DNA of 64,000 nt from assembly GCF_039134705.1 (NCBI RefSeq), contig NZ_CP146256.1:3162001-3226000 (forward strand). The letters are read 5' to 3'. The number at the start of each line of letters is the position of its first letter. The first letter of the stretch is position 1. Origin of the DNA: Kineothrix sp. IPX-CK. Its GTDB lineage: Bacteria > Bacillota > Clostridia > Lachnospirales > Lachnospiraceae. This document shows positions 1 to 64,000 of the stretch, one piece after another. The position numbers and the translations under genes are program-made. The notes under the pieces were generated by a model that saw only the letters and a program-made list of their open reading frames with translations, was not told the DNA's origin and did not search any database.

Positions 1-413
1 CTCATTGCTGATTCGTTACAGCTCCATACATTTAATGTAACGTTGTAGCATCCCGCTTCTTTTGCAAATTCGATGACCGCATCATAAAGATGCTTTCCCA
101 CATGGAGTCCCCTGATGTTCTCATCCACACAAAGATCGTCGATATACAGCGTTTTTACATCCGTAAGAATATTGTCCTCTATATGCTGCTGGAATACGCA
201 AAAAGCGTAACCCATAAGATATTCCTCTTCGTCGGCCGCCACCAATATCGGCTTTCCTTCGTCACAAATGATCTCCCTGATTTCCTCGTCCGTATATTTT
301 CTGCTGTTACCCTTGAATAAATCAGGACGTCCCTTGTGATGTACCGCGGCCACCTGCAAAAGAAGTCTTTTAATACCCTCCACATCTTTTTCCTGTGCAC
401 TTCTTATTATCAT
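1..413 (-). CDS. GNAT N-acetyltransferase, 3' end cut by window edge
   Basis: Reading the minus strand from the ATG at 413 gives an open frame to the window edge (about 137 residues). It starts MIIRSAQEKDVEGIKRLL and contains a GNAT acetyl-CoA loop, VDENIRGLHVGKHL, near residues 99-112, followed by a helix. GNAT enzymes transfer an acetyl group from acetyl-CoA to an amine; the substrate cannot be told from sequence. Its ATG overlaps the stop codon of the upstream gene (ATGA), so the two are probably translationally coupled. The C-terminus lies outside the window. I chose this start because of the ATGA overlap and the typical N-terminal beta strand. Confidence 0.85.
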   Translation of the reverse strand, partial: MIIRSAQEKDVEGIKRLLLQVAAVHHKGRPDLFKGNSRKYTDEEIREIICDEGKPILVAADEEEYLMGYAFCVFQQHIEDNILTDVKTLYIDDLCVDENIRGLHVGKHLYDAVIEFAKEAGCYNVTLNVWSCNESAM

Positions 414-1213
414 CGTTTCTTCTCCTCCGCTCCTTTCAGGAAAGCCGCCGCAAAATCCATCAGCTGCTTTTCAATTCCTCTATCTCTGAACAGAGGCTCA
501 ACAAACAACATTTTTGTTTCCGCACAATACATTCCCACAGCTCTCGTCGCGCACTTTCCCACAAAGAAACAAAGCTCACCCCGTTCTATTTTGTTTATCA
601 GTTCATTCTGTTTGTCATCGGTTAATAAAGCCATCTCTCCTTCGGCCATGTATCCGTTATGAAGCTTTAGAATCTGCCAATAATCCTCTTTTTTCAATTC
701 CTCGCATAAGACCGCTTCCGTACCTTCCTGCATTAACGTATATAAAATACTTCCATCTTCGTCATATCCGTTATATTCAAATCCCAAGGACATCCAAAAT
801 CTTCGATTTCCCTCATTGGATAAATTCAGTTCAAAATATTTCGCATCATGTACTTCCTTCCGGAGCTGCCTAAAACAGGCTTTTCCATACCCTGCACTTC
901 TATACTCCGGATAAATGCAAAAATCTAAAATAAAACATTTTCCGTCCTCTGAAGCATAAACACAATAGGAACAAAAGCCAATTTGAACTTCTCCTTTATT
1001 AAAAAATATCATATGTGCCCTGTCGATTGTCCTGTCGCATATGGCGATTAACGCATTCCGGTATTTCTCCGAAAGAAAATACTCCTTATCCTCCTGCGTA
1101 ATCGGACTACCGATCGACTCATTAGGGAAAATATCCCTTATTAAATATTCTTCATGCTTCTTCCAGAAAGCGTCCCTGCATGCTTCTTCTATTGTAATCT
1201 CTTCTAATTCCAC
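410..1213 (-). CDS. Tandem-GNAT acetyltransferase-like protein
   Basis: This 267-residue protein appears to contain two GNAT-like halves. The first has the acetyl-CoA motif YPEYRSAGYGKACF near residues 102-115, after a beta strand FILDFCI. The second half, from about residue 165, has a weaker version (LFVEPLFRDRGIEKQL) without a clear glycine-rich loop and may be degenerate. The start is GTG at 1213, with TGGAGG seven bases upstream; its G is shared with the TAG stop of the PilZ gene. The 3' end overlaps the next acetyltransferase by ATGA. The three genes PilZ, this one and the 1-413 gene form one transcription unit. Substrate unknown. Confidence 0.8.
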   Translation of the reverse strand: MELEEITIEEACRDAFWKKHEEYLIRDIFPNESIGSPITQEDKEYFLSEKYRNALIAICDRTIDRAHMIFFNKGEVQIGFCSYCVYASEDGKCFILDFCIYPEYRSAGYGKACFRQLRKEVHDAKYFELNLSNEGNRRFWMSLGFEYNGYDEDGSILYTLMQEGTEAVLCEELKKEDYWQILKLHNGYMAEGEMALLTDDKQNELINKIERGELCFFVGKCATRAVGMYCAETKMLFVEPLFRDRGIEKQLMDFAAAFLKGAEEKKR

Positions 1214-1590
1214 TATTTATCCTCCAAGCCGCTTTCGGATTCGTTTTTCATCTTCTCCTGTACGGAAGTCACCACATCGTAAACATCAATTCTATGGCTT
1301 TCCATTTCCGGCATTCCTATGAACAGTCCGCCGTAATTTATGCTATCTCCGCTTCTTTCCATACGAATGATTTCAATGAAAGCATGAATAGTCTCCTTCG
1401 TCCATATTCTCAAAAAGCCTTCATAAACTGCCCCTATCTCCAGTTCTTCGCCGCACCGAAAGCCAACTCCCGACTTGGATACATTCACCACGTCGATTGC
1501 GACCTCCTTATCTCCTCTGTCTTTATCGAGGCGTTTCATAATCAGCTTGGATTCCAACTCCATTCTGCGGTCTTTTCTCTTCTCACTCAT
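1213..1590 (-). CDS. PilZ domain protein (c-di-GMP effector candidate)
   Basis: The 125-residue product has both parts of the cyclic-di-GMP binding signature: an RxxxR box at the N-terminus (R5 to R9 in KRKDRR) and a (D/N)xSxxG box (N36, S38, G41 in NVSKSGVGF), followed by the beta-barrel strands expected of a single PilZ domain. PilZ proteins bind c-di-GMP and change partner activity, often in motility or envelope functions. No partner is visible here; it is the first gene of a short operon with two acetyltransferases. The C-terminal tail after residue 110 is charged and probably disordered. Function beyond c-di-GMP binding is unknown. Confidence 0.85.
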   Translation of the reverse strand: MSEKRKDRRMELESKLIMKRLDKDRGDKEVAIDVVNVSKSGVGFRCGEELEIGAVYEGFLRIWTKETIHAFIEIIRMERSGDSINYGGLFIGMPEMESHRIDVYDVVTSVQEKMKNESESGLEDK

Positions 1591-1689
1591 TTATATTCTC
1601 CCTTTCTTATACTTAACGCTATCCCTTATTCTGATTTTATATCAAGAAATGGGGTATTACAAGACTTCTGCATTGAATATAAATAATAA

Positions 1690-1734
1690 AACACCGAAAA
1701 GAAGCAATGACCGCCTGCCATTTATTACGGTGTT
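1690..1734 (-). terminator. Possible terminator after the RmlD-like gene
   Basis: The arms AACACCG (1690-1696) and CGGTGTT (1728-1734) are complementary, and on the minus strand they are followed by a T-rich tract (TTATTATTTAT). The 31-base loop is long for an intrinsic terminator, so this is tentative. Confidence 0.35.
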
Positions 1735-1768
1735 CTATATATAAATTATTTTTTATATAAAGTGATGG

Positions 1769-2620
1769 CTATAGTCTGCTTGCATTATGTGACAAAGCTT
1801 CCTTCAAGCCCTCTGCCGTACTCAGAAAATTGATTCCCGACTCTCTTATCTTGCTTAAATCCATCCGTAGGTTTCTGTGTTTGTCCGCAAACGACTCCCT
1901 GTCTTCCACTACGCTTACCCCTGAAATATTTTTCAGCTTTAACATGTGCCTTACCACGTCGCAGGTACAAAGGTCATTTTCGCTTCCAAAATTATATACC
2001 CCGGGAGAAAGACTAAATGCCTTTTCCATATTAGCGGCAACCTCCCAAACATTGGTAATGCTTCTGAAATCAAACACCGGATATCTGATTTCCTTCCCTT
2101 CCTGTACCGCTTGCAGGACATTTGTTACCAAACTACCATGCTCTGTTCCTATCCTCATTTCCTTATCATACATCCAGCTGAGCCGCAAGATTACGCTGTC
2201 TTTATTAAACTCCAGGCATTTCCTCTCCGCCTGAAGCTTCTGCTTACCATAAACATGAGGCGGACACAGATTTTCTTCTTCTGAATGCGGGCTAGTCCCT
2301 GCATGTCCCAAATAAACCTGATCCGAGCTGCAGAATATCAATTTTACACCGAATCTTCCGCATACCTTAGCTATGTTCTCCGTTCCCAGCACATTTACCT
2401 TATATGACAGCTCAGGCTCCTTTTCGCAAGCACCTATATCAGACACCGCTCCGCAGTGAATCATAATATCCGGACGAAACTCACTTACTATATTCCCGAC
2501 TTCATTACCATCTGTAAAATCCATCTGCCCGCGAGTCAGTCCCCTAACCTCATGTTTTTTTAATGCTATACACAGCCTTGAAGCCAGAAAGCCGTTAGCG
2601 CCGGTTAACAATATCCTCAT
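1769..2620 (-). CDS. RmlD-like NAD(P)-dependent sugar-nucleotide reductase (extended SDR)
   Basis: This 283-residue protein is of the RmlD / dTDP-4-dehydrorhamnose reductase type. It shows the Rossmann nucleotide motif TGANGFLAS at residues 6-14, the HCGAVSD segment near 55-61, and the SDR catalytic pair Y124 and K128 in YGKQK, with serines at 98-99. RmlD reduces the 4-keto group of dTDP-sugars for rhamnose synthesis. No rmlABC genes lie next to it, so it may act on another sugar nucleotide or be a stand-alone reductase. The length is close to the RmlD family (about 280-300). The exact substrate is not supported by context. Confidence 0.75.
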   Translation of the reverse strand: MRILLTGANGFLASRLCIALKKHEVRGLTRGQMDFTDGNEVGNIVSEFRPDIMIHCGAVSDIGACEKEPELSYKVNVLGTENIAKVCGRFGVKLIFCSSDQVYLGHAGTSPHSEEENLCPPHVYGKQKLQAERKCLEFNKDSVILRLSWMYDKEMRIGTEHGSLVTNVLQAVQEGKEIRYPVFDFRSITNVWEVAANMEKAFSLSPGVYNFGSENDLCTCDVVRHMLKLKNISGVSVVEDRESFADKHRNLRMDLSKIRESGINFLSTAEGLKEALSHNASRL

Positions 2621-2644
2621 TATACAACCATGCTCCTTTAAACC

Positions 2645-3007
2645 TTATCCTTCTTTCACATTCTCAGGGAAACTTCTTAAATACACCGTATTTCCATCAG
2701 GATCCAATAAACTCATATTTCTTGCTCCCCAAGGACGGGTGATCGGCTTATCTATTATTTTCATACCTTTTTCCAGCAATCTTTCGTATTCCTCATCCAC
2801 GTTATCTACTGTAAATGCAATACAAATATTCTGATTCTGGTTGTTTTTGACAGTCCCATCGTTATAGATAGTCAGCATCGTTTCTTCCGCAATGATAGTC
2901 TGGTGCACGCCATCACCACTTCCGTTATCAGTTCCCAGCAAAAATTTGTAAAAGTCTGCCAGTCGGATCACATCATTTGTTAAAAACCCTACCTCTCCTA
3001 ATTTCAT
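2645..3007 (-). CDS. VOC family (glyoxalase/bleomycin-resistance fold) protein
   Basis: The 120-residue single-domain protein has the paired beta-alpha-beta modules of the vicinal oxygen chelate fold, with MKLGEVGFLTNDVIRLADFYKFLLG at the start of the first half and ICIAFTVDNVDEEYERLLEKG opening the second, ending in LLDPDGNTVYL, a common VOC C-terminal strand. Members include glyoxalase I, dioxygenases and drug-binding resistance proteins. The start is supported by GGAGG seven bases upstream. It has its own promoter and is followed by the RmlD-like gene 24 bases on, so the two may be co-transcribed. Substrate unknown. Confidence 0.8.
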   Translation of the reverse strand: MKLGEVGFLTNDVIRLADFYKFLLGTDNGSGDGVHQTIIAEETMLTIYNDGTVKNNQNQNICIAFTVDNVDEEYERLLEKGMKIIDKPITRPWGARNMSLLDPDGNTVYLRSFPENVKEG

Positions 3008-3075
3008 GACTTCCTCCTACATCCACCCTGGAATTGTATTTTTGTCTGCCTAAGAAAAAGAATTATAGTGCAGAC

Positions 3076-3105
3076 ATTGTACCATATCTTTACAATTATG
3101 TACAA
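3076..3105 (-). promoter_or_regulatory. Sigma-A-type promoter for the VOC gene
   Basis: On the minus strand TTGTAC (3105-3100) is followed after 18 bases by TACAAT (3081-3076), about 70 bases upstream of the ATG. Confidence 0.55.
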
Positions 3106-3265
3106 CCGTTTACTGTAACAAATCATTATAGAGATAAAAGGATGGTTACCGGGAACGGAGTGAACAGTAACAAGAATGAGTGAACCTGTTATAATACGAC
3201 ATAATGTTGTCATGTTCTGTGTATTATAATAAAAATAAACAGTAAATCTGGAGGAATATAAAATT

Positions 3266-3784
3266 ATGCAGGAATATGCTGACAAAGATGCTTTAATAAC
3301 TGAAATTAAAAAGACAGCCAATATGTTTATATCCGAATTTGATGGAATACCCGAATCCGACAAGGCGGTACGTCTTGAAGAAGTCGACCGCACACCGCAG
3401 GAAATAATTGCCTATCAGCTTGGCTGGATGAAACTGCTCCTCAGCTGGGACAGTAATGAGCTGGCTGGAAAAGAAGTCGTCACACCGTCCCCCGGATATA
3501 AATGGAATCAATTAGGAGGGTTATACCAAAGTTTTTATGACCAGTATCAAGACGAATCGCTGTCTCAGTTAACCGGATTATTTGTTTCTACCGTTGATGA
3601 ACTGATCCAATGGCTCAGCGGCTTCAGCGAAGAGGAACTTTTTCGCCCCGGCGGCAGAAAGTGGGCCGCATCTACCCCATCTAACTGGCCTATATGGAAA
3701 TGGACGCACATTAACACTGTTGCACCGTTTAAGTCTTTCCGCAGTAAAATTCGGAAATGGAAAAAACTTCGTTCGTTAACATAG
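3266..3784 (+). CDS. ClbS/DfsB family four-helix bundle protein
   Basis: The 172-residue product matches the ClbS/DfsB (DUF1706, DinB-like) family. It begins with a helix, QEYADKDALITEIKKT, has the segment TPQEIIAYQLGWMKLLLSW near residues 43-61, the PSPGYKWNQLGGL motif near 74-86, and ends with the family-typical THINTVAPFKSFRSKIRKWKK. ClbS from colibactin-producing E. coli protects the host by opening the colibactin cyclopropane; most homologues have no known substrate. No colibactin-like synthesis genes are present. It faces an ABC-2 exporter and PadR regulator, but on the opposite strand. GGAGG lies about ten bases before the ATG. The length is normal. Confidence 0.8.
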   Translation: MQEYADKDALITEIKKTANMFISEFDGIPESDKAVRLEEVDRTPQEIIAYQLGWMKLLLSWDSNELAGKEVVTPSPGYKWNQLGGLYQSFYDQYQDESLSQLTGLFVSTVDELIQWLSGFSEEELFRPGGRKWAASTPSNWPIWKWTHINTVAPFKSFRSKIRKWKKLRSLT

Positions 3785-3802
3785 GTTTGTAATTTGTTCG
3801 AT

Positions 3803-4582
3803 TTATTCAGAATATCGAAATGTTTTCAACGCCAATATCAGAGCAACGATCGCCACCAATAATACAAGTCCCAGATGTATTAAATAACTAAGCCATGACA
3901 ATTCCAGCGCATTGCGCAAGCCACTGACAAACCATTGAAAAGGATTAAAACAACTAACTGTTTTAATGAATTCCGGGGTGTTATTCAGGGAATAAAATGC
4001 GCTGCTGCAAAACATTAGGGGCATAGTGATAATATTGGTTAAAATGCTTACGTTATTATCTGTCCGGCTCAAACTTGCTATAAAGAAACTAAAGAAAATA
4101 TAACCAGCAGTTGCAATAATAATGATAGGTATTAATGCAAGGAAGGACATCAACGAAATATTTATCTTAAGTACAAAAACTCCTGACAGTAATACGAGCA
4201 TGGCACATAGAAACGAAATCAACGTCCAGGCTCCTGATATGCTGCATATATATTTCCAAAGGGGCATAGGTGTTACCCGAAGCAGATTATATACACCTCT
4301 CCGACGTTGTATCAAGATAGCAAAAGAAGTGGTCATAAATGAGTAGAACAAGATACTGATAGCCATCATCCCAGTTAATATATGCTGCGGATAATCCGGA
4401 GATTTTATAAAAATTCCTAATCCAATTGCACCACCGATTGGCAGTACAATAGACCATAGTATTAAAAAAGGATCCCGGCTTGCAGATTTAAATGTAAGAC
4501 TGAATATTATTTTCATTTTTATACCCATCTGCGCGTTGCGTCGCGCACTCAAATCAATAGTTGAATACGCATTTTTATTCAA
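3803..4582 (-). CDS. ABC-2 type transporter permease
   Basis: This 259-residue membrane protein has about six hydrophobic segments (IVLPIGGAIGLGIF, MAISILFYSFMTTSFAIL, WTLISFLCAMLVLLSGVF, FLALIPIIIIATAGYIFFSFFIA, and a C-terminal pair), as in ABC-2 drug or lipid exporters. It partners the ATPase encoded just upstream. The start is uncertain. A TTG at 4582 has GGAGG seven bases before it; ATG codons at 4528 or 4516 are alternatives, because the first 20 codons look like a copy of the leader in front of the gene (see the direct-repeat entry at 4530-4630). The substrate is unknown; PadR control suggests a compound-induced exporter. Confidence 0.85.
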   Translation of the reverse strand: MNKNAYSTIDLSARRNAQMGIKMKIIFSLTFKSASRDPFLILWSIVLPIGGAIGLGIFIKSPDYPQHILTGMMAISILFYSFMTTSFAILIQRRRGVYNLLRVTPMPLWKYICSISGAWTLISFLCAMLVLLSGVFVLKINISLMSFLALIPIIIIATAGYIFFSFFIASLSRTDNNVSILTNIITMPLMFCSSAFYSLNNTPEFIKTVSCFNPFQWFVSGLRNALELSWLSYLIHLGLVLLVAIVALILALKTFRYSE

Positions 4583-4630
4583 CCTTATACCTCCATGTCC
4601 GCTTCGGCGGACTAAAAATCAATAGTTGAA
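4530..4630 (-). repeat. Duplicated hairpin-plus-15-bp leader module around the ABC permease start
   Basis: AAATCAATAGTTGAA occurs at 4551-4565 and again at 4616-4630. Each copy is preceded, exactly three bases away on the plus strand, by a short hairpin (4530-4547 with GCGCG/CGCGC arms; 4597-4612 with GTCCGC/GCGGAC arms). The hairpin sequences differ but both pair well. The distal copy is non-coding leader between ATPase and permease; the proximal copy lies inside the first permease codons if the TTG start is used. Confidence 0.6.
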
Positions 4631-4642
4631 AGCTCTTTTTCT

Positions 4643-5359
4643 TCACCTATTCGCTTCCGCTTGTGTGTTGTCGGTCAATTCAAGATACAAACTTTCAAGA
4701 TTTTCGGTATGATATTGCTGTAAAAGACTCTCCGGTTCCCCTTGGGCAACAATAAGTCCCTCGTGCATTAAAATAATACGGTCAGCAATACGGGATACTT
4801 CTTCCATATCATGTGATGAAAAGAGCACTGTTACCTTATTTTGTGCTAATCGCTTTATCATAGTTCTTACTTCGTGCCGGCCACGGGGGTCAAGTCCTGC
4901 TGCCGGTTCGTCAAGTATAATCAAATCCGGATTATGCAGAGTGGTAACGGCAATCGCAAGTCTTTTTTGCTGTCCGCCAGATAAACGTGATGCAAGAGTT
5001 TTTCTTGCTTCCTGTAAGTTGCATTCCTCCAGTTTCTTCTGAATTTGCTCTTTACCCATTCGTAAATTGTAAAGCGCCGCAAACAGTTGTAAATTCTCTT
5101 CCGTGGTGTAGCCTTCAAAAAAGGGAGTAGACTGCAATTGAACTCCAATATGTGCTTTATAATCTTCTCTCCATCGTGTAATTGCTCCTGCATCTGGTGG
5201 TAATATTCCTAAGAGCATTCCCATAGTGGTTGATTTCCCGGCTCCGTTCGTTCCTATCAAAGCGAGAATTTCACTTTGCCGAATTTCTACATCAATTCCT
5301 TTCACAACTTCGCGGTTATGAAATTGCTTGTGTATGCCTTTAGCCTCCATTAAAATCAT
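4643..5359 (-). CDS. ABC transporter ATP-binding protein (ABC-2 exporter)
   Basis: The 238-residue ATPase has Walker A GTNGAGKST near residue 38, the Q-loop GVQLQST, the signature LSGGQQKR near 126, Walker B LIILDEPAAGLDP, and a switch histidine in LFSSHDMEE. This order and length fit the drug/antibiotic ABC-2 exporter ATPases. It powers the permease encoded 60 bases downstream. The chosen start is the ATG at 5359, nine bases after AGGAG; a TTG at 5365 is less well spaced. A PadR-type operator lies in its leader (5390-5405), so the cassette is probably repressed by the PadR protein encoded upstream. Confidence 0.9.
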   Translation of the reverse strand: MILMEAKGIHKQFHNREVVKGIDVEIRQSEILALIGTNGAGKSTTMGMLLGILPPDAGAITRWREDYKAHIGVQLQSTPFFEGYTTEENLQLFAALYNLRMGKEQIQKKLEECNLQEARKTLASRLSGGQQKRLAIAVTTLHNPDLIILDEPAAGLDPRGRHEVRTMIKRLAQNKVTVLFSSHDMEEVSRIADRIILMHEGLIVAQGEPESLLQQYHTENLESLYLELTDNTQAEANR

Positions 5360-5389
5360 TCTCAAATTCTCCTTATAATTAATATTGTT

Positions 5390-5405
5390 TATTCAATGTT
5401 GAGTA
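5390..5405. promoter_or_regulatory. PadR-type operator in front of the ABC exporter
   Basis: TATTCAATGTTGAGTA is an imperfect palindrome that matches the site overlapping the padR promoter (6003-6018) in 15 of 16 positions when read on the opposite strand. It lies 30 bases upstream of the ATPase start. Confidence 0.65.
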
Positions 5406-5420
5406 TTCGGTTTATTTTTT

Positions 5421-5447
5421 CTCCCTCATGATAGAGGGAGATTTTTT
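5421..5447 (+). terminator. Stem-loop with T tract at the 3' end of padR
   Basis: CTCCCTC (5421-5427) and GAGGGAG (5434-5440) form a perfect 7-bp stem followed by TTTTTT on the plus strand. On the minus strand, the direction of padR, the hairpin is followed by A residues, so it would be only a stem-loop there. As an intrinsic terminator it would act on plus-strand (antisense) transcripts. Confidence 0.4.
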
Positions 5448-5985
5448 AGTGCTCTTTCTCCAAAAGTGCCAAAGCATTATCAACAAAATCCTGTTGCTGC
5501 TTTATTATGGAAAACATATTATCCATGATAAGATTAACCATTGAAGGGATTTTATGTTGCATCGCAGTGTCTTTGGCTTCAAATCCGGATTTCACAGCAT
5601 TATATTCATCTTTTAGAGCAATGCGCTGTTGTTCAAGTGCCTTGCGGCATTCATCAACTGATAACTTCTCATAAAATGATAAGCCGGAATATAATGTGGA
5701 GGGATATAGTACAGAAGAAACCTTTAGCGAGTCTTTAATTAACGTTTGGAGATAAGCTCTTCCAGTGTCTGTAATTGAGTAAACCGCTTTTTGTCGGTGT
5801 CCTGTCTGTTCTATACTGGTAACTATGACATATCCTTCCTGCTCCATTTTTTTCAGCGCGTGGTAGATAGAGCCAATCAAAACACCGCCCCACCGTTCTG
5901 CATCCGTCATCTGCAATGTCTGTTGAATATCGTAGCCGGACATTGGCTGAACATCTAATATTCCAAGTACAAGTAACCGTGTCAA
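5446..5985 (-). CDS. PadR family transcriptional regulator
   Basis: The 179-residue protein has the N-terminal PadR winged helix (LLVLGILDVQPMSGYDIQQTL, then GSIYHALKKMEQEGYVI near residues 37-54) and a C-terminal coiled helix (about 110-175) for dimerisation, the Vir_AT/PadR_C arrangement. PadR repressors often sense small aromatic or cationic compounds and control a neighbouring exporter. Here the ABC-2 exporter follows directly. The start is TTG at 5985, with AGGTGA seven bases upstream. Its promoter carries the same operator as the exporter leader, which predicts autorepression. Confidence 0.9.
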   Translation of the reverse strand: MTRLLVLGILDVQPMSGYDIQQTLQMTDAERWGGVLIGSIYHALKKMEQEGYVIVTSIEQTGHRQKAVYSITDTGRAYLQTLIKDSLKVSSVLYPSTLYSGLSFYEKLSVDECRKALEQQRIALKDEYNAVKSGFEAKDTAMQHKIPSMVNLIMDNMFSIIKQQQDFVDNALALLEKEH

Positions 5986-6002
5986 TTTTATTTCACCTCA
6001 CT

Positions 6003-6018
6003 TACTCAACGTTGAATA
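6003..6018. promoter_or_regulatory. PadR-type operator overlapping the padR promoter
   Basis: TACTCAACGTTGAATA, the reverse complement of TATTCAACGTTGAGTA, contains the perfect palindrome TTCAACGTTGAA-like core (TCAACGTTGA). It touches the -10 box of padR, a position suited to repression, and nearly matches the site at 5390-5405. Confidence 0.65.
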
Positions 6019-6047
6019 TTATATCATTGAATAACGGACTTTGTCAA
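6018..6047 (-). promoter_or_regulatory. Sigma-A promoter of padR
   Basis: On the minus strand a perfect TTGACA (6047-6042) and a perfect TATAAT (6023-6018) are separated by 18 bases, about 35 bases upstream of the TTG start. Confidence 0.8.
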
Positions 6048-6086
6048 GGCTATCTTCTATAAAGACTCCACGCAATTACATTATAG

Positions 6087-6328
6087 GATTAGGGTGTCAA
6101 AGGGTCCTTTATAAATACATTCTGGTCAATATGACCAAAACAAAAAAAACGACTGCGCCTATGTAAATATTTAGAAGTTCTTTCTCTGGATATTTTTTTT
6201 CTGGTATGTTTGGCGCGAATAGACTGAGAATTAGAACTTCTTATATATTGGAATTCGGCGCAGGAGTCTTTTTGTTTTGAGCATATTGCCTAGAGACGTT
6301 CGCAAAAGGACCTTTTGACACCCTAATC
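6087..6328. mobile_element. MITE-like palindromic element, copy 1
   Basis: This 242-bp segment begins GATTAGGGTGTCAAA and ends TTTGACACCCTAATC, exact terminal inverted repeats, and the two halves pair along most of their length (matching GGTCCTTT, CAAAACAAAAA and TGCGCC blocks, plus the inner palindrome AGAAGTTCT/AGAACTTCT). It is flanked by the 7-base direct repeat ATTATAG (6080-6086 and 6329-6335), consistent with a target-site duplication. It has no coding capacity. It fills most of the gap between padR and the 3' end of the isomaltase operon. A second copy in opposite orientation lies at 44418-44644. Confidence 0.8.
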
Positions 6329-6356
6329 ATTATAGCAGACTGCGCAAAGAAATAAG

Positions 6357-8015
6357 TCACTTTATCCTGATTACACGAACCTCATAAGGGCGCAGAACGG
6401 ACTCACTTCTATTGTCATAATTATGGAAATAAATTTCCTTCCCACTATACTGCTTCCAGTCAAATGCTACTTCTTTTTTTGTGAAATTGCAGATGACGTC
6501 AAAGGCTTCTTCCTCCAGTTCTCTACGGTATGCAAACACGGCTTCCGTTTCAGAGTAAAGCTCCTTATAATCCCCGTAAATAGCCGTATCATTTCCGGAT
6601 TTGAAAGCTATCAGCTTCTGATAGAAGTACCAGATTGAATCGGTATCCGCCAGTGCCTTTTCCACGTTAATCTTATGATAATTTTCATTAACCGCCAGCC
6701 ATGGAGCGGCATCCGAGAATCCTGCATTTACGCTATCCTCCCACTGCATAGGGGTTCTGGCATTATCTCTTCCTTTTTTCAGTATGGCATCCCATGCTTT
6801 TTCCTTTACCCCTGCTTTTTCGGCTTCTTCATAATACCTGATGCTCTCAATATCCCGCAGTTCCATAATCGAGGTGAAGGGCGCATTGGTCATTCCTATT
6901 TCTTCCCCTTGATAAATAAAAGAGGTTCCTCTTAACAAGTGCATTGCTGCGGCAAGCATCTTAGCCGCCCGTACTCTCTCCTCTTCCGTATCCGGTGACA
7001 CGAATCTGGAAAGCGGCCTCGGCTGGTCGTGATTCGACCAAAACAAACTTCCCCAGCCTTCCTTTGTCGCTTCCTGCCAACGACTGATAACACGTTTAAA
7101 ATCTGCAAGAGTATATGGAACAATCTCCCACTTTCCGCTTCTCCCGCTATCTATATCCATAAGCTCAAACTGGAAGATCATGTCTAGTTCACGGTTCTCT
7201 TTGTTCATTAGCTGCCTGCCGATTTCCGGCGTTACAAAGGGCGTCTCTCCCACACACATGCTATCTCTGCCGTCAAAACAAGCGGCGCGCATTTCCTTAA
7301 GGTAATCATGGAGCTCCGGCTGATTCGCAAAATTCTCAGGGCAGAAGGTGTATCCGGAAATCGTCTTTTCTCCTGTTCCATCGGGAAGCCCCGGTTTCTT
7401 GGCTATCAGATTAATGACATCCATGCGGAAACCATCCACTCCCTTATCGAGCCACCAATTAATCATGTCATAGATCTCTTCCCGAAGCTTTCTGTTCTCC
7501 CAGTTTAAATCAGGCTGTTTTTCTGAGAACAGGTGCAGATAATATTCATCTGTGATTTCATCATATTTCCATGCGGAGGGTGTAAAAAAAGATCCCCAAT
7601 TATTTGGTTCTTTGCCGTTTTCCCCTTTGCGCCAAATATAATAATCACGATATGGATTGTCCTTATCTTTACGTGACTTGGCAAACCATGAATGCTCGTC
7701 GGACGAATGGTTCACCACCAAATCCATAATGATGCGGATACCGCGGCCGTGTGCCTCCCTAAGAAGCACATCGAAATCTTCCATTGTACCAAATTCTCTC
7801 ATTATCTGCCGATAGTCGCTGATATCATAACCCATATCATCATTTGGAGATTCATAAACAGGATTGAGCCAGACAGCACCGACCCCCAGCTCCTTCAAAT
7901 AATCAAGCTTTCCTATTATCCCGTTTAAGTCACCGATTCCATCGTGATTACTGTCCATAAAGCTTCTTGGATACAGTTGATAAATAACACATTCTTTCCA
8001 CCATTTTCGTTCCAT
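6357..8015 (-). CDS. GH13_31 alpha-1,6-glucosidase (oligo-1,6-glucosidase / isomaltase)
   Basis: This 552-residue GH13 enzyme is counted from the ATG at 8015 (MERKWWKECVIYQLYPRSF, the usual family start). It has the nucleophile D199 in GFRMDV, the acid/base E257 in CVGETP and the third acid D330 in SNHDQPR. V200, directly after the nucleophile, is the residue linked to alpha-1,6 rather than alpha-1,4 specificity in Bacillus oligo-1,6-glucosidase. It lacks a signal peptide, so it acts in the cytoplasm on isomalto-oligosaccharides or panose. It is last in the operon with transporter, GH31 and LacI genes. An ATG at 8042, inside the lacI-type gene, is an alternative start; initiation probably depends on coupling. 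Confidence 0.9.
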   Translation of the reverse strand: MERKWWKECVIYQLYPRSFMDSNHDGIGDLNGIIGKLDYLKELGVGAVWLNPVYESPNDDMGYDISDYRQIMREFGTMEDFDVLLREAHGRGIRIIMDLVVNHSSDEHSWFAKSRKDKDNPYRDYYIWRKGENGKEPNNWGSFFTPSAWKYDEITDEYYLHLFSEKQPDLNWENRKLREEIYDMINWWLDKGVDGFRMDVINLIAKKPGLPDGTGEKTISGYTFCPENFANQPELHDYLKEMRAACFDGRDSMCVGETPFVTPEIGRQLMNKENRELDMIFQFELMDIDSGRSGKWEIVPYTLADFKRVISRWQEATKEGWGSLFWSNHDQPRPLSRFVSPDTEEERVRAAKMLAAAMHLLRGTSFIYQGEEIGMTNAPFTSIMELRDIESIRYYEEAEKAGVKEKAWDAILKKGRDNARTPMQWEDSVNAGFSDAAPWLAVNENYHKINVEKALADTDSIWYFYQKLIAFKSGNDTAIYGDYKELYSETEAVFAYRRELEEEAFDVICNFTKKEVAFDWKQYSGKEIYFHNYDNRSESVLRPYEVRVIRIK

Positions 8016-8019
8016 AACC

Positions 8020-9033
8020 TTATATATAAGCAACGGATTCACGCTCTACAATTTGGATGGGAACCACATACTCTTCAGGCTCCTTTACTTTTTCATCCAT
8101 TGTATAGCACAGCATTTCCACCGCTTTTTTTCCCTTCTCAAATATATCCTGTCCGATTGTTGTAAGACCAGGCGTACAATAGTTTGCAATATCAAGATTA
8201 TCAAAGCCAATGATAGATATCTGCTGAGGAATCTTAATCTGCATTATATTCAGTTCCTTAATAGCGCCCATGGCAATCACATCCGCCGTACAGAAGATCG
8301 CTGTGCAATCTGTCTCAGTCACAATTCTTCTCGCCATTTTTCTGGCCTTTTCAAAATCGACGTTCGCATGAAAAAGATAAGAGGGATTGACTGGCACTCC
8401 GCCTTCTTCCAAAGCGCTTCTATAACCTTCATACCGCTTTGCGCTGACACCCCCTGTTTTTAATTTGCCCGACAAAAAAGCAATCTTTTTGTGCCCATGC
8501 TCCAGCAGATATTTCGTTGCCGCGTATCCGCCATAAATATCATCCAGCTTCACTTCCTTATAGGCATGGTTGTCCATATAGGAATCTACCAATACCACCG
8601 GTATATTGCTTTCATTCAAACCTTCGTAGAAATCCTCGGAATACGCACCAATAACAATAATGCCATCGAGATTTCTCTGCTGTGCCAAATGAAAATATGT
8701 CTCATCCGCGTTCGTCCCGGACACAATTACGTGATATCCCCTTATTCTGGCATTATATTCAATACTGGACAGTATTTCACTATAGAATGGATTCTGGAAT
8801 ACCATCATACTACCCGGCTCTGTTTGTGGAATAACGACTCCTATCAGACTGCTTTTATTGCTCGCCAGACTGCTTGCAGATATGTTTTTCACATATCCCA
8901 GCTTCTTAATAGCATCTTTTACCTGTTGTACTGTTTCCGGCGGAAGTACTTTTTTTCCGCTCATCGCGTAAGATACTGTTGCGATAGACAATCCTGTTTC
9001 TGTCGCAACATCTTTAATCGTTATTTTTCTCAT
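8020..9033 (-). CDS. LacI family transcriptional regulator
   Basis: The 337-residue protein starts with the LacI helix-turn-helix (MRKITIKDVATETGLSIATVSYAMSG), a hinge near residues 48-60 (ASSLASNKSSLIGVVIP), and a periplasmic-binding-protein-like sugar domain ending in the typical GLTTIGQDIFEKG segment. It is encoded within the operon it probably controls; two LacI-type palindromes lie at the operon promoter (14131-14144 and 14196-14209). The inducer is likely the transported oligosaccharide or a product of the GH31 and GH13 enzymes. A GTG at 9042 would add three residues; I prefer the ATG at 9033. Confidence 0.92.
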   Translation of the reverse strand: MRKITIKDVATETGLSIATVSYAMSGKKVLPPETVQQVKDAIKKLGYVKNISASSLASNKSSLIGVVIPQTEPGSMMVFQNPFYSEILSSIEYNARIRGYHVIVSGTNADETYFHLAQQRNLDGIIVIGAYSEDFYEGLNESNIPVVLVDSYMDNHAYKEVKLDDIYGGYAATKYLLEHGHKKIAFLSGKLKTGGVSAKRYEGYRSALEEGGVPVNPSYLFHANVDFEKARKMARRIVTETDCTAIFCTADVIAMGAIKELNIMQIKIPQQISIIGFDNLDIANYCTPGLTTIGQDIFEKGKKAVEMLCYTMDEKVKEPEEYVVPIQIVERESVAYI

Positions 9034-9054
9034 CCCAGCCACTGCCCCATCTAC

Positions 9055-10926
9055 TTATTTCCTGTGAAGATTCTCACTGTCTCCGAATTTAATTATACAC
9101 AGATTTGTATTATTTTTCACGTCATTTCCTACCTTCTGTCCAATTTCCTCATTTGGGCCGAGATTCAAAGTGATCGCAGCGTTCCCGCGGACGAAAAGCA
9201 TTATTTTCCCAAACGGAACTTCCTGATAAATCTCTCTTCCTCCTTCCATTCTGCTGCCGTCCCAGAAATCATACCATATTCCCTCCGGTAAATATACACT
9301 TCTTCCTGCAGCACCTTCCTCTACAACCGGAGCCACCAAAAGATCTCCTATCATGTAGGCATCATCAATATCCAGTACGTTTTTATCCCCGGGATATTCC
9401 AGATACAGATGCTTTAAGAAGGGCTCCCGGTTTTTCGCACATTTTTCTGCTTCTGCATAAAAATAAGGTAAAAAATTCATATGCAGGTTTGCAAAATAAC
9501 AAGAGGTTTGTAAAATCTCCTCATCGTCTCCATAAAAAGCCGCCATATTCCACGGACTTCTGTCGTTCACTGCTACTGTTCCTTTCATGACTTCAGCAAA
9601 TTGCCCGCTTGCAGGTTCACTATGCCACTGCATCGCGGGTACAAAGGCTCCAAGTGCCGTTGCCCGCAGATATAGCTCTTTAGTGGGCATCGGTCCTGCA
9701 AATCCTCCAATGTCAAAGCTCCAAAAAGGCACGCCGCAAAGAGAAAGCGAAAGTCCCGCACGTAGGACAGCCTGCAGTTCGGAGAACTTAGACATCTGGT
9801 CACCTGCCCAGTGCATAGGCGTTGTCTGTGCTCCTACATATCCGGCACGGCTGAACAAAATACGATCTTTACCGATAAATTCCGCATATGCTTTTTCATA
9901 CTGAGCAGGATAAAGATTCTTCACTTCTTTTCCGCTGACATTCTGATAAAAGTTTGTTTCCACATCATGAATAAATTCTCCGCCATCCGTTTTGAATCCA
10001 TCCACTCCCATATCCAGCAAATATTTTCTCTTGGAAAACCACCACTTTCTTGTCTCTGGGTTGGAAAAATCAGGAAGCATCGAACCAATAAACCACTGTT
10101 TCGGAATCTTATACGGACTGCCATCCGGATTAGTACCAACCAGCTTCTCCTCCACCGCATAGGTACAGTCATTATCATGCTGCTCACTTTCCTGTCCGGG
10201 ATCGAGTTCTTTGAGCGCCGGTATCTGCCAGAGAACCAATTTCATCCCTTTTTCGTGAATTGCCCGAATCATTTGGTCCGGCGACGGCCAAGGCTCGGTA
10301 AACCTAATATCCTCCTGTGTAAGATACTCTGCCCCGTCCACCGGTTTGTATTTTGACCCATTCCATAAGTAAAAAGTTGCCTCGTCACTCCATGCTTCAA
10401 TCACAATTACGCTGATCGGATAATCATACTTGCGGGCATACTCTAACTGCTCTTCAATATCCTTCTGGCATTTCCAGCGGTTAGCCGACGCCCATACACC
10501 GAATGCCCATTTGGGTGGAAGCACAATCTCTCCTGTCTTTTCTACGAACTGGGAAATAATCTCCTTGGGCGTCCCATAGAAAAAGTATAGCGTCCACTCT
10601 GCATCTGACGCAAGTTCTATACGAAAGCATCCTTCCGTAAAGTCAAAATCCACCTCATATGCGGTATCCACAAATACCCCGTGCCCCTCGCTTGTATGAT
10701 AAAAAGGTATCGGCAGATATGCGTATTCTCCCTGTTCACAAAATTTCTCAATAACAAGACTCTTTAATTTCTTTCCAATATGGTTTACGCTGCAGTAACG
10801 CTCACCTAATCCATACACCGCTCCGGCATTACAGTCATATTCCATGATAACTTTACTGCCTTTTCTATTCACTCGAAAGTTCTTTATTACTTCCTGATCG
10901 AGTCCAATGATTTTATTTTCCATCAT
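9055..10926 (-). CDS. GH31 family alpha-glycosidase
   Basis: The 623-residue enzyme has the GH31 nucleophile D314 in GVDGFKTDGGE and the acid/base D376 in HWAGDQ, with an N-terminal beta-sandwich (about 1-135) before the barrel and a C-terminal sandwich. GH31 members hydrolyse or transfer alpha-glucosyl or alpha-xylosyl units; KTDGGE resembles the alpha-xylosidase-like subgroup, but the operon partner is an alpha-1,6-glucosidase. It lacks a signal peptide and is therefore cytoplasmic. It follows the MalG-type permease by ten bases, and GGAG stands six bases before the ATG. The precise substrate is not settled by sequence. Confidence 0.88.
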   Translation of the reverse strand: MMENKIIGLDQEVIKNFRVNRKGSKVIMEYDCNAGAVYGLGERYCSVNHIGKKLKSLVIEKFCEQGEYAYLPIPFYHTSEGHGVFVDTAYEVDFDFTEGCFRIELASDAEWTLYFFYGTPKEIISQFVEKTGEIVLPPKWAFGVWASANRWKCQKDIEEQLEYARKYDYPISVIVIEAWSDEATFYLWNGSKYKPVDGAEYLTQEDIRFTEPWPSPDQMIRAIHEKGMKLVLWQIPALKELDPGQESEQHDNDCTYAVEEKLVGTNPDGSPYKIPKQWFIGSMLPDFSNPETRKWWFSKRKYLLDMGVDGFKTDGGEFIHDVETNFYQNVSGKEVKNLYPAQYEKAYAEFIGKDRILFSRAGYVGAQTTPMHWAGDQMSKFSELQAVLRAGLSLSLCGVPFWSFDIGGFAGPMPTKELYLRATALGAFVPAMQWHSEPASGQFAEVMKGTVAVNDRSPWNMAAFYGDDEEILQTSCYFANLHMNFLPYFYAEAEKCAKNREPFLKHLYLEYPGDKNVLDIDDAYMIGDLLVAPVVEEGAAGRSVYLPEGIWYDFWDGSRMEGGREIYQEVPFGKIMLFVRGNAAITLNLGPNEEIGQKVGNDVKNNTNLCIIKFGDSENLHRK

Positions 10927-10936
10927 TTTCGTCTCC

Positions 10937-11770
10937 TTACCCCTTTATTCCACCGACCATTATGCCGGATTTCATTTTTGAATTAGCACCGATATATACA
11001 ATGATAATTGGTATCATTGAAATCAGGCTGCCTGCCATTAATACGTTATACTCCGTAGCATACTGCCCGTTTAAATTATTGAGTGCCAATGTTATGGTCA
11101 TTTTATTGCGGTCCGACAACATTACCAAAGGCCATAGATAATCGTTCCAACTATCCATGAACGTTGTAATCGCCAATGTTGCAATTGCCGGAAGCGACAA
11201 CGGAAGCATTATCTTCCAATAAATGTACCACATGCTCGCCCCATCAATCTGCGCGGCTTCAATGTAATCGTTCGGCACGGAGCGCATATTCTGCACTAGA
11301 AGAAATATACCAAATGCCTTAAAAAGGGATGGAAAAATCACGCTCCCATAAGAATTGATCAATCCCATATGATTCATAATGATAAACAAGGGTATCAATG
11401 TGACTTGTGTCGGAATCATCATAGAAGCAAGATATACTTTGAAAATTCCATCTGCCAGCGGAAAGCGGATCTTCGTAAATGCAAATGCTGCCATAGATGA
11501 CGAAAGAATCGTAATCACCGTATAGCATACTGTGATAAGCATACTGTTTCCCACAGCCTTAAGAAAAGGAAAGCGCTGGAACACCTGGCTATACGCATCC
11601 AGCGTCGGCTCCTGCGGAATCCACTGTACAGGGAGCGCCATCAACGCTCCCTTGCTTTTTAACGAGGTTGAAAGCATCCAGAAAAACGGAAGCATCACGA
11701 TCAGGGAAATTGCAATTGATATGAAATAATATCCCGCACTGCCCAATATTTCTTTTGCCTTATGATTCAT
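10937..11770 (-). CDS. Sugar ABC transporter permease, MalG type (CUT1)
   Basis: This 277-residue protein has six transmembrane segments and the EAA loop, here EAAQIDGASMWYIYWKIMLPLSLPA near residues 165-190, which contacts the ATPase. It ends with the MVGGIKG tail typical of MalG-type proteins. It pairs with the MalF-type permease, whose last codons overlap this start. The ATG at 11770 has GGATGGG six bases upstream; an ATG at 11785 would add five residues. No ATPase gene is in the operon, so a shared MsmK/UgpC-type ATPase encoded elsewhere is expected. Confidence 0.92.
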   Translation of the reverse strand: MNHKAKEILGSAGYYFISIAISLIVMLPFFWMLSTSLKSKGALMALPVQWIPQEPTLDAYSQVFQRFPFLKAVGNSMLITVCYTVITILSSSMAAFAFTKIRFPLADGIFKVYLASMMIPTQVTLIPLFIIMNHMGLINSYGSVIFPSLFKAFGIFLLVQNMRSVPNDYIEAAQIDGASMWYIYWKIMLPLSLPAIATLAITTFMDSWNDYLWPLVMLSDRNKMTITLALNNLNGQYATEYNVLMAGSLISMIPIIIVYIGANSKMKSGIMVGGIKG

Positions 11771-12674
11771 AATGCACCCATCCATTCTGTAATTTCATCT
11801 GTATCATTGTCAACACGAAAATAATCACAAACAATAACCATGAATATGCCGACGCATAGCCCATTTTAAAATAGCTAAATCCATAGGTGTAAATCCGCTC
11901 CACCATAACTTCCGTCGCACCACTCGGCCCGCCTTCCGTCATGATCTGAACCTGAGGAAACATCTGGAATGCATTGATCAGCGACATGATCAGGCAAAAA
12001 AAGATGGATGGAGTCAATAAAGGCAGCGTTATTTTGAAAAAAGATACTCCTCTGCCTGCGCCATCGACCTTTGCTGCTTCATAATATGTCGGATCAATTG
12101 CCTGTAGGCCGGATAAAAGAAACAATCCAAAAAACCCCATATCCTTCCAGACAGATGCCAGCACAATACCGGGCATTGCCCACACTTCACTGGTCAGCCA
12201 TCCCGGCCCACTGATCCCTATCAGCGCCAAAAGCTGATTGAGTACCCCATACCTCGGACTTAATACCCATTTCCATATAAGACTTGCCGCCACCCACGAA
12301 GTCAGTACCGGAATATAATAAAGTACACGGAATACCATAGTTCCCTTCCTCTTTTTGTTCAGTAATACTGCGACTCCAAGGGAAGCTACGAATACAAGCG
12401 GAATATACAAGACAATGTAGTAAAGCGTATGTCCAAGGACTGTCCAGAACTCCTTACCGCCTAATATTACCTTATAGTTTTGTATCCCTACAAAATGTTC
12501 TGTAATTGTCTTCAGTGTAAGCTGCTCCAGACCATTCCAGTCCGTAAAGCTTAAGAATATAGCTATCAGTACCGGAAAAAGGCTGAATATCAACATTCCT
12601 GCAAAGCTTGGAAGCATAAATGGCAGCGCCTGCACTATTTTCTCTTTTTCTATTTTCCTTTTCTGCTTTGACAT
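11760..12674 (-). CDS. Sugar ABC transporter permease, MalF type (CUT1)
   Basis: The 304-residue membrane protein has an N-terminal transmembrane helix (ALPFMLPSFAGMLIFSLFPVL) and the EAA loop YEAAKVDGAGRGVSFFKITLPLL around residue 195-215. With the MalG-type partner it forms the channel of an oligosaccharide importer. The gene lies 21 bases after the binding protein gene and overlaps the following permease gene. No intergenic stem-loop separates it from the binding-protein gene, unlike the other three transporter operons here. Confidence 0.92.
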   Translation of the reverse strand: MSKQKRKIEKEKIVQALPFMLPSFAGMLIFSLFPVLIAIFLSFTDWNGLEQLTLKTITEHFVGIQNYKVILGGKEFWTVLGHTLYYIVLYIPLVFVASLGVAVLLNKKRKGTMVFRVLYYIPVLTSWVAASLIWKWVLSPRYGVLNQLLALIGISGPGWLTSEVWAMPGIVLASVWKDMGFFGLFLLSGLQAIDPTYYEAAKVDGAGRGVSFFKITLPLLTPSIFFCLIMSLINAFQMFPQVQIMTEGGPSGATEVMVERIYTYGFSYFKMGYASAYSWLLFVIIFVLTMIQMKLQNGWVHYES

Positions 12675-12695
12675 GCTTATCGTCCCATTCCTACA

Positions 12696-13997
12696 TTAGT
12701 TCAGTGTAATTAAAGTCTCACATTCTTCCTGTGCTTGATTCAATGCATCCTCAACCGTGGTTTTCCCACTGGCTGCCTTCGAAAGCTCCTCCGTAATAAT
12801 ATCGGACATCAAACTATAATCCTCAATAATTGGAGGTACTACCAGATAATCCAGTGAAGTAAATACTGCCTGCTTGTTATCAGGAGGAGTTACTTCAAGA
12901 TAAGAATTTAGTACCGTCTCATTTTTGATTGCCGGAAGGTCCCAGCCTGCATCGATTCTTATCTGTGCCGCTTCATCACTGGATGCAAGCCATGTAATCC
13001 ATGTGGTAGCTGCCGCCGCCTGCTCACTATCTGCATTTACAACTAAAGCGTTACTAAAGAAATGAGTCGCTTTCTCTGTTCCGCCAGGTTCCACACAAAT
13101 ATCCCAGTTGAAATCACAGGCATCTTTAAAGGTATTGAATGCCCATATTCCGGTCGGGATCATCCCAAGACGTCCGCTTTCGAATAAATCCCAATCTCCC
13201 ATTCCGCCCATCTGCTCCTCTGTAGGCGCTACATTGGATACGAGGACACGGTCGATCATCATTTGCGCAGCCTCGATATTTTCCGGAGAATTAATAGTAA
13301 ATTCCGTCTTATCATCGTTTAACAGACCGCCTCCGTACTGAGAAGCAACTTTATAGAATTCATTGTAAGTAAGCGGTGCATAGATACCATATGTATCATC
13401 GGAAAGCGCCCGGATCTTCTCCGCAGCTACCTGTGCATCTTCCCATGTCCAGTCGTCTGTCGGATATTCTGCACCAGCCTTGTCAAACAGGTCTTTGTTA
13501 TAAATCAATACCACGTTTGAAAAATTTCCCGGAAGGCCATATTGCTTACCGTCTACATTAAATGCACTCAATGCGGTCTCATTGAAATTCGAAGTTTCCG
13601 CTCCGGAGATATCTGCCAGCACTCCTTTGGCCGCATAAGATGCGAAATTCTCAATATTCAGTTCGTAGCAATCCGGTGCCGTTCCGCCGGCCACCCTTGT
13701 CTGCATAGCCGTAAAATAATCACTATATGCGACCGTCTCAATGTTTACAGTAATGTCAGGGTATTCCTCGTGGAATTTTTCATACATCTTGTTCAATGTT
13801 TCCTCATTTCCACCGGAAGCATTGAAATTGCAATACGTAATCGTTACCTCTTCCCCACCTTCGGGTGATTCTTCTTGCCCGGTGCTTACTGGGTTCTGTC
13901 CGGCAGTTTCTTCCTTTGCTGCCTCTTGTGTACTGCCACAGGCTGTCAGCCCCAATATCATTGTGGAAACAAGTGCTGCTGCTAATGCTTTTTTCAT
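12696..13997 (-). CDS. Sugar ABC transporter substrate-binding lipoprotein
   Basis: This 433-residue protein starts MKKALAAALVSTMILGLTACGS, a lipoprotein signal with the lipobox LTAC (lipid anchor on C20), followed by an acidic linker and a family 1 extracellular solute-binding domain. It would capture an oligosaccharide at the cell surface. The open frame continues upstream to 14174, but the ATG at 13997 has GGAGG seven bases before it and the signal peptide begins here. It is the first gene of the LacI/GH31/isomaltase operon. The leader is structured and shared with the GH27 gene (13998-14108). Confidence 0.93.
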   Translation of the reverse strand: MKKALAAALVSTMILGLTACGSTQEAAKEETAGQNPVSTGQEESPEGGEEVTITYCNFNASGGNEETLNKMYEKFHEEYPDITVNIETVAYSDYFTAMQTRVAGGTAPDCYELNIENFASYAAKGVLADISGAETSNFNETALSAFNVDGKQYGLPGNFSNVVLIYNKDLFDKAGAEYPTDDWTWEDAQVAAEKIRALSDDTYGIYAPLTYNEFYKVASQYGGGLLNDDKTEFTINSPENIEAAQMMIDRVLVSNVAPTEEQMGGMGDWDLFESGRLGMIPTGIWAFNTFKDACDFNWDICVEPGGTEKATHFFSNALVVNADSEQAAAATTWITWLASSDEAAQIRIDAGWDLPAIKNETVLNSYLEVTPPDNKQAVFTSLDYLVVPPIIEDYSLMSDIITEELSKAASGKTTVEDALNQAQEECETLITLN

Positions 13998-14108
13998 ACT
14001 AATCCTCCATATTTTCGATGTCTGCGAATTTGAGCGGATGTGCCTGCACATCTTAAGCACAAAATTTGCATGCAAAATGAATTTTGCTGTGAAAAATAAA
14101 TTTTTCAC
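13998..14108 (-). promoter_or_regulatory. Structured 5' leader of the LacI operon, shared with the GH27 gene
   Basis: On the minus strand the leader begins with the hairpin GTGAAAAAT/ATTTTTCAC (14089-14108), continues through a variable stem region (GATGTG/CACATC and GCAAAAT/ATTTTGC), and ends in the conserved tract CAAATTCGCA, three bases, ATCGAAAA, one base, ATGGAGG, one base, TTAGTATG. The same blocks in the same order precede the GH27 gene (30609-30684). Function unknown; it may be an RNA regulatory element or a conserved processing and translation signal. Confidence 0.6.
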
Positions 14109-14130
14109 ACTGGTACCTTCTAATACTTTT

Positions 14131-14144
14131 GTGAAACGTTTAAC
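14131..14144. promoter_or_regulatory. LacI-type operator 2
   Basis: GTGAAACGTTTAAC has the CG-centred AAACGTTT palindrome typical of LacI family sites. It lies 65 bases, centre to centre, from the operator at 14196-14209, inside the transcribed leader. Confidence 0.65.
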
Positions 14145-14159
14145 CGAAATGTAAAAACA

Positions 14160-14186
14160 AAAGAAAGTAAACATTGTTACTTTCTT
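14160..14186. repeat. Perfect inverted repeat between the two operators
   Basis: AAGAAAGTAA (14161-14170) and TTACTTTCTT (14177-14186) form a perfect 10-bp stem around a 6-base loop, located between the two LacI-type operators in the early leader. It could be an RNA hairpin or a further protein site. Confidence 0.5.
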
Positions 14187-14195
14187 ATGCTTTTA

Positions 14196-14209
14196 GTGAA
14201 ACGCTTCAC
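14196..14209. promoter_or_regulatory. LacI-type operator 1 at the transcription start
   Basis: GTGAAACGCTTCAC is a CG-centred palindrome with one mismatch between half-sites. It sits a few bases downstream of the -10 box of the operon promoter, suited to repression by the LacI protein encoded in the same operon. Confidence 0.75.
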
Positions 14210-14216
14210 TATCTTT

Positions 14217-14244
14217 AGTATAACTTTTTTTGAGCAAATGTCAA
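14217..14244 (-). promoter_or_regulatory. Sigma-A promoter of the LacI-controlled sugar operon
   Basis: On the minus strand TTGACA (14244-14239) is followed after 16 bases by TATACT (14222-14217). The predicted start point falls just before operator 1, giving a leader of about 210 bases. Confidence 0.8.
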
Positions 14245-14296
14245 CCTGCAAAAATATCCAATACTTTAATTATTTTCTTGTCTGTTTTTCACAAAA

Positions 14297-15376
14297 TTAT
14301 ATCTGATTCCCATTCATCTTCGCCAACTTCGCCGCCTGATCCGCCGCAATTAAACTATCCAGCAACTCGTCGATATCTCCATTCATAATATCGTCGATCT
14401 TATACAGAGTCAGCTTAATCCTGTGATCCGTTACCCTTCCCTGCGGGAAGTTATAGGTCCTGATTTTCTCCGAACGGTCTCCGGTACCGATCTGGCTTCT
14501 TCTGAGCTCGGCCTCCGCATCATGCTGCTTCTGCTGCTCGATATCATATAATTTTGCTCGCAGCAAAGCGAAAGCCTTCGCCTTGTTCTGAAGCTGCGAC
14601 TTCTCCGTCTGGCTGTATACGACGATTCCAGTAGGATAATGGGTCAAACGAACGGCAGAGTCCGTAGTGTTGACGCACTGTCCTCCGTTTCCTGAGGCAC
14701 GCATAACATCGATACGGATATCCTTATCTTCGATTACCACATCCACCTCCTCTACCTCAGGCATTACTGCCACCGTTATCGTAGAAGTATGAATACGTCC
14801 GCCTGATTCCGTCTCGGGAACGCGCTGTACACGGTGTACACCGCTTTCGTATTTCAGCTTGGAATAAGCGCCGTTTCCGGTAATCATGAAGTTCACTTCC
14901 TTCATACCGCCGATTCCTATTTCATCCACGTTCATCGTTTCTACTTTCCAGCGCTGACTTTCCGCATAATGAACATATAAACGGTACATCTGCGCAGCAA
15001 ACAGGGCCGCTTCGTCTCCGCCGGCTCCCGCTCTTATTTCCACGATAACGTTCTTATCATCGTTAGGGTCCTTGGGCAGAAGAAGAATCTTCAGCTTTTC
15101 TTCCAGCTCCTCCACGCGTTTCTTTGAAGCATTCAGCTCCTCTTTTAACATTTCACGCATGTCTTCGTCGGATTCCTCCTCCAGCATCGTCAAGCTGTCA
15201 TCGATATCCTGCTTGGACTTCTTATACTCTCTATATGCCTCCACCAAGGGTGTTAAATCGCTCTGCTCTTTCATAAGCGCACGAAAACGTTCCTGATTAT
15301 TCGTTACGGTCGGCTCGCCCAGTTCTCCCATTATTTCTTCAAACCGAATGAGTAAATCTTCTAACCTGTCAAACAT
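14297..15376 (-). CDS. prfA: Peptide chain release factor 1
   Basis: This 359-residue class I release factor has the GGQ peptidyl-tRNA hydrolysis motif at residues 231-233 (GNGGQCVN) and the codon-reading P-x-T motif of RF1 (P187, E188, T189 in RVPETES), so it reads UAA and UAG. The length is normal. It sits 51 bases after prmC, whose product methylates the GGQ glutamine, a very common pairing. AAAGGTG precedes the ATG. Confidence 0.98.
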
Positions 15377-15427
15377 TTTTACACCTTTCTACCGCTTTCG
15401 CGGGCACTTTACAATTTTCTATCGCTT

Positions 15428-16261
15428 TCAGCTCATGTATCCATACACGATCCTATCCAGGCCGGCATAATCCTTTACTATCGAAATCTCCTTATAGCCC
15501 GCTTTCTTCATTTCATCCGTTACCGCTTCCGCCTGATCATACCCGATCTCAAAAAAGAGATAACCGCCGCCGTTTAGATGCTCCGGCGCCTTTTCAATTA
15601 TTTTTCTATAAAAGAAGAGACCGTCTTCACCGCCGTCCAAGGCCAAAAGCGGTTCATGGGCCTTAACTTCCTCCATCAGACCTGAAATTTCCCCGGTGGA
15701 AATATACGGGGGATTGGATACGATAATATCGTACCTGCCTTCCACGCTTTCAAACAAATCGCTTTCCACGAAACTCACCTCAGATATCTGCAGATTCTGT
15801 GCATTTCTCTTCGCTACCGCAACCGCTTCCTGCGAAATATCCGCACCTACTCCCTTACATCCGTTGGAATATTTCAAAAGACTTAAAAGAATACAGCCGG
15901 AACCGGTGCACATATCTAATATGCTCATACCGTCATGAAGGTAACGCATCGTTTCCTCGACCAGTACCTCCGTATCCTGCCTGGGAACGAGGACATTCCC
16001 GCTCACCTCAAAGACAAGTCCCATAAATTCCTGCTCCCCTGTAATGTGCTGCAACGGTTCATGTGCCTTTCGGCGCTCAATATAGTTTACATAAATATCC
16101 TGTTCTTTCTTAAGTACCTCTTTATCCCCATGTACCAACAAATCATTTCTATTCGTATGGCAGACAAATTCAAGCAAAAGCCTGGCATCCAAAGAAGCCT
16201 CGGCAATTCCCGCTTCCATAAGTGCCAAGGCTCCGAAATCATATAATTCTTTATATTTCAT
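15428..16261 (-). CDS. prmC: Peptide chain release factor N5-glutamine methyltransferase
   Basis: The 277-residue SAM-dependent methyltransferase has an N-terminal helical domain (about 1-80), the SAM-binding motif ILDMCTGSGCILLSLL near 115-130 and the catalytic NPPYIS motif near 183-188. PrmC methylates the glutamine of the release factor GGQ motif, and prfA follows directly. The ATG at 16261 has AAGGTGG eleven bases upstream; a GTG at 16276 would lie inside that ribosome site, so I reject it. Confidence 0.96.
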   Translation of the reverse strand: MKYKELYDFGALALMEAGIAEASLDARLLLEFVCHTNRNDLLVHGDKEVLKKEQDIYVNYIERRKAHEPLQHITGEQEFMGLVFEVSGNVLVPRQDTEVLVEETMRYLHDGMSILDMCTGSGCILLSLLKYSNGCKGVGADISQEAVAVAKRNAQNLQISEVSFVESDLFESVEGRYDIIVSNPPYISTGEISGLMEEVKAHEPLLALDGGEDGLFFYRKIIEKAPEHLNGGGYLFFEIGYDQAEAVTDEMKKAGYKEISIVKDYAGLDRIVYGYMS

Positions 16262-16306
16262 CGCTTTACAATCCACCTTATCTCTTATCTATAAAGCGCA
16301 TGCTCA

Positions 16307-17338
16307 TCAATATGCTTCCTGACCGTTCACATCGGGACTTTCAGAATCGTCGTCTTTTTCCTGACCGTCATCCAGCCACGAATCATCCACTTCATATCCA
16401 AAGGTATCCTTTAAATACGCCTTCCAGTCGAAAATTGCTTCCACCGACGCAATAGCAACCTCTATCATGGATTCGTCCGGTTCTTTTGTGGTAAGGCGCT
16501 GCAGCCACATGCCCGGTGCAGAAAGTATCTTCACCAGGATGTTATCGCTTCTTCCCGCAAGACGGATAAGCTCATAGGAAATACCTGCAATAACAGGAAT
16601 CAGTAAAATACGGAGCGCAACACGCAGCAAGGGGCTTTCCGCCCTGATAAAAAAGAATACGATAATGCTCACGAAAATAACGAAGAACATAAAGCTGGTA
16701 CCGCATCTTTTGTGAAGTCTGGAACTTCGCATTGCGTTATGGACCGTCAGCGGACGCCCTTTTTCGATGCAGTTTATACATTTGTGCTCTGCACCATGAT
16801 ATTGGTACAGCCTCTTGATATCCTTCATCATGGTAATCGCCACGATATATCCTACAAATATAAGAATACGCACAAGGCCTTCGATAATTGCCATAACCGA
16901 AGTGTTTCTTATATATTCTTCAAACAAGGAAGCAATATAATAGGGCAATACCATAAAAATGGCCACCGCAAGCACGATGGATAACAGAGTAACCATCCCC
17001 AGCATAATGCCTTCCGCTTTGTCCTTGAACACCTTATGGAAGACTCTATCCGTCGCCGTTTCCTTGGCACCCTCGTCCTCGTAAAATGTTACGGAATGAT
17101 TCAGAGTCTTCATTCCCAGTACCATGGAATCAAGAAAATTGAAAATACCGCGGATAAACGGAATCTCTTTTAACTTGCTTCCGTGAAGCACTCCCTGATA
17201 AACATCCACTTCCACATCGATCTCACCGTCCGGCTTGCGTACGGCGACCGCATACTGTTCTTTATTCTTCATCATAACGCCTTCCAGTACCGCCTGCCCG
17301 CCGACACCGGAATATTGAGCACATTTACTTTTTTTCAT
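16307..17338 (-). CDS. DUF1385 (YqhQ-like) membrane protein
   Basis: This 343-residue protein starts with the family motif GVGGQAVLEGVMMKN (residues 11-25), has transmembrane segments near 105-130, 140-165 and 215-255, and the conserved YHGAEHKCINCIE (about 190-202) and SRLHKRCGTSFMFF segments, whose histidines and cysteines could bind metal or be catalytic. Its biochemical role is not established. The position between rpmE and prmC is conserved in clostridia. The C-terminal tail is acidic and probably cytoplasmic. Confidence 0.93.
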   Translation of the reverse strand: MKKSKCAQYSGVGGQAVLEGVMMKNKEQYAVAVRKPDGEIDVEVDVYQGVLHGSKLKEIPFIRGIFNFLDSMVLGMKTLNHSVTFYEDEGAKETATDRVFHKVFKDKAEGIMLGMVTLLSIVLAVAIFMVLPYYIASLFEEYIRNTSVMAIIEGLVRILIFVGYIVAITMMKDIKRLYQYHGAEHKCINCIEKGRPLTVHNAMRSSRLHKRCGTSFMFFVIFVSIIVFFFIRAESPLLRVALRILLIPVIAGISYELIRLAGRSDNILVKILSAPGMWLQRLTTKEPDESMIEVAIASVEAIFDWKAYLKDTFGYEVDDSWLDDGQEKDDDSESPDVNGQEAY

Positions 17339-17404
17339 ATGGTTTTACCTCACGCATACAATAAAATACTTTGTTCACATCGCTTCATACTAAAGTATTT
17401 AAAT

Positions 17405-17432
17405 AAGGTTGAGATATTGATACCTCAACCTT
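17405..17432 (-). terminator. Intrinsic terminator after rpmE
   Basis: AAGGTTGAG and CTCAACCTT form a 9-10 bp stem; on the minus strand it is followed by TTATTT, 30 bases after the rpmE stop. The plus strand also ends in TTTTT, so it may work in both directions. Confidence 0.7.
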
Positions 17433-17460
17433 TTTCAGTGCATAGCTATTTACGGATAAC

Positions 17461-17667
17461 TTATTTACTCTCAACACCGTATTTTCTGTTGAACTTATCA
17501 ATACGTCCATCAGCTCTTGCAGATTTCTGCTGGCCGGTATAGAATGAATGACATTTAGAGCAAACTTCAACGTGAATCTCAGATTTCGTTGAACCGGTTA
17601 CAAACGTATTTCCGCAGTTGCAAGTTACAGTCGCCTGATAGTAATTAGGATGTATTCCTTCTTTCAT
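17461..17667 (-). CDS. rpmE: 50S ribosomal protein L31 (zinc type)
   Basis: The 68-residue protein starts [20 protein letters not shown] and carries four cysteines (C16, C18, C36 and C39 in CNC and CSKC), the zinc-binding C+ form of L31. The open frame continues 13 codons upstream, but the ATG at 17667 follows GAGAGGTGAAAGAG and is the family start. It has its own promoter (17756-17784) downstream of rho and a terminator after it, so it is largely a single-gene unit. Confidence 0.97.
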
Positions 17668-17755
17668 CTCTTTCACCTCTCTATAATAAAGTCGCTTCGT
17701 TCTCATCCACTCGCTTTTTCAGCGTTTGCTGGGGTCTTACCCAAACAGCTTTATC
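17668..17755 (-). promoter_or_regulatory. rpmE leader with stem-loops (candidate autoregulatory leader)
   Basis: Between the promoter and the ribosome site the minus-strand leader holds GCTGTTTGGG followed by CCCCAGC around a TAAGA loop, then GCTGAAAAAGC. Ribosomal-protein leaders controlling L31 are known in Firmicutes; whether this one fits that consensus needs a covariance-model search. Confidence 0.4.
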
Positions 17756-17784
17756 ATTGTATCACAGCTTATCTGCTGTTGCAA
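17756..17784 (-). promoter_or_regulatory. Sigma-A promoter of rpmE
   Basis: On the minus strand TTGCAA (17784-17779) is followed after 17 bases by TACAAT (17761-17756), directly downstream of the rho stop codon. Confidence 0.7.
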
Positions 17785-17811
17785 GTATTTTTCCTGAAAA
17801 CATTCATTTAA

Positions 17812-19371
17812 TTAGAAAAACTTTATTTTTTTTACCATCTGAACGAACTCAGCATTATTTCTCGTCTTCGCAAACATATCCAAAATCTTATCTACAGCTT
17901 CCTCGGGCTTCAGGCTGTTAAGAGCCTTACGCATAATGTTGATTGCTTCCTGTTCTTCCGAAGACAAAAGCAAATCTTCTCTACGGGTTCCCGATTTCGG
18001 AATGTCGATAGCCGGAAATACTCTTCTCTCCGACAGCTTGCGGTCAAGCACCATCTCCATATTGCCGGTGCCTTTGAATTCCTCGTATACAACATCATCC
18101 ATTTTGCTTCCGGTTTCCACCAGGGCCGTCGCAAGAATGGTCAGACTGCCGCCGCCCCTCATATTTCTCGCCGCACCGAAAAAGCGCTTCGGCATATGTA
18201 AGGCTGCCGGATCGAGACCGCCGGACAACGTTCTTCCGCTGGGCGGAACGGTGAGGTTATATGCTCTTGTCAGACGGGTAATACTGTCGAGCAGTATCAT
18301 AACGTCCTTTTTATGCTCTACCAGGCGCTTCGCGCGCTCGATTACCATTTCCGAAACTCTTTTATGGTGATCCGGCAATTCGTCGAAGGTGGAATAGATA
18401 ACTTCTACATTGGGTCCTTCAATCGCTTCCTTTATATCTGTCACTTCTTCCGGACGTTCGTCGATAAGAAGGATGATCAGATGCACATCCGGAGAATTCC
18501 TTTTCACAGATTTGGCAACCTCTTTTAATAAGGTCGTCTTTCCCGCCTTCGGAGGGGATACGATCATACCTCTCTGCCCTTTACCCACCGGACTCATCAA
18601 ATCCATGATACGCATTGCCACAGACGCCCCCTGCGTCTCCAAAGGCATCCTCTCATCGGGAAAAATCGGCGTCATATCTTCAAAGTTACATCTGCGCGCC
18701 GCCACATCGGGAGAATATCCGTTGACACTTTTTACATATAATAATGCGCTGAACTTCTCGCTCTGCGTCTTGATTCTCGTATTGCCCTCCAGAATATCTC
18801 CGGTCTTTAAATTAAAGCGTCTGATCTGGCTGGGAGCAACATAAACGTCGTTTTCCCCCGGCAGATAATTCTCACAGCGAATAAATCCGTAGCCATCCGG
18901 CATAACTTCCAAAATTCCATGAGCAATGATACCGCTGTCCAAATCGGAGGGATATTTCTCGTCATCCCCTCTTCCGGTTACTCCCTGCCTATTGTCGGCC
19001 GCCGTCCTGGCCTCTCCTGTCTGTCTGCTGTCTGCTGCTCTGTTCTCAGACATTCTATTATCAGGCGATAGCCTGTTTTCCACCGGTCTTGTGCCTGCCG
19101 CCTGCCTGTTCTCCGCAGACCTGTTCTCAGGCTCTTCTGCTTGTCTGCCTTCTGTCTGCCTGTTTTCTTGCTGCCTATTCATAACGACTCTTTTCGGCGC
19201 AGTTACGGACTTTTCCGCCGAAACCCCAGCCGCATTTTTTTCTTTTTCATCCTCCATAAGCATTGCTTCCACTATTTCTGCTTTTTTCATCGCAGAAACT
19301 CCCTTAATCTTCCTGGCTTTGGCAATTTCTTTCAGATCTGCCAATGCCAACGATTCATACTTCTCTCTCAT
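17812..19371 (-). CDS. rho: Transcription termination factor Rho with a disordered insert
   Basis: The 519-residue Rho has the N-terminal Rho_N helical domain (about 1-42, MREKYESLALADLKEIAKARK), then a low-complexity insert (about 45-140) rich in Asn, Arg, Gln and Glu with eight NR dipeptides, an RNA-binding cold-shock domain (about 145-215, containing DGYGFIRCENY), and the RecA-like ATPase with Walker A PPKAGKTT near 273-280. Rho is a hexameric RNA helicase that ends transcription. The frame is open 52 codons further upstream, but the ATG at 19371 has GGAGG five bases before it and matches the family start. Confidence 0.96.
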   Translation of the reverse strand: MREKYESLALADLKEIAKARKIKGVSAMKKAEIVEAMLMEDEKEKNAAGVSAEKSVTAPKRVVMNRQQENRQTEGRQAEEPENRSAENRQAAGTRPVENRLSPDNRMSENRAADSRQTGEARTAADNRQGVTGRGDDEKYPSDLDSGIIAHGILEVMPDGYGFIRCENYLPGENDVYVAPSQIRRFNLKTGDILEGNTRIKTQSEKFSALLYVKSVNGYSPDVAARRCNFEDMTPIFPDERMPLETQGASVAMRIMDLMSPVGKGQRGMIVSPPKAGKTTLLKEVAKSVKRNSPDVHLIILLIDERPEEVTDIKEAIEGPNVEVIYSTFDELPDHHKRVSEMVIERAKRLVEHKKDVMILLDSITRLTRAYNLTVPPSGRTLSGGLDPAALHMPKRFFGAARNMRGGGSLTILATALVETGSKMDDVVYEEFKGTGNMEMVLDRKLSERRVFPAIDIPKSGTRREDLLLSSEEQEAINIMRKALNSLKPEEAVDKILDMFAKTRNNAEFVQMVKKIKFF

Positions 19372-19538
19372 ATACTCCTCCGTATTGTTCCTTAAACTAC
19401 AATTATATGCCAATTTATCGGCAAAAAGCCGGTTATTCTCTTTACATATTCTTTTTATGCTTTTTGTTTGTCTTTTATCTTGGGGGATTAAAGCTGATAT
19501 GTTAACCGAATTGCTTACAAATGCCATCTATTTTTAAC

Positions 19539-19567
19539 ATTATACAACAGCTTCTGTAAAATAGAAA
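19539..19567 (-). promoter_or_regulatory. Possible rho promoter
   Basis: On the minus strand TATAAT (19544-19539) is preceded after 17 bases by a weak TTTCTA (19567-19562). It would give a leader of about 160 bases before the rho ATG, long enough for autoregulation. Confidence 0.4.
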
Positions 19568-19589
19568 GTCTTTTTTTCATTTCCCCGCC

Positions 19590-19618
19590 TTGCAGACTCG
19601 CGGCAAATATTATATGAT
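19590..19618 (+). promoter_or_regulatory. Promoter of the malic enzyme gene
   Basis: TTGCAG (19590-19595) and TATGAT (19613-19618) are separated by 17 bases, about 80 bases before the ATG at 19700. Confidence 0.6.
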
Positions 19619-19699
19619 TACTTCAGTATGTGGCGCGTATGTATGTGCTGCGTCTTAACTCAAATAAAAACTACATTAATATCAAAGCGAGGATAATTC

Positions 19700-20854
19700 A
19701 TGACTACGAACGAAAAGGCATTAGAGCTTCATAAACAATGGAACGGAAAACTAGAGACGGTTTCCAAGTCTCCCGTCAAATCCCGCGAGGACCTTTCTCT
19801 CGCCTATACTCCCGGGGTTGCCGAACCGTGCAAGGTAATCGCACAGGACAAAGAGGCCGCCTATACTTATACGATGAAAGCTAATACGGTTGCCGTAGTA
19901 TCCGATGGAAGCGCTGTGCTGGGCCTTGGTAATATCGGTCCCTATGCCGCCATGCCGGTTATGGAAGGAAAGGCAGTTCTTTTCAAAGAATTCGGCGGTG
20001 TGAATGCCGTTCCCATTTGTCTCGACACACAGGATACGGAAGAAATCATAAGGACTGTTACTTATCTCGCTCCCGGCTTCGGCGGAATCAATCTGGAAGA
20101 TATCAGTGCTCCCCGCTGCTTTGAAATCGAAGAGCGTCTAAAAGAAATACTGGACATCCCCGTATTTCATGACGACCAGCACGGTACGGCAATCGTCGTT
20201 CTTGCAGGCATCATCAACGCTCTGAAGGTAACAGGAAAGAAGAAGGAGGACTGCAAGGTCGTCGTAAACGGTGCGGGCAGTGCAGGCGTAGCCATCACGA
20301 AGCTGCTGCTTACCTATGGATTCTCCAATGTCATCATGTGCGATAAGGTGGGCATTATCTCTGTCAGAACAGAAGGCCTCAACTGGATGCAGCAGAAAAT
20401 GACAGAAGTAACTAATCCCAATAACGAAACCGGCTCTCTCTCCGATGCCATGAAGGGCGCAGATATTTTTGTAGGCGTATCCGCTCCCGGAATAGTGACC
20501 AAAGAAATGGTTTCCTCCATGAACAAGGATTCCATTCTTTTCGCCATGGCAAATCCTGTCCCGGAAATCATGCCCGATCTGGCAAAAGAAGCAGGTGCAA
20601 GAGTTGTTGGTACGGGACGCAGCGATTTTCCTAATCAGGTGAACAACGTGGTGGCCTTTCCGGGCATCTTCAAGGGAGCCTTAGAAGGCCGTGCCACACA
20701 GATCACGGAAGAAATGAAGCTTGCGGCGGCAAGTGCAATTGCCGGTCTCGTTCCGGAAAGCGAACTTGGCGAAGACAACATCATGCCGGAGGCCTTCAAT
20801 CCCAAAGTAGCCGAGGTCGTTGCCAACGCTGTAAAATCTCACATCGTCCGCTGA
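19700..20854 (+). CDS. NAD(P)-dependent malic enzyme
   Basis: The 384-residue short-form malic enzyme converts malate to pyruvate and CO2. Visible motifs are LSLAYTPGVAEPCKVI (malate-site tyrosine, about 33-48), the metal-binding FHDDQHGTAIV near residue 155-165 and the dinucleotide motif GAGSAGVAI near 192-200. The length fits the bacterial form that lacks a phosphotransacetylase domain. GAGG lies before the ATG. Cofactor preference is not clear from the sequence. It is divergent from rho. Confidence 0.95.
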   Translation: MTTNEKALELHKQWNGKLETVSKSPVKSREDLSLAYTPGVAEPCKVIAQDKEAAYTYTMKANTVAVVSDGSAVLGLGNIGPYAAMPVMEGKAVLFKEFGGVNAVPICLDTQDTEEIIRTVTYLAPGFGGINLEDISAPRCFEIEERLKEILDIPVFHDDQHGTAIVVLAGIINALKVTGKKKEDCKVVVNGAGSAGVAITKLLLTYGFSNVIMCDKVGIISVRTEGLNWMQQKMTEVTNPNNETGSLSDAMKGADIFVGVSAPGIVTKEMVSSMNKDSILFAMANPVPEIMPDLAKEAGARVVGTGRSDFPNQVNNVVAFPGIFKGALEGRATQITEEMKLAAASAIAGLVPESELGEDNIMPEAFNPKVAEVVANAVKSHIVR

Positions 20855-20884
20855 ACGGCAGGGAAGCGCGGAACGGGTAATTCT

Positions 20885-21853
20885 ATGTATAACAAAAAAG
20901 AGCCGGTATTCCTTAAGAATGACATTCCTGAAATATGGCACGGCAAACGTTATTATTCTCTGGACGCTTATTTTAAGAATACTCTTGGCCATAAATTGAA
21001 TAAAATCGCCATCGATGCAGGATTTACCTGCCCTAACAGAGACGGTACACTGGATGCCAGAGGCTGCATCTTTTGCAGCGAAGGGGGAAGCGGCGACTTT
21101 GCCGTTCCCTTTTCCTCCATAGAGACGGACGAACCGTATATCGCATATTTCCAGTCCTATACCGGTACCTATGCCCCCGTCTCACAGCTGGAACAAATCT
21201 TCGGACAGGCGTTGGCCGATTCTAAAGTTGCCGGAATCTCCATCGCCACACGCCCTGATTGTCTTCCGAAGGAGGTTCTTGCGCTGTTTGGCAGACTGAA
21301 AGCCGCCTATCCCCGCAAATTCATATGGATAGAGCTGGGACTTCAGACCATCCATGAACAGACTGCCCTCTATATCAGGCGGGGCTATGCTCTGGAGTGC
21401 TTTTCCCGAGCCATTTATGAATTGGATTCCCTTCACATTCCGGTTATCGTCCACGTCATCTTAGGCCTTCCCGGAGAAAGTGAATCTATGATGCTCGAAA
21501 CTGTTGAATATCTGGGCCGCATTCCGGTCTTCGGAATAAAGCTTCAGCTTCTTCACGTGCTGCGGGGAACCGATTTGGCAGAGGATTACGAAAAGGGTAC
21601 TTTTTCCGCCCTGACTATGGAAGAATATCTTCATATACTTATCAACTGTTTGGATCACCTTTCCCCGAACATCGTCGTACACAGAGTAACCGGCGACGGG
21701 CCGAAGGATCTGCTCCTCGCTCCTTTATGGAGCGCTGAAAAGAAAAAGGTTCTGAATGCGCTTCATCATCGGATGAAGCTTCAGAACTCTTATCAGGGAA
21801 AATATTGGAAAGGAGGTATTTCTTATGCCTCAGGAACCTCTGACACTTTATAA
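20885..21853 (+). CDS. TIGR01212 family radical SAM protein (YhcC-like)
   Basis: This 322-residue radical SAM protein has the unusual cluster motif of the TIGR01212 family, with C49, C61 and C64 in CPNRDG and GCIFC binding the 4Fe-4S cluster. Downstream segments IATRPDCLP, WIELGLQT and HVILGLPGES are typical of the family. The enzyme class makes radicals from SAM; the substrate of this family is unknown. The gene overlaps the next reading frame by 29 bases, suggesting coupled translation with the DUF4364 gene. Confidence 0.93.
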   Translation: MYNKKEPVFLKNDIPEIWHGKRYYSLDAYFKNTLGHKLNKIAIDAGFTCPNRDGTLDARGCIFCSEGGSGDFAVPFSSIETDEPYIAYFQSYTGTYAPVSQLEQIFGQALADSKVAGISIATRPDCLPKEVLALFGRLKAAYPRKFIWIELGLQTIHEQTALYIRRGYALECFSRAIYELDSLHIPVIVHVILGLPGESESMMLETVEYLGRIPVFGIKLQLLHVLRGTDLAEDYEKGTFSALTMEEYLHILINCLDHLSPNIVVHRVTGDGPKDLLLAPLWSAEKKKVLNALHHRMKLQNSYQGKYWKGGISYASGTSDTL

Positions 21854-22340
21854 ACTAATTATACTTTATATGCTTGACCGGGTGAATTTTCCTCTGACCA
21901 GCGCACAGGTGGGGGATTTTATTCTGGAAAAGGAATACACGAATTTTCTCACCCTGCAGCAGGCAATTTCAGAGCTGACCGAGGCGGGGCTCATTTCCGC
22001 CCAGTCCATACGGAACAGGACTCATTTGCTGATTACGGCGGAGGGATTAAATACGCTTTCTTTTTTCGAAAACCGCATTAGCGATACGATAAAAAAAGAG
22101 ATCAATACCTTTTTCAAGGATAATGAAATGGAGCTGCGAAACGAGGTATCCATTCTCGCAGATTATTACAAATCCACTACGGGAGACTATGATGCGCATT
22201 TGGTAGCGAAGGAGAAAAAAGTAAAGTTGGTTGACATAACTTTATCTGTTCCTACAGAAGAATCCGCTGCAGCTATCTGTGACAACTGGCAGCGGAAAAA
22301 TCAACAAATCTATCAGTATCTCATTCAGCAGCTATTTTAG
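21825..22340 (+). CDS. DUF4364 family protein (winged-helix-like)
   Basis: This 171-residue protein begins with a helix-rich domain (TLYKLIILYMLDRVNFPLTSAQVGDFIL, then TLQQAISELTEAGLISAQ and a RTHLLITAEG wing), the pattern of a winged-helix DNA-binding fold in the DUF4364 family found mostly in Clostridia. The second half (about 90-171) is helical with short strands. No ligand or target is known. AAAGGAGG stands before the ATG. It converges with the DUF5722 gene, with only 12 bases between stop codons and no terminator hairpin visible. Confidence 0.9.
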   Translation: MPQEPLTLYKLIILYMLDRVNFPLTSAQVGDFILEKEYTNFLTLQQAISELTEAGLISAQSIRNRTHLLITAEGLNTLSFFENRISDTIKKEINTFFKDNEMELRNEVSILADYYKSTTGDYDAHLVAKEKKVKLVDITLSVPTEESAAAICDNWQRKNQQIYQYLIQQLF

Positions 22341-22352
22341 CCGCGTTTTTCT

Positions 22353-24194
22353 TTATGGCTCTTGAGACGTTGGCCACTGGGAAATGCCGATGATGCTTTT
22401 TGCGAAATCCGTATAAGTATCCGCATTTTCGGTGTCCATGTATTTGAAAACATTATAGGCATATTTATGTGTGCCGTCGGCATTGTTCAAGCCAAGAGAA
22501 AGTCCCTGGACCATCTCCTCCAGCGCGTCCGTCTGTCTGGAAAAAAGGATGGAATCGATATACGGGTTTGCTTCCGCAGTCTTATAGGCATATACGATGG
22601 CCGCCGCCTGCAGTTCCTCCCCCCGCAGAGAAGTATATCCCAATTCGCTCAATACGACGGACCGCACCTCCCCATCCTTCGTAAGAAATTCCTCCTGCTG
22701 CATATAACCGGTTACCACGCCGATATTTGCCATCGTCACCATGGAGGTGTCAGGCGAATCGTTGACATACTTGGAGGCTGACCATATCTTCACAGAGGTT
22801 AGGGGCACATTGTAGGGATGTATGGCAAGCCCCCAGTCTATATTCCCCTCTTTCTTTATCTGCCTGTTGAATTCATCCAGAACATCTCTTGTATCATAAT
22901 TCGTATTGCCGCTTATATTTCTGTCCCACTGCTGATCCAGGGATATGTAAATATTACACGCAGCATTAATGCTTTTTATCGCGTTGTAAAATACGCGGTA
23001 AGCCTTGACATATTCCTTCACATAATCCTGAAGTCCTACGTACTCCATATAGTTCCATTCTTTTCTTGCATTGATCTCATTCCCTATGATCCAGTTGGCC
23101 ACCAATCCGCGCCCGTTAGCGCTTCCCGAGTAACGCTCCGAAAGAAATGCTCCCACTGCCGCCAAATACTCCGCACCGCTTTCATCCGCCCCGTTGAATG
23201 CATAATAAGGCGCGCTTCCTATCCCGGAACGGGAAAGAGGATGAATCATCTGGGGATAAGCGGAAGACACGTCGTTTAATATAATTGCGCTTATCTCAAT
23301 TCCTTTATTAGTCAGCGTGCTGAATACCAAATCATATTCCGATATAACCTGCCCGTTAAAAGCGTAGTTTTTCCCGTTATAGGAATAAGAAATAGTGGGA
23401 TATATACTATTGGTCGATTCTCCCAATATTCTGGAAACAGGAATATTATACGCCGCATGCTTCACCCCAAGATCGTCCAGCTCTGAGGTGGTAAGCTTGT
23501 TTGGATCGATTAGAAGCCCCTTTTTGGAAGAAGGCTTTTCTCCGTTGGATTTATATTTTGCTACCGCTTCCGGATTAGTAATATATTGGGGATGACTTAC
23601 AGCAACATATTTTCCGTCCTTCAATACGGCAATCACAAATTTGCGGAACACTCCGCTTTCCGTTCCTGTAAAATGTCTGGGAAACCGGAATTCCACCTCT
23701 GTATTCTTATATTCCTTCATGATAGGAGTGCTGTCCTCCGCTACGGTGTCTTCATAAGAACGTATTGCAAACAGGTAATAATACTTGTCGTCACTGACCG
23801 GAATGGCATCCGAAGAAGTCTTAAGAGAGACCTTGCTCGTTCTACTATCTATCAGACAGGATTCCACCTCCAAAAACGCCTCTGTTTCCCCTTCCTCAAG
23901 CTCTACGGAGGACGGCTTTTTTCTAATGGAATTGAACACGTTACGTCCGGCTTCTATGACAGATTCAAAAATGCTGCCCGTCTGCTCCTTTTCCTGCTCT
24001 TCCTTTTCCGCCGCCTCCTTCGCCTTTTCTTCTTCCGCCTTCTCTATCACTATAAGCGCGGCTTCCTCCACTTCCTTCTGCCTTTCGTTAAAGGAGTAAG
24101 CGGCAAATCCCCCGCCGGCTAATGCAGCTATACAGATTATTACTATACTTATCGTAAGCCAAAGTCTTTTTGCAGTATTCTTTTTCCGATTCAT
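22353..24194 (-). CDS. DUF5722 membrane-anchored glycosidase-like protein
   Basis: The 613-residue protein has one transmembrane helix near residues 11-32 (LWLTISIVIICIAALAGGGFAAY), a charged Glu/Lys-rich stalk (about 37-75), a beta-rich region and a (beta/alpha)8-like domain matching DUF5722. The segments ANWIIGNEIN (about 366-375) and VVLSELGYTS (about 515-525) put glutamates at the ends of strands as in clan A glycosidases, so a surface glycan hydrolase is plausible but unproven. Its ATG follows the rarA TAA with no spacing, so it is translated from the rarA transcript. Confidence 0.85.
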   Translation of the reverse strand: MNRKKNTAKRLWLTISIVIICIAALAGGGFAAYSFNERQKEVEEAALIVIEKAEEEKAKEAAEKEEQEKEQTGSIFESVIEAGRNVFNSIRKKPSSVELEEGETEAFLEVESCLIDSRTSKVSLKTSSDAIPVSDDKYYYLFAIRSYEDTVAEDSTPIMKEYKNTEVEFRFPRHFTGTESGVFRKFVIAVLKDGKYVAVSHPQYITNPEAVAKYKSNGEKPSSKKGLLIDPNKLTTSELDDLGVKHAAYNIPVSRILGESTNSIYPTISYSYNGKNYAFNGQVISEYDLVFSTLTNKGIEISAIILNDVSSAYPQMIHPLSRSGIGSAPYYAFNGADESGAEYLAAVGAFLSERYSGSANGRGLVANWIIGNEINARKEWNYMEYVGLQDYVKEYVKAYRVFYNAIKSINAACNIYISLDQQWDRNISGNTNYDTRDVLDEFNRQIKKEGNIDWGLAIHPYNVPLTSVKIWSASKYVNDSPDTSMVTMANIGVVTGYMQQEEFLTKDGEVRSVVLSELGYTSLRGEELQAAAIVYAYKTAEANPYIDSILFSRQTDALEEMVQGLSLGLNNADGTHKYAYNVFKYMDTENADTYTDFAKSIIGISQWPTSQEP

Positions 24195-25520
24195 TTATTC
24201 AGCCTCTTTTTTTATTTTAGCCATATGCTCTTTTATTTTTAACTCATACCCATTGCCGGAGGGCTTATAGAATTCCTTCCCGTTAAGCTCATATGGCAAA
24301 TACTGCTGCCTGACATAATGATTCGGATAATCATGGGCATATTTATAGCCGGTTCCGTGTCCCAATTTGGCGGCACCTTTATAATGTGCATCTTGCAAAT
24401 GGGGAGGTATCGGCAGATTTCCGGTTTCCTCCACTACCTGCAGTGCGGCGAAAACCGCATTTACCGCTGCGTTGCTTTTCGGTGCGCTGGCCACATAAGA
24501 TACTGCCTGCGACAGTATGATCTGAGCTTCCGGCATTCCCACTCTTTCTACTGCGAGCGACGCGCTGACCGCCACCTGAAGCGCATTCGGATCTGCATTT
24601 CCCACATCCTCCGAGGCACAGATCAAGATCCTCCTCGCGATAAAGGTCACGCTTTCACCCGCATAGAGCATGCGGGCAAGATAATAAACCGCCGCATCCG
24701 GGTCGGAGCCTCTCATGCTCTTAATAAATGCTGAAATCGTATCGTAATGGTTATCGCCGGTCTTGTCATACCGGACCACCCGCTTTTGTATACATTCCTG
24801 TACTACCTCCATGGTCAGATGAATCTTACCGTCCTCACCGCGCTGTGTGGTCATAACCCCCAACTCTACCGCGTTAAGCGCATGTCTGGCATCGCCTCCC
24901 GAAAGCTCCGCAAGAAACTCTGCTGCATTCTCATCGATGATAGCACCGTAAGCCCCCATTCCTCTGTCGGTATCATAAACTGCCCGTTTAATGAGCGTCT
25001 GCACGGCTTCCCGTTCCAAAGGCTTTAGCTCGAATATGATGGACCTGGAAATCAATGCGCTGTTTACTTCGAAATACGGATTCTCGGTGGTCGCTCCGAT
25101 GAGAATAATAGTGCCGTCCTCTACGAACGGAAGAAGATAATCCTGTTGCCCCTTATTGAACCTATGTATCTCGTCTATGAAAAGTATCGTTCTCTTTCCA
25201 TACATTCCCTGGGTATCCTTCGCTTTCTCTATTACCGCCTCCATATCCTTCTTGCCGGCAATTGTCGCATTGATCTGGGTGAATTCTGCACTGGTCGTAT
25301 TTGCCATCACCTTTGCAAGCGTAGTCTTTCCCGTTCCCGGAGGGCCATAAAAAATAATGGAGCTGAGCTTATCCGCCTTGATCGCGCGGTAAAGCAGCTT
25401 GTCCTTACCGATGATATGCTGCTGTCCCACTACTTCCTCTAAAGTCCTCGGTCTCAGCCTCGCCGCAAGCGGCGATTCCTTTTCCATATTTGTATTTCTC
25501 ATATATTCGAATATATCCAT
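24195..25520 (-). CDS. rarA: Replication-associated recombination protein A (MgsA-type AAA+ ATPase)
   Basis: The roughly 441-residue AAA+ protein has Walker A GPPGTGKTT, Walker B ILFIDEIHRF, sensor 1 ATTENPYF and the C-terminal tetramerisation domain (YYLARMLYAGE, then AVSYVASAPKSNA). RarA acts at stalled replication forks and resembles clamp-loader subunits. The start is uncertain: ATG at 25532 lies too close to AAAAAAGG, while the ATG at 25520 (MDIFEYMRN) follows AGAAGG. It is co-transcribed with the downstream DUF5722 gene. Confidence 0.93.
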   Translation of the reverse strand: MDIFEYMRNTNMEKESPLAARLRPRTLEEVVGQQHIIGKDKLLYRAIKADKLSSIIFYGPPGTGKTTLAKVMANTTSAEFTQINATIAGKKDMEAVIEKAKDTQGMYGKRTILFIDEIHRFNKGQQDYLLPFVEDGTIILIGATTENPYFEVNSALISRSIIFELKPLEREAVQTLIKRAVYDTDRGMGAYGAIIDENAAEFLAELSGGDARHALNAVELGVMTTQRGEDGKIHLTMEVVQECIQKRVVRYDKTGDNHYDTISAFIKSMRGSDPDAAVYYLARMLYAGESVTFIARRILICASEDVGNADPNALQVAVSASLAVERVGMPEAQIILSQAVSYVASAPKSNAAVNAVFAALQVVEETGNLPIPPHLQDAHYKGAAKLGHGTGYKYAHDYPNHYVRQQYLPYELNGKEFYKPSGNGYELKIKEHMAKIKKEAE

Positions 25521-25640
25521 AACCTTCTGCATCCTTTTTTATTGTTCAATCTTACCATATTTCCCGGAGACAACACAATAGAATACGGCTTATTTTGGAA
25601 AAAACGAAAAAAGTACATAATACGACCTTTTCCGATTTTC

Positions 25641-25669
25641 AAAATAGGAGCTGCAAGAAGCAGCTCCTA
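25641..25669 (-). terminator. Intrinsic terminator after the ABC exporter pair
   Basis: TAGGAGCTGC and GCAGCTCCTA form a perfect 10-bp stem with a 5-base loop (25645-25669); on the minus strand it is followed by TTTT, 18 bases after the stop codon of the ABC gene. Confidence 0.8.
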
Positions 25670-25686
25670 AATAATTATAATGAATA

Positions 25687-27474
25687 TTATTTTTTCAAAA
25701 ACTCGAACTGAGATAAGTATAAATTGCTGTATTCTCCTTTCAGCTCCAGAAGTTCCTCGTGAGTTCCCCGTTCCAATATCTTGCCCTGATCCACGTACAT
25801 GATGCAGTCCGCATTCTGAATCGTAGAAAGCCTGTGGGCAATAATGAATGAAGTCCTGCCCTTTAAAAGCTCCCTCAGTCCTCTTTGCAGTACGATCTCC
25901 GTCTCGGTATCGATGCTGGAGGTCGCTTCATCCAGTATCAGTATCTTCGGATCCGCTAACAGCGCTCTGGCAAAGGAAATGAGCTGACGCTGTCCGGCAG
26001 ACAGCCTGCTTCCTCTTTCATTTACCTGCGTCTGGTAACCGCCGTCCATCCTCATAATGAAATCGTGGGCACATACGGTTCTTGCTGCACGTATAACGTC
26101 TTCATCGGAAGCCTGCATATTGCCATAGCGGATATTGTCCATAATAGTGCCGGAGAAAATAAAGCTGTCCTGCATCATGATCCCCATCTGAGACCTCAAA
26201 GAGCGAATGGTCACCTTGGAAATATCCACATCGTCTATATAGACCGCACCGGAACCCACATTGTAAAAACGGCTGATCAGATTGACAATGGTCGTCTTTC
26301 CCGCACCTGTCGGGCCTACAATGGCGAAGGACTCTCCAGGGCTTGCAGTGAAGTTAATATGATCCAGTATGATCTGTCCGTCTTCATACCCGAACACCAC
26401 ATCCTTAAACTGAATCTTCCCTTCGATGAGCGGCATTTCCACCGCCCCCTCCGCATCCTTGACCTGTACTTCTTCGTCAATGGTTTCAAAGATACGCTCC
26501 AGATAAGAAATGGCCGTCAGAAGCGAGTTATAAAAATTCGCCAGCGTATTGATAGGGTTCCAGAAACGGCTGATATAAGCGGTAAAAGCAACCAGCACAC
26601 CCACCGTGATTCCGCCGTCTCCTCCGAGCATCCACTGTATTCCAAGCACATAGATAAAAGCAGCGGTAACCGTGGAAATAATATCCACACTGGGGCCCAT
26701 CAGGAAGTTAAACTTCACCGCCCGCATCCAGGACTCTCTATATCCTCTGCTTAGCTGATTAAAGATATCCGTGTTCCTGCTCTCTCTTGTAAAAGACTGG
26801 GTCACGCGGATTCCATTGATGCTCTCTGCCAGATAGGCATTTAGGTTGGACTGCTTGTTGCTCTGAATCTGCCAGGCCACCCTCTGCTTCTTCTTGATCA
26901 ACACCACCACCAGAACCAGGACCGGAAGTCCGCACAGACAAATAAGCGTCAGCCGCACGTTGATCCAAAGCATGAAAAACAGGATGAACACCAGATTGCA
27001 CAAATCCGTGATCGTATTGATAATACCATTGGAAAGCAGGTCGCTTAAGCTGTTCACATAGTTGACCACACGGACCTGAATCTTTCCATGAGGTCTCGTA
27101 TCATAATAAGAAAACGGCAGCTCCTGCAAATGGGCAAAAATGTCATACCGCAGCTTGTGAATGATATTCTGTCCGATTTCGTTGGTAATCTTTATTTTAA
27201 ACCGAAGGCTGACCGACACATAAAGCGCAATCAGAAAGGTGTAGAAACTGTAGAGTCCTATGGTCTTCATATCCTTCTGCGGAATACATTCATCCATAAC
27301 CGTCATCAGGAACCGCGGAACCAGCATGGCAAGCGCAGAGGATGTCAGCATCATAAAGATAACTGCTGCCATCTGTTTTCTATAAGGGCGGATATATCCG
27401 GCCAGACGCTTCAGCTGATTGACATCAAACCTGTCCTCCAGCACTTCATCCACATCGTATTTGTTCCGTGCCAT
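25687..27474 (-). CDS. ABC exporter half-transporter (membrane plus ATPase), subunit 2
   Basis: The 595-residue type IV exporter half has an N-terminal six-helix membrane domain (about 25-315) and an ATPase with Walker A GPTGAGKTT, signature LSAGQRQ, Walker B ILILDEATSSID and switch histidine in IAHRLST. It matches heterodimeric multidrug or peptide exporters. The ATG at 27474 has GGAGG nine bases upstream and overlaps the partner gene by 29 bases. This subunit keeps a canonical catalytic glutamate (LDEATSS), while its partner does not. Confidence 0.93.
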   Translation of the reverse strand: MARNKYDVDEVLEDRFDVNQLKRLAGYIRPYRKQMAAVIFMMLTSSALAMLVPRFLMTVMDECIPQKDMKTIGLYSFYTFLIALYVSVSLRFKIKITNEIGQNIIHKLRYDIFAHLQELPFSYYDTRPHGKIQVRVVNYVNSLSDLLSNGIINTITDLCNLVFILFFMLWINVRLTLICLCGLPVLVLVVVLIKKKQRVAWQIQSNKQSNLNAYLAESINGIRVTQSFTRESRNTDIFNQLSRGYRESWMRAVKFNFLMGPSVDIISTVTAAFIYVLGIQWMLGGDGGITVGVLVAFTAYISRFWNPINTLANFYNSLLTAISYLERIFETIDEEVQVKDAEGAVEMPLIEGKIQFKDVVFGYEDGQIILDHINFTASPGESFAIVGPTGAGKTTIVNLISRFYNVGSGAVYIDDVDISKVTIRSLRSQMGIMMQDSFIFSGTIMDNIRYGNMQASDEDVIRAARTVCAHDFIMRMDGGYQTQVNERGSRLSAGQRQLISFARALLADPKILILDEATSSIDTETEIVLQRGLRELLKGRTSFIIAHRLSTIQNADCIMYVDQGKILERGTHEELLELKGEYSNLYLSQFEFLKK

Positions 27475-29230
27475 CGTCATCCACCTCCTCTTCTGTTTCG
27501 AATACGCCGTACTGGTTTTTGAAGGTTTCCGCATAGTAACCCTGATTTTTCAAAAGCTGTTCATGCGTTCCCCGCTCTATAATCCTTCCATTATCCATGA
27601 CCAGAATCAAATCCGCATCTTTTATGGAAGAAATCCGGTAGGCGATGATGAATATCGTACATTTGATTTTTCCGGAATTCAACTGTTCCTGTATGTAGCT
27701 TTCGGTCTCCATATCCACCGCAGAGGTGGTATCGTCGAGAATCAGTATGGACGGATCCTTGAGCAGCGCCCTCGCCAACGAGATTCTCTGCTTCTGTCCG
27801 CCGGAAAGTCCCACTCCTCTCTCGCCAACTACCGTGTCATAACCTTCCGGCAAATGCTGAATAAAGTGATTGGCATCTACCATGATTGCCGCTTTCTTCA
27901 CATCTTCAAACGGACAGTCCGGTTTGGCATAGGCGATATTTCCTTCAATCGTATCTGAAAACAGGAACACATCCTGCATCGCCATCCCGATATTGTCGCG
28001 AAGGTCATAAAGATTCAGTTCACGGACGTCGATGCCGTCCACCAGCACTTCTCCTCCCGTTGTGTCGTAAAACCTGCACAACAGATTCATAATCGTGGAT
28101 TTACCCGCACCGGTAGGGCCGATAATACCCACAGTCTGCCCCGGCTCCGCCTTGAAGCTCACATCGTTTACAATATCCTCGTCATCGGCGCTGTAGGAAA
28201 CATGTTTGAATTCCACAGCCCCCTCCATATGCTTACGGATAGTACCGTTCTCCGGAGTCTTCACGCTCGGTTCCTCCACATAGGTACCGTATATCTTTTC
28301 TAAAGAGGTGCGGAAATTCTGAATATCATTGACCCACCATCCGGCCATACGAAGCGGTACGGTCAGCATCCAGAGATAGCCATTGACCGTTACCATATTC
28401 CCAAGCGTAATTTCGCCGTTGATAACCATGTAACCGCCATACAGCATCAATATGATCGTAAGCGCATTGGACAGCATTTCAAAAAAAGGAAGATAAACCA
28501 TCCAGATTTTGGAAGCATTTACCTGCGCTGCCCGGAATTCATCATTCTGTCTGTTAAACTTTCCGATTTCATAATCTTCTTTTGCAAATGCTTTTACTAC
28601 CCGGTTACCGCTGATATTTTCCTGCACAAAGGAATTCAATGCGGAAAAACAGTTACGGCTCCTCTGAAAAGCAGGTCTGACTTCCTTCGACTGAAGGTAT
28701 GTTGTCAGCGCGGTAAATGGCAACACTGCCAGCATACAGAGGGCCAGCTTCACATTTACGGTAAAAATCATGACCAGCGCAAAAGCGAACAGCAGTACAT
28801 TTTCATAGACCGCATAAATGACATATGCAAGGAAATGCCTGATCGCATCCATATCACCGGTCTGTCTTGACATCAGATCCCCGGTTCTCTTCTTATTGTA
28901 AAAAGCAAAATCCTCCTGCAGCAGCTTGCGGTACACCCTATCTCTCATCTCGTACAAAACTCCCTGAGAGCAGGTCTCGAAAATAACCTGATAAAAATAC
29001 CGAAGGACTCCCCGCACGGCAGTCACCACAAGCAGAACCAGTATCAGCTTCGGGAGCAGGGAATAATTTCCTCCCGTAATGACATCATCCACGATCATGC
29101 CGGATATGTAGGGATTGATAATTGCAAGAACCGAAATCACCGTCGTCAGCGCAAGTCCCAAAAGCATGAGCCATCTGTACTTCTTTAAAAAGGAAAGCAG
29201 CCACTTTACGGACACTTTACCCAGTTTCAT
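27446..29230 (-). CDS. ABC exporter half-transporter, subunit 1 with a degenerate catalytic site
   Basis: The 594-residue partner subunit has a six-helix membrane domain and an ATPase with Walker A GPTGAGKST and signature LSGGQKQR. Walker B reads ILILDDTTSAVD, with Asp in place of the catalytic Glu, and the switch segment reads IIAYRISS, with Tyr in place of His. This marks it as the non-catalytic half of an asymmetric heterodimeric exporter such as BmrCD or TM287/288. GGAGGAG precedes the ATG. The substrate is unknown; no regulator is adjacent. Confidence 0.93.
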   Translation of the reverse strand: MKLGKVSVKWLLSFLKKYRWLMLLGLALTTVISVLAIINPYISGMIVDDVITGGNYSLLPKLILVLLVVTAVRGVLRYFYQVIFETCSQGVLYEMRDRVYRKLLQEDFAFYNKKRTGDLMSRQTGDMDAIRHFLAYVIYAVYENVLLFAFALVMIFTVNVKLALCMLAVLPFTALTTYLQSKEVRPAFQRSRNCFSALNSFVQENISGNRVVKAFAKEDYEIGKFNRQNDEFRAAQVNASKIWMVYLPFFEMLSNALTIILMLYGGYMVINGEITLGNMVTVNGYLWMLTVPLRMAGWWVNDIQNFRTSLEKIYGTYVEEPSVKTPENGTIRKHMEGAVEFKHVSYSADDEDIVNDVSFKAEPGQTVGIIGPTGAGKSTIMNLLCRFYDTTGGEVLVDGIDVRELNLYDLRDNIGMAMQDVFLFSDTIEGNIAYAKPDCPFEDVKKAAIMVDANHFIQHLPEGYDTVVGERGVGLSGGQKQRISLARALLKDPSILILDDTTSAVDMETESYIQEQLNSGKIKCTIFIIAYRISSIKDADLILVMDNGRIIERGTHEQLLKNQGYYAETFKNQYGVFETEEEVDDDGTEQIRCG

Positions 29231-29309
29231 CTCATTCTCCTCCTCGTTTTATCTGTTGAAATTTTGTAAACCCTTACATTTTACATCATAATCGACGATT
29301 GCGAAACTC

Positions 29310-30608
29310 TTATTCCAGCCTATACACGCTGCTTCCATGTGCCGGAAGAATGCAGGAAATCCTGCCTTTACTGCTCTTAGTTCTTACCTGTGTCCACAAC
29401 TCAAACAGCGAAGTATCCGCAGAAAACGTCTCATCAATGTCTTTCAAAGCTACGGACACTTCCATCTCTTCGTCCGCCAGATTGAACAGTGCTGCAAACC
29501 GTTCCTTTGTATGGGCATTATATGCGGTCCATACTGCTTTCATTTCATCACGTGCAAGCTGATGCGGACGGCAATCCGGCGTGAGCATGGAAAGAACATC
29601 CTTGTTCGTGAGCAATGAAAGCGTCCAGTCGTCCATTTTCGTCATCTCCGCCCCGAGCATCAACGGAGAACCGAAGATGCACCAGAGCGTCATCATGGTA
29701 CGCTGCTCTTCTTTGGTAAAATTAGTCCGGCGCTCCTCTCCGAAGCCTTTTCCCAGCCAGCCTAAAGGCAGCATATCGCAGTCCGGATAACATCCTCCGG
29801 ACACCTGATTTTCCCACAATTCACACCGGTGGAACATATCCTTAAGCAAATCCCAGTTATCCCAGAAGTCATCGGTAATGCGCCACATATTTGCATGCTT
29901 CTCATAGTGCCATGCCTTATCGATCAGTGCCGGGCCCGGAGATAAAGACAAAACGACCTGATGTCCGCAGCGTTCTATCGCTTTTGAAAGCATCTCGATC
30001 TCATGGCGTGCGGAATACTGGTTGGCCGTATACATGTTGGTGTTACATATATCGTCACATTTGATAAAATCCACACCCCATGAAGCATAAAGCTCCAGCA
30101 GTGAATCGTAATAGGTCTGCCCAGCTTCTGTATTGCGCACTCCGTACATATCCGGATTCCAGCCGCAGATGGATGACGGGTCCGCAACCATATCCGCCGT
30201 CAGATCCGTACCGAGGAGCTTGCTGTGGGCATGAGCCGCAGTACGGGGAATCCCTCGCATAATATGAATACCGAATTTCAGTCCCAGACTATGTATATAA
30301 TCCGCCAGAGGCTTGAAGCCCGCGCCGCCTGCAGAGGACGGGAACCGCTCCGGGTCAGGCTGCAATCTTGAATACTCGTCTATCTTGGGAGCGGCGAACG
30401 GAATATACTGAAACCTGTCTCTCATGGAGCCCGGTTTATGGGAATACCATTCAATATCGATTACGATATATTCCCATCCATATTCTTTCATATGTGCTGC
30501 CATATAGTCGGCATTTGCCTTTACCTGCTCTTCATTTACCGTTGTATCATAATAATCGTAACTGTTCCATCCCATCGGCGGAAGTGCTGCAAAATTGTTC
30601 TTATTCAT
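29310..30608 (-). CDS. GH27 alpha-galactosidase
   Basis: The 432-residue enzyme starts MNKNNFAALPPMGWNSYDYY, the GH27 N-terminal signature. The nucleophile is D185 in DFIKCDD and the acid/base is D247 in WRITDDFWDN; a C-terminal beta domain follows from about 330. GH27 enzymes remove alpha-galactose (alpha-N-acetylgalactosaminidase is the less likely alternative). No signal peptide is present, so it works on imported melibiose or raffinose-type sugars. The frame is open to 30656, but the ATG at 30608 has the ribosome site GGAGG, seven bases upstream. Its leader is shared with the LacI operon, and an AraC regulator is divergent. Confidence 0.93.
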   Translation of the reverse strand: MNKNNFAALPPMGWNSYDYYDTTVNEEQVKANADYMAAHMKEYGWEYIVIDIEWYSHKPGSMRDRFQYIPFAAPKIDEYSRLQPDPERFPSSAGGAGFKPLADYIHSLGLKFGIHIMRGIPRTAAHAHSKLLGTDLTADMVADPSSICGWNPDMYGVRNTEAGQTYYDSLLELYASWGVDFIKCDDICNTNMYTANQYSARHEIEMLSKAIERCGHQVVLSLSPGPALIDKAWHYEKHANMWRITDDFWDNWDLLKDMFHRCELWENQVSGGCYPDCDMLPLGWLGKGFGEERRTNFTKEEQRTMMTLWCIFGSPLMLGAEMTKMDDWTLSLLTNKDVLSMLTPDCRPHQLARDEMKAVWTAYNAHTKERFAALFNLADEEMEVSVALKDIDETFSADTSLFELWTQVRTKSSKGRISCILPAHGSSVYRLE

Positions 30609-30684
30609 ACTAAGCCTCCATGTTTTCGATACATGCGAATTTGGGCGCAAGCACAAACTTGCGCGTGAAAAATTTATTTTTCAC
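30609..30684 (-). promoter_or_regulatory. Structured 5' leader of the GH27 gene, shared with the LacI operon
   Basis: On the minus strand it has the hairpin GTGAAAAAT/ATTTTTCAC (30665-30684), a second stem GCGCAAG/CTTGCGC (30645-30664), then CAAATTCGCA, ATCGAAAA, ATGGAGG and TTAGTATG in the same spacing as the leader at 13998-14108. The stem in the middle differs in sequence from the other copy but is preserved as a hairpin. Confidence 0.6.
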
Positions 30685-30816
30685 ATTCCCTCATTTAGTA
30701 AATCAGGTATTTTTTTGATTTTATCATTCTTATTGCTTTTCTTCTTCCAATCAATTATAGTTGAAAGTGATAGGTTATAAAAGAATAGTTTCTTGATAAG
30801 CAGAGGTATTTTTTTG

Positions 30817-31665
30817 ATGCAATACAATTTTGGACATTTTGGTTTCCTGAATACCGATGATATGGCAGACCAGCCGTTAATTCTTATGGACGGCGGCATT
30901 GAATCCCGTTTCCGCGAGAACTACGATTTCTCCAATGAAAAAAGGGACACATACGGTGGATATTTATTTCAATATACGTTATCGGGAAAAGGATGGTTTG
31001 AAAAAAACGGAGATAGATATTGTGTTTCCGAAGGTGTGGGATTTCTGACGAAGATACCGGAAAAGACCCGCTATTATGTGGATAAAGACTCTGCGGAGCC
31101 TTGGACGTTTTTATATCTGCATTTCGATGGAAATACTGCCGCTCCATTTTTCCAAAAGCTGGACGCTCTCTGTGGCTGCGTCTTTTCTCTGGACCCCAAC
31201 TCTCATCCGATCACTCAATACTTAAAGCTGCACCATAAGCTGATATGCGGAGACCGGTTGGAAAAATACGAGGGGCAGGAGTTTTTATATCTCTTTTTAT
31301 GCCGTCTTCTGCGGGAAATAGAACATTCTGCTGCCAGAGTACAAAACTCCGTGGTGAATCTGGCTCTTCAAATTATGTTAAAGGAATACAATACACTGGA
31401 GGGCGTGGACGAGGTGGCGAAGAGACTGGGGATTTCCCAGGAGCATCTGACGCGCAGTTTTAAGACGGAACAAGGGATTCCTCCTGTCCGCTATCTGACG
31501 AACCTGCGAATTCAGGCTGCTATGAATGATTTGTTGGATACAGAGGATTTGATTCATGATATTGCGCTGAGAACCGGGTTTTCAAATGGGAATTATTTTG
31601 CTAAGGTATTTCGGAAATATGCGGGGATGTCGCCGGGGGAATATCGGGCGCATTGTATTTTATGA
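30817..31665 (+). CDS. AraC family transcriptional regulator (cupin sensor)
   Basis: The 282-residue protein has an N-terminal cupin-like sensor (YLFQYTLSGKGWFEKNGDRYCVSEGVGFL, about 47-80) and a C-terminal double helix-turn-helix of AraC type (VDEVAKRLGISQEHLTRSFK, then DIALRTGFSNGNYFAKVFRKYAGMSPGEYR). It resembles MsmR/RafR-type activators of alpha-galactoside genes, fitting its divergent position from GH27. The ATG at 30817 follows AGAGGT; the TTG at 30793 lacks a ribosome site. The target is probably the GH27 promoter between them. Confidence 0.9.
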   Translation: MQYNFGHFGFLNTDDMADQPLILMDGGIESRFRENYDFSNEKRDTYGGYLFQYTLSGKGWFEKNGDRYCVSEGVGFLTKIPEKTRYYVDKDSAEPWTFLYLHFDGNTAAPFFQKLDALCGCVFSLDPNSHPITQYLKLHHKLICGDRLEKYEGQEFLYLFLCRLLREIEHSAARVQNSVVNLALQIMLKEYNTLEGVDEVAKRLGISQEHLTRSFKTEQGIPPVRYLTNLRIQAAMNDLLDTEDLIHDIALRTGFSNGNYFAKVFRKYAGMSPGEYRAHCIL

Positions 31666-31679
31666 TCGACTCTTTTACT

Positions 31680-31715
31680 CAAGCCGGCTATCATCTTCCG
31701 ATGACCGCCGGCTTG
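31680..31715. terminator. Stem-loop between convergent araC-type and gtfA genes
   Basis: CAAGCCGGC (31680-31688) and GCCGGCTTG (31707-31715) form a 9-bp GC-rich stem, with a further CATC/GATG pairing inside the loop. No long T tract follows on either strand, but the position between two converging genes suggests a shared terminator. Confidence 0.6.
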
Positions 31716-31727
31716 TTCTCAGTTTCT

Positions 31728-33173
31728 TTATTTTCCGGGATAAACTACTACGTTCCCGCCTTCCGTAATGGAGAAGCAATGTAATGCCAGATCCGCATGC
31801 AGGGAGATATTTTCATTTCCGAATGTTCTTGTGATAACCAGCTTATGAGTTTCCGGGAGATGTATTTGCAAGTCTGCTTCCAAGGCAAATGCCGGATGTC
31901 TGTTTCGAAGCTCCATTAATTCCCTCAGCTTTATGACTACATCCCTTTTCATTTCTTCTTTTATTTCATCTGCCGAATAGTAATGCCTGTTAATATCCCG
32001 TCCGTTTTTCGTTTCTTCCATAAGCCCGATATCGTTTTCTCCTGCCAGCATTCCCACATAGTATATCTGCGGAATGCCCGGTGCAAAAAACTGGATCGCC
32101 CTCGCCAGAAGGTAAGCATCTTTGTCATTACCAAGAGCAGAATAATAAGTCGTGTTTACCTGGTATATATCGAGATTATTATATGCTGCCGTATTGTATA
32201 TCTTTTTCACATTGGCACCTTTAGAAAACATCTGCTCCTTGACTTTGGCAATTTCTTCATCCGGCAGCAGATCCTTTACATCCACGATTCCTATACCATC
32301 ATGGGTATCCAATGTTGTAAATTGCTTTTTGGGGCTCATTTCCAGCCATTTTTTTAAATATCTGCCCTCGCCGTTATATAATGCATGAAGCACCAATACG
32401 GGAAGCGCAAAATCATAAATCCAGAATCCCTGTTCTGCAATCTTCATCTGAATACTATAATGCTCGTGGATTTCCGGAAGTATCTCCACCTTATAGGGCT
32501 TCAGAACATCTTCTATTTCATGCAGCAGCTCCCATATATCCGGTTCCACAAAGAAGCAGTTAGTGTCAGCTTTTTTGACTGCATAGGCAAATGCATCCAG
32601 ACGAATCATAGCAGCACCTTTACCAGCCATATCAACAAGAGTATCCTTTATAAAGTTCTTTGTTTTTTCTTTCGTAATGTTCAAGTCCACCTGTTCTTCG
32701 CAAAAGGTACACCAGACCTTTTCCGTGGTTCCATCCGCAAAAAACACATCGATATACGGCGCTCTCGGCTTCCTCTTATAAATAAGCTCCACCTGTTCTT
32801 CCGTGGGCTCTCCATTTTCCCAGAATTCATCATACCTGATAAAAAAATCTTTATATTCAGATTCTTCTTTTTTTTCCTCGAAGTCTTTAAAATACTCGGA
32901 ACTTTTCGAAATATGATTTACCATAAAATCGAACATCAGATAATACTTTTCTCCCAGCCTGGCAATGTCACCGAAATCTCCAAACGCTTCGTCAACCTTG
33001 TCATAACGCATAGGTGCAAAACCCCTGTCCGCCGAAGATGGAAAAAAGGGAAGAATATGAACTCCGCCTATCGCATCTTTGTACCATGTATCCAAGACCT
33101 GTTCCAGTTCCTTTATGTTTTTTCCAAGACTGTCCGCATATGTTATTAACATAACCTTGTTGTCCAAAATCAC
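31728..33173 (-). CDS. gtfA: Sucrose phosphorylase (GH13_18)
   Basis: This 481-residue enzyme has the GH13_18 signature LPFFPSSADRGFAPMRYDKVD, nucleophile D193 in RLDAFAY, acid/base E234 in LPEIHEHY and the third acid D292 in LDTHDGIG, at nearly the same positions as in the bifidobacterial enzyme. It splits sucrose with phosphate into alpha-glucose-1-phosphate and fructose. Related GH13_18 members act on sucrose-6-phosphate or glucosylglycerate, so specificity is probable rather than certain. The start is GTG at 33173, with GGAGG eight bases upstream. It is 34 bases after the sialidase-like gene and may share its transcript, but the nearby GH27 and AraC genes make raffinose use the natural context. 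Confidence 0.9.
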   Translation of the reverse strand: MILDNKVMLITYADSLGKNIKELEQVLDTWYKDAIGGVHILPFFPSSADRGFAPMRYDKVDEAFGDFGDIARLGEKYYLMFDFMVNHISKSSEYFKDFEEKKEESEYKDFFIRYDEFWENGEPTEEQVELIYKRKPRAPYIDVFFADGTTEKVWCTFCEEQVDLNITKEKTKNFIKDTLVDMAGKGAAMIRLDAFAYAVKKADTNCFFVEPDIWELLHEIEDVLKPYKVEILPEIHEHYSIQMKIAEQGFWIYDFALPVLVLHALYNGEGRYLKKWLEMSPKKQFTTLDTHDGIGIVDVKDLLPDEEIAKVKEQMFSKGANVKKIYNTAAYNNLDIYQVNTTYYSALGNDKDAYLLARAIQFFAPGIPQIYYVGMLAGENDIGLMEETKNGRDINRHYYSADEIKEEMKRDVVIKLRELMELRNRHPAFALEADLQIHLPETHKLVITRTFGNENISLHADLALHCFSITEGGNVVVYPGK

Positions 33174-33207
33174 ATTTTTTTCCTCCCGCTATGACACAAC
33201 ATCACAA

Positions 33208-34401
33208 TTAAAATCTTTGGCAGACCCATGCCGGATTACCTTCTGCACCGGTCAACATCTCTTTTCCCCGTATCCAGTCTTCGGTTACCGCCGCATATTT
33301 CACGCACCTTCTCGTTCCCCAGCTATATGCCACATGGATCAATCCGTCTTTTCCCTGCATCATTACCGGATATTCATAACGACGATTATTGATATCGTTC
33401 CATGCGCCGGTAAAGCCTTCTCCGGGCTCTATCGTTCTGCGGTACGGCCACGTTACTCCTCCGTCCTCCGATATCGCAAGAGCGATCGGGCTCCTTTGAA
33501 AGGGCCATACTGTCTTGCCAATCTCATCATTATACCTGACCGGATTGTATACAAGGCCAATCGCTCCGCTCTCCAGCTTGATGGCGGAAATGCTTGAGTT
33601 GTTGTTCGGAAGCTCTGTACGTACAGGTATTGTCCAGCTATCTCCATAGTCCTCCGATGTAGATATATAGATGTTATCCGCAAACCGGCTGCGGAAAATA
33701 GCTACCAGCCGCCCGGCTTCCTTCTCTATAATATTCGCATGCACCCGGCCTGCACTGTCCGGTATTTCTACCGTTCTCCAGCTCTTTCCCCGGTCATCGG
33801 ATATTTGTACTACCGTAATATCGCTGCCGTTACGGGTCTCATCCGAAAAGCATATCCAGTTGCCGAATATCCATCTTCCATTGGACAATATTTGGATCTT
33901 CTGCCTGCAAAAAGAGCCTTCTCTGGAAAACATGGTCTCTGTCGGTCCCCATGTATAGCCGTTATCCATGGATTTTTTACAGCGAATCTCCGCCGTATAC
34001 TGTAAATTAAAATTAGGGCTCATATCCTCAGTGCGCGATACCTGAGCGGTATACATTACCCATATCTCCCCTTCGGGTGTCAGAAATAATGACGGATTCT
34101 GCTCCGAACGGCTAGGATCGTCCGATATCATCACAGGCACCGACCACTTGCTTTCCCCATTCTTTAGCCTTGATAATACGATGCTGATATCCGCATTCCC
34201 TTCATCCGACCCCGCAAACCAGCAACAGAGAATATCTCCGTTCTCAAGCTCCAAAAGGTCTGCCGCATGGCAGCTCGCATAGGGATTGGGAATCAATGCT
34301 TCCACCGTATCCAGTAAATTATTATGATATAAAGCTCCATTTTCTTCTAATACATTTAATTCTATATATTCTCTGCTCATTTTAATAACCATGCCTTTCA
34401 T
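33208..34401 (-). CDS. Sialidase-like (BNR-repeat beta-propeller) glycoside hydrolase
   Basis: The 397-residue protein is a sialidase-fold beta-propeller with four Asp-box-like repeats: SMDNGYTWGP, SDDRGKSWRT, SEDYGDSWTI and SEDGGVTWPY. GH33-type enzymes release terminal 2-keto-3-deoxy acids such as sialic acid, KDN or Kdo. An N-terminal arginine and the MYTAQVSR and RVHANIIE segments may be parts of the active site, but I cannot confirm the arginine triad. There is no signal peptide, so it would act on imported oligosaccharide. It is the last catabolic gene after the LplABC-type transporter. The start may instead be the ATG at 34380 (MSREYIELN). Confidence 0.75.
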   Translation of the reverse strand: MKGMVIKMSREYIELNVLEENGALYHNNLLDTVEALIPNPYASCHAADLLELENGDILCCWFAGSDEGNADISIVLSRLKNGESKWSVPVMISDDPSRSEQNPSLFLTPEGEIWVMYTAQVSRTEDMSPNFNLQYTAEIRCKKSMDNGYTWGPTETMFSREGSFCRQKIQILSNGRWIFGNWICFSDETRNGSDITVVQISDDRGKSWRTVEIPDSAGRVHANIIEKEAGRLVAIFRSRFADNIYISTSEDYGDSWTIPVRTELPNNNSSISAIKLESGAIGLVYNPVRYNDEIGKTVWPFQRSPIALAISEDGGVTWPYRRTIEPGEGFTGAWNDINNRRYEYPVMMQGKDGLIHVAYSWGTRRCVKYAAVTEDWIRGKEMLTGAEGNPAWVCQRF

Positions 34402-34414
34402 TTTAACCTAGTTG

Positions 34415-35308
34415 TCATCCCTTTACTGCGCCTATCAGGATGCCCTTCTTAAAATACTTCTGAACAAACGGATACACGCATACAATCGGTACCATTGCTA
34501 CAAATACCGCAGCAGCTTTCAAGTTCTGCTGATTCAAGGTTATACCGTTTTGCACCGTATTTCTAAACGTCGTTCCGGCAGTTCCTTCTGTAATAACGAT
34601 TTGCTTAAGCACCTGCTGAATCGTCTTTAGGCTTTCCGATTTCAAATATATCTGTGGATTCAAATACTGGTTCCATATAGAAACAGCATAAAACATCGCA
34701 ATAGTAGCCACGATAGGCTTCGACAGAGGAATAAATATCTGGGACAATATCTTAAAATCATTAGCCCCATCCATAAAGGCCGCCTCTTCCAGCTCTCCCG
34801 GCAGTCCCTCCAAAAAGGTCTTGCAGATGATCAGGAACTGAGTATTGATAGCGCCGGGAAGGATCATGACCAGCGGATTATCCACAAAGCCCAGGCCGCT
34901 GTAAATAATATACTGAGGTATGATACCAGCCTCAAATACCCACGTTATGACAAATAAACTCATAATAAAGTTTCTGCCCTTCACCCTCGGTCTTGAGAGG
35001 GCATATGCAGTAAAATAAGTAAAGACAACGGAACAAAGTGTCCCCAAAAACGTATAAATAAATGAATTCTTGAGTCCTGTGAAAACATTTAATTTTTTAT
35101 TCGTAAAAATATATTTAAAAGCTTCCAGATTAAATCCTTTCGGCAGAAAGGTAACCTGTCCTCTGGACAAAAAAGTACCGTCACTGCAGGCCACAAAGAA
35201 AATGTACAAAAAAGGATATACACACAATGCCGCCACAAACAGCAATACCGCATTATTTACAATGTCAAAGGATTTTATTTGCTTTTTATTCTTATTCATT
35301 CTTTGCAC
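34415..35308 (-). CDS. Oligosaccharide ABC transporter permease, LplC/YesQ type
   Basis: The 297-residue membrane protein has six helices, the ATPase-contact loop EEAAFMDGANDFKILSQIFIPLSKP near 185-210 and the C-terminal KKGILIGAVKG typical of this group. LplC/YtcP/YesQ-type permeases often serve pectin-derived or uronate-containing oligosaccharides. It pairs with the permease encoded 17 bases upstream. The start is GTG at 35308 or ATG at 35299; the ribosome site is weak for both. No ATPase gene accompanies it. Confidence 0.9.
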   Translation of the reverse strand: MQRMNKNKKQIKSFDIVNNAVLLFVAALCVYPFLYIFFVACSDGTFLSRGQVTFLPKGFNLEAFKYIFTNKKLNVFTGLKNSFIYTFLGTLCSVVFTYFTAYALSRPRVKGRNFIMSLFVITWVFEAGIIPQYIIYSGLGFVDNPLVMILPGAINTQFLIICKTFLEGLPGELEEAAFMDGANDFKILSQIFIPLSKPIVATIAMFYAVSIWNQYLNPQIYLKSESLKTIQQVLKQIVITEGTAGTTFRNTVQNGITLNQQNLKAAAVFVAMVPIVCVYPFVQKYFKKGILIGAVKG

Positions 35309-35325
35309 TTATGCCACATCCTTTC

Positions 35326-36273
35326 TTAGAACAGCCTGGTTTCGGAATATTTCTTTGCCAATTTGTTCGCAATAATAACCAGTGCAAAGGCAATTACCGA
35401 TTTCACGAGATTTACCGCAGTACCATAACTATAATCCGGAAATCCCGTTGATTGGAAAGCTATCCTGTATACGTAAGTCTGTATCACATCCGCCGTTTCA
35501 TATACGCTCTGATTGTACATAAGCAGAATCCGGTCCAGATCAACAGTAAATACATTACCGATGCTGATAATCAGCATAGTTATGATCGAGGTAGAAATTG
35601 ACGGCAGGGTAATATGAAACATCTTCTGCCAGCGGTTGGCGCCGTCTGCTTCTGCTGCCTCATAAAGTGCAGGATCGATCGAAGTCATTGCCGCAAGATA
35701 GATAACGGCCGAATAACCGAACGTCTGCCATATTTGAAGAAAAATATACAACGGTCTGAACCATTCAGGTTTCGACATAAAATAAACCGCGTCTCCTCCA
35801 AAGGCTTTTATAATACTATTTACCAATCCATACGAGGGCGAGAGCAAGGTGTACAGGATACTGACCATAACGGCCGAAGAAATAAAATACGGAAGAAAAC
35901 TGAGGGACTGCACCGAATTCTTCACAAATTTTACTCTCACTTCATTTAAGAACAGCGAAAAGATAATGGGAATCGGAAACACCACCACGATGGACAACAC
36001 AGCAAGAATTACCGTATTTTTTATTAATTTCAGCATATACGCATCCTGAAAAATCCGCACAAAATTTTCTAACCCTACCCATTTGCTTCCCAGGATTCCC
36101 TGAAATGCGCTAAAATTCTGAAACGCAATCACCATGCCCCCCACAGGACCCAGCTTAAACAGAATCAGGCTTAATACACCGGGCAGCAGCAACAGATAAA
36201 GTATATAATTTCTCTTAATATCTTTTACGAACCTCACCGGAAGGCTCTCCACATTTTTTCTTTTCGTTTCCAC
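35326..36273 (-). CDS. Oligosaccharide ABC transporter permease, LplB/YesP type
   Basis: This 315-residue membrane protein has the N-terminal IKRNYILYLLLLPGVLSLILFKLGPV segment characteristic of LplB-type permeases and the EAA loop YEAAEADGANRWQKMFHITLPSI near 205-227. It forms the channel with the downstream LplC-type partner. The start is GTG at 36273, seven bases after GGAG. A strong stem-loop (36293-36321) lies between the binding-protein gene and this gene. Confidence 0.9.
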   Translation of the reverse strand: METKRKNVESLPVRFVKDIKRNYILYLLLLPGVLSLILFKLGPVGGMVIAFQNFSAFQGILGSKWVGLENFVRIFQDAYMLKLIKNTVILAVLSIVVVFPIPIIFSLFLNEVRVKFVKNSVQSLSFLPYFISSAVMVSILYTLLSPSYGLVNSIIKAFGGDAVYFMSKPEWFRPLYIFLQIWQTFGYSAVIYLAAMTSIDPALYEAAEADGANRWQKMFHITLPSISTSIITMLIISIGNVFTVDLDRILLMYNQSVYETADVIQTYVYRIAFQSTGFPDYSYGTAVNLVKSVIAFALVIIANKLAKKYSETRLF

Positions 36274-36292
36274 AGGCTTACTCCTTTAAGGC

Positions 36293-36321
36293 CGGGATAT
36301 GCACTTTACATGCATATCCCG
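36293..36321 (-). promoter_or_regulatory. Stem-loop after the binding-protein gene (LplABC-type operon)
   Basis: CGGGATATGC and GCATATCCCG form a perfect 10-bp stem with a 9-base loop, 15 bases after the stop of the binding-protein gene. No long T tract follows. Such loops commonly stabilise the upstream message so that binding protein exceeds permease. Confidence 0.65.
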
Positions 36322-36335
36322 TGCTTGTAATGCTT

Positions 36336-37958
36336 TTATTCTCCGTATGTGCTACGGAATGCTTCTAACTGAATCTCTTCTATTCTGGTTAATCCCAAAT
36401 CATTCATTTCCTGCTGGAAGTCAGACCATTGCTCCAAAGGCCTCGTTCCATTAATAAACTGCGTGATACCCGCGATTTCCGCATCATATACCGATGATAC
36501 AAGATTGGTCAGCTCTGCTGTCTGCTCGTCCGTATAAATAATATTGTATGCAGGAAGCAAATTGTCATCCGTAAACAGACGTGTTGCAGCTTCCACTACC
36601 ATAGGACCGTTCCATGAATAGAACGCTGTGCTGTCAATCGGTTTCACTACAGTCATCCGGTCGCTTAAGAATGACCATCTGGGTTCTCCTTCGGGAGTGG
36701 CTTCCTCTGTAGAGTAATCTACGATAAACTTATTACTTCCGTCTACTGTTTCAAAGCTTTCGCCCTCTATTCCCCAGTTCGCTAAAACCTGTCCTTCTTC
36801 ACTGTAGAAATAATCGATAAATTGTAAGATAGTAATAGCTGTTTCTTCGCTCACATTAGCATTGATCGATGTTGCAATTTTTTCATTATAAGGAAGATCT
36901 GTCTGTACTTTCATTGTATTGCCGTCTTTGTCCTTCAGATAGTCCAGAACAACGATAGAGTAATCCGGGTCAGCCTGCGGTCCGCCGTTATCGAGGAACC
37001 ACTGGGGGCGTGTATAATAATCGAAAGCAAACGACGCATCTCCGTTTATCATAGCTGCTTCCCAATCACCTTCACTGAATGCACCGGCAACCCATTCCGG
37101 ATTGATCAGTCCTTCATCATACCATGTCTTCATCGTTTCAATCATGGTATATGCTTCATCCGACATAATATCGAATCCCTGATCTTTTGCATGATTCAGG
37201 TAAATACCGTTGGATTCATCGGCAGAGATGTTGTTCTCACAGCCGAACCACGCCTGAAAACGCACATAGGAATCGCGGCCTGACAACGGATAGTAGTTCT
37301 GGTTGTCTTTTCCATAGTAAGCCTTTAAGGTACGTAATGCTTCCGTAAAATCTTCTACCGTTACGATGCTTGCCGGATCAATACCTGCTTTCGTCAGATG
37401 ATCCTCTCTTGCGAAAAGGAAATCCGCCAGAACAGGAGTTTCTTTCGGCAGTCCGTAAATGCTGCCGTTTTCATTTGTTATCAGATTGGTATAATCCGGA
37501 TTCGCATCCAGGTAAGCCTGCAAATTAGGCGCATACTCCTTAATCAGCGGAGCCATATCCAAAAATGCTCCCTGAGCGCCATATACATTGGACTGTGCCA
37601 ATTTACACATAGTAGCATCGGGCAATGACTTGCTGATCAATCTCTGATCCACTTCCGCATAAACATCATCGAATTCTTCGGGACCTACTACATACTCAAC
37701 GGTTACTCCGGTTCTTTTTTCCGCCTCTGCATACCACTTAAGCTCTTTAATCCAATCGATATAAGTAGAACGCATAAACATGGTATAAGTTTTTGTTCCT
37801 TCTGCACTTGTACTTTCTGTATCCGTTTGTGCAGTATTGTCTGTTGATTCCTGTGCCGCATCCTGGCTTGTACCCGCCGAATTTCCGCAGCCTGTTAGAA
37901 CTGTGCCCAGCATTGTTATTCCCAACAATACAGCTGTAGCTTTTTTAATACCTTTCAT
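36336..37958 (-). CDS. Extracellular solute-binding lipoprotein, LplA/YtcQ type
   Basis: The 540-residue protein starts MKGIKKATAVLLGITMLGTVLTGCGNS, a lipoprotein signal with lipobox LTGC, followed by a Thr/Ser/Glu-rich linker and a large solute-binding domain. The length above 500 and the partner permeases fit the LplA/YtcQ group that binds larger or acidic oligosaccharides. GGAGG stands before the ATG. The gene begins 23 bases after the pdxA-like gene, so transport and the acid-sugar enzymes are one operon. The ligand is unknown; see the Dha proposal in findings. Confidence 0.92.
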   Translation of the reverse strand: MKGIKKATAVLLGITMLGTVLTGCGNSAGTSQDAAQESTDNTAQTDTESTSAEGTKTYTMFMRSTYIDWIKELKWYAEAEKRTGVTVEYVVGPEEFDDVYAEVDQRLISKSLPDATMCKLAQSNVYGAQGAFLDMAPLIKEYAPNLQAYLDANPDYTNLITNENGSIYGLPKETPVLADFLFAREDHLTKAGIDPASIVTVEDFTEALRTLKAYYGKDNQNYYPLSGRDSYVRFQAWFGCENNISADESNGIYLNHAKDQGFDIMSDEAYTMIETMKTWYDEGLINPEWVAGAFSEGDWEAAMINGDASFAFDYYTRPQWFLDNGGPQADPDYSIVVLDYLKDKDGNTMKVQTDLPYNEKIATSINANVSEETAITILQFIDYFYSEEGQVLANWGIEGESFETVDGSNKFIVDYSTEEATPEGEPRWSFLSDRMTVVKPIDSTAFYSWNGPMVVEAATRLFTDDNLLPAYNIIYTDEQTAELTNLVSSVYDAEIAGITQFINGTRPLEQWSDFQQEMNDLGLTRIEEIQLEAFRSTYGE

Positions 37959-37981
37959 AACTTTACCTCCATTTTTTTAAT

Positions 37982-39028
37982 TTATATCATTCGGTTCTGT
38001 ATATTGGAATTTAATGCAAAACCGATTGCATACTCTATTGCATTTATAAGACTTAGTTCATTGGCGCTTCCTTTGCCGACCTGATCGAACGCAGTACCGT
38101 GATCTACGGAGGTCCGTATGATCGGAAGTCCAAGGGTAATGTTCACACCTTCCACCGCATCCCATTTCTGTGCTTCGCTGTTGTAGACAAAGCCTGCCAT
38201 CTTTAACGGGATATGCCCTTGATCGTGGTACATGGCTACTACAATATCGTACCAGCCGCCTCTCGCTTTTGAGAACACCGTATCCGGAGGAACCGGTCCT
38301 TGTACATGAATTCCTTCTGCCTCCGCCGCTCTAATGGCAGGCGTAATTTCTTCTATCTCTTCTCTTCCAAAAAGGCCGCCTTCTCCGCAGTGTGGATTCA
38401 ATCCTGCCACTGCTATTCTCGGCTTTTCTATGCCCATGCTCCTGCATGCCTCATCTGCAATCCGGATAACTTCCAGAACGCGCTCCTTCTTCACCCGGTC
38501 ACAGGCCTCCCTGAGGGACACATGAGTAGACACGTGTACCACCCTGAGATTATGATGAGCCAGCATCATCGTGTATTTTTTCGTCCCGGTATACTCTGCA
38601 TAAATCTCCGTATGTCCGGAAAAATGATAACCTGCCAGATTTATCGCTTCTTTATTCAGTGCATTGGTGACCGTAGCATCTATCTCTTTTTTCATCGCCA
38701 GCTCAATCACTTTTTTAACATATCCGAAGGCTGCCGTTCCCGCCATAGAAGATACTTTGCTAAGCTCCAGTTTGTCCGCATCCACCAGCCCCATATCCAG
38801 CACATCGATAACTCCCTGCCGGTATAAACCCTCATGCGGGCTTGTTACTTTGTGAACCGATATATCGTTACGGCCAAGTTCCTGCAGCGCCATATCCATG
38901 ATCCGTGCGTCTCCAATTACAAGCGGTCTGCATTTATCATATAGTTCTTTCCTGCTTAATGCTTTTACTGTTATCTCAGGTCCGATACTCGCCGGATCTC
39001 CCATTGTTATGCCAATCGTAGGTTTCAT
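37982..39028 (-). CDS. PdxA2-like 4-phospho-tetronate dehydrogenase
   Basis: This 348-residue protein belongs to the PdxA family: GITMGDPASIGPEI at the N-terminus and the metal-binding MYHDQGHIPLK (about 248-258) and HxGHTE-like YHFSGHTEIYAEY segments. PdxA itself oxidises 4-phosphohydroxy-L-threonine in vitamin B6 synthesis. PdxA2 paralogues next to DUF1537 kinases oxidise D-threonate- or D-erythronate-4-phosphate, and the product decarboxylates to DHAP. The adjacent DUF1537 gene and the lack of other B6 genes favour PdxA2. It is in the middle of the catabolic operon. Confidence 0.9.
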   Translation of the reverse strand: MKPTIGITMGDPASIGPEITVKALSRKELYDKCRPLVIGDARIMDMALQELGRNDISVHKVTSPHEGLYRQGVIDVLDMGLVDADKLELSKVSSMAGTAAFGYVKKVIELAMKKEIDATVTNALNKEAINLAGYHFSGHTEIYAEYTGTKKYTMMLAHHNLRVVHVSTHVSLREACDRVKKERVLEVIRIADEACRSMGIEKPRIAVAGLNPHCGEGGLFGREEIEEITPAIRAAEAEGIHVQGPVPPDTVFSKARGGWYDIVVAMYHDQGHIPLKMAGFVYNSEAQKWDAVEGVNITLGLPIIRTSVDHGTAFDQVGKGSANELSLINAIEYAIGFALNSNIQNRMI

Positions 39029-39042
39029 ACTCTCATCCCTCT

Positions 39043-39948
39043 TCAGCAGATATTCTTTGTTTTGTTTTCATCCAGTACTTTACGGACAGCCTGTACGCCT
39101 TCCTCCGATATGCGGCAGAACGGTTTTCTGCATTTTCCCACGGGATATCCGAGCATTTCCACAGCCATCTTAACAATCGTGTTAGGATTGCCATATTGGA
39201 AACAATTTCTGAACGAACGGATATTATCCTGATATTCTCTCGCCTTTTCAAGTTCTCCCGCCAGAAAGCACTCATATACCTTTACCATATTTTCAGGAAA
39301 TACATTGGCGCAACCTGCGATTCCTCCGGTTCCTCCTGCCAGCAGATTCCATAAAATCAAAGAATCATTTCCTGAAAGCACCGCAAAATCCTCATCCTTC
39401 GTACGCTCGATATACTGGAGCATATGATCGAAATTACCGCTGCTGTCTTTGGCTCCCGCAATGTTATCTATATGCGAAAGCCTTTCCACCGTTGCCGGAG
39501 CAATGGTATTGCCGGTTCTCGCGGGGATATTGTATAGTACGATGGGTAATTTCACCGCTTTGGCCACTGCCTCATAATGTTCCGCCAGTTCTTCCTGAGA
39601 AGCTTGTGCAAAGGAAGGGGTTATAACGGAGAGCACATCCGCACCGATGGCCTGTGCTGTTTGTGACAGCTTTATTGTTTCCTTCGTACTGATGCATCCC
39701 GTTCCCGCATAAACGGGAACCTGCCCCTTTACTTCATCCACAACCACCGTTAAAATAAGTTCTTTTTCCTTTTCGCTTAAAATATACCCTTCTCCATTAG
39801 TCCCTAACGGAAATATTCCGTGTACTCCGGCTTTTAAAAGCCTTTTCACCTGATTGCGAAGCTCCGTTTCATTCACGCTTTCATCTTCGTTCATCGGTGT
39901 GATAATCGGAGGAATGATTCCTTTTATCAATTTTTTCCATTCAGACAT
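39043..39948 (-). CDS. DHDPS-family pyruvate-dependent aldolase
   Basis: The 301-residue (beta/alpha)8 enzyme has GTNGEG near residues 49-54, the conserved tyrosine in YNIPARTGN near 137-145 and the Schiff-base lysine in IAGAKDSSGNF near 164. This family includes DapA, N-acetylneuraminate lyase and 2-keto-3-deoxy-acid aldolases. GTNGEG instead of GTTGE and the operon partners argue against lysine synthesis. I infer a catabolic retro-aldolase releasing pyruvate from a 2-keto-3-deoxy acid. AAAGGAG precedes the ATG. The true substrate needs assay. Confidence 0.88.
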   Translation of the reverse strand: MSEWKKLIKGIIPPIITPMNEDESVNETELRNQVKRLLKAGVHGIFPLGTNGEGYILSEKEKELILTVVVDEVKGQVPVYAGTGCISTKETIKLSQTAQAIGADVLSVITPSFAQASQEELAEHYEAVAKAVKLPIVLYNIPARTGNTIAPATVERLSHIDNIAGAKDSSGNFDHMLQYIERTKDEDFAVLSGNDSLILWNLLAGGTGGIAGCANVFPENMVKVYECFLAGELEKAREYQDNIRSFRNCFQYGNPNTIVKMAVEMLGYPVGKCRKPFCRISEEGVQAVRKVLDENKTKNIC

Positions 39949-39960
39949 TTCACGACTCCT

Positions 39961-41112
39961 TTACATAATCTGCATATATAAATTCCTGGCATCCTGAGCG
40001 GTCACCATCTTCTTATTGTTTACCAGAAGGCGCTGCACTTCCATGCCGGACCTTGTAAGCTCCTCCAGATCCTCCTGTCCTATGCCATAAGCCTTCAGGC
40101 TATCCGGTATCTCCAGCCGCTTTATTATTTCGCTCATCCGCCCTATGACCCAGTCCGCTTTTTCTTCATCGTTTTTTTTCTCTTTTCCTTCTACCGCATC
40201 GTATACTTGTGCCAGTTCGCTCATACATGCTTCTTTATTGAACTTCATGACCGGCAGGAGCATCATCGCATTGGAAACACCATGGGGGATGTGGTATTTT
40301 CCGCCAAGTGGATAGGAAAGAGCATGTACCGCCGTGGTTCCCGATGCGGTAATAGCAACTCCTCCATAAAAGGCCGCCAAAAGCATGCTGCTTTTTTCCT
40401 TCAGCGCGGTTCTGTCCTCACACGCCTTTTCAATATTGGCAAAAATGAGCCTGAGTGCCTCCATTGCGAACATATTACTGAATGGATTGGCCTTATTGGA
40501 GGTATAACATTCAATTGCATGGGCAAGTGCATCGATTCCTGTAGCCGCCGCAATCTTCTTCGGCAATCCGGCCGTCATGCGGCCGTCCAAAATCACATAA
40601 TCAGGTACCATTTCTTCATTTACGATCCCTACCTTCAATTCCTTCTCCGGCACCGCGACAATCGCATTAGGAGTAGCTTCTGCTCCCGTTCCCGCTGTTG
40701 TGGGAATCATAAGAGTCTTTACCGTCTTTCTTCCGATTGAAGGATTCTCCAGCAGATCCTTAACCGTATAATCGTTCGTAGCTGCAATGGAAGATAATTT
40801 CGCCATATCCATGACGCTCCCTCCTCCAATCGCAATTATGAAATCCGAACCGCTCTCCTTAAAAGAATCGATCGTCTTCTGTGCCTGTTCATAAGTCGGT
40901 TCCGACGGAATCTCATCTATCAAATGAATTTGAGCTCCGCTTTCTTTTAACAGCCCGAGAGGCTCCTCCAGTATACCGGCAGCTTCAATCCCTTTATCCG
41001 TAAATACAGCCGGCTTTTTATATTTATTTTTTATTAATTCAACTATTTTATCTAAAGCATGTTCTCCGCCGAACACTGCTCCCGGCATTTTCAGCTTGTA
41101 ATCTTCCAACAT
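39961..41112 (-). CDS. Iron-containing alcohol dehydrogenase
   Basis: The 383-residue group III (iron-dependent) alcohol dehydrogenase has the nucleotide motif AIGGGSVMDMAK near 96-107, AMIPTTAGTGAE-like MIPTTAGTGAEAT, and metal ligands in GIDALAHAIECYTS and the HALSYPLGGKYHIPHG segment. The family includes 4-hydroxybutyrate dehydrogenase, lactaldehyde reductase and 1,3-propanediol dehydrogenase. In this operon it could reduce a short aldehyde released by the aldolase. The ATG at 41112 has AGGAG eight bases upstream; the TTG at 41130 lies before that site and is rejected. Confidence 0.92.
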   Translation of the reverse strand: MLEDYKLKMPGAVFGGEHALDKIVELIKNKYKKPAVFTDKGIEAAGILEEPLGLLKESGAQIHLIDEIPSEPTYEQAQKTIDSFKESGSDFIIAIGGGSVMDMAKLSSIAATNDYTVKDLLENPSIGRKTVKTLMIPTTAGTGAEATPNAIVAVPEKELKVGIVNEEMVPDYVILDGRMTAGLPKKIAAATGIDALAHAIECYTSNKANPFSNMFAMEALRLIFANIEKACEDRTALKEKSSMLLAAFYGGVAITASGTTAVHALSYPLGGKYHIPHGVSNAMMLLPVMKFNKEACMSELAQVYDAVEGKEKKNDEEKADWVIGRMSEIIKRLEIPDSLKAYGIGQEDLEELTRSGMEVQRLLVNNKKMVTAQDARNLYMQIM

Positions 41113-41140
41113 ATTCTTCACTCCTATCAACCGCCTTATG

Positions 41141-42361
41141 CTAAATCAGTTCTCCTGCCACTTCCACCAGCAATTTCTCATCGCCGAAACCGCCCGACTT
41201 TGAAAGCACCCAGATATCCTTTTGTTCCATTCTCATAGAAGATAAAACCGTACCAGGTCTTATTTCACCGACCAGATTTATTTCTTTACAGCCCATCTGT
41301 TCTACCAAACCGAACAAGGTATCTCCTCCCGTAACCAGAACCGTATTGCACGCATCGCTGTTTACCAGTTTTTTTACTACCATTCCGAATATATCCGCTA
41401 TTTTTATTCTCACACTTTCATCCTCAAGACGCTTGTCCTTCGAAGTTCCGGTGTCGATCATAACTAAGGGGGATCTGCAAAGCTCCTTTTTTATGGACGA
41501 GATCCATTTCTGTCCCTCTTTCGTATCGAAATAGCCATCCTCCGTCTGCAGAGCCTTGTCTATGATATAGCGGGGGAATCCGCACTTGACTCCATATTCA
41601 ATCTGTCTTTGCGATATGGGATTCAAGCTTCCGCACACTACCAGGAGAGGCTTTTTTACATGAAGTTTTTCATTTTTCCCCGTTGTTAAATCCAGCAGCC
41701 CCGGCAGTACCGAAGCAACTCCCGCACAGCCCGCAATAATTCTTAACTTTCCCAGACACTTCAGGTCTCCTGCAACGCGTTCAATATCCTCTGCCGTTTC
41801 CGCATCGAAAATACCGATTGTCGGCTCTTTGGAATCTGCCTCATATCCCATCTTTTTCTCAATTACCTGAACATTCACCTTCGTATCCCGGAATAGATCT
41901 TTTATATCGGAGGATGTTACCGGTTCAAAGGGGTCTTTTCCGAATACCGTTTCGGCAATCGGTACGCCTTCTATATAGTGTATCCCTTTTCGTGTAACCC
42001 GGTTCATTGCCGGTAATGCCGGAATAAAAGGAAGGAAATTTTCTCCGCTGACTTCAAGAAGGGCCGCCAGCTCCATGCCTATGTTCCCGCGAAGTGCGGA
42101 ATCCGTTTTTTTGAAAATATGGGGTACTTTTTCTTTCAATGCTTTGGCCGCCAGTTTTACGACCATCCGGTAGGCTTCGTCGTGCGGCAGGTGCCTTGTT
42201 TCCGCATCGACAACTATTACATCCGCATCCTCTCGTTCCAGCTGCAAGCACTCGGCTTCTTTCCCTATAACGATCTTTGTCTGCGCCCCCTGTCCTGCAA
42301 ATTGTACTCCGGTATCTAGCGCACCCGTAAAATCATCTGCGATAAGCAATAGCTTGACCAT
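41141..42361 (-). CDS. Four-carbon acid sugar kinase (DUF1537; DtnK/OtnK family)
   Basis: The 406-residue kinase has the N-terminal acid-sugar-binding domain starting LLLIADDFTGALDTGVQFA and the C-terminal nucleotide-binding domain with LVTGGDTLFGLVEQM near 345-359. Characterised members phosphorylate D-threonate, D- or L-erythronate or similar four-carbon acids at the terminal hydroxyl, feeding PdxA2 or other enzymes. It is the first gene of the long operon, with GGAGG before the ATG and a sigma-A promoter about 80 bases upstream. The PrpR-type regulator is divergent. Confidence 0.93.
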   Translation of the reverse strand: MVKLLLIADDFTGALDTGVQFAGQGAQTKIVIGKEAECLQLEREDADVIVVDAETRHLPHDEAYRMVVKLAAKALKEKVPHIFKKTDSALRGNIGMELAALLEVSGENFLPFIPALPAMNRVTRKGIHYIEGVPIAETVFGKDPFEPVTSSDIKDLFRDTKVNVQVIEKKMGYEADSKEPTIGIFDAETAEDIERVAGDLKCLGKLRIIAGCAGVASVLPGLLDLTTGKNEKLHVKKPLLVVCGSLNPISQRQIEYGVKCGFPRYIIDKALQTEDGYFDTKEGQKWISSIKKELCRSPLVMIDTGTSKDKRLEDESVRIKIADIFGMVVKKLVNSDACNTVLVTGGDTLFGLVEQMGCKEINLVGEIRPGTVLSSMRMEQKDIWVLSKSGGFGDEKLLVEVAGELI

Positions 42362-42390
42362 ATCATTCCCCTCCGAGAATTCGTTTCATT

Positions 42391-42580
42391 TTGGAACGTT
42401 TTATTTTTTATCATTTAAACACTCCCTTGTTTTGTTTAATATTATCAAGTTATCTATTTCTTTTCAATACTTATTTGGTATATTTTTTGTTATTATTTGT
42501 TTTATTTTGAAACATTATCGTTTTATATTGATACATTTCATTTTTTGATGTAAAATATATTTTAAATTGAAACATTTTAG
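42391..42580. promoter_or_regulatory. Four TTGRAACRTTW-like boxes between the kinase operon and its regulator
   Basis: Related boxes occur at 42391-42403 (TTGGAACGTTTTA), about 42508-42520 (TTGAAACATTATC), 42529-42540 (TGATACATTTCA, itself near-palindromic) and 42567-42579 (TTGAAACATTTTA). They cluster upstream of the regulator and flank the kinase promoter, as expected for binding sites of the PrpR-type protein. No -24/-12 sigma-54 promoter was seen. Confidence 0.55.
42439..42467 (-). promoter_or_regulatory. Sigma-A-type promoter of the acid-sugar operon
   Basis: On the minus strand TTGAAA (42467-42462) is followed after 17 bases by TAATAT (42444-42439), about 80 bases before the kinase ATG. 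Confidence 0.6.
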
Positions 42581-42593
42581 AAAGGGAAATTTT

Positions 42594-44381
42594 ATGAATG
42601 CAAAGACAAAAATATTGGGAATTGCCCCCTATGAAGGAATGCAGGTTCTGATGAATCAAATTGCCCTTCAAAGAAGTGACATCGATCTCATGGTAGTTGT
42701 CGGGGATTTGGAAGAGGGCTCTGCCCTGGCACAGAAATACGCCGACGAAGATTTTGATGTCATCATTTCCCGCGGAGGTACTGCGGAGCTCATACGCCAA
42801 AAGTCCGACCTTCCCGTTATCGAAGTAACCATTTCGGTATACGATATCCTCCGGGCGATCAAGCTTGCCGAGAATTATACGAACAAATATGCATTGGTAG
42901 GCTTTCCTTCCATTACACAGGAAGCGACTTTTATTTCCAGTCTCCTCCAATATAACATCGATATATTTACTATCCACAACGAGCAGGAAGGAATAAAGGT
43001 TTTATCCGGCCTGGCTCAGGAGGGTTATCAAATGGTACTTTGCGATATGATCACCAATTCCCTCTCTCATAGATACGGTTTGACCTCGATTCTCATTACA
43101 TCCGGCAGCGAGAGTATTCAGGATGCCTTTAACCGTGCGGTCCAGACCGTATCCGACTATAAACAATATACCCTTTGGACAGATTTTTATAAGTTAGTTC
43201 TGGAAGAGAATCCAACTTACATTTTTGTATTCGATGATAATAAAGAAATGATCTATTTTTCCAGAAATTATTCTTTCAGTAAAATAGTAATAGAAGAAAT
43301 GAAGAAAAGGATTCCGGAGCTCATTACTGATACCGTCAAAAAATATCATCAGGAGGATAACGGTTTAATCCTGGCCGTAAGCGGCCTGTGCAAAAAGCTG
43401 GGAGGTAAGAATCATTATATTTATTATATCAATCCGCGAAAGGTTCCTCTTGCCCTCACCAAAAACGGTATACGATATATTGACAAGGATGAAGCATTTG
43501 ATAAATTCTTTAACAGTTTTTATGGTATTGCTCATTCCTCCCATAATCTGGAAATGTCAATCGACGAATATGCAAACGCTTCACAACCCATTATGATTCT
43601 GGGTGAGGGCGGAACCGGCAAAGACCAGATGGCCAGACTCATATATGCCAAAAGTCCGCTTTCGAATAATCCTCTGGCAATTATCGATTGCGCGCGGATC
43701 AACACTAAGGCATGGACATTCCTTACCGAGCACAACAACTCTCCGCTGAGCGATACTAACACTACCATCTACATTCGCTCTATGGAGATCCTGTCCGAAG
43801 ATCAGTTCAATGAATTATTCTCTATCATAAGAGATTTGAATTTATACAAAAGAAATCGAATGATTTTTACTTTTTCCTACGGAGATGACGGCAACATAAC
43901 TCCCCGGTGCCGTCATCTCATCAATCATTATTCCTGCCTGACGATGCACATACCGCCTCTCAGGAATCGTTTGGGCGAGATTCCTAATCTTGTCAGTCTG
44001 TATATCAGTAACTTGAATATCCAGCTCGCCAAGGAAATTATCGGCCTGGAAGCCAAGGGACTTGAATTACTGCAAAACTACGATTGGCCGGATAATTTTA
44101 ACCAATTCAAACGAATATTGAACGAGCTTGTAACCGTGACGACCACTCCCTATATAAAAGCGGTGACCGTTGCGGAAATACTGCGGAAGGAAAAACCACA
44201 GTTTCCTTCCGTAACGGGAGAATGTCCGTTTGATCTTACAAAAACGTTGGAAGAAATCAACTTGGAAATCGTTCAAAGGGTGATGGCAGAAGAAAACGGT
44301 CACCAGACAGCCGCCGCAAACCGCCTGGGCATAAGCCGTTCCACGCTATGGCGTATGCTGCAGAAGGTATCCGAAAAATAA
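42594..44381 (+). CDS. PrpR-type transcriptional regulator with degenerate AAA+ domain
   Basis: This 595-residue protein has a PrpR N-terminal ligand domain (about 1-190), a PAS-like segment (about 195-310), an AAA+-like domain (about 315-515) and a Fis-type helix-turn-helix (TAAANRLGISRSTLWRML, about 572-589). The AAA+ domain is unusual: Walker A is GEGGTGKD, the Walker B region reads TIYIRSMEIL without the acidic pair, and the GAFTGA sigma-54 contact loop is missing, although PPLRNR is kept. It therefore probably does not activate sigma-54. The start at 42594 follows AAAGGGA; a TTG at 42567 overlaps a repeat box. It likely senses an acid sugar and controls the divergent operon. Confidence 0.88.
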   Translation: MNAKTKILGIAPYEGMQVLMNQIALQRSDIDLMVVVGDLEEGSALAQKYADEDFDVIISRGGTAELIRQKSDLPVIEVTISVYDILRAIKLAENYTNKYALVGFPSITQEATFISSLLQYNIDIFTIHNEQEGIKVLSGLAQEGYQMVLCDMITNSLSHRYGLTSILITSGSESIQDAFNRAVQTVSDYKQYTLWTDFYKLVLEENPTYIFVFDDNKEMIYFSRNYSFSKIVIEEMKKRIPELITDTVKKYHQEDNGLILAVSGLCKKLGGKNHYIYYINPRKVPLALTKNGIRYIDKDEAFDKFFNSFYGIAHSSHNLEMSIDEYANASQPIMILGEGGTGKDQMARLIYAKSPLSNNPLAIIDCARINTKAWTFLTEHNNSPLSDTNTTIYIRSMEILSEDQFNELFSIIRDLNLYKRNRMIFTFSYGDDGNITPRCRHLINHYSCLTMHIPPLRNRLGEIPNLVSLYISNLNIQLAKEIIGLEAKGLELLQNYDWPDNFNQFKRILNELVTVTTTPYIKAVTVAEILRKEKPQFPSVTGECPFDLTKTLEEINLEIVQRVMAEENGHQTAAANRLGISRSTLWRMLQKVSEK

Positions 44382-44417
44382 GACATACATTTTTATGTAA
44401 TTGGAGCGCTTTTCTAT

Positions 44418-44644
44418 GATTAGGGTGTCAAAAGGTCCTTTTTAAATATATTCGGGCCAATATGATCAAAACAAAAAGACTCCTGCGTCGAATTCCAATA
44501 TATAAGAAGTTCTAATTCTCAGTCCATTTGAACCAAACATACCAGAGAAAGAACTTCTAAATATTTTCATAGGCGCAGTCGTTCTTTTTGTTTTGGTCAT
44601 ATTGGCCTGAGACGTTCGCAAAAGGAACTTTTGACACCCTAATC
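44418..44644. mobile_element. MITE-like palindromic element, copy 2
   Basis: This 227-bp segment has the same ends as copy 1 (GATTAGGGTGTCAAA and TTTTGACACCCTAATC) and the same internal blocks in reverse order, so it is inserted in the opposite orientation. The AGAAGTTCT/AGAACTTCT inner palindrome and GGCGCAGTCG block are shared. Flanks share only CTAT (44414-44417 and 44645-44648), a shorter possible duplication than in copy 1. It lies between two converging genes and could act as a bidirectional terminator. It has no coding capacity and fills most of the 44382-44701 gap. Confidence 0.8.
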
Positions 44645-44701
44645 CTATTACACAAAAAACTCAGCTCCACTTTTCAGATCACCCGATTCTCTCTATTAAG
44701 T

Positions 44702-46288
44702 TCATACACTAAATTCCAATCTTTCAAGACAAACCTCACCTTCCAAAGACATGATCTTCACAGCTCCGGAGCCATCGGATAACGTTGCTTCTATCTCTGC
44801 GCACTCCTGCTCAACCGCAAATTCTTTCAGGCTGCTATCATCTGTTCTGCCAACTCCAAGTATTCCGCCGGAATAACCTTTTGCAAATTTTAACTTTAAA
44901 CGAACTTTCCGCCCCGGTTCAACCGTATAGCATACAAACTCACTTTTACTTAGGATTACCCCGTAGCGATCCCACTGGCAATCGAATACATACCGTTTCT
45001 CTTTCGCTGCTTCTAATTCCACTAATTTCATTCCGCAGCCGCTTCTATAACTGATTTCTGCATTTTCTCCGCAGCATCCGCTAAAGGATGTTCCTCCTCC
45101 GGGATATTCGTCAAAGTCGCTGGCCCGCATGCTAAAGGGCGCATGTCGCAGCACATGATTGGTCACTTCTATATGTTCTGTACAATTATCTAATTTGCAG
45201 TTCTCCAGATATTCATCAAAAATTCTCCAGGCAGCTTCAAATCCGGGATGTACTCCCCCGCCAATATAGTCTAATACTTTTTGATAATCCTTTGGCCTGT
45301 TAATAGAATATGGCGAATTCGAGCAACTCATTTTTTTCCACGGCCAAAGATTGTATCCAATACCGGCAGATTCTGCCAGCGGATAAATAGCGGCATACCA
45401 TTCATTTATATTTTCTCCGGACTCGCCAAGCCAAAGCGCCACATCCAATTCATTCGATTTATCAATATATTTTTTTAGGCATTTGATATCAGGAATTTCC
45501 GCATACCGGTGAAAATGCAACACCATATTTCCATCAAATTTTTTCGTAAATATACTTAAATCCGCCGCCCAATGAGCTCCTTCAATACTGAACATATGCT
45601 TTTGATCAATTTTACGGATTTCAGCAATCGCATGTTCATAAAATAATGTCAATCGAGGAAATAAATAATCAAAATTACCGTTTCCTGTGTTTGGCGGCGC
45701 GATCGGTTCATTCAGTAAATCGTATCCGCCTACTACCGCTCTGTCTTTATATCGTTCTGCCAGCGTTTTCCATAAATCGATCGCCTTATCCCAACTGTCC
45801 GAATCAATAAAAAGGCGGGGGACATTATCTATACAATCATCAATATTGGCACCGGTCTGACCTCCCGGAGCACCATGCAAGTCCAAAAAGGCATAAATTC
45901 CCGCCTCCTCGCACCATGAAAGACAATTATCCAGCAACTGAAATCCTTCTTCTTTATAACGGATTCCCGGACCATCTTCCATAAAAAGCCGATACATGAA
46001 CGGTATGCGGACAGAATTATATCCAAGCTCTGCCATTTTTAAAATATCTGATCTCGTTATATAATTTTCCCGGAACTTTACCCAGAAAGCATCTGCATAT
46101 TTTTTTCCCGTCAACTGTTCCACAACCTGCTCTATACGGCGCGGTCTGTCAAAGCGCTCACTGTCGACGCTCCACATATATCCTTCCTGCAGCATCCAAT
46201 TACCGAGTCCCCAGCCTTTCAAGAGAATTTCTTCCCCATTCCCATTATTTATTTTTTTACCTTTGGCATATAAAAAACCATTTATCAT
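44702..46288 (-). CDS. GH5 family glycoside hydrolase with C-terminal beta domain
   Basis: The 528-residue protein has a GH5-type barrel with acid/base E194 in YDLLNEPIAPP and nucleophile E289 in LWLGESGEN, plus the conserved HGAPGGQTG near 138-146 seen in exo-beta-glucanase-like members. After about residue 385 there is a beta-rich domain that may bind carbohydrate. There is no signal peptide, so it acts on imported beta-linked oligosaccharides. GGAG stands eight bases before the ATG at 46288; upstream codons to 46321 are not needed. It is the last gene of the CUT1 operon starting at 49461. Confidence 0.9.
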   Translation of the reverse strand: MINGFLYAKGKKINNGNGEEILLKGWGLGNWMLQEGYMWSVDSERFDRPRRIEQVVEQLTGKKYADAFWVKFRENYITRSDILKMAELGYNSVRIPFMYRLFMEDGPGIRYKEEGFQLLDNCLSWCEEAGIYAFLDLHGAPGGQTGANIDDCIDNVPRLFIDSDSWDKAIDLWKTLAERYKDRAVVGGYDLLNEPIAPPNTGNGNFDYLFPRLTLFYEHAIAEIRKIDQKHMFSIEGAHWAADLSIFTKKFDGNMVLHFHRYAEIPDIKCLKKYIDKSNELDVALWLGESGENINEWYAAIYPLAESAGIGYNLWPWKKMSCSNSPYSINRPKDYQKVLDYIGGGVHPGFEAAWRIFDEYLENCKLDNCTEHIEVTNHVLRHAPFSMRASDFDEYPGGGTSFSGCCGENAEISYRSGCGMKLVELEAAKEKRYVFDCQWDRYGVILSKSEFVCYTVEPGRKVRLKLKFAKGYSGGILGVGRTDDSSLKEFAVEQECAEIEATLSDGSGAVKIMSLEGEVCLERLEFSV

Positions 46289-46343
46289 TCTATTTCTCCT
46301 TTCATCTGCATCTTCTATCAAACTGCCTCGAGCCTCGCAGCCC

Positions 46344-47174
46344 TTATCCCTTTACTGCTCCGTCTGCAATACCTTTCATGATATTCTTCTGGAAAATTAC
46401 ATAAAGAAGGATTGCCGGCAATGCTGCTAATATCAATGCACTCAGAATAGCGGTCCAGTCACTGCTGTATTGCCCGAATAAAGTATTGGTAGACAACAGC
46501 AACGTGTACTTTTTATTATCGGAAATAATAATAAGAGGCAAAAGAAAATCATTCCATACCCATAGCATATTGGTAATACAAACAGTGGCGGTCGTTGCCT
46601 TCAGCATCGGAAATACGACCAGAAAAAAAGTCTGTAAAGAATTACATCCGTCTATCGCCGCAGCTTCTTCCATTTCAATAGGAATTCCTTTTACAAATCC
46701 GTAATAAATGAAAATTGCCATACTTTCACCCAGGCCTGCATATATCAATGCCAGGCCGACCAATGAATTCTTAATTCCCAGCGCTAAAACTACCTTGTAC
46801 AAAGGAATCATAATGGAACTAAAGGGAATCAGCATGGAAAACACAAACATCGCAAACAAAAATTTCGATAGGCGCGTTTTTGTACGGCACATTTTCCAGC
46901 CGGCAAGCGATGAAAACAATGCCATAAAAAATACGGCCAGGACCGCGAGAAATACCGTATTTCCCAAACTCCTGAAATAAGACATCTTCTCCAGGGATCT
47001 TATATAGTTATCAAAATATAATTTACTCGGAAGCGACAGCACATTGCTGAGCAGCTCGCCATTTGACTTAAAAGAATTAATGAAAGCCAATATCAGCGGG
47101 AAGCTTGTGAACAACCCTATTATAATTAACAATAACGTGATAAATATCTGATAGTGTTTTCTGCTCCCTCTCAT
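46344..47174 (-). CDS. Sugar ABC transporter permease, MalG type (CUT1)
   Basis: The 276-residue membrane protein has six helices, the EAA loop EEAAAIDGCNSLQTFFLVVFPMLKA near 160-185 and the C-terminal MKGIADGAVKG tail. Its ATG overlaps the stop of the MalF-type gene (ATGA). Together they would import the substrate of the GH5 enzyme. No ATPase gene is present. Confidence 0.92.
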   Translation of the reverse strand: MRGSRKHYQIFITLLLIIIGLFTSFPLILAFINSFKSNGELLSNVLSLPSKLYFDNYIRSLEKMSYFRSLGNTVFLAVLAVFFMALFSSLAGWKMCRTKTRLSKFLFAMFVFSMLIPFSSIMIPLYKVVLALGIKNSLVGLALIYAGLGESMAIFIYYGFVKGIPIEMEEAAAIDGCNSLQTFFLVVFPMLKATTATVCITNMLWVWNDFLLPLIIISDNKKYTLLLSTNTLFGQYSSDWTAILSALILAALPAILLYVIFQKNIMKGIADGAVKG

Positions 47175-48049
47175 AGTTCTTCCTCCTTACTCTGTGTGGT
47201 CTTTAACTGAATCGCAGTAATGATCAGAATAATCAAAAACAGGACGGTCGACTTTGCCGTTGCATATCCATATCTTATATTCCCTCTGAAGGCCTCTTCA
47301 TAAATATTAACTGCAACTGATTGTGTCGCTCTTCCGGGGCCTCCGCCCGTCAGCGAATAAATGACGTCAAAAACCTGGAAGGATGAATTCAACGTCCAAA
47401 ATAAACAAACTGTCAACGCCGGTTGTATTAGCGGAAAAGTTACATTCCAAAATTTCTCCCATCCATTTGCTCCGTCCAATTCGGCCGCTTCCAATAAATG
47501 AGTTGGTACGCCCTGCAATCCTGCCATATATATAATCATTAAGTAACCGACACATCCCCATGAAGCAACGATGATAATTGATAAAAACGCATAGCGGGTA
47601 TCTCCTACCCAAGACTGGTCCAGGAATTTCCATCCCCAGTTATCTGCCATATAGTAAAGTACTTTATAAAAAATAAATCGCCACATGTATCCGCCTATGA
47701 TCATGCTTATCATATTAGGAAGGCAGAAAATTGTTCGGAAAAATCCCTTCCCCTTTTTGACCGACTCAACAGTAACCGCCAGCACCAAAGCCATAACATT
47801 TGCAATAACCAGCAATACTACTACATATTTAATCGTAAATACCACGGATTGCCAGAAATAATCATCCGACAACATCTCACGAAAGTTTTTCAACCCAATA
47901 AAATCATATTCTTTACTCAACCCATTCCAATTTGTCATTGAATAGAATATCCCGGTAACCGCCGGATAAAGCTTGAATACCGCATATACAGCCAAGGCCG
48001 GCAGCGCAAATATAATCAGGCTGAAATTTTGTTTCCTTTTGCTTTGCAT
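47171..48049 (-). CDS. Sugar ABC transporter permease, MalF type (CUT1)
   Basis: This 292-residue membrane protein has the N-terminal NFSLIIFALPALAVYAVFKLYPAVTGI helix, the FYSMTNWNGLS motif common in MalF-type proteins and the EAA loop LEAAELDGANGWEKFWNVTFPLI near 190-212. A stem-loop (48096-48127) separates it from the binding-protein gene. GAGG precedes the ATG. Confidence 0.92.
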   Translation of the reverse strand: MQSKRKQNFSLIIFALPALAVYAVFKLYPAVTGIFYSMTNWNGLSKEYDFIGLKNFREMLSDDYFWQSVVFTIKYVVVLLVIANVMALVLAVTVESVKKGKGFFRTIFCLPNMISMIIGGYMWRFIFYKVLYYMADNWGWKFLDQSWVGDTRYAFLSIIIVASWGCVGYLMIIYMAGLQGVPTHLLEAAELDGANGWEKFWNVTFPLIQPALTVCLFWTLNSSFQVFDVIYSLTGGGPGRATQSVAVNIYEEAFRGNIRYGYATAKSTVLFLIILIITAIQLKTTQSKEEEL

Positions 48050-48095
48050 ATAAAGTACCTCTTCTTTTTATGTGCTGTATTTCCAATAAGTTATT

Positions 48096-48127
48096 TCAAG
48101 CGTGCAGAGATGTTTCCGCACGCTTGA
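48096..48127 (-). promoter_or_regulatory. Stem-loop after the binding-protein gene (GH5 operon)
   Basis: TCAAGCGTGC (48096-48105) and GCACGCTTGA (48118-48127) form a perfect 10-bp stem with a 12-base loop between the binding-protein stop and the permease start. No T tract follows. Confidence 0.65.
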
Positions 48128-48141
48128 GAAATCACACACTC

Positions 48142-49461
48142 TTATTTCGAAAGTTCATTTGCTTCTTTGAATGCACCGTCAAGGCGTTCTATAATTCCGT
48201 CAACGTCTACGCTTCCGACATACAACTCCTGAAGCAGCCTTCCCTGCTCGTCTGTTACCGAAGACGGAAGCACCAAATCCTGATAAGAACGTCCCTCTTC
48301 CACATATTTATATGCATCCTGCACCCATGATGCCGTTTCAAATGCATGAATGGAAGATATCGGATTAAATCCACAAGCCTGGAACAATGCCGATGAATCG
48401 TTATCGTCTAACACATAATTTGCAAACTTTAAGGCCAATTCTTTTTCAAGACCGTTGGCATATACCCCTAATACCGTAGATGTAGCGAGATTAATTCTGG
48501 TACACTCCGGATTATTGTTGACAGGTAATGCAAATACCCCCAGCTGCATATCGGGATTCGTTGTCATTATCGTATTGGCCGACCAAGTTCCCTGAACGAA
48601 CATCGCTGCTGCTCCATTGGCAAAATCTGCAGCTCCGACTTCCGCCCCTTCTTCCATCGCCCGCTTAGTACCATTTTCCATGATCAAATTGATAACATCA
48701 AAGATTTCTCTGACCTCCTCGTAAGATGCTTCATCTTTGTACATACGCTCCAGCCAATCCGGAAGTTCCCCTGTCGTTTTCCCGCCCAGTGTTACCGCTG
48801 TCATGAGCTGAGGAACCCACTGCTCCTGAAATGCTAACAGGAAGGGGGTATAACCTTTTTCCTGCAATGCCACACAGACTGCTTTCAGCTCATCCAACGT
48901 TTCAGGCGGCGTAACTCCGGCATCTTCAAACATCTGCTTATTATACAAAACACTCCATGCCGTACTTTCGATCGGAACTCCCATTACTTTCCCATCGACT
49001 GTAACGGTCTCTTTTACATTATCATATACTTTTGCAATGCTCTCTTCATTCGTCAAATCGGTTAAATATCCTGCATTTGCGTATGTTTGAATATTATTGG
49101 CCTGAATTGTAAATAAGTCCGGTGTATCATCGCCGGTCAATCTCGCCTGAAGAATACTATCATATTGGTCCGCGCTGGGCATTTCAAGATTTATAGTAAC
49201 TTTGACATTTTCTTCTGCCAGCATCTTCGCCTCAAACTGGTCGCAGTAATCTTCCCATTGATCCATATACTGAGGAAAGCTCATCATGATATTAAGCTCA
49301 ACCTCCTTAGCAGGAGCAGTTTCTGAAGAAACATCTTCTACAGAGGCCGTTTCTTCCGCCTCGCCTGCTTTACTGCCAGCCGAAGTATTTTCCCCGCCAT
49401 TACCACATGCCGTTAGCGTCATGGCCAGTAACAACATCATTGATACTAATTTCTTTTTCAC
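48142..49461 (-). CDS. Sugar ABC transporter substrate-binding lipoprotein
   Basis: The 439-residue protein is read from GTG at 49461 (VKKKLVSMMLLLAMTLTACGNG), nine bases after GGAGG, giving a lipoprotein signal with lipobox LTAC. The mature part is a family 1 solute-binding protein (MMSFPQYMDQW near the start, FVQGTWSANTIM near the ligand site). The frame is open to 49524, but that start precedes the ribosome site. It is the first gene of the GH5 operon, divergent from the YesM/YesN genes, which probably activate it. Confidence 0.92.
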   Translation of the reverse strand: MKKKLVSMMLLLAMTLTACGNGGENTSAGSKAGEAEETASVEDVSSETAPAKEVELNIMMSFPQYMDQWEDYCDQFEAKMLAEENVKVTINLEMPSADQYDSILQARLTGDDTPDLFTIQANNIQTYANAGYLTDLTNEESIAKVYDNVKETVTVDGKVMGVPIESTAWSVLYNKQMFEDAGVTPPETLDELKAVCVALQEKGYTPFLLAFQEQWVPQLMTAVTLGGKTTGELPDWLERMYKDEASYEEVREIFDVINLIMENGTKRAMEEGAEVGAADFANGAAAMFVQGTWSANTIMTTNPDMQLGVFALPVNNNPECTRINLATSTVLGVYANGLEKELALKFANYVLDDNDSSALFQACGFNPISSIHAFETASWVQDAYKYVEEGRSYQDLVLPSSVTDEQGRLLQELYVGSVDVDGIIERLDGAFKEANELSK

Positions 49462-49633
49462 TATAATAATCCTCCTTCTAAAATAACTTCTCACTTTAAA
49501 CACTTTGCCTAAGTTACAATGCAATTATATTATTTATTTGGATAAATTTCATTGTCATAAACGGTTCTCTCTTATTGTACATTTTTAATATTGTGCATTT
49601 TAACATCAAACCCTGCCATAAAATGCAAATCTA

Positions 49634-49662
49634 TTTACATCTCTCACTTGCTTGGATATAAT
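49634..49662 (+). promoter_or_regulatory. Sigma-A promoter of the first yesM/yesN pair
   Basis: TTTACA (49634-49639) and TATAAT (49657-49662) are 17 bases apart, 70 bases before the kinase ATG at 49732; this also rules out the longer frame starting at 49591. Confidence 0.75.
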
Positions 49663-49731
49663 AATCACTATATAAACACAGATAACAGTTATGTACTTCC
49701 TGACAACAGCTCAAATTCGAAAAAGGCAACT

Positions 49732-51504
49732 ATGATGAAAATATCCATTCAAAAAAGAATCTTAGGCTCGATGCTATTAATATCAATGATTCCTATTTTA
49801 CTGCTGGCCTATTTTACTTTAAATATATCTCAAAAGAATATGCAAAATCAATTAATACAAACAAGAATCCTGGGCATGAATTGGATGAATGATAAACTAA
49901 CTACGGAATTAGGCGGATATGCCGATTTGTTCTATTCCTTTGAAATCAACAAGAAAATCAAACAAGGTCTTATTTCCTGGGTGATCGGCAACAATTCAAT
50001 TGACAGTATTCTGCCTGATATCCGAAATAATTTTGAAGATGCGCTGAATACCGATGCCAATATACTTTCCGTTGAAATATATAATTATCTGACCGGGGAC
50101 GGATACATAGCAACTCGAAAAAGTTTTCAAAATGGTACATGGGATAACATGGATACGGTCTGGAATTCAAGGGATACTGCTTTACAATCCAATATTGTCG
50201 TCAGAAGAGACGGTTCCGATTTCGTTGTAATGCATCAGATTAATGAATTCACTACAGGTAAAAAAATAGCAGTATTAGTCATTCGTTTGAATAAACACTC
50301 ATTTGCAGACACTATACAGAAAAATATCGAAGAAGGGGAAAGCGCCATTCTTTTCAATGATGAGGATTTGATTCTCGCAGAACTCGGTAATTATCAAAAT
50401 GTACCAGTTCAGAATAATTATATCGATATAATGCAGCGGATAAAAGAAGAGCCCTCCGGTATTTTTGCTGAAAATAATCATTTTTATTTTTACGAATCCA
50501 TTAATAAGGGAAAATTGAACCTGCTTTATATTGTCCCTGATCAATTAATCAGGAATCAATTAAAAGATACTGTTACAATCGCATTTATCATTATGATATT
50601 TTCTCTGCTCGCAGCGTCATTATTATCCGTCTTATTTTCCGAAATCATCAGTAAGCCTATCATTACATTGAGCAAAAAAATGCAGACAACAGATATTCAT
50701 AATTTTGCTGCGGATGTTCCGATAAACCGAAACGATGAAATCGGCTTGCTTCAGGAAAGTTTTGAAAATATGATGACCCGTAATCAGGAACTGGTCACTC
50801 GGGAATACCAACGTGAAATAGAAAAAAGAAACGCACAGCTCAGAGCTTTGCAGGCACAAATCAATCCGCATTTTTTATATAATACATTGCAAGTCATCGG
50901 AGGAATGTCCCTGTCAGGAAAGAGCGAGCATATATATTCTGTTGTAACAGCATTAAGTGACATACTGCGGTATGCGATCAGTTTCGAGCGGGAATCCGTT
51001 ACGCTTGAACAAGAAATTACTTATTTAAAAAGTTATATTTCAATACAAAATAACAGATTTGACCATCGGCTTCAATTTGAAACAGAAATCGCTCCACGGG
51101 CAATGCAGTCATATATACCGAAACTAATTCTGCAGCCGCTTGTTGAAAATTGTCTCGAGCATGGACTTAATAAAAAAAACGAGGATTGGAAAATACAGCT
51201 TAACGCTTATGAAGATACCACATCAGACAGCTTAATTATTACTGTTTCCGATAACGGTCTCGGTATGGATCCCGCACAGCTCGATACGATCCGTTCTTCA
51301 TTAGCTTCAAGCAATAAGGAAACATTAAGTTCTTCCTCTCATATCGGATTAAGTAATGTTCATTCAAGAATCCGCATCATGTCCGGTCCTGAATATGGTT
51401 TGAGCATTCAAAGTAATCAAAATGAGGGCACTACGATAACAATAAAAACAAAGCTGCTGGGGAAGAAAGAATTATGCGAAACGGAAAATACACAACAATA
51501 TTAA
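49732..51504 (+). CDS. Sensor histidine kinase, YesM type
   Basis: The 590-residue kinase has a transmembrane helix near 12-32, an extracellular sensor region (about 33-275), a second helix near 285-307, a HAMP-type linker, the His_kinase motif with QINPHFLYNTLQ (phospho-accepting His) and an ATPase domain with ENCLEHG and DNGLGM. YesM kinases sense extracellular sugars or binding-protein complexes and pass phosphate to an AraC-type regulator. AAAAGG lies five bases before ATG 49732. It overlaps the regulator gene by 31 bases. Confidence 0.94.
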   Translation: MMKISIQKRILGSMLLISMIPILLLAYFTLNISQKNMQNQLIQTRILGMNWMNDKLTTELGGYADLFYSFEINKKIKQGLISWVIGNNSIDSILPDIRNNFEDALNTDANILSVEIYNYLTGDGYIATRKSFQNGTWDNMDTVWNSRDTALQSNIVVRRDGSDFVVMHQINEFTTGKKIAVLVIRLNKHSFADTIQKNIEEGESAILFNDEDLILAELGNYQNVPVQNNYIDIMQRIKEEPSGIFAENNHFYFYESINKGKLNLLYIVPDQLIRNQLKDTVTIAFIIMIFSLLAASLLSVLFSEIISKPIITLSKKMQTTDIHNFAADVPINRNDEIGLLQESFENMMTRNQELVTREYQREIEKRNAQLRALQAQINPHFLYNTLQVIGGMSLSGKSEHIYSVVTALSDILRYAISFERESVTLEQEITYLKSYISIQNNRFDHRLQFETEIAPRAMQSYIPKLILQPLVENCLEHGLNKKNEDWKIQLNAYEDTTSDSLIITVSDNGLGMDPAQLDTIRSSLASSNKETLSSSSHIGLSNVHSRIRIMSGPEYGLSIQSNQNEGTTITIKTKLLGKKELCETENTQQY

Positions 51505-52586
51505 TCGACGATGAGAGTTGGACCCGGGATGTCCTTCGTTATATCGGCAAATGGGACGAGTTGGGAATTGAAATCGTTGCGGAGGCTTCCGATGGTGAAT
51601 ATGGCCTGGAATTGGTCGTAAGCCTTAATCCGGATATTATTATATCTGACGTAAAAATGCCTAATATGAGTGGCTTGACCCTGGTTGATACATTACGTAA
51701 AAGAGACTGTCATGCTAAAGTAATATTCGTCAGCGGTTATGACGATTTCCAGTTCGTCAGAAATGCAGTACAATTACAGGCGACTGATTATTTATTAAAA
51801 CCAGTTAAACCAGAGGAGCTCAATGCCCAATTAGAACGCTGCGTCAAGGAATTAAGCCAGGAACAAGGCTCCGATAGTACAAAAGACTTAAGCCTGCAAG
51901 GAGTTTTACATGTCAACTGGTTTACGGACTACACCGATTTAAGGACCTCTATCTATGAATCCTTAAAAGCTAATAATTTAGATTTGTTACAGAAGAGAAT
52001 GGAAAGTCTGGAAGCTTTAGTTATACAGTCAGAGGGAGACAGTCCATCAAAAAATATTGCTATCTATATACATTTCGACTTCCATAACATGCTGCAAAAG
52101 TTTATCTCGGAATGCGGATATTCATTCAATAAAATCATGGATGAAAAAGCAAGTTCCTATGTCTTTTCAAGCAATTTTTCTTTTCATGAAATGATACAGT
52201 CTATAAGAGCTCTGTTTATCAAGGCTATTATGAAAATGGAACACCTCAAAAAAGAAAAGAACAAAATCGATATAAAACTAATATGTAAATACATAGAATC
52301 AAACTATACAGAAAATATATCCCTGGAAAAAACCGCAGAAAACTTTTATATCAGTAAGGAATATTTGAGCAAAGTATTGAAATCAGAAACCGGAGCCGGA
52401 TTCTCCGGCTATATTACCGGGCTAAGAATGAAAAAGGCAAAAGAACTTCTGCTTACGGATGTTGCAATCAAAGAAATCGCCGAGATGACCGGATATAAAG
52501 AACTAGGGCATTTTTATAAGGTATTTAAAAAGTATTATGGGATCACTCCCGGAGAAATGTTAAACAATATTAGGAATCAGGAATAA
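51474..52586 (+). CDS. Response regulator, YesN type (receiver plus AraC DNA-binding domain)
   Basis: This 370-residue protein has a receiver domain (ILIDDES at 9-15, phospho-acceptor Asp in IIISDVKMPN near 55-64, VSGYDD, and K in LLKPVKPEE) and a C-terminal AraC double helix-turn-helix (NISLEKTAENFYISKEYLSKVLK, then EIAEMTGYKELGHFYKVFKKYYGITPGE). It should activate the divergent CUT1/GH5 operon. Its 3' end overlaps the converging AraC gene by 17 bases. Confidence 0.94.
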   Translation: MRNGKYTTILIDDESWTRDVLRYIGKWDELGIEIVAEASDGEYGLELVVSLNPDIIISDVKMPNMSGLTLVDTLRKRDCHAKVIFVSGYDDFQFVRNAVQLQATDYLLKPVKPEELNAQLERCVKELSQEQGSDSTKDLSLQGVLHVNWFTDYTDLRTSIYESLKANNLDLLQKRMESLEALVIQSEGDSPSKNIAIYIHFDFHNMLQKFISECGYSFNKIMDEKASSYVFSSNFSFHEMIQSIRALFIKAIMKMEHLKKEKNKIDIKLICKYIESNYTENISLEKTAENFYISKEYLSKVLKSETGAGFSGYITGLRMKKAKELLLTDVAIKEIAEMTGYKELGHFYKVFKKYYGITPGEMLNNIRNQE

Positions 52587-53466
52587 TTCGCTCTAAGTTC
52601 AGATTATTACGGTATTCACGTGGTGTCATCCCATATTTCTGACGAAACAGTCTGTTAAAATAAGAAATCGTATTAAATCCATTGCTTATAGCAATTTCAG
52701 TTATGGAATGGTCTGTGTTCTCCAATTCTTCCAGGGCAGAAGACAATCGGTATGTATTGATATAATCAATACACGTCATATTGGTATACTTACGAAACAA
52801 CCGCATAAAGTGATATTCACTGAATTGGCAGACTTCTGCCAGTTCTTTAACGGAAATAGCTTCCCGGTAATTTTCCTGTATATAACCAATTCCCTGCTTT
52901 ACCTTTTCTAACACCTGTATATCCTGTTTTTTCTCTTTGCTTAACATTTCCGGTGTCAGTAGTTCTCCCATGAATTCGAAAAGGCATGCCTTTAACCTAA
53001 GTTCATATCCAAAGCCTTTTTTTGTATAGCATAACAGTATCTGTTCAAAAATCTTATTCAATTCTCCGTATCTGCTCTCCTCTTTCCTGACAATGACAGG
53101 GACTTTCCCCCGCTCTTCAAGCAGCGGATAAAAATAAGTCACTGCACAGGAATCCGGATAGGTTCCCCCAAGCATGTTGAGGTTAAATACAAAGCTGTCC
53201 GAGCACATTGTTTTCCCTTCCCTCTGTTCTATACCGTGCAAGGTAAATGGCAGCAATACCAGAAAATCCTGTTCGTTAAGGAGATATTGCTCCGATTGAA
53301 TATAATATGTGACTGTCCCCTCCCGAATTCTGGTTATCTCGATCTCTTCATGCCAATGTACCGGCAGAACTGTAAAATCTTGAGGGACATGGCAGAGGTA
53401 ATATCCTAAAGGCATAGACAGTGTTCCATGGAGCGTTTTCTCTTTTAAGTCATATCGTTTTTCCAT
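52570..53466 (-). CDS. AraC family transcriptional regulator (cupin sensor)
   Basis: The 298-residue protein has an N-terminal cupin-like sensor (HWHEEIEITRIREGTVTYYIQSEQYLLNEQDFLVLLP, with the metal-like HWHEEIE) and a C-terminal AraC domain (SVKELAEVCQFSEYHFMRLFRKYTN, then EIAISNGFNTISYFNRLFRQKYGMTPREYR). It is divergent from the GH31 gene and likely controls it. The start is the second of two adjacent ATGs, four bases after GGAG; the first is too close. Confidence 0.9.
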   Translation of the reverse strand: MEKRYDLKEKTLHGTLSMPLGYYLCHVPQDFTVLPVHWHEEIEITRIREGTVTYYIQSEQYLLNEQDFLVLLPFTLHGIEQREGKTMCSDSFVFNLNMLGGTYPDSCAVTYFYPLLEERGKVPVIVRKEESRYGELNKIFEQILLCYTKKGFGYELRLKACLFEFMGELLTPEMLSKEKKQDIQVLEKVKQGIGYIQENYREAISVKELAEVCQFSEYHFMRLFRKYTNMTCIDYINTYRLSSALEELENTDHSITEIAISNGFNTISYFNRLFRQKYGMTPREYRNNLNLERIIPDS

Positions 53467-53482
53467 CATTCTCCAATCATAC

Positions 53483-53522
53483 CATCGTTTGACGAGGTCG
53501 TATATGACCTTGCCAAACGATG
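53483..53522. repeat. Interrupted inverted repeat upstream of the AraC gene
   Basis: CATCGTTTG (53483-53491) pairs with CAAACGATG (53514-53522), and an inner AGGTC (53495-53499) pairs with GACCT (53506-53510) around a 6-base loop. It is placed in the AraC leader, between the two divergent genes, and may be an operator or an RNA stem. Confidence 0.5.
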
Positions 53523-53529
53523 ATAGCAG

Positions 53530-53611
53530 TATTGTGTTAGAACATGTTGCAATACTATTATTTTTTTTGTACAGGTAGTATTATAATAGCATAAAAATAC
53601 TATTTATAGAA
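53530..53611 (+). promoter_or_regulatory. Candidate activator-dependent promoter of the GH31 gene
   Basis: A TATAAT is present near 53582-53587 without a good -35 hexamer. Around it are the related words AATACTATTA, TAGTATTATA and AATACTATTT, in direct and inverted orientation, as might be expected for AraC half-sites. GGAG lies six bases before the ATG at 53622. Confidence 0.4.
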
Positions 53612-53621
53612 GGAGTTACCT

Positions 53622-55679
53622 ATGATTCGTAAATTTACTTTTGGAAATCCCCTTTCCACAGATGCTGTTATCGCCACTATCCCCTCCAGCATGGATGCGC
53701 TGCCATATTTTACCTCGCCAGAGACTGGTTCCTTTTTGTACAAGATGGAGGAGGATACACTGATTTACGGTCTCGGTGAAGCCGTTCGCGGAATCAATAA
53801 AAGAGGATGGATTTATGAAAGCTATGCCTCCGATGACTGTAATCACGCAGAAAACAAGCGTTCCTTATATGGAGTTCATAATTTTCTTATAATTGATGGA
53901 AAAAAAGATTTGTTCGGTGTCTTTTTTGACTATCCGGCACGCCTTACCTTTGATATCGGTTACACTTCATCCAATCGGTTAGTTATTACCCCCCAAGACA
54001 ATAATCTCGATATATACCTTATTGAATCCGACGATATTAATGATATCGTTACACAGTTCCGCCAACTAATTGGCCAAAGCTATATCGCACCTAAATGGGC
54101 CCTGGGTTATGGCCAGAGCCGCTGGGGATATAAGAATGCGGAGGATATCCGCACTGTAGTCCGCAGACACCGGGAAGAACATTTGCCGCTCGACAGCGTA
54201 TATATGGACATCGATTACATGGATAATTATAAGGACTTTACCGTGAACGAAAACCGCTTTCCTGATTTTCCTTCCTTTGTAGAAGAAATGAAGCGGGAAA
54301 AAATTCATTTGGTTCCCATCATTGACGCCGGAGTCAAAATAGAAGAGGGATATTCCGTATATGAAGAGGGTGTCCATAATAACTATTTCTGCAAAAAAGA
54401 GGATGGTACTGATTTTACGGCAGCCGTTTGGCCCGGACACGTCTGTTTCCCCGACTTTTTAAATCCTGCAGCAAGACGCTGGTTCGGTCTGCAGTATAAC
54501 ACCTTATTAAAGCAAGGCATTGATGGTTTCTGGAACGATATGAATGAACCGGCTATTTTTTATACCCCGGAACGCCTTACGAATACGCTAAAAGAGTTGG
54601 GCGATTACTGCGGACGAAATTTAGGGGTAGATGATTTTTTCGAGCTGAAAGGCAAAATGGAAGGCCTTTCTAATGCAGACGAAGATTATCGTTCTTTTTA
54701 TCATAATGCAGACGGGAAATTACTCCGTCACGATAAGGTGCATAATTTGTATGGATACAATATGACCCGCTCAGCTTCCGAAGCCTTTGAAGAATTACTC
54801 CCCGAAAAACGTATCCTTATTTTTTCACGTTCCTCCTATGTAGGGATGCACCGTTACGGAGGCATCTGGACGGGTGATAATATGTCCATCTGGGGACATG
54901 TTCTTTTGAATCTAAAGATGCTTCCCTCTTTGAATATGTGTGGATTTTTATATACCGGCGCTGATTTGGGCGGTTTTGGGGAAAACACTACAGAAGATTT
55001 ACTTTTACGCTTTCTTGCACTCGGCATATTTACTCCTCTTATGCGAAATCATTCCGCATTGGGTACAAGGGAACAGGAAGTATATCAATTTGAAAAATCA
55101 GATGTCTTCCGCAATCTTTTAATGATTCGCTACGGACTGCTTCCGTATCTTTACAGCGAATATGTAAAGGCTTCCTTAAAAAACAAAATGCTCTTCAGAC
55201 CGCTGCGGTTTGTCTATCCGAAGGATTCACGTGCCGCACAGATTGAAGACCAGCTTATGCTTTCTGATGAGTTGATGATAGCACCTGTATATGAACAAAA
55301 TGTTAGCGGACGTTACGTTTATTTGCCTGAAAATATGCGCATGATACGCATGAGAAGCCTGAAGGATTATGATACCGAGCTATTACCCGCCGGGGACCAC
55401 TATGTAACAATTCCTTTGGATACGGTTGTTTTCTTTCTGCGCCCTAATTGTATTATCCCTTTGTCAGACGGAGGGGAGAATATTACAGAAATATCCGGCA
55501 TATCCCTGAAACTTTTGGGTTATGTAACAGATACGGCTTCCTACGATTATTATGATGATAACGGATATGAAAAGGATTATGGCGATCCAGCACACTATAA
55601 TACCATCCGAGTAACCGCCAGCGGAAACACCAAGGTGACAGGCGAGCGCCGTCTGGAGCTGTCTATCGCTTCGATCTGA
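53622..55679 (+). CDS. GH31 family alpha-glucosidase
   Basis: The 685-residue enzyme has the GH31 nucleophile D306 in GFWNDMNEPAIF, the alpha-glucosidase-type motif, and acid/base D419 in GIWTGDN. An N-terminal beta-sandwich (about 1-155) precedes the barrel. WNDMNE distinguishes it from the KTDGGE type encoded at 9055-10926, so the two GH31 enzymes belong to different subgroups. No signal peptide; cytoplasmic. It likely cleaves glucose from alpha-gluco-oligosaccharides, possibly products of the GH66 enzyme. It stands alone next to its AraC regulator. Confidence 0.93.
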   Translation: MIRKFTFGNPLSTDAVIATIPSSMDALPYFTSPETGSFLYKMEEDTLIYGLGEAVRGINKRGWIYESYASDDCNHAENKRSLYGVHNFLIIDGKKDLFGVFFDYPARLTFDIGYTSSNRLVITPQDNNLDIYLIESDDINDIVTQFRQLIGQSYIAPKWALGYGQSRWGYKNAEDIRTVVRRHREEHLPLDSVYMDIDYMDNYKDFTVNENRFPDFPSFVEEMKREKIHLVPIIDAGVKIEEGYSVYEEGVHNNYFCKKEDGTDFTAAVWPGHVCFPDFLNPAARRWFGLQYNTLLKQGIDGFWNDMNEPAIFYTPERLTNTLKELGDYCGRNLGVDDFFELKGKMEGLSNADEDYRSFYHNADGKLLRHDKVHNLYGYNMTRSASEAFEELLPEKRILIFSRSSYVGMHRYGGIWTGDNMSIWGHVLLNLKMLPSLNMCGFLYTGADLGGFGENTTEDLLLRFLALGIFTPLMRNHSALGTREQEVYQFEKSDVFRNLLMIRYGLLPYLYSEYVKASLKNKMLFRPLRFVYPKDSRAAQIEDQLMLSDELMIAPVYEQNVSGRYVYLPENMRMIRMRSLKDYDTELLPAGDHYVTIPLDTVVFFLRPNCIIPLSDGGENITEISGISLKLLGYVTDTASYDYYDDNGYEKDYGDPAHYNTIRVTASGNTKVTGERRLELSIASI

Positions 55680-55719
55680 TAAGTCAATATCTAATTCTAA
55701 ACAGAACAGCAAATATATT

Positions 55720-55783
55720 GGAACAAAAGTGTGCTCCGCACACTCTCGCGACCAAGAACTTCCGTAAGCACAGCTTTTGTTCC
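55720..55783. repeat. Long interrupted inverted repeat downstream of GH31
   Basis: GGAACAAAAG plus GTGC (55720-55734) pairs with GCAC plus CTTTTGTTCC (55766-55783) around a GC-rich centre. It is in the 259-bp gap between converging genes and is followed by two more hairpins (see 55822-55895). Confidence 0.5.
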
Positions 55784-55821
55784 GCGCGCCAAGCTGCGCA
55801 TCCTGCCCGAAGGGCTTTTAT

Positions 55822-55895
55822 CTTATAGGACGTACTTTCCTATAAGGATAAACAGGGAATACGGGGCTGCTCTCAATACGCAGCCCCGCATTCCC
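55822..55895. terminator. Two stem-loops between converging GH31 and GH66 genes
   Basis: CTTATAGGA/TCCTATAAG forms a stem at 55822-55846, and GGGAATACGGGGCTGC pairs with GCAGCCCCGCATTCCC at 55855-55895, a strong 16-bp stem with one mismatch. No T tract follows on either strand, but the structure probably limits readthrough. Confidence 0.55.
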
Positions 55896-55938
55896 GGTCA
55901 ATAATTTGGTTCCCCGAACAGCTTCAGACCTGATGTTT

Positions 55939-57597
55939 TTATAAACGAATCACAACAAACTCCCAAACAGCAAGAGAGGCAACCGTAAATTCAACAAACC
56001 TTCCTTTTTCAGTTTCTCTATAGCAGTATGAAACCGGGTACATAGAGGCATCCTCCCAGTCTGGGCTGGCCGCAAAAATTCCTTTGACCTCTCCATCTAC
56101 ATGTACGGTAAACAAAAGTTCCTTTTGCAGTTCGGGTTCTTCTTTTCCCTTATTCCAGTAATCCTCCTTGCATCCGCAAAGATTTATCAGGCTGATTGTC
56201 TTATATTTTGCGTTCTCTCTAACTGTAAGCCAGATCTTATCCGTCTCTGCATAACTGCTCCAATTTGAAAATCCGCACTGGTACTCATAATTATCCCAAC
56301 CTATGTGAGTCATCGTAACATCCTCTAAACTCCTGTCATAAAATAACTCCATGTATCTTATCATGAAATCATAATAATGGCGCATTTTATGGCTTTGCTC
56401 ATCGGTCAGATAAGAATAATCACTATAATAGCCTTGTGTCAAGACTGCGTTTTCTTCTCCCAGGAGCAGATGATACGCTCCGTTTGAGACAATAGCTGCC
56501 ATCAGTATATATGCCGCAAATCCTGCTCTTTCCTGACTGTCCAGACGAAAAGGTTCCAGATATGCTGCTAAAATAACCGGCAGATCTTTGGTATTTACTT
56601 TCTGCGCTTCCCTTATAATCTGCTTGATATGAAAATATCTCTCATAAGGACTCCATACTTCGACATAAATTGCCTGTAAATCTGCTTTCGCAACCGTATC
56701 CACCGGCCAATTTCCCACATTATTAAAAACCAGATAATTATCTTTTTCCACTTCGTTCAGACTTTTTTTTGCAGAGTTAATCAGAGAAGCAAATTCATTT
56801 TTCAAATATATCAATTCCTGTGTCCCATTATATCTGGAGTATGCAGTTTTCGGAAACCCGTAAGTATCCATATGAATTCCTGAGAATCCGACTTCTTCTA
56901 CCGCCTTACGGTATTCATTTACAATATGCCTGTGCCATGGACATTTCTTCGTAATATTCATAATATAAAAAACATCAATAAACCGGAACACTTCCCCTGC
57001 ACTCGTATAAAAAGCCCAGTCTGGATGCTTCTCATAAAAATCGCCGGACGCCGCATAAACTGCTCCATAAGCCATCGGTTTCATGCCATATTTTTTCGCT
57101 GCCGCAATTTTTTCTTTTACGGTATCCATCGATATCTTCTTTCCCATCATATCCGTATAGTTTTCTTCTTCTGAAACAAGATTGTCATGTCGATATGACC
57201 AATCATAAAACTGTACCATATTAATATGAAATTTTCTCAAATTAGATATATCCTCTTCTGATTTTCCATCCTCCTTCGTAAAATCACTTAAAAAACCATA
57301 CCTCAGCGATTTGGAAGGATGTGCTACCACATCAAAGGCGGTGGAACACAATAATTTTTCTTTTTTCCACAACTGGACGCCAAACCCCGATACTTTTTCC
57401 TGATAGCTTCCTATCTTGACATAGGCTGTATGTGACCGTCCCGAAATATTCAAAACAACTTTTTGGGTCAAAATACAATCTTCCAAATGAAAAACTTTCA
57501 GCGTAACTTCCTCAGCTTGTAAACTCTTAGTTTCAATGGCTATGTTCACTTCCTCATCTGTCAGATATTGTGCTTTGACCGGATAAATATCATACAT
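55939..57597 (-). CDS. GH66 family dextranase-like glycoside hydrolase, intracellular
   Basis: The 552-residue protein fits GH66 (dextranases and cycloisomaltooligosaccharide glucanotransferases). An N-terminal beta domain (about 1-95) precedes a barrel with the NMVQFYDWSYRHD segment, nucleophile D244 in GIHMDTYGF and acid/base E313 in YVEVWSP (numbered from the ATG at 57597). Known GH66 enzymes are mostly secreted; this one has no signal peptide and lacks carbohydrate-binding modules, implying cleavage of imported alpha-1,6-gluco-oligosaccharides. An ATG two codons upstream (57603) is too close to AGGA. It is the last gene of a CUT1 operon. Confidence 0.85.
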   Translation of the reverse strand: MYDIYPVKAQYLTDEEVNIAIETKSLQAEEVTLKVFHLEDCILTQKVVLNISGRSHTAYVKIGSYQEKVSGFGVQLWKKEKLLCSTAFDVVAHPSKSLRYGFLSDFTKEDGKSEEDISNLRKFHINMVQFYDWSYRHDNLVSEEENYTDMMGKKISMDTVKEKIAAAKKYGMKPMAYGAVYAASGDFYEKHPDWAFYTSAGEVFRFIDVFYIMNITKKCPWHRHIVNEYRKAVEEVGFSGIHMDTYGFPKTAYSRYNGTQELIYLKNEFASLINSAKKSLNEVEKDNYLVFNNVGNWPVDTVAKADLQAIYVEVWSPYERYFHIKQIIREAQKVNTKDLPVILAAYLEPFRLDSQERAGFAAYILMAAIVSNGAYHLLLGEENAVLTQGYYSDYSYLTDEQSHKMRHYYDFMIRYMELFYDRSLEDVTMTHIGWDNYEYQCGFSNWSSYAETDKIWLTVRENAKYKTISLINLCGCKEDYWNKGKEEPELQKELLFTVHVDGEVKGIFAASPDWEDASMYPVSYCYRETEKGRFVEFTVASLAVWEFVVIRL

Positions 57598-57653
57598 TTG
57601 CATTTTCCTGTCTTTTTCCTTTCAATCAATTACCGCCTCTGCAGCTTCTATAT

Positions 57654-58478
57654 CTATCCTTTTAACGCACCTTCTGTAAGCCCCTTCATTAAATTTTTCT
57701 GGAAAATCAGGAATGCGGTAACCACAGGTATAATTGCTATTACAGCAGTTGCTGCCATTAAGTTCCACTTCGCTCCTGCAAATTGCTGAAAATATACCGA
57801 TAATGCTTGCGGAACATTATGTTTGCTGCTGTCCTGCAAGAAAAACACCGCCTGTGAGTAATTGTTCCATATCCCGAAACCATTTAGTATAACCACCGCT
57901 GAAATAGAAGGCTTCAAAAGCGGAAAAATAATCCTCCAAAATACTTTCGTGTAAGAACAGCCGTCAATGATTGCTGCTTCCTCTATTTCTTTAGGAAGCG
58001 ACCTGACGAATCCCGTAAACACAAACACTGCCTGCGGAAGGGCCAGCGTAGCACAAACACATGCCATTCCCCATAACGTATTTACCGCTTTTATCTTTAT
58101 CATTAAGGTATACAGAGGAACTGTATTAATAATGCCCGGAATCATCATACAACCCAGCAGGATACTATAAATGAGCATATTTATTTTATTCCCGAAGCGC
58201 GCTATCGCATATCCTGCCATTGCAGCCAATGCCACAATTAAAACAACGGATACGATGGTAATGATCCCTGAATTAATCATTGCCCGTCCGATATTTGATT
58301 TATGCCACCCCTCCACAAAGTTTTTAAAATAAAAATCCGGAATAAACATATTTCCTTCGTAAAAATTTCGCTTTGGTGTATTTAAGGATAGAATCAGCAA
58401 CACCAGAAACGGAGTCAGGCATGCCCCGCAAACAAACGCAATTAATAGATATCTGATTAGTAAATATAATTTTTTCAC
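57654..58478 (-). CDS. Sugar ABC transporter permease, MalG type (CUT1)
   Basis: This 274-residue membrane protein has six helices, the EAA loop EEAAIIDGCSYTKVFWRIIFPLLKP and the C-terminal KGLTEGALKG tail. AGGAGG lies four bases before a GTG at 58478 (VKKLYLLIRY); a TTG at 58496 lies upstream of that ribosome site and is rejected. It is followed by the GH66 gene after 56 bases. No ATPase in the operon. Confidence 0.9.
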   Translation of the reverse strand: MKKLYLLIRYLLIAFVCGACLTPFLVLLILSLNTPKRNFYEGNMFIPDFYFKNFVEGWHKSNIGRAMINSGIITIVSVVLIVALAAMAGYAIARFGNKINMLIYSILLGCMMIPGIINTVPLYTLMIKIKAVNTLWGMACVCATLALPQAVFVFTGFVRSLPKEIEEAAIIDGCSYTKVFWRIIFPLLKPSISAVVILNGFGIWNNYSQAVFFLQDSSKHNVPQALSVYFQQFAGAKWNLMAATAVIAIIPVVTAFLIFQKNLMKGLTEGALKG

Positions 58479-58516
58479 ACTGCCTCCTAACTTCAAATCC
58501 GTACTTAATTATAGTC

Positions 58517-59383
58517 TTATTCGCTCTTTTCCTTTGTTAGCCGCAGAGCAATCACAACCGGTACAAGAATAATGAAAAACATGATAATCGCCACTGCCGT
58601 CGAGTATCCTGTTTTGCTTCCATAACACATGCGCATAATATATATGCTTAAAGTCTCCGTATTATAGCCGGGTCCTCCTCCTGTCAAGGACATCACAATA
58701 TCAAATACGGAAAGGGAGCCAATAATGTTTGTTACAACATTAATTCTAATAGATGGTCCCAGAAGCGGCAGCGTTATATAGCGGAAACTTTGCTGCCCCG
58801 TTGCCCCGTCTATTTGTGCCGACTCATACAAATCCGCCGGAATACTTTGCAGTCCCGCCAGATAAATAACCATTGTCATCCCCGCATATTGCCAGACATT
58901 TACCAAAATGAGAACCAGCATTGCCGTCCAATAACTTCCCAGCCAATTACCGAATAATTCCGCCTTTCCTATCTTATCTAACGCATGGTAAACAAAGCCC
59001 CGGCCCGGCTGTAATAGCAGATACCAAATATATCCCATAATCAGCGGGCTGATGATCGCAGGCATATAAATAAACATTCTCGCCATAGATTTACCCCGGA
59101 ATTTACCATTCATAAGCAATGCATATCCAAGGCCTATGATATTCAGTAACGGGGCACTGCCTAACGCGAACAAGACTGTTGTCCTGATATCCGTCATTGC
59201 CCTTTTATCAGAAAAAAAACTGATAAAATTTTGAATCCCTATAAATTTCGCCGTTCTTATTCCGTCCCAATCCGTCAGACTCATTCCAATCCCTTTACAG
59301 AGAGGATAAAGAAAAAATACCGAAAAAAGAAAAAAGGCCGGAAATGCCATAAATGTATGTAATCCAATTTTTTTCTTTGTCAT
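58517..59383 (-). CDS. Sugar ABC transporter permease, MalF type (CUT1)
   Basis: The 288-residue membrane protein has the N-terminal FMAFPAFFLFSVFFLYPLCKGI helix, the MSLTDWDGI motif and the EAA loop YESAQIDGATGQQSFRYITLPLL near 190-212. TAGGAG precedes the ATG. It pairs with the downstream MalG-type permease. A stem-loop with a T tract lies between it and the binding-protein gene. Confidence 0.92.
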   Translation of the reverse strand: MTKKKIGLHTFMAFPAFFLFSVFFLYPLCKGIGMSLTDWDGIRTAKFIGIQNFISFFSDKRAMTDIRTTVLFALGSAPLLNIIGLGYALLMNGKFRGKSMARMFIYMPAIISPLIMGYIWYLLLQPGRGFVYHALDKIGKAELFGNWLGSYWTAMLVLILVNVWQYAGMTMVIYLAGLQSIPADLYESAQIDGATGQQSFRYITLPLLGPSIRINVVTNIIGSLSVFDIVMSLTGGGPGYNTETLSIYIMRMCYGSKTGYSTAVAIIMFFIILVPVVIALRLTKEKSE

Positions 59384-59435
59384 ACTGCTCCTAACCGTGC
59401 GCTGCCACTAAGCATATTTACTGTTTTTCTAAAAA

Positions 59436-59479
59436 CAGAGCTGCTGCATCCGCACTTTATTGCCGCTGCCACAGCTCTG
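59436..59479 (-). terminator. Stem-loop with T tract after the binding-protein gene (GH66 operon)
   Basis: CAGAGCTG and CAGCTCTG arms (59472-59479 and 59436-59443) close a 28-base loop; on the minus strand the stem is followed by TTTTT. It looks like a partial terminator that lowers permease relative to binding-protein expression. Confidence 0.6.
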
Positions 59480-59489
59480 CCTCTATTAT

Positions 59490-60860
59490 TTATTCAGATA
59501 CTACCATTCCATCGTCCCAGCTTTTTTCGTATGCTTTGGCAAATTCTTCGGCAGTATACTGTCCCGCCAGTAATTCCTGTACCATTCTTCCAGCATCATC
59601 TCCTGAAAATCCTGCCGGCTTTTCATTGGTAAATCCAATATTAACCGCTTCCTCCAATGCACTGTTTACTTCCGCTACAATCGTATCCGGCGCCCATTTT
59701 GCATCCACATCAGTAAAAGCACTCGGCGCTTTGGCTGCCTCACTATACTTCTGCTGATTTTCTGCAAGGAATAAAAAGTTAAGGAACTCAATCGCTTCTT
59801 CCTTATGTTCGGTTGTTGCCGAGATAGAATAACCGGAGTCCTCCGCGCTTAAAACTACCGGTTCGGAATCAGGCATATAGGCAGGATACGGCGCAAAGCC
59901 GATCTTATCCTGCATTTGCGGATTCGCTTCCAATATACTGGAAATAACCCACATTCCGTTACTTAGCATCGCTGCCTTGCCGGACACAAAGTCTTGAACA
60001 CAGTTATCGCTTGTCGCAGTCAGCACATCCTGATTGACCAGCCCTTTGCTCTGCAAATCGAGCATCTTCTGTCCAAATACCGCCATAGGCCCGTCTGCTT
60101 CCCCAAATCGAAGCTTTTCCTTGTCATTATCCAGCATTGCTTTTTTGGCTTCCACAGTTCCAAGCGTTGATTTCAAATAACCGTGGGGAATAAATTCGAT
60201 CAAATGTCCAAGATGCCATGCCTCGCTTCCAAAAATAAACCACGGTGTCACATCAGGTTTTTCTGTTTTGATCGTTTCTAACAGGACTTCAAAGTCGTCC
60301 CAGTTATCCGGCATCTCCAGTCCTAATTCATCAAAAATTTCTTTATTGTAAAAAAATCCTGCCATTGTCATATTCGTGCAAATTCGATATTGATTTCCTG
60401 TTTTGATGTCCGTACAAGCTTCTTTAATCGATGGAGAAAGTCTGCTCCACAATTCATCATACTCCGATAAATCCAGATACTTTCCTTCATCTACAAATCC
60501 CTGTTCATACGTTGTCATAATATCTGGTACTTCATCGGATGCAAATTTAATTTTAATGATATTGCTTGCATCCTTCTGATATTCCTGCGTAACTTCAATC
60601 CGATCCTGTGAGGCATTGAAATCATCTATGATTTCATTCATCACATCTATGGTTTCAATTTTTCCTGTGAAGAGTGTTAGTTTTACTTTTTCTGAAGAAT
60701 CCTCTTTTCCCACCTCTGTTTCAACGTTCTGCTCATTGGCCTGCTGATTTCCGTCTGTCTGATCTGTTGCCGGAACAGAATTGACCGAACCGCACCCGCT
60801 CAGACTTCCGAATGCCAGTACAATTCCCATTGTTAATGCTAATACTTTTTGCTTTTTCAT
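59490..60860 (-). CDS. Sugar ABC transporter substrate-binding lipoprotein
   Basis: This 456-residue protein starts MKKQKVLALTMGIVLAFGSLSGCGSV, a lipoprotein signal with lipobox LSGC, then an Asp/Gln/Glu-rich linker and a family 1 solute-binding domain. AAGGAGG stands before the ATG. It is the first gene of the operon ending in GH66, so isomalto-oligosaccharides are the likely ligand. It is divergent from the second YesM/YesN pair. Confidence 0.92.
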   Translation of the reverse strand: MKKQKVLALTMGIVLAFGSLSGCGSVNSVPATDQTDGNQQANEQNVETEVGKEDSSEKVKLTLFTGKIETIDVMNEIIDDFNASQDRIEVTQEYQKDASNIIKIKFASDEVPDIMTTYEQGFVDEGKYLDLSEYDELWSRLSPSIKEACTDIKTGNQYRICTNMTMAGFFYNKEIFDELGLEMPDNWDDFEVLLETIKTEKPDVTPWFIFGSEAWHLGHLIEFIPHGYLKSTLGTVEAKKAMLDNDKEKLRFGEADGPMAVFGQKMLDLQSKGLVNQDVLTATSDNCVQDFVSGKAAMLSNGMWVISSILEANPQMQDKIGFAPYPAYMPDSEPVVLSAEDSGYSISATTEHKEEAIEFLNFLFLAENQQKYSEAAKAPSAFTDVDAKWAPDTIVAEVNSALEEAVNIGFTNEKPAGFSGDDAGRMVQELLAGQYTAEEFAKAYEKSWDDGMVVSE

Positions 60861-60901
60861 GCTATATCCTCCTTTGCTTTATCTGTTAAATAAAGCATAG
60901 C

Positions 60902-60930
60902 ATCTTAGACCTTACCTTGGAATACCGCAA
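60902..60930 (-). promoter_or_regulatory. Promoter of the GH66 transport operon
   Basis: On the minus strand TTGCGG (60930-60925) is followed after 17 bases by TAAGAT (60907-60902), about 40 bases before the binding-protein ATG. Confidence 0.5.
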
Positions 60931-60975
60931 TCTTTAGGTGAGATACCCAGTTTTTTAGATATTCCTTCCAATCAA

Positions 60976-61004
60976 TTGAATTACCTTTTTTCTTATATTA
61001 TAAT
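60976..61004 (+). promoter_or_regulatory. Sigma-A promoter of the second yesM/yesN pair
   Basis: TTGAAT (60976-60981) and TATAAT (60999-61004) are separated by 17 bases, 28 bases before the kinase ATG. Confidence 0.75.
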
Positions 61005-61031
61005 AAAAAAAGAAAAGAAAGAGAGCGTGTT

Positions 61032-62861
61032 ATGAAATTGCTTAATACCGCAAGAAAACTGAGCTTCCAATTTAAATTAATGCTTTTTTTATGCTTATTC
61101 AGTATTGGTCTGGTCTCACTCGTTTCTTATGTGAATTATAGATGGCATTCAGAGCAAATGATTGAGCAGACCGCAAGCCAGACACAGCAGATCATTGAAC
61201 AGCTGGGAACAAATATCAATAATTATATCGATGAACTCTACCGGCTTACACTCTCTCCTTATTATTATGACGATATTATGGGAGAGCTTGTTTCTCTTCC
61301 CTCTACTACGGAAGAAAGGCTAAATAAAAAAAGGAAAATAGAATCTTTTCTCTCCTCGGTAATGACATTGCCCAGAAATGAAATACTGAGGGTTTATATC
61401 CTTACTGATAATGAAATTTATTCCTATACGAGAACTCCTTATGAAATGGAAGACTATGACGTTTATCAGGATACCGACTGGTACAAGCAGGCATTACAGT
61501 CCAAAACACCTATCTATATCCCTATACACTCAGAAAAAGCATTTGGTAATAAAGAAACCTCCATATTATCTGTTGCACGCCGCATTCGAAGCAAAGAAGA
61601 CAATAAACAGGTCCTTGGAGTCGTAAAGGTCGACACCGACTATTCTGTCATCAAATCGCTTTGTGAAAAGGTTGAGTTCGAGCATAGAGGTGCACTATAC
61701 ATTATAACGAATGACAACCATATCGTTTACTCTAAGAACAAACTTCCTGCTCTGGATTCTCAAGAGTTAATACCTTTCGCTGTACAATCCAATGCTACCG
61801 GAAATATTATAAAAGCAGCTGACGGGAACAGATATATATTGAATATAATCAGCCTGAATGAAGCGGGAATGAAGATTATCGCCTTGAATTCTTATCAGGA
61901 TATCATTTTGTCTACCTTAAAAAGTATTACCACTACCTTTTTACTGGTTATCCTCTGTTTGATCGCCGCTTTGGCCGGATTATTCATCTTTTTACGGAAA
62001 TTTTTTACTCCTCTGTTTTCTATTGTTGAAACCATGAAAGTAGTTCAAACAGGTGATTTATCTGTTCAAGTACCCCTTATTAATGATGACGAAATCGGAT
62101 ATCTCGCCAAATCCTTTAACAGAATGCTTCAAAATCTTAACAGTGTCATAAACCGGAATACCGCCCTCGTAACGCAGGTATACGAAATGCAGTATCTCCA
62201 TAAATCCTCCCAATATGAAGCACTATGTAACCAGATTAAACCGCATTTTATCCATAATACGTTAAATACCATCAGTCTTCTTATCAAATGCAACGAATAT
62301 GAGAAAGCAATTGACAGCATTGAAAATCTATCGCTCTTTTTACGAGGTGTTATGAATGTCGATAAAGATATTTTTTTAAGTACAGAGCTGCAGCTTGTAC
62401 GCGCTTATTTACAGATTCAGCAAATTCGCTATGGAGAAAAATTGTCTTTTTCCATCGAGATCGATAAAAAATTATTACAAACGCAAATTCCCGCTCTGAC
62501 CATACAGCCTCTCGTAGAAAACTGTGTGAAACACAGCTGTGAAGAAACGCGTACCCCTATGCATATCCGTATCCATGCATATCGTAATAACAACATGCTT
62601 CTAATTACTGTTTCAGACAACGGATTGGGAATTGCTCCTGATAAATTAGAAGAACTCCGGCAAAATTTTGCATCAGATAATGATGCGAGGGACAATCATC
62701 AGACCATCGACAACAGTATCGGCCTATTAAATGTCCAAAGAAGACTGAAAATCAAGTTTGGGACTTCCTCTCAGATTTTCCTTAATTCAATTTTGGGAGA
62801 AGGAACGACTATTACAGTGTCTATTCCGCTTGACGGAAAGGAGGAAAAAGACTTTGTATAA
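61032..62861 (+). CDS. Sensor histidine kinase, YesM type
   Basis: The 609-residue kinase has a transmembrane helix near 16-36, an extracellular sensor domain (about 37-295, dCache-like with WYKQALQSKTPIYIPIH), a second helix near 298-320, a HAMP segment, the phospho-accepting His in QIKPHFIHNTLNT and an ATPase domain with ENCVKHS and DNGLGI. The sensor half differs from the YesM at 49732-51504, so the two respond to different cues. It overlaps the response regulator by eight bases. Confidence 0.94.
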   Translation: MKLLNTARKLSFQFKLMLFLCLFSIGLVSLVSYVNYRWHSEQMIEQTASQTQQIIEQLGTNINNYIDELYRLTLSPYYYDDIMGELVSLPSTTEERLNKKRKIESFLSSVMTLPRNEILRVYILTDNEIYSYTRTPYEMEDYDVYQDTDWYKQALQSKTPIYIPIHSEKAFGNKETSILSVARRIRSKEDNKQVLGVVKVDTDYSVIKSLCEKVEFEHRGALYIITNDNHIVYSKNKLPALDSQELIPFAVQSNATGNIIKAADGNRYILNIISLNEAGMKIIALNSYQDIILSTLKSITTTFLLVILCLIAALAGLFIFLRKFFTPLFSIVETMKVVQTGDLSVQVPLINDDEIGYLAKSFNRMLQNLNSVINRNTALVTQVYEMQYLHKSSQYEALCNQIKPHFIHNTLNTISLLIKCNEYEKAIDSIENLSLFLRGVMNVDKDIFLSTELQLVRAYLQIQQIRYGEKLSFSIEIDKKLLQTQIPALTIQPLVENCVKHSCEETRTPMHIRIHAYRNNNMLLITVSDNGLGIAPDKLEELRQNFASDNDARDNHQTIDNSIGLLNVQRRLKIKFGTSSQIFLNSILGEGTTITVSIPLDGKEEKDFV

Positions 62862-64000
62862 TATTCTGATTGTAGATGATGAGCAATTGATGCGTTCTTA
62901 TCTTGCTAACAATATAACGGCCATCTGTCCTTCTTATCAGATAACAGGAATTGCCTGCGACGGCATTGAAGCTATGGATCTTTTAAAACACCGTCACTTT
63001 GATTTGGTCATCACGGATATCCGTATGCCGGCCATGGACGGATTAAGCTTGTGCAAATTTATCTATGAAACCGCACCTGAAACAAAAATAGTAATTATAT
63101 CCGGCTATAATGATTTCGAATATGCGCGTACCGCCATTAAATACCAGGTAACAGAATATCTTTTAAAGCCGCTTAATGACGATAACCTTTATGACGTATT
63201 GATGAATGTCAAAGAATCCCTTGACGGCAATCAGAAAAACTTGATGCCGATATCCTCCGGACAAGATAAAGAAATGACATCTTTAGATGTTTTTTCTGCG
63301 TTTCTTTTGAGCATCATTGAAGGAAATACCAATCAAGTATATACGCTTTATGAAGCAATAGAAGACAGATCGCTTAATTTTATGAAGCAGTATGCTTGTC
63401 TTGTCTTATTTACAATTGATGAATTAAACCTCATGCTTCTTCACGAAAACAATTATGATCTGACCACCCATCATCTGAAGTTATACAAAATCTGTCAGTC
63501 ATTTTGTATTGAAAATAATATTGTATCCGTCTATGACAATCACTCCTGCGTTCTGCTTTTTTTTAGCGAAGATACACTTTCGGCATTACAAGAGAGCATT
63601 ACAAAAATCTGTTGTGATTTACAGGACGAATTCGCTTCCAACAAGCTTCCCAAAATTACAATTGCGTGCGGAAAATACTTTTCGGATATTATGGACGCCC
63701 CACTCTCTGCGATGAGTGCTTATGACACGCTGGCGCTTACATTAAAGAATTTTTCCAATCCTATCTTTTATGAGAGTTATTTGGAAGAAGAAGGCTTTAT
63801 TAATCAGCTCAATCAGATTTCTTCAAAAATATATGAAGATTATCTTAAAAATGACACAGAGCATTTATACTTCAGTATACAGAGCTTCTGCAACTTGTTT
63901 AAAAAGCCGATAACACTCTCTACAATGCTGCGGAGTGGTTCTTATCTTATTCGCTATATATGCAGCCGTTCTAATATCAAAGCTCATTATATCAATGGGG
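62854..64000 (+). CDS. Response regulator, YesN type, cut by window edge
   Basis: From a TTG at 62854, nine bases after GGAGG, a frame stays open to the window end (382 codons). It begins with a receiver domain (YNILIVDDEQL, phospho-acceptor in LVITDIRMPAMDG near 54-66, ISGYNDFE and LLKPLNDD) and continues into a linker region; the AraC DNA-binding domain expected of YesN lies beyond the edge. It should control the divergent GH66 transport operon. Confidence 0.92.
   Translation, partial: MYNILIVDDEQLMRSYLANNITAICPSYQITGIACDGIEAMDLLKHRHFDLVITDIRMPAMDGLSLCKFIYETAPETKIVIISGYNDFEYARTAIKYQVTEYLLKPLNDDNLYDVLMNVKESLDGNQKNLMPISSGQDKEMTSLDVFSAFLLSIIEGNTNQVYTLYEAIEDRSLNFMKQYACLVLFTIDELNLMLLHENNYDLTTHHLKLYKICQSFCIENNIVSVYDNHSCVLLFFSEDTLSALQESITKICCDLQDEFASNKLPKITIACGKYFSDIMDAPLSAMSAYDTLALTLKNFSNPIFYESYLEEEGFINQLNQISSKIYEDYLKNDTEHLYFSIQSFCNLFKKPITLSTMLRSGSYLIRYICSRSNIKAHYING

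Follow-up and report, generated by a model that had tools for sequence, protein, structure and literature searches.

The enzymes for depolymerization of rhamnogalacturonan II (RG-II) are known. In plants, the 3-deoxy-heptulosarate Dha is confined to RG-II, and Dha standards are lacking, according to the excerpted portion of PMC12168206. Among the matches listed from the open-licence literature, we found neither a catabolic route for freed Dha nor a described pathway combining the enzymes considered here, in line with a preliminary description of this DNA that knew of none.

The closest system is the DtnK-PdxA2 pathway for D-threonate, reportedly described by Zhang et al. in 2016. It shares with our operon a DUF1537 kinase, a PdxA-family dehydrogenase and dihydroxyacetone phosphate (DHAP) as the end product. 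An excerpt of PMC7954711 cites Zhang et al. 2016 for this pathway. Our operon differs in adding an aldolase, an iron-containing alcohol dehydrogenase (Fe-ADH), a sialidase-fold hydrolase and an importer. Because these are joined in one operon, threonate would be an intermediate rather than the imported substrate.

Sialic acid catabolism (sialidase, NanA lyase and NanQ anomerase) is similar in its sialidase-fold hydrolase, in its pyruvate aldolase of the DHDPS family and, for some of our loci, in the presence of a DUF386 protein, DUF386 being the family of NanQ. It differs in that our aldolase has the DapA-type Arg138 where NanA has Leu, and in that the proposed cleavage would give pyruvate plus a C4 aldehyde acid, with a DUF1537 kinase and a PdxA protein following.

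A third comparison is with BT_1020 of Bacteroides thetaiotaomicron, a GH143–GH142 protein of RG-II breakdown. We take its N-terminal propeller, and the family PF24067, to be GH143, the Dha hydrolase of RG-II; Ndeh et al. 2017 is said to be the source for Dha hydrolysis by PF24067 proteins. The likeness to our loci lies in GH143 homologues that occupy or adjoin the hydrolase slot. BT_1020 also bears a GH142 domain, as given in an excerpt of PMC7263609. The GH143 copies in our survey differ in size: the eight examined have 607–635 residues, and the copy at locus L031 covers residues 25–607 of the 1108 in BT_1020 (PDB 5mqr; E 1.5e-128).

Organization of the operon and proposed pathway

The window is a stretch of 64,000 nucleotides from Kineothrix sp. 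IPX-CK. Open reading frames and Pfam matches define eight co-directional genes on the minus strand, separated by gaps of 10 to 62 bases, and a divergent PrpR_N-type regulator on the plus strand. In their order on the minus strand, followed by the regulator, the genes are:

41141..42361, minus strand: DUF1537-type acid-sugar kinase, proposed D-threonate 4-kinase (Pfam SBD_N 1e-44, NBD_C 4e-18)
39961..41130, minus strand: iron-containing alcohol dehydrogenase, proposed 2,3-dihydroxy-4-oxobutanoate reductase (Pfam Fe-ADH 8e-42)
39043..39948, minus strand: DHDPS-family class I aldolase, proposed Dha aldolase (Pfam DHDPS 1.4e-77)
37982..39028, minus strand: PdxA2-like dehydrogenase, proposed 4-phospho-D-threonate dehydrogenase (decarboxylating) (Pfam PdxA 4e-109)
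36336..37958, minus strand: solute-binding lipoprotein of an LplABC-type importer (lipobox-like N-terminus, by eye)
35326..36273, minus strand: ABC permease, LplB type (BPD_transp_1)
34415..35308, minus strand: ABC permease, LplC type (BPD_transp_1)
33208..34401, minus strand: cytoplasmic sialidase-fold protein (BNR_2), proposed Dha glycoside hydrolase (Pfam BNR_2 8e-58)
42567..44381, plus strand: divergent PrpR_N-type regulator, probable operon regulator (PrpR_N 6e-53, HTH_8 [Fis-type HTH], partial Sigma54_activat)

The gene families that the preliminary description placed in one operon are all present as open frames and are confirmed by Pfam; the solute-binding protein had no Pfam match.

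We consider it quite probable that this operon serves the catabolism of Dha from RG-II to pyruvate and DHAP via D-threonate. For the substrate, the order of reactions, their stereochemistry and their regulation, we infer the following scheme. The cytoplasmic BNR_2 protein would release Dha from its glycosides, and the DHDPS-family aldolase, acting through a lysine Schiff base, would cleave it to pyruvate and 2,3-dihydroxy-4-oxobutanoate. The Fe-ADH would reduce the latter to D-threonate, the DUF1537 kinase would produce 4-phospho-D-threonate, and the PdxA2-like enzyme would oxidize and decarboxylate this to DHAP. The reduction step would consume NAD(P)H and the PdxA2 step would recover it, which would suit a fermenter. 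The stereochemical argument of the preliminary description held when re-derived by hand: cleavage of 3-deoxy-D-lyxo-heptulosarate between C3 and C4, followed by renumbering from the carboxylate and reduction, yields D-threonate.

Conservation of the four-enzyme module

The fetched DNA around homologues of the BNR_2 protein, up to 10 kb on each side, was searched by tblastn (E up to 1e-10) for the four enzymes. In 40 of the 56 loci the kinase, Fe-ADH, DHDPS and PdxA genes are all present in these flanks; a search for such co-occurrence had been suggested in the preliminary description. Cultured carriers include Hungatella effluvii and Lachnoclostridium phytofermentans. A partial set is found in seven loci and none of the four enzymes in nine, four of these nine having at least 15 kb fetched. 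Since the four enzymes and BNR_2 stay together in 40 of the 56 loci, the operon is not a chance grouping, and we rejected that explanation of the cluster. The accessory genes vary: a homologue of the solute-binding protein is present in 27 of 56 loci and one of the regulator in 38 of 56, and LplB is absent from 15 of the 40 full-module loci.

BNR_2 matches occur in 20 of 397 genomes of the host family, 16 of them strong. The DUF1537 kinase is found in 103 of the 397 genomes versus all 16 with a strong BNR_2 match (p 1.7e-10). In a 398-genome sample of the phylum, BNR_2 at E up to 1e-40 was seen in the window's own genome only.

Loci of the module kind also carry TRAP, TAXI or CitMHS transporters together with esterases, some in tandem, and a DUF386 protein is present in some. 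RG-II does not obviously explain the transporters and esterases.

The kinase and the two dehydrogenases

A further difference from DtnK-PdxA2 is that the window kinase falls below the DtnK cut-off: its best NCBIfam match is D-threonate kinase NF047819, at 195.2 bits versus a cut-off of 450. We built a midpoint-rooted tree from the window kinase, 36 module kinases, 7 GH143-linked kinases and 30 other kinases of the family, these last being the top of the Pfam ranking and thus non-random. The window kinase clusters with the module and GH143-linked kinases, apart from the other 30. The GH143-linked kinases of L107 and L108 are nested among the BNR_2-linked ones, and four more form, with this root, a sister group to them. 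The branch leading to the L163 kinase is very long.

For the Fe-ADH, lactaldehyde reductase was the top NCBIfam match and 4-hydroxybutyrate dehydrogenase was also matched, all below cut-off. Compared with solved proteins, the PdxA-family dehydrogenase scored 296 bits with 4jqp, 291 with 2hi1 and 281 with 6e85, which carries the name D-threonate 4-phosphate dehydrogenase, but only 181 with 1ps7, which we take to be E. coli PdxA. With NF002891 (D-threonate 4-phosphate dehydrogenase) it reached 341 bits versus a cut-off of 583, and with TIGR00557 (pdxA) 357 versus 290, above the cut-off. It is the sole PdxA of the window genome, in which PdxJ is absent. It shares the operon with the DUF1537 kinase, and the two keep company as part of the conserved module in 40 of the 56 loci.

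A distinctive aldolase signature

The C4 product proposed here is analogous to aspartate semialdehyde, the C4 aldehyde acid that DapA condenses with pyruvate. In DapA, Lys161 forms the Schiff base, Arg138 binds the carboxylate and Thr45 and Tyr107 belong to the proton relay. We compared 43 aldolases: those of 35 of the 44 loci with a DHDPS match (frame called and clustered), that of the window and seven GH143-linked copies, some trimmed to the matched part. Lys161, Tyr133 and Arg138 are kept in 43 of 43. The proton relay differs from that of DapA in every copy, BNR_2- and GH143-linked alike, with Thr45 replaced by Asn and Tyr107 by Phe.

Retention of Arg138 is what would be expected for an aldehyde bearing a carboxylate, and this bears on whether the operon might instead handle an ordinary 2-keto-3-deoxy acid (KDG, Kdo or sialic acid), giving pyruvate and a neutral aldehyde for the Fe-ADH, with the kinase and PdxA2 serving separately imported D-threonate. 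KDG aldolase and N-acetylneuraminate lyase do belong to the DHDPS family, and the hydrolase has a sialidase fold. However, E. coli NanA and YagE have Leu at the position of Arg138, and the aldolase falls far short of the cut-offs of the models for N-acetylneuraminate lyase and KDG aldolase, on which grounds we discarded KDG, Kdo or sialate aldolase as an assignment. The kinase and PdxA also stay with the aldolase, both in 40 of the 56 BNR_2 loci and in the two architectures that have GH143. We regard this explanation as very unlikely.

The aldolase could also be a second DapA for lysine synthesis, with PdxA making vitamin B6 and the cluster assembled by chance. In its favour, the aldolase exceeds the cut-off of TIGR00674 (dapA; 237 versus 206 bits), as PdxA does that of TIGR00557, and the five homologues with a source name (of 120 listed) are called 4-hydroxy-tetrahydrodipicolinate synthase. 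Yet a better-scoring DHDPS gene lies elsewhere in the genome and has the DapA residues, including the Thr45 and Tyr107 that E. coli DapA also keeps. Because of this separate DapA-like gene and the loss of Thr45 and Tyr107, the window aldolase is, as judged from its residues, unlikely to be an ordinary DapA, the activity that the preliminary description had named as fatal to its reading. Given also the lack of PdxJ and the conserved module, we rejected a DapA or vitamin B6 role, and hold the combined explanation to be barely credible.

The sialidase-fold hydrolase

The preliminary description related the hydrolase to sialidases, which is borne out in part. Modelling confidently predicts a sialidase fold for the BNR_2 protein, six-bladed and with Asp boxes as in GH33, and in the alignment Tyr344 (the nucleophile), Arg237 and Arg303 are kept. 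The protein is therefore not a hydrolase devoid of glycosidase residues, an outcome that would have counted against the original proposal. What did not stand is the complete GH33 set of Arg triad, Tyr nucleophile with Glu partner, and Asp acid/base: the Glu partner is His221, and the first Arg of the triad seems to be replaced by His45, which was placed by means of the sialidase FRIP motif as the alignment starts one residue later. These residues of the window protein do not vary among the 43 aligned proteins (the window and 42 of the 46 BNR_2 frames called in the 56 loci, the other four having long N-terminal extensions).

Nor did the protein match PF24067, at E up to 0.001. A profile comparison of BNR_2 with GH143 was local, joining 80 columns with a probability of 84; 5mqr appeared in the BNR_2 profile search at E 0.032, and was not among the best 50 of either BNR_2 structure list.

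Exchange of BNR_2 for GH143

PF24067 is rare, with matches in 16 of 397 family genomes, 13 of them strong. At L107 and L108, in two genomes, the same operon has a GH143 homologue in the slot of the BNR_2 gene, and at L026 and L031 a GH143 homologue lies downstream of BNR_2. A second GH143 architecture, seen at L098/L143, L100, L101/L152 and L102/L145, contains all four enzymes as divergent copies. Like BNR_2, the eight GH143 copies examined have no signal peptide evident by eye.

Fifteen GH143 neighbourhoods were fetched, from 12 of the 16 family matches (all but G199 and three weak matches) and 3 of 4 class matches; the stretches are unequal in length, and at contig ends one flank falls short of 10 kb. 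All four enzymes are held by 6 of the 15, in two architectures, and additionally by L026; seven have none in the fetched stretch, one has the Fe-ADH only and one has only two of the four. A DUF1537 kinase is found in 8 of 13 genomes with a strong GH143 match (p 0.006; family background 103/397). In 6 of these 13 genomes the kinase and GH143 are no more than 12 kb apart, versus ∼0.07 expected within 20 kb by a rough Poisson estimate that assumes a genome of 3 Mb and ∼165 kinase matches (a rough count among the matches listed).

At the level of whole genomes, there was no support for the two hydrolases occurring together: none of the 397 genomes has both BNR_2 (20 genomes) and PF24067 (16 genomes) matches, with ∼0.8 expected by chance. 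Since the genome sets are disjoint, the link between the hydrolases rests on the four enzymes and gene order. At L048, an MGH1-like hydrolase considered as GH142 had no phmmer match to BT_1020 and is hence not claimed; the protein adjoining it matches part of the GH106 profile at 53 bits.

The module enzymes are thus linked to GH143 in other genomes, and the window genome itself has neither PF24067 nor GH106 and one weak GH28 match. With this complement, it could only scavenge Dha. The same enzymes might act on another stereoisomer or conjugate of a 3-deoxy-heptulosarate (an ester, for instance, or part of a glycan from algae or bacteria), leading to D-threonate or D-erythronate. Such a substrate would fit the DUF386 protein, the esterases in tandem and the transporters (TRAP/TAXI, CitMHS) present in many loci, and also the scarcity of RG-II machinery in the window genome. 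Against it, GH143 takes the BNR_2 slot of this operon and also belongs to a second architecture, and the aldolase signature is identical in BNR_2- and GH143-linked copies; we judge it unlikely, if the foremost of the alternatives. The Dha pathway, first drawn from chemistry alone, gains support from the GH143 exchange, the second architecture and the aldolase signature.

Implications

With somewhat less confidence than for the operon itself, we favour a complete pathway of Dha catabolism that is widespread in anaerobic Bacillota and Spirochaetota. Two of its activities would be new, that of a DapA-like Dha aldolase and that of the reductase, and D-threonate would take a central place among the intermediates of pectin breakdown. 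The BNR_2 protein would represent a new family of cytoplasmic glycosidases in the sialidase superfamily, one found in alternation with GH143. In the gut, clostridia that lack GH143 would live as scavengers of the Dha oligosaccharides that primary RG-II degraders set free. Once defined, a Dha pathway would account for the benefit that gut bacteria draw from side chain D of RG-II and would give markers for RG-II cross-feeding. It would also correct genes currently named dihydrodipicolinate synthase, and supply enzymes for making or measuring Dha.

The operon and its predicted chemistry

The source genome is a single contig of 4.72 Mb. The gene list and coordinates in the preliminary description proved correct: eight minus-strand genes, separated by intergenic gaps of 10 to 62 bases, encode in order a DUF1537-type kinase (Kin), an iron alcohol dehydrogenase (Fe-ADH), a DHDPS-family aldolase, a PdxA-family dehydrogenase, a binding protein (SBP), two permeases (LplB and LplC) and the sialidase-fold BNR_2 protein, with a PrpR_N-type regulator gene divergent from them. 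Two flanking genes show further features:

42567-44381, plus strand: PrpR_N regulator, with a Walker-A-like motif and, by eye, no GAFTGA loop in the AAA part
31728-33173, minus strand: GH13-type gene directly downstream of the operon, with an Alpha-amylase domain match and sucrose-phosphorylase-like by eye

The missing loop suggests that the regulator may not act with sigma-54. Between the divergent genes, at 42340-42600, several imperfect palindromic stretches of the GTTTCA/TGAAAC type were seen by eye and are candidate operator sites. Relatives of the GH13-type gene adjoin or lie near BNR_2 at L033 (66%) and at L031 and L039 (37%); L038 holds a short fragment of one.

In the proposed route, C3-C4 cleavage of 3-deoxy-D-lyxo-heptulosarate (Dha), a sugar acid of rhamnogalacturonan II (RG-II), would give pyruvate and OHC-CHOH-CHOH-COO-, and reduction of this aldehyde would yield D-threonate. 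The stereochemical claim held when derived again by hand, since the C2-OH lies on the left and the C3-OH on the right (Fischer, from the carboxylate). One NAD(P)H would be spent at the reduction and one returned by the PdxA2 step.

Conservation of the module around BNR_2

Relatives carrying the BNR_2 gene have names that are mostly Lachnospiraceae or other clostridia; the 56 loci include Lachnospiraceae, Oscillospiraceae, Spirochaetales, Erysipelotrichaceae, Solobacterium and one Succinivibrionaceae. The fetched flanks contain all four enzymes (kinase, Fe-ADH, aldolase and PdxA) at 40 loci, some at 7 and none at 9, where L050, L056, L067 and L074 span at most 14 kb and the remaining five 14.8 to 21 kb. 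The window order Kin-FeADH-DHDPS-PdxA-SBP-LplB-LplC-BNR_2 was found again at other loci, and alternatives such as Kin-SBP-LplB-LplC-BNR_2-FeADH-DHDPS-PdxA occur in Spirochaetales. A DUF1537 kinase occurs in 103 of the 397 Lachnospiraceae genomes, yet all 16 in which BNR_2 matched strongly have one (hypergeometric p 1.7e-10).

LplB is absent from 15 of the 40 full-module loci. Representative proteins of this kind of locus include TRAP or TAXI components, CitMHS, a Na/Ca exchanger, alpha/beta-hydrolase esterases and DUF386. At L074, L075, L080 and others of these loci, as many as three esterase-like proteins with a PHB-esterase domain stand in tandem, and a BD-FAE esterase and a Na/Ca exchanger also occur. 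Such esterases and the exchanger would be without evident reason if the substrate were plain RG-II Dha; in some relatives, transporters of the TRAP and CitMHS types, together with the tandem esterases, may indicate other Dha-containing or Dha-like substrates. The DUF386 (YhcH) protein of L079 has homologues at L056, L057, L058, L059, L061, L063, L068, L074, L077, L078 and within L079. Escherichia coli nanQ, annotated as N-acetylneuraminate anomerase and situated in the nan operon, belongs to the DUF386 family.

Association of the module with GH143

At L031, a PF24067 protein ('BT_1020-like N-terminal beta propeller') lies near BNR_2, with a GH13-type frame in between, and matches BT_1020 (PDB 5mqr) at 1.5e-128; a homologue is directly downstream of BNR_2 at L026. 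The N-terminal part of BT_1020 reportedly founded GH143, in 2017 work by Ndeh and colleagues, as a hydrolase freeing Dha from RG-II, and we take the PF24067 proteins here to be GH143 enzymes with this role. Since L026 and L031 each carry both proteins, BNR_2 and GH143 may cleave different linkages.

PF24067 occurs in 16 of the 397 family genomes (13 strong matches). We compared 15 GH143 neighbourhoods, 12 from family genomes (nine extended) and 3 from four matches in 381 class genomes: all four enzymes were found in six, a partial set in two and none in seven. L107 matches the window operon in every gene, including the regulator, except that GH143 sits where BNR_2 would be; L108 does likewise from the kinase onward, where its contig begins. 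A second architecture (L100, L101/L152, L098/L143 and L102/L145) combines GH143 with divergent versions of the four enzymes (identities: aldolase 54-56%, Fe-ADH 40-44%, kinase 29-32%, PdxA 42-44%) and a distant BNR_2 domain (23-24%). At L101:10199-12565, next to GH143, this domain forms one protein with a sulfatase-modifying-factor-like (FGE) domain, and L099/L144 and L105/L148 hold relatives of its counterpart in L143. In genome G220 (L105/L148) the aldolase and Fe-ADH are at GH143, and PdxA and the kinase lie together on a small contig (L163). In G098, Fe-ADH is the sole module enzyme at GH143, accompanied by a BNR_2 relative. None of the four enzymes was found in the stretches examined around GH143 of G236, G114, G285 and G008 or of the three class-level neighbourhoods. 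Of the 13 strong family genomes, 6 have a kinase no more than 12 kb from GH143, against ∼0.07 expected within 20 kb (rough Poisson estimate). A GH78 rhamnosidase is downstream of GH143 in G194 (L150), and weakly GH106-like proteins occur in L048, L148 and L152.

In a midpoint-rooted kinase tree, the GH143-linked kinases of L107 and L108 are placed on separate branches within the BNR_2-linked group, L107 beside L026; four other GH143-linked kinases are sister to that group, and 30 other family kinases stand apart from both. This placement indicates that the GH143 association was gained or kept on several branches.

Implications for Dha catabolism

Dha is named among the RG-II sugars (PMC6353982, PMC7939467), and the passages seen of these two papers make no mention of its catabolism. 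Among the matches listed from the open-licence literature, none described how released Dha is broken down. The window genome has neither GH143 (a PF24067 search gave no match) nor GH106; GH28 is represented by one weak match, and a GH78-type match falls short of the cut-off. Judged by this gene content, the organism could only use oligosaccharides that had already been released. This, like the transporters and esterases of some relatives and the co-occurrence of BNR_2 with GH143 at L026 and L031, counts against the proposal. Taken as a whole and as a predicted pathway, the earlier proposal of a Dha route is probably right in its main line, and the route would be a new pathway assembled from known kinds of enzyme.
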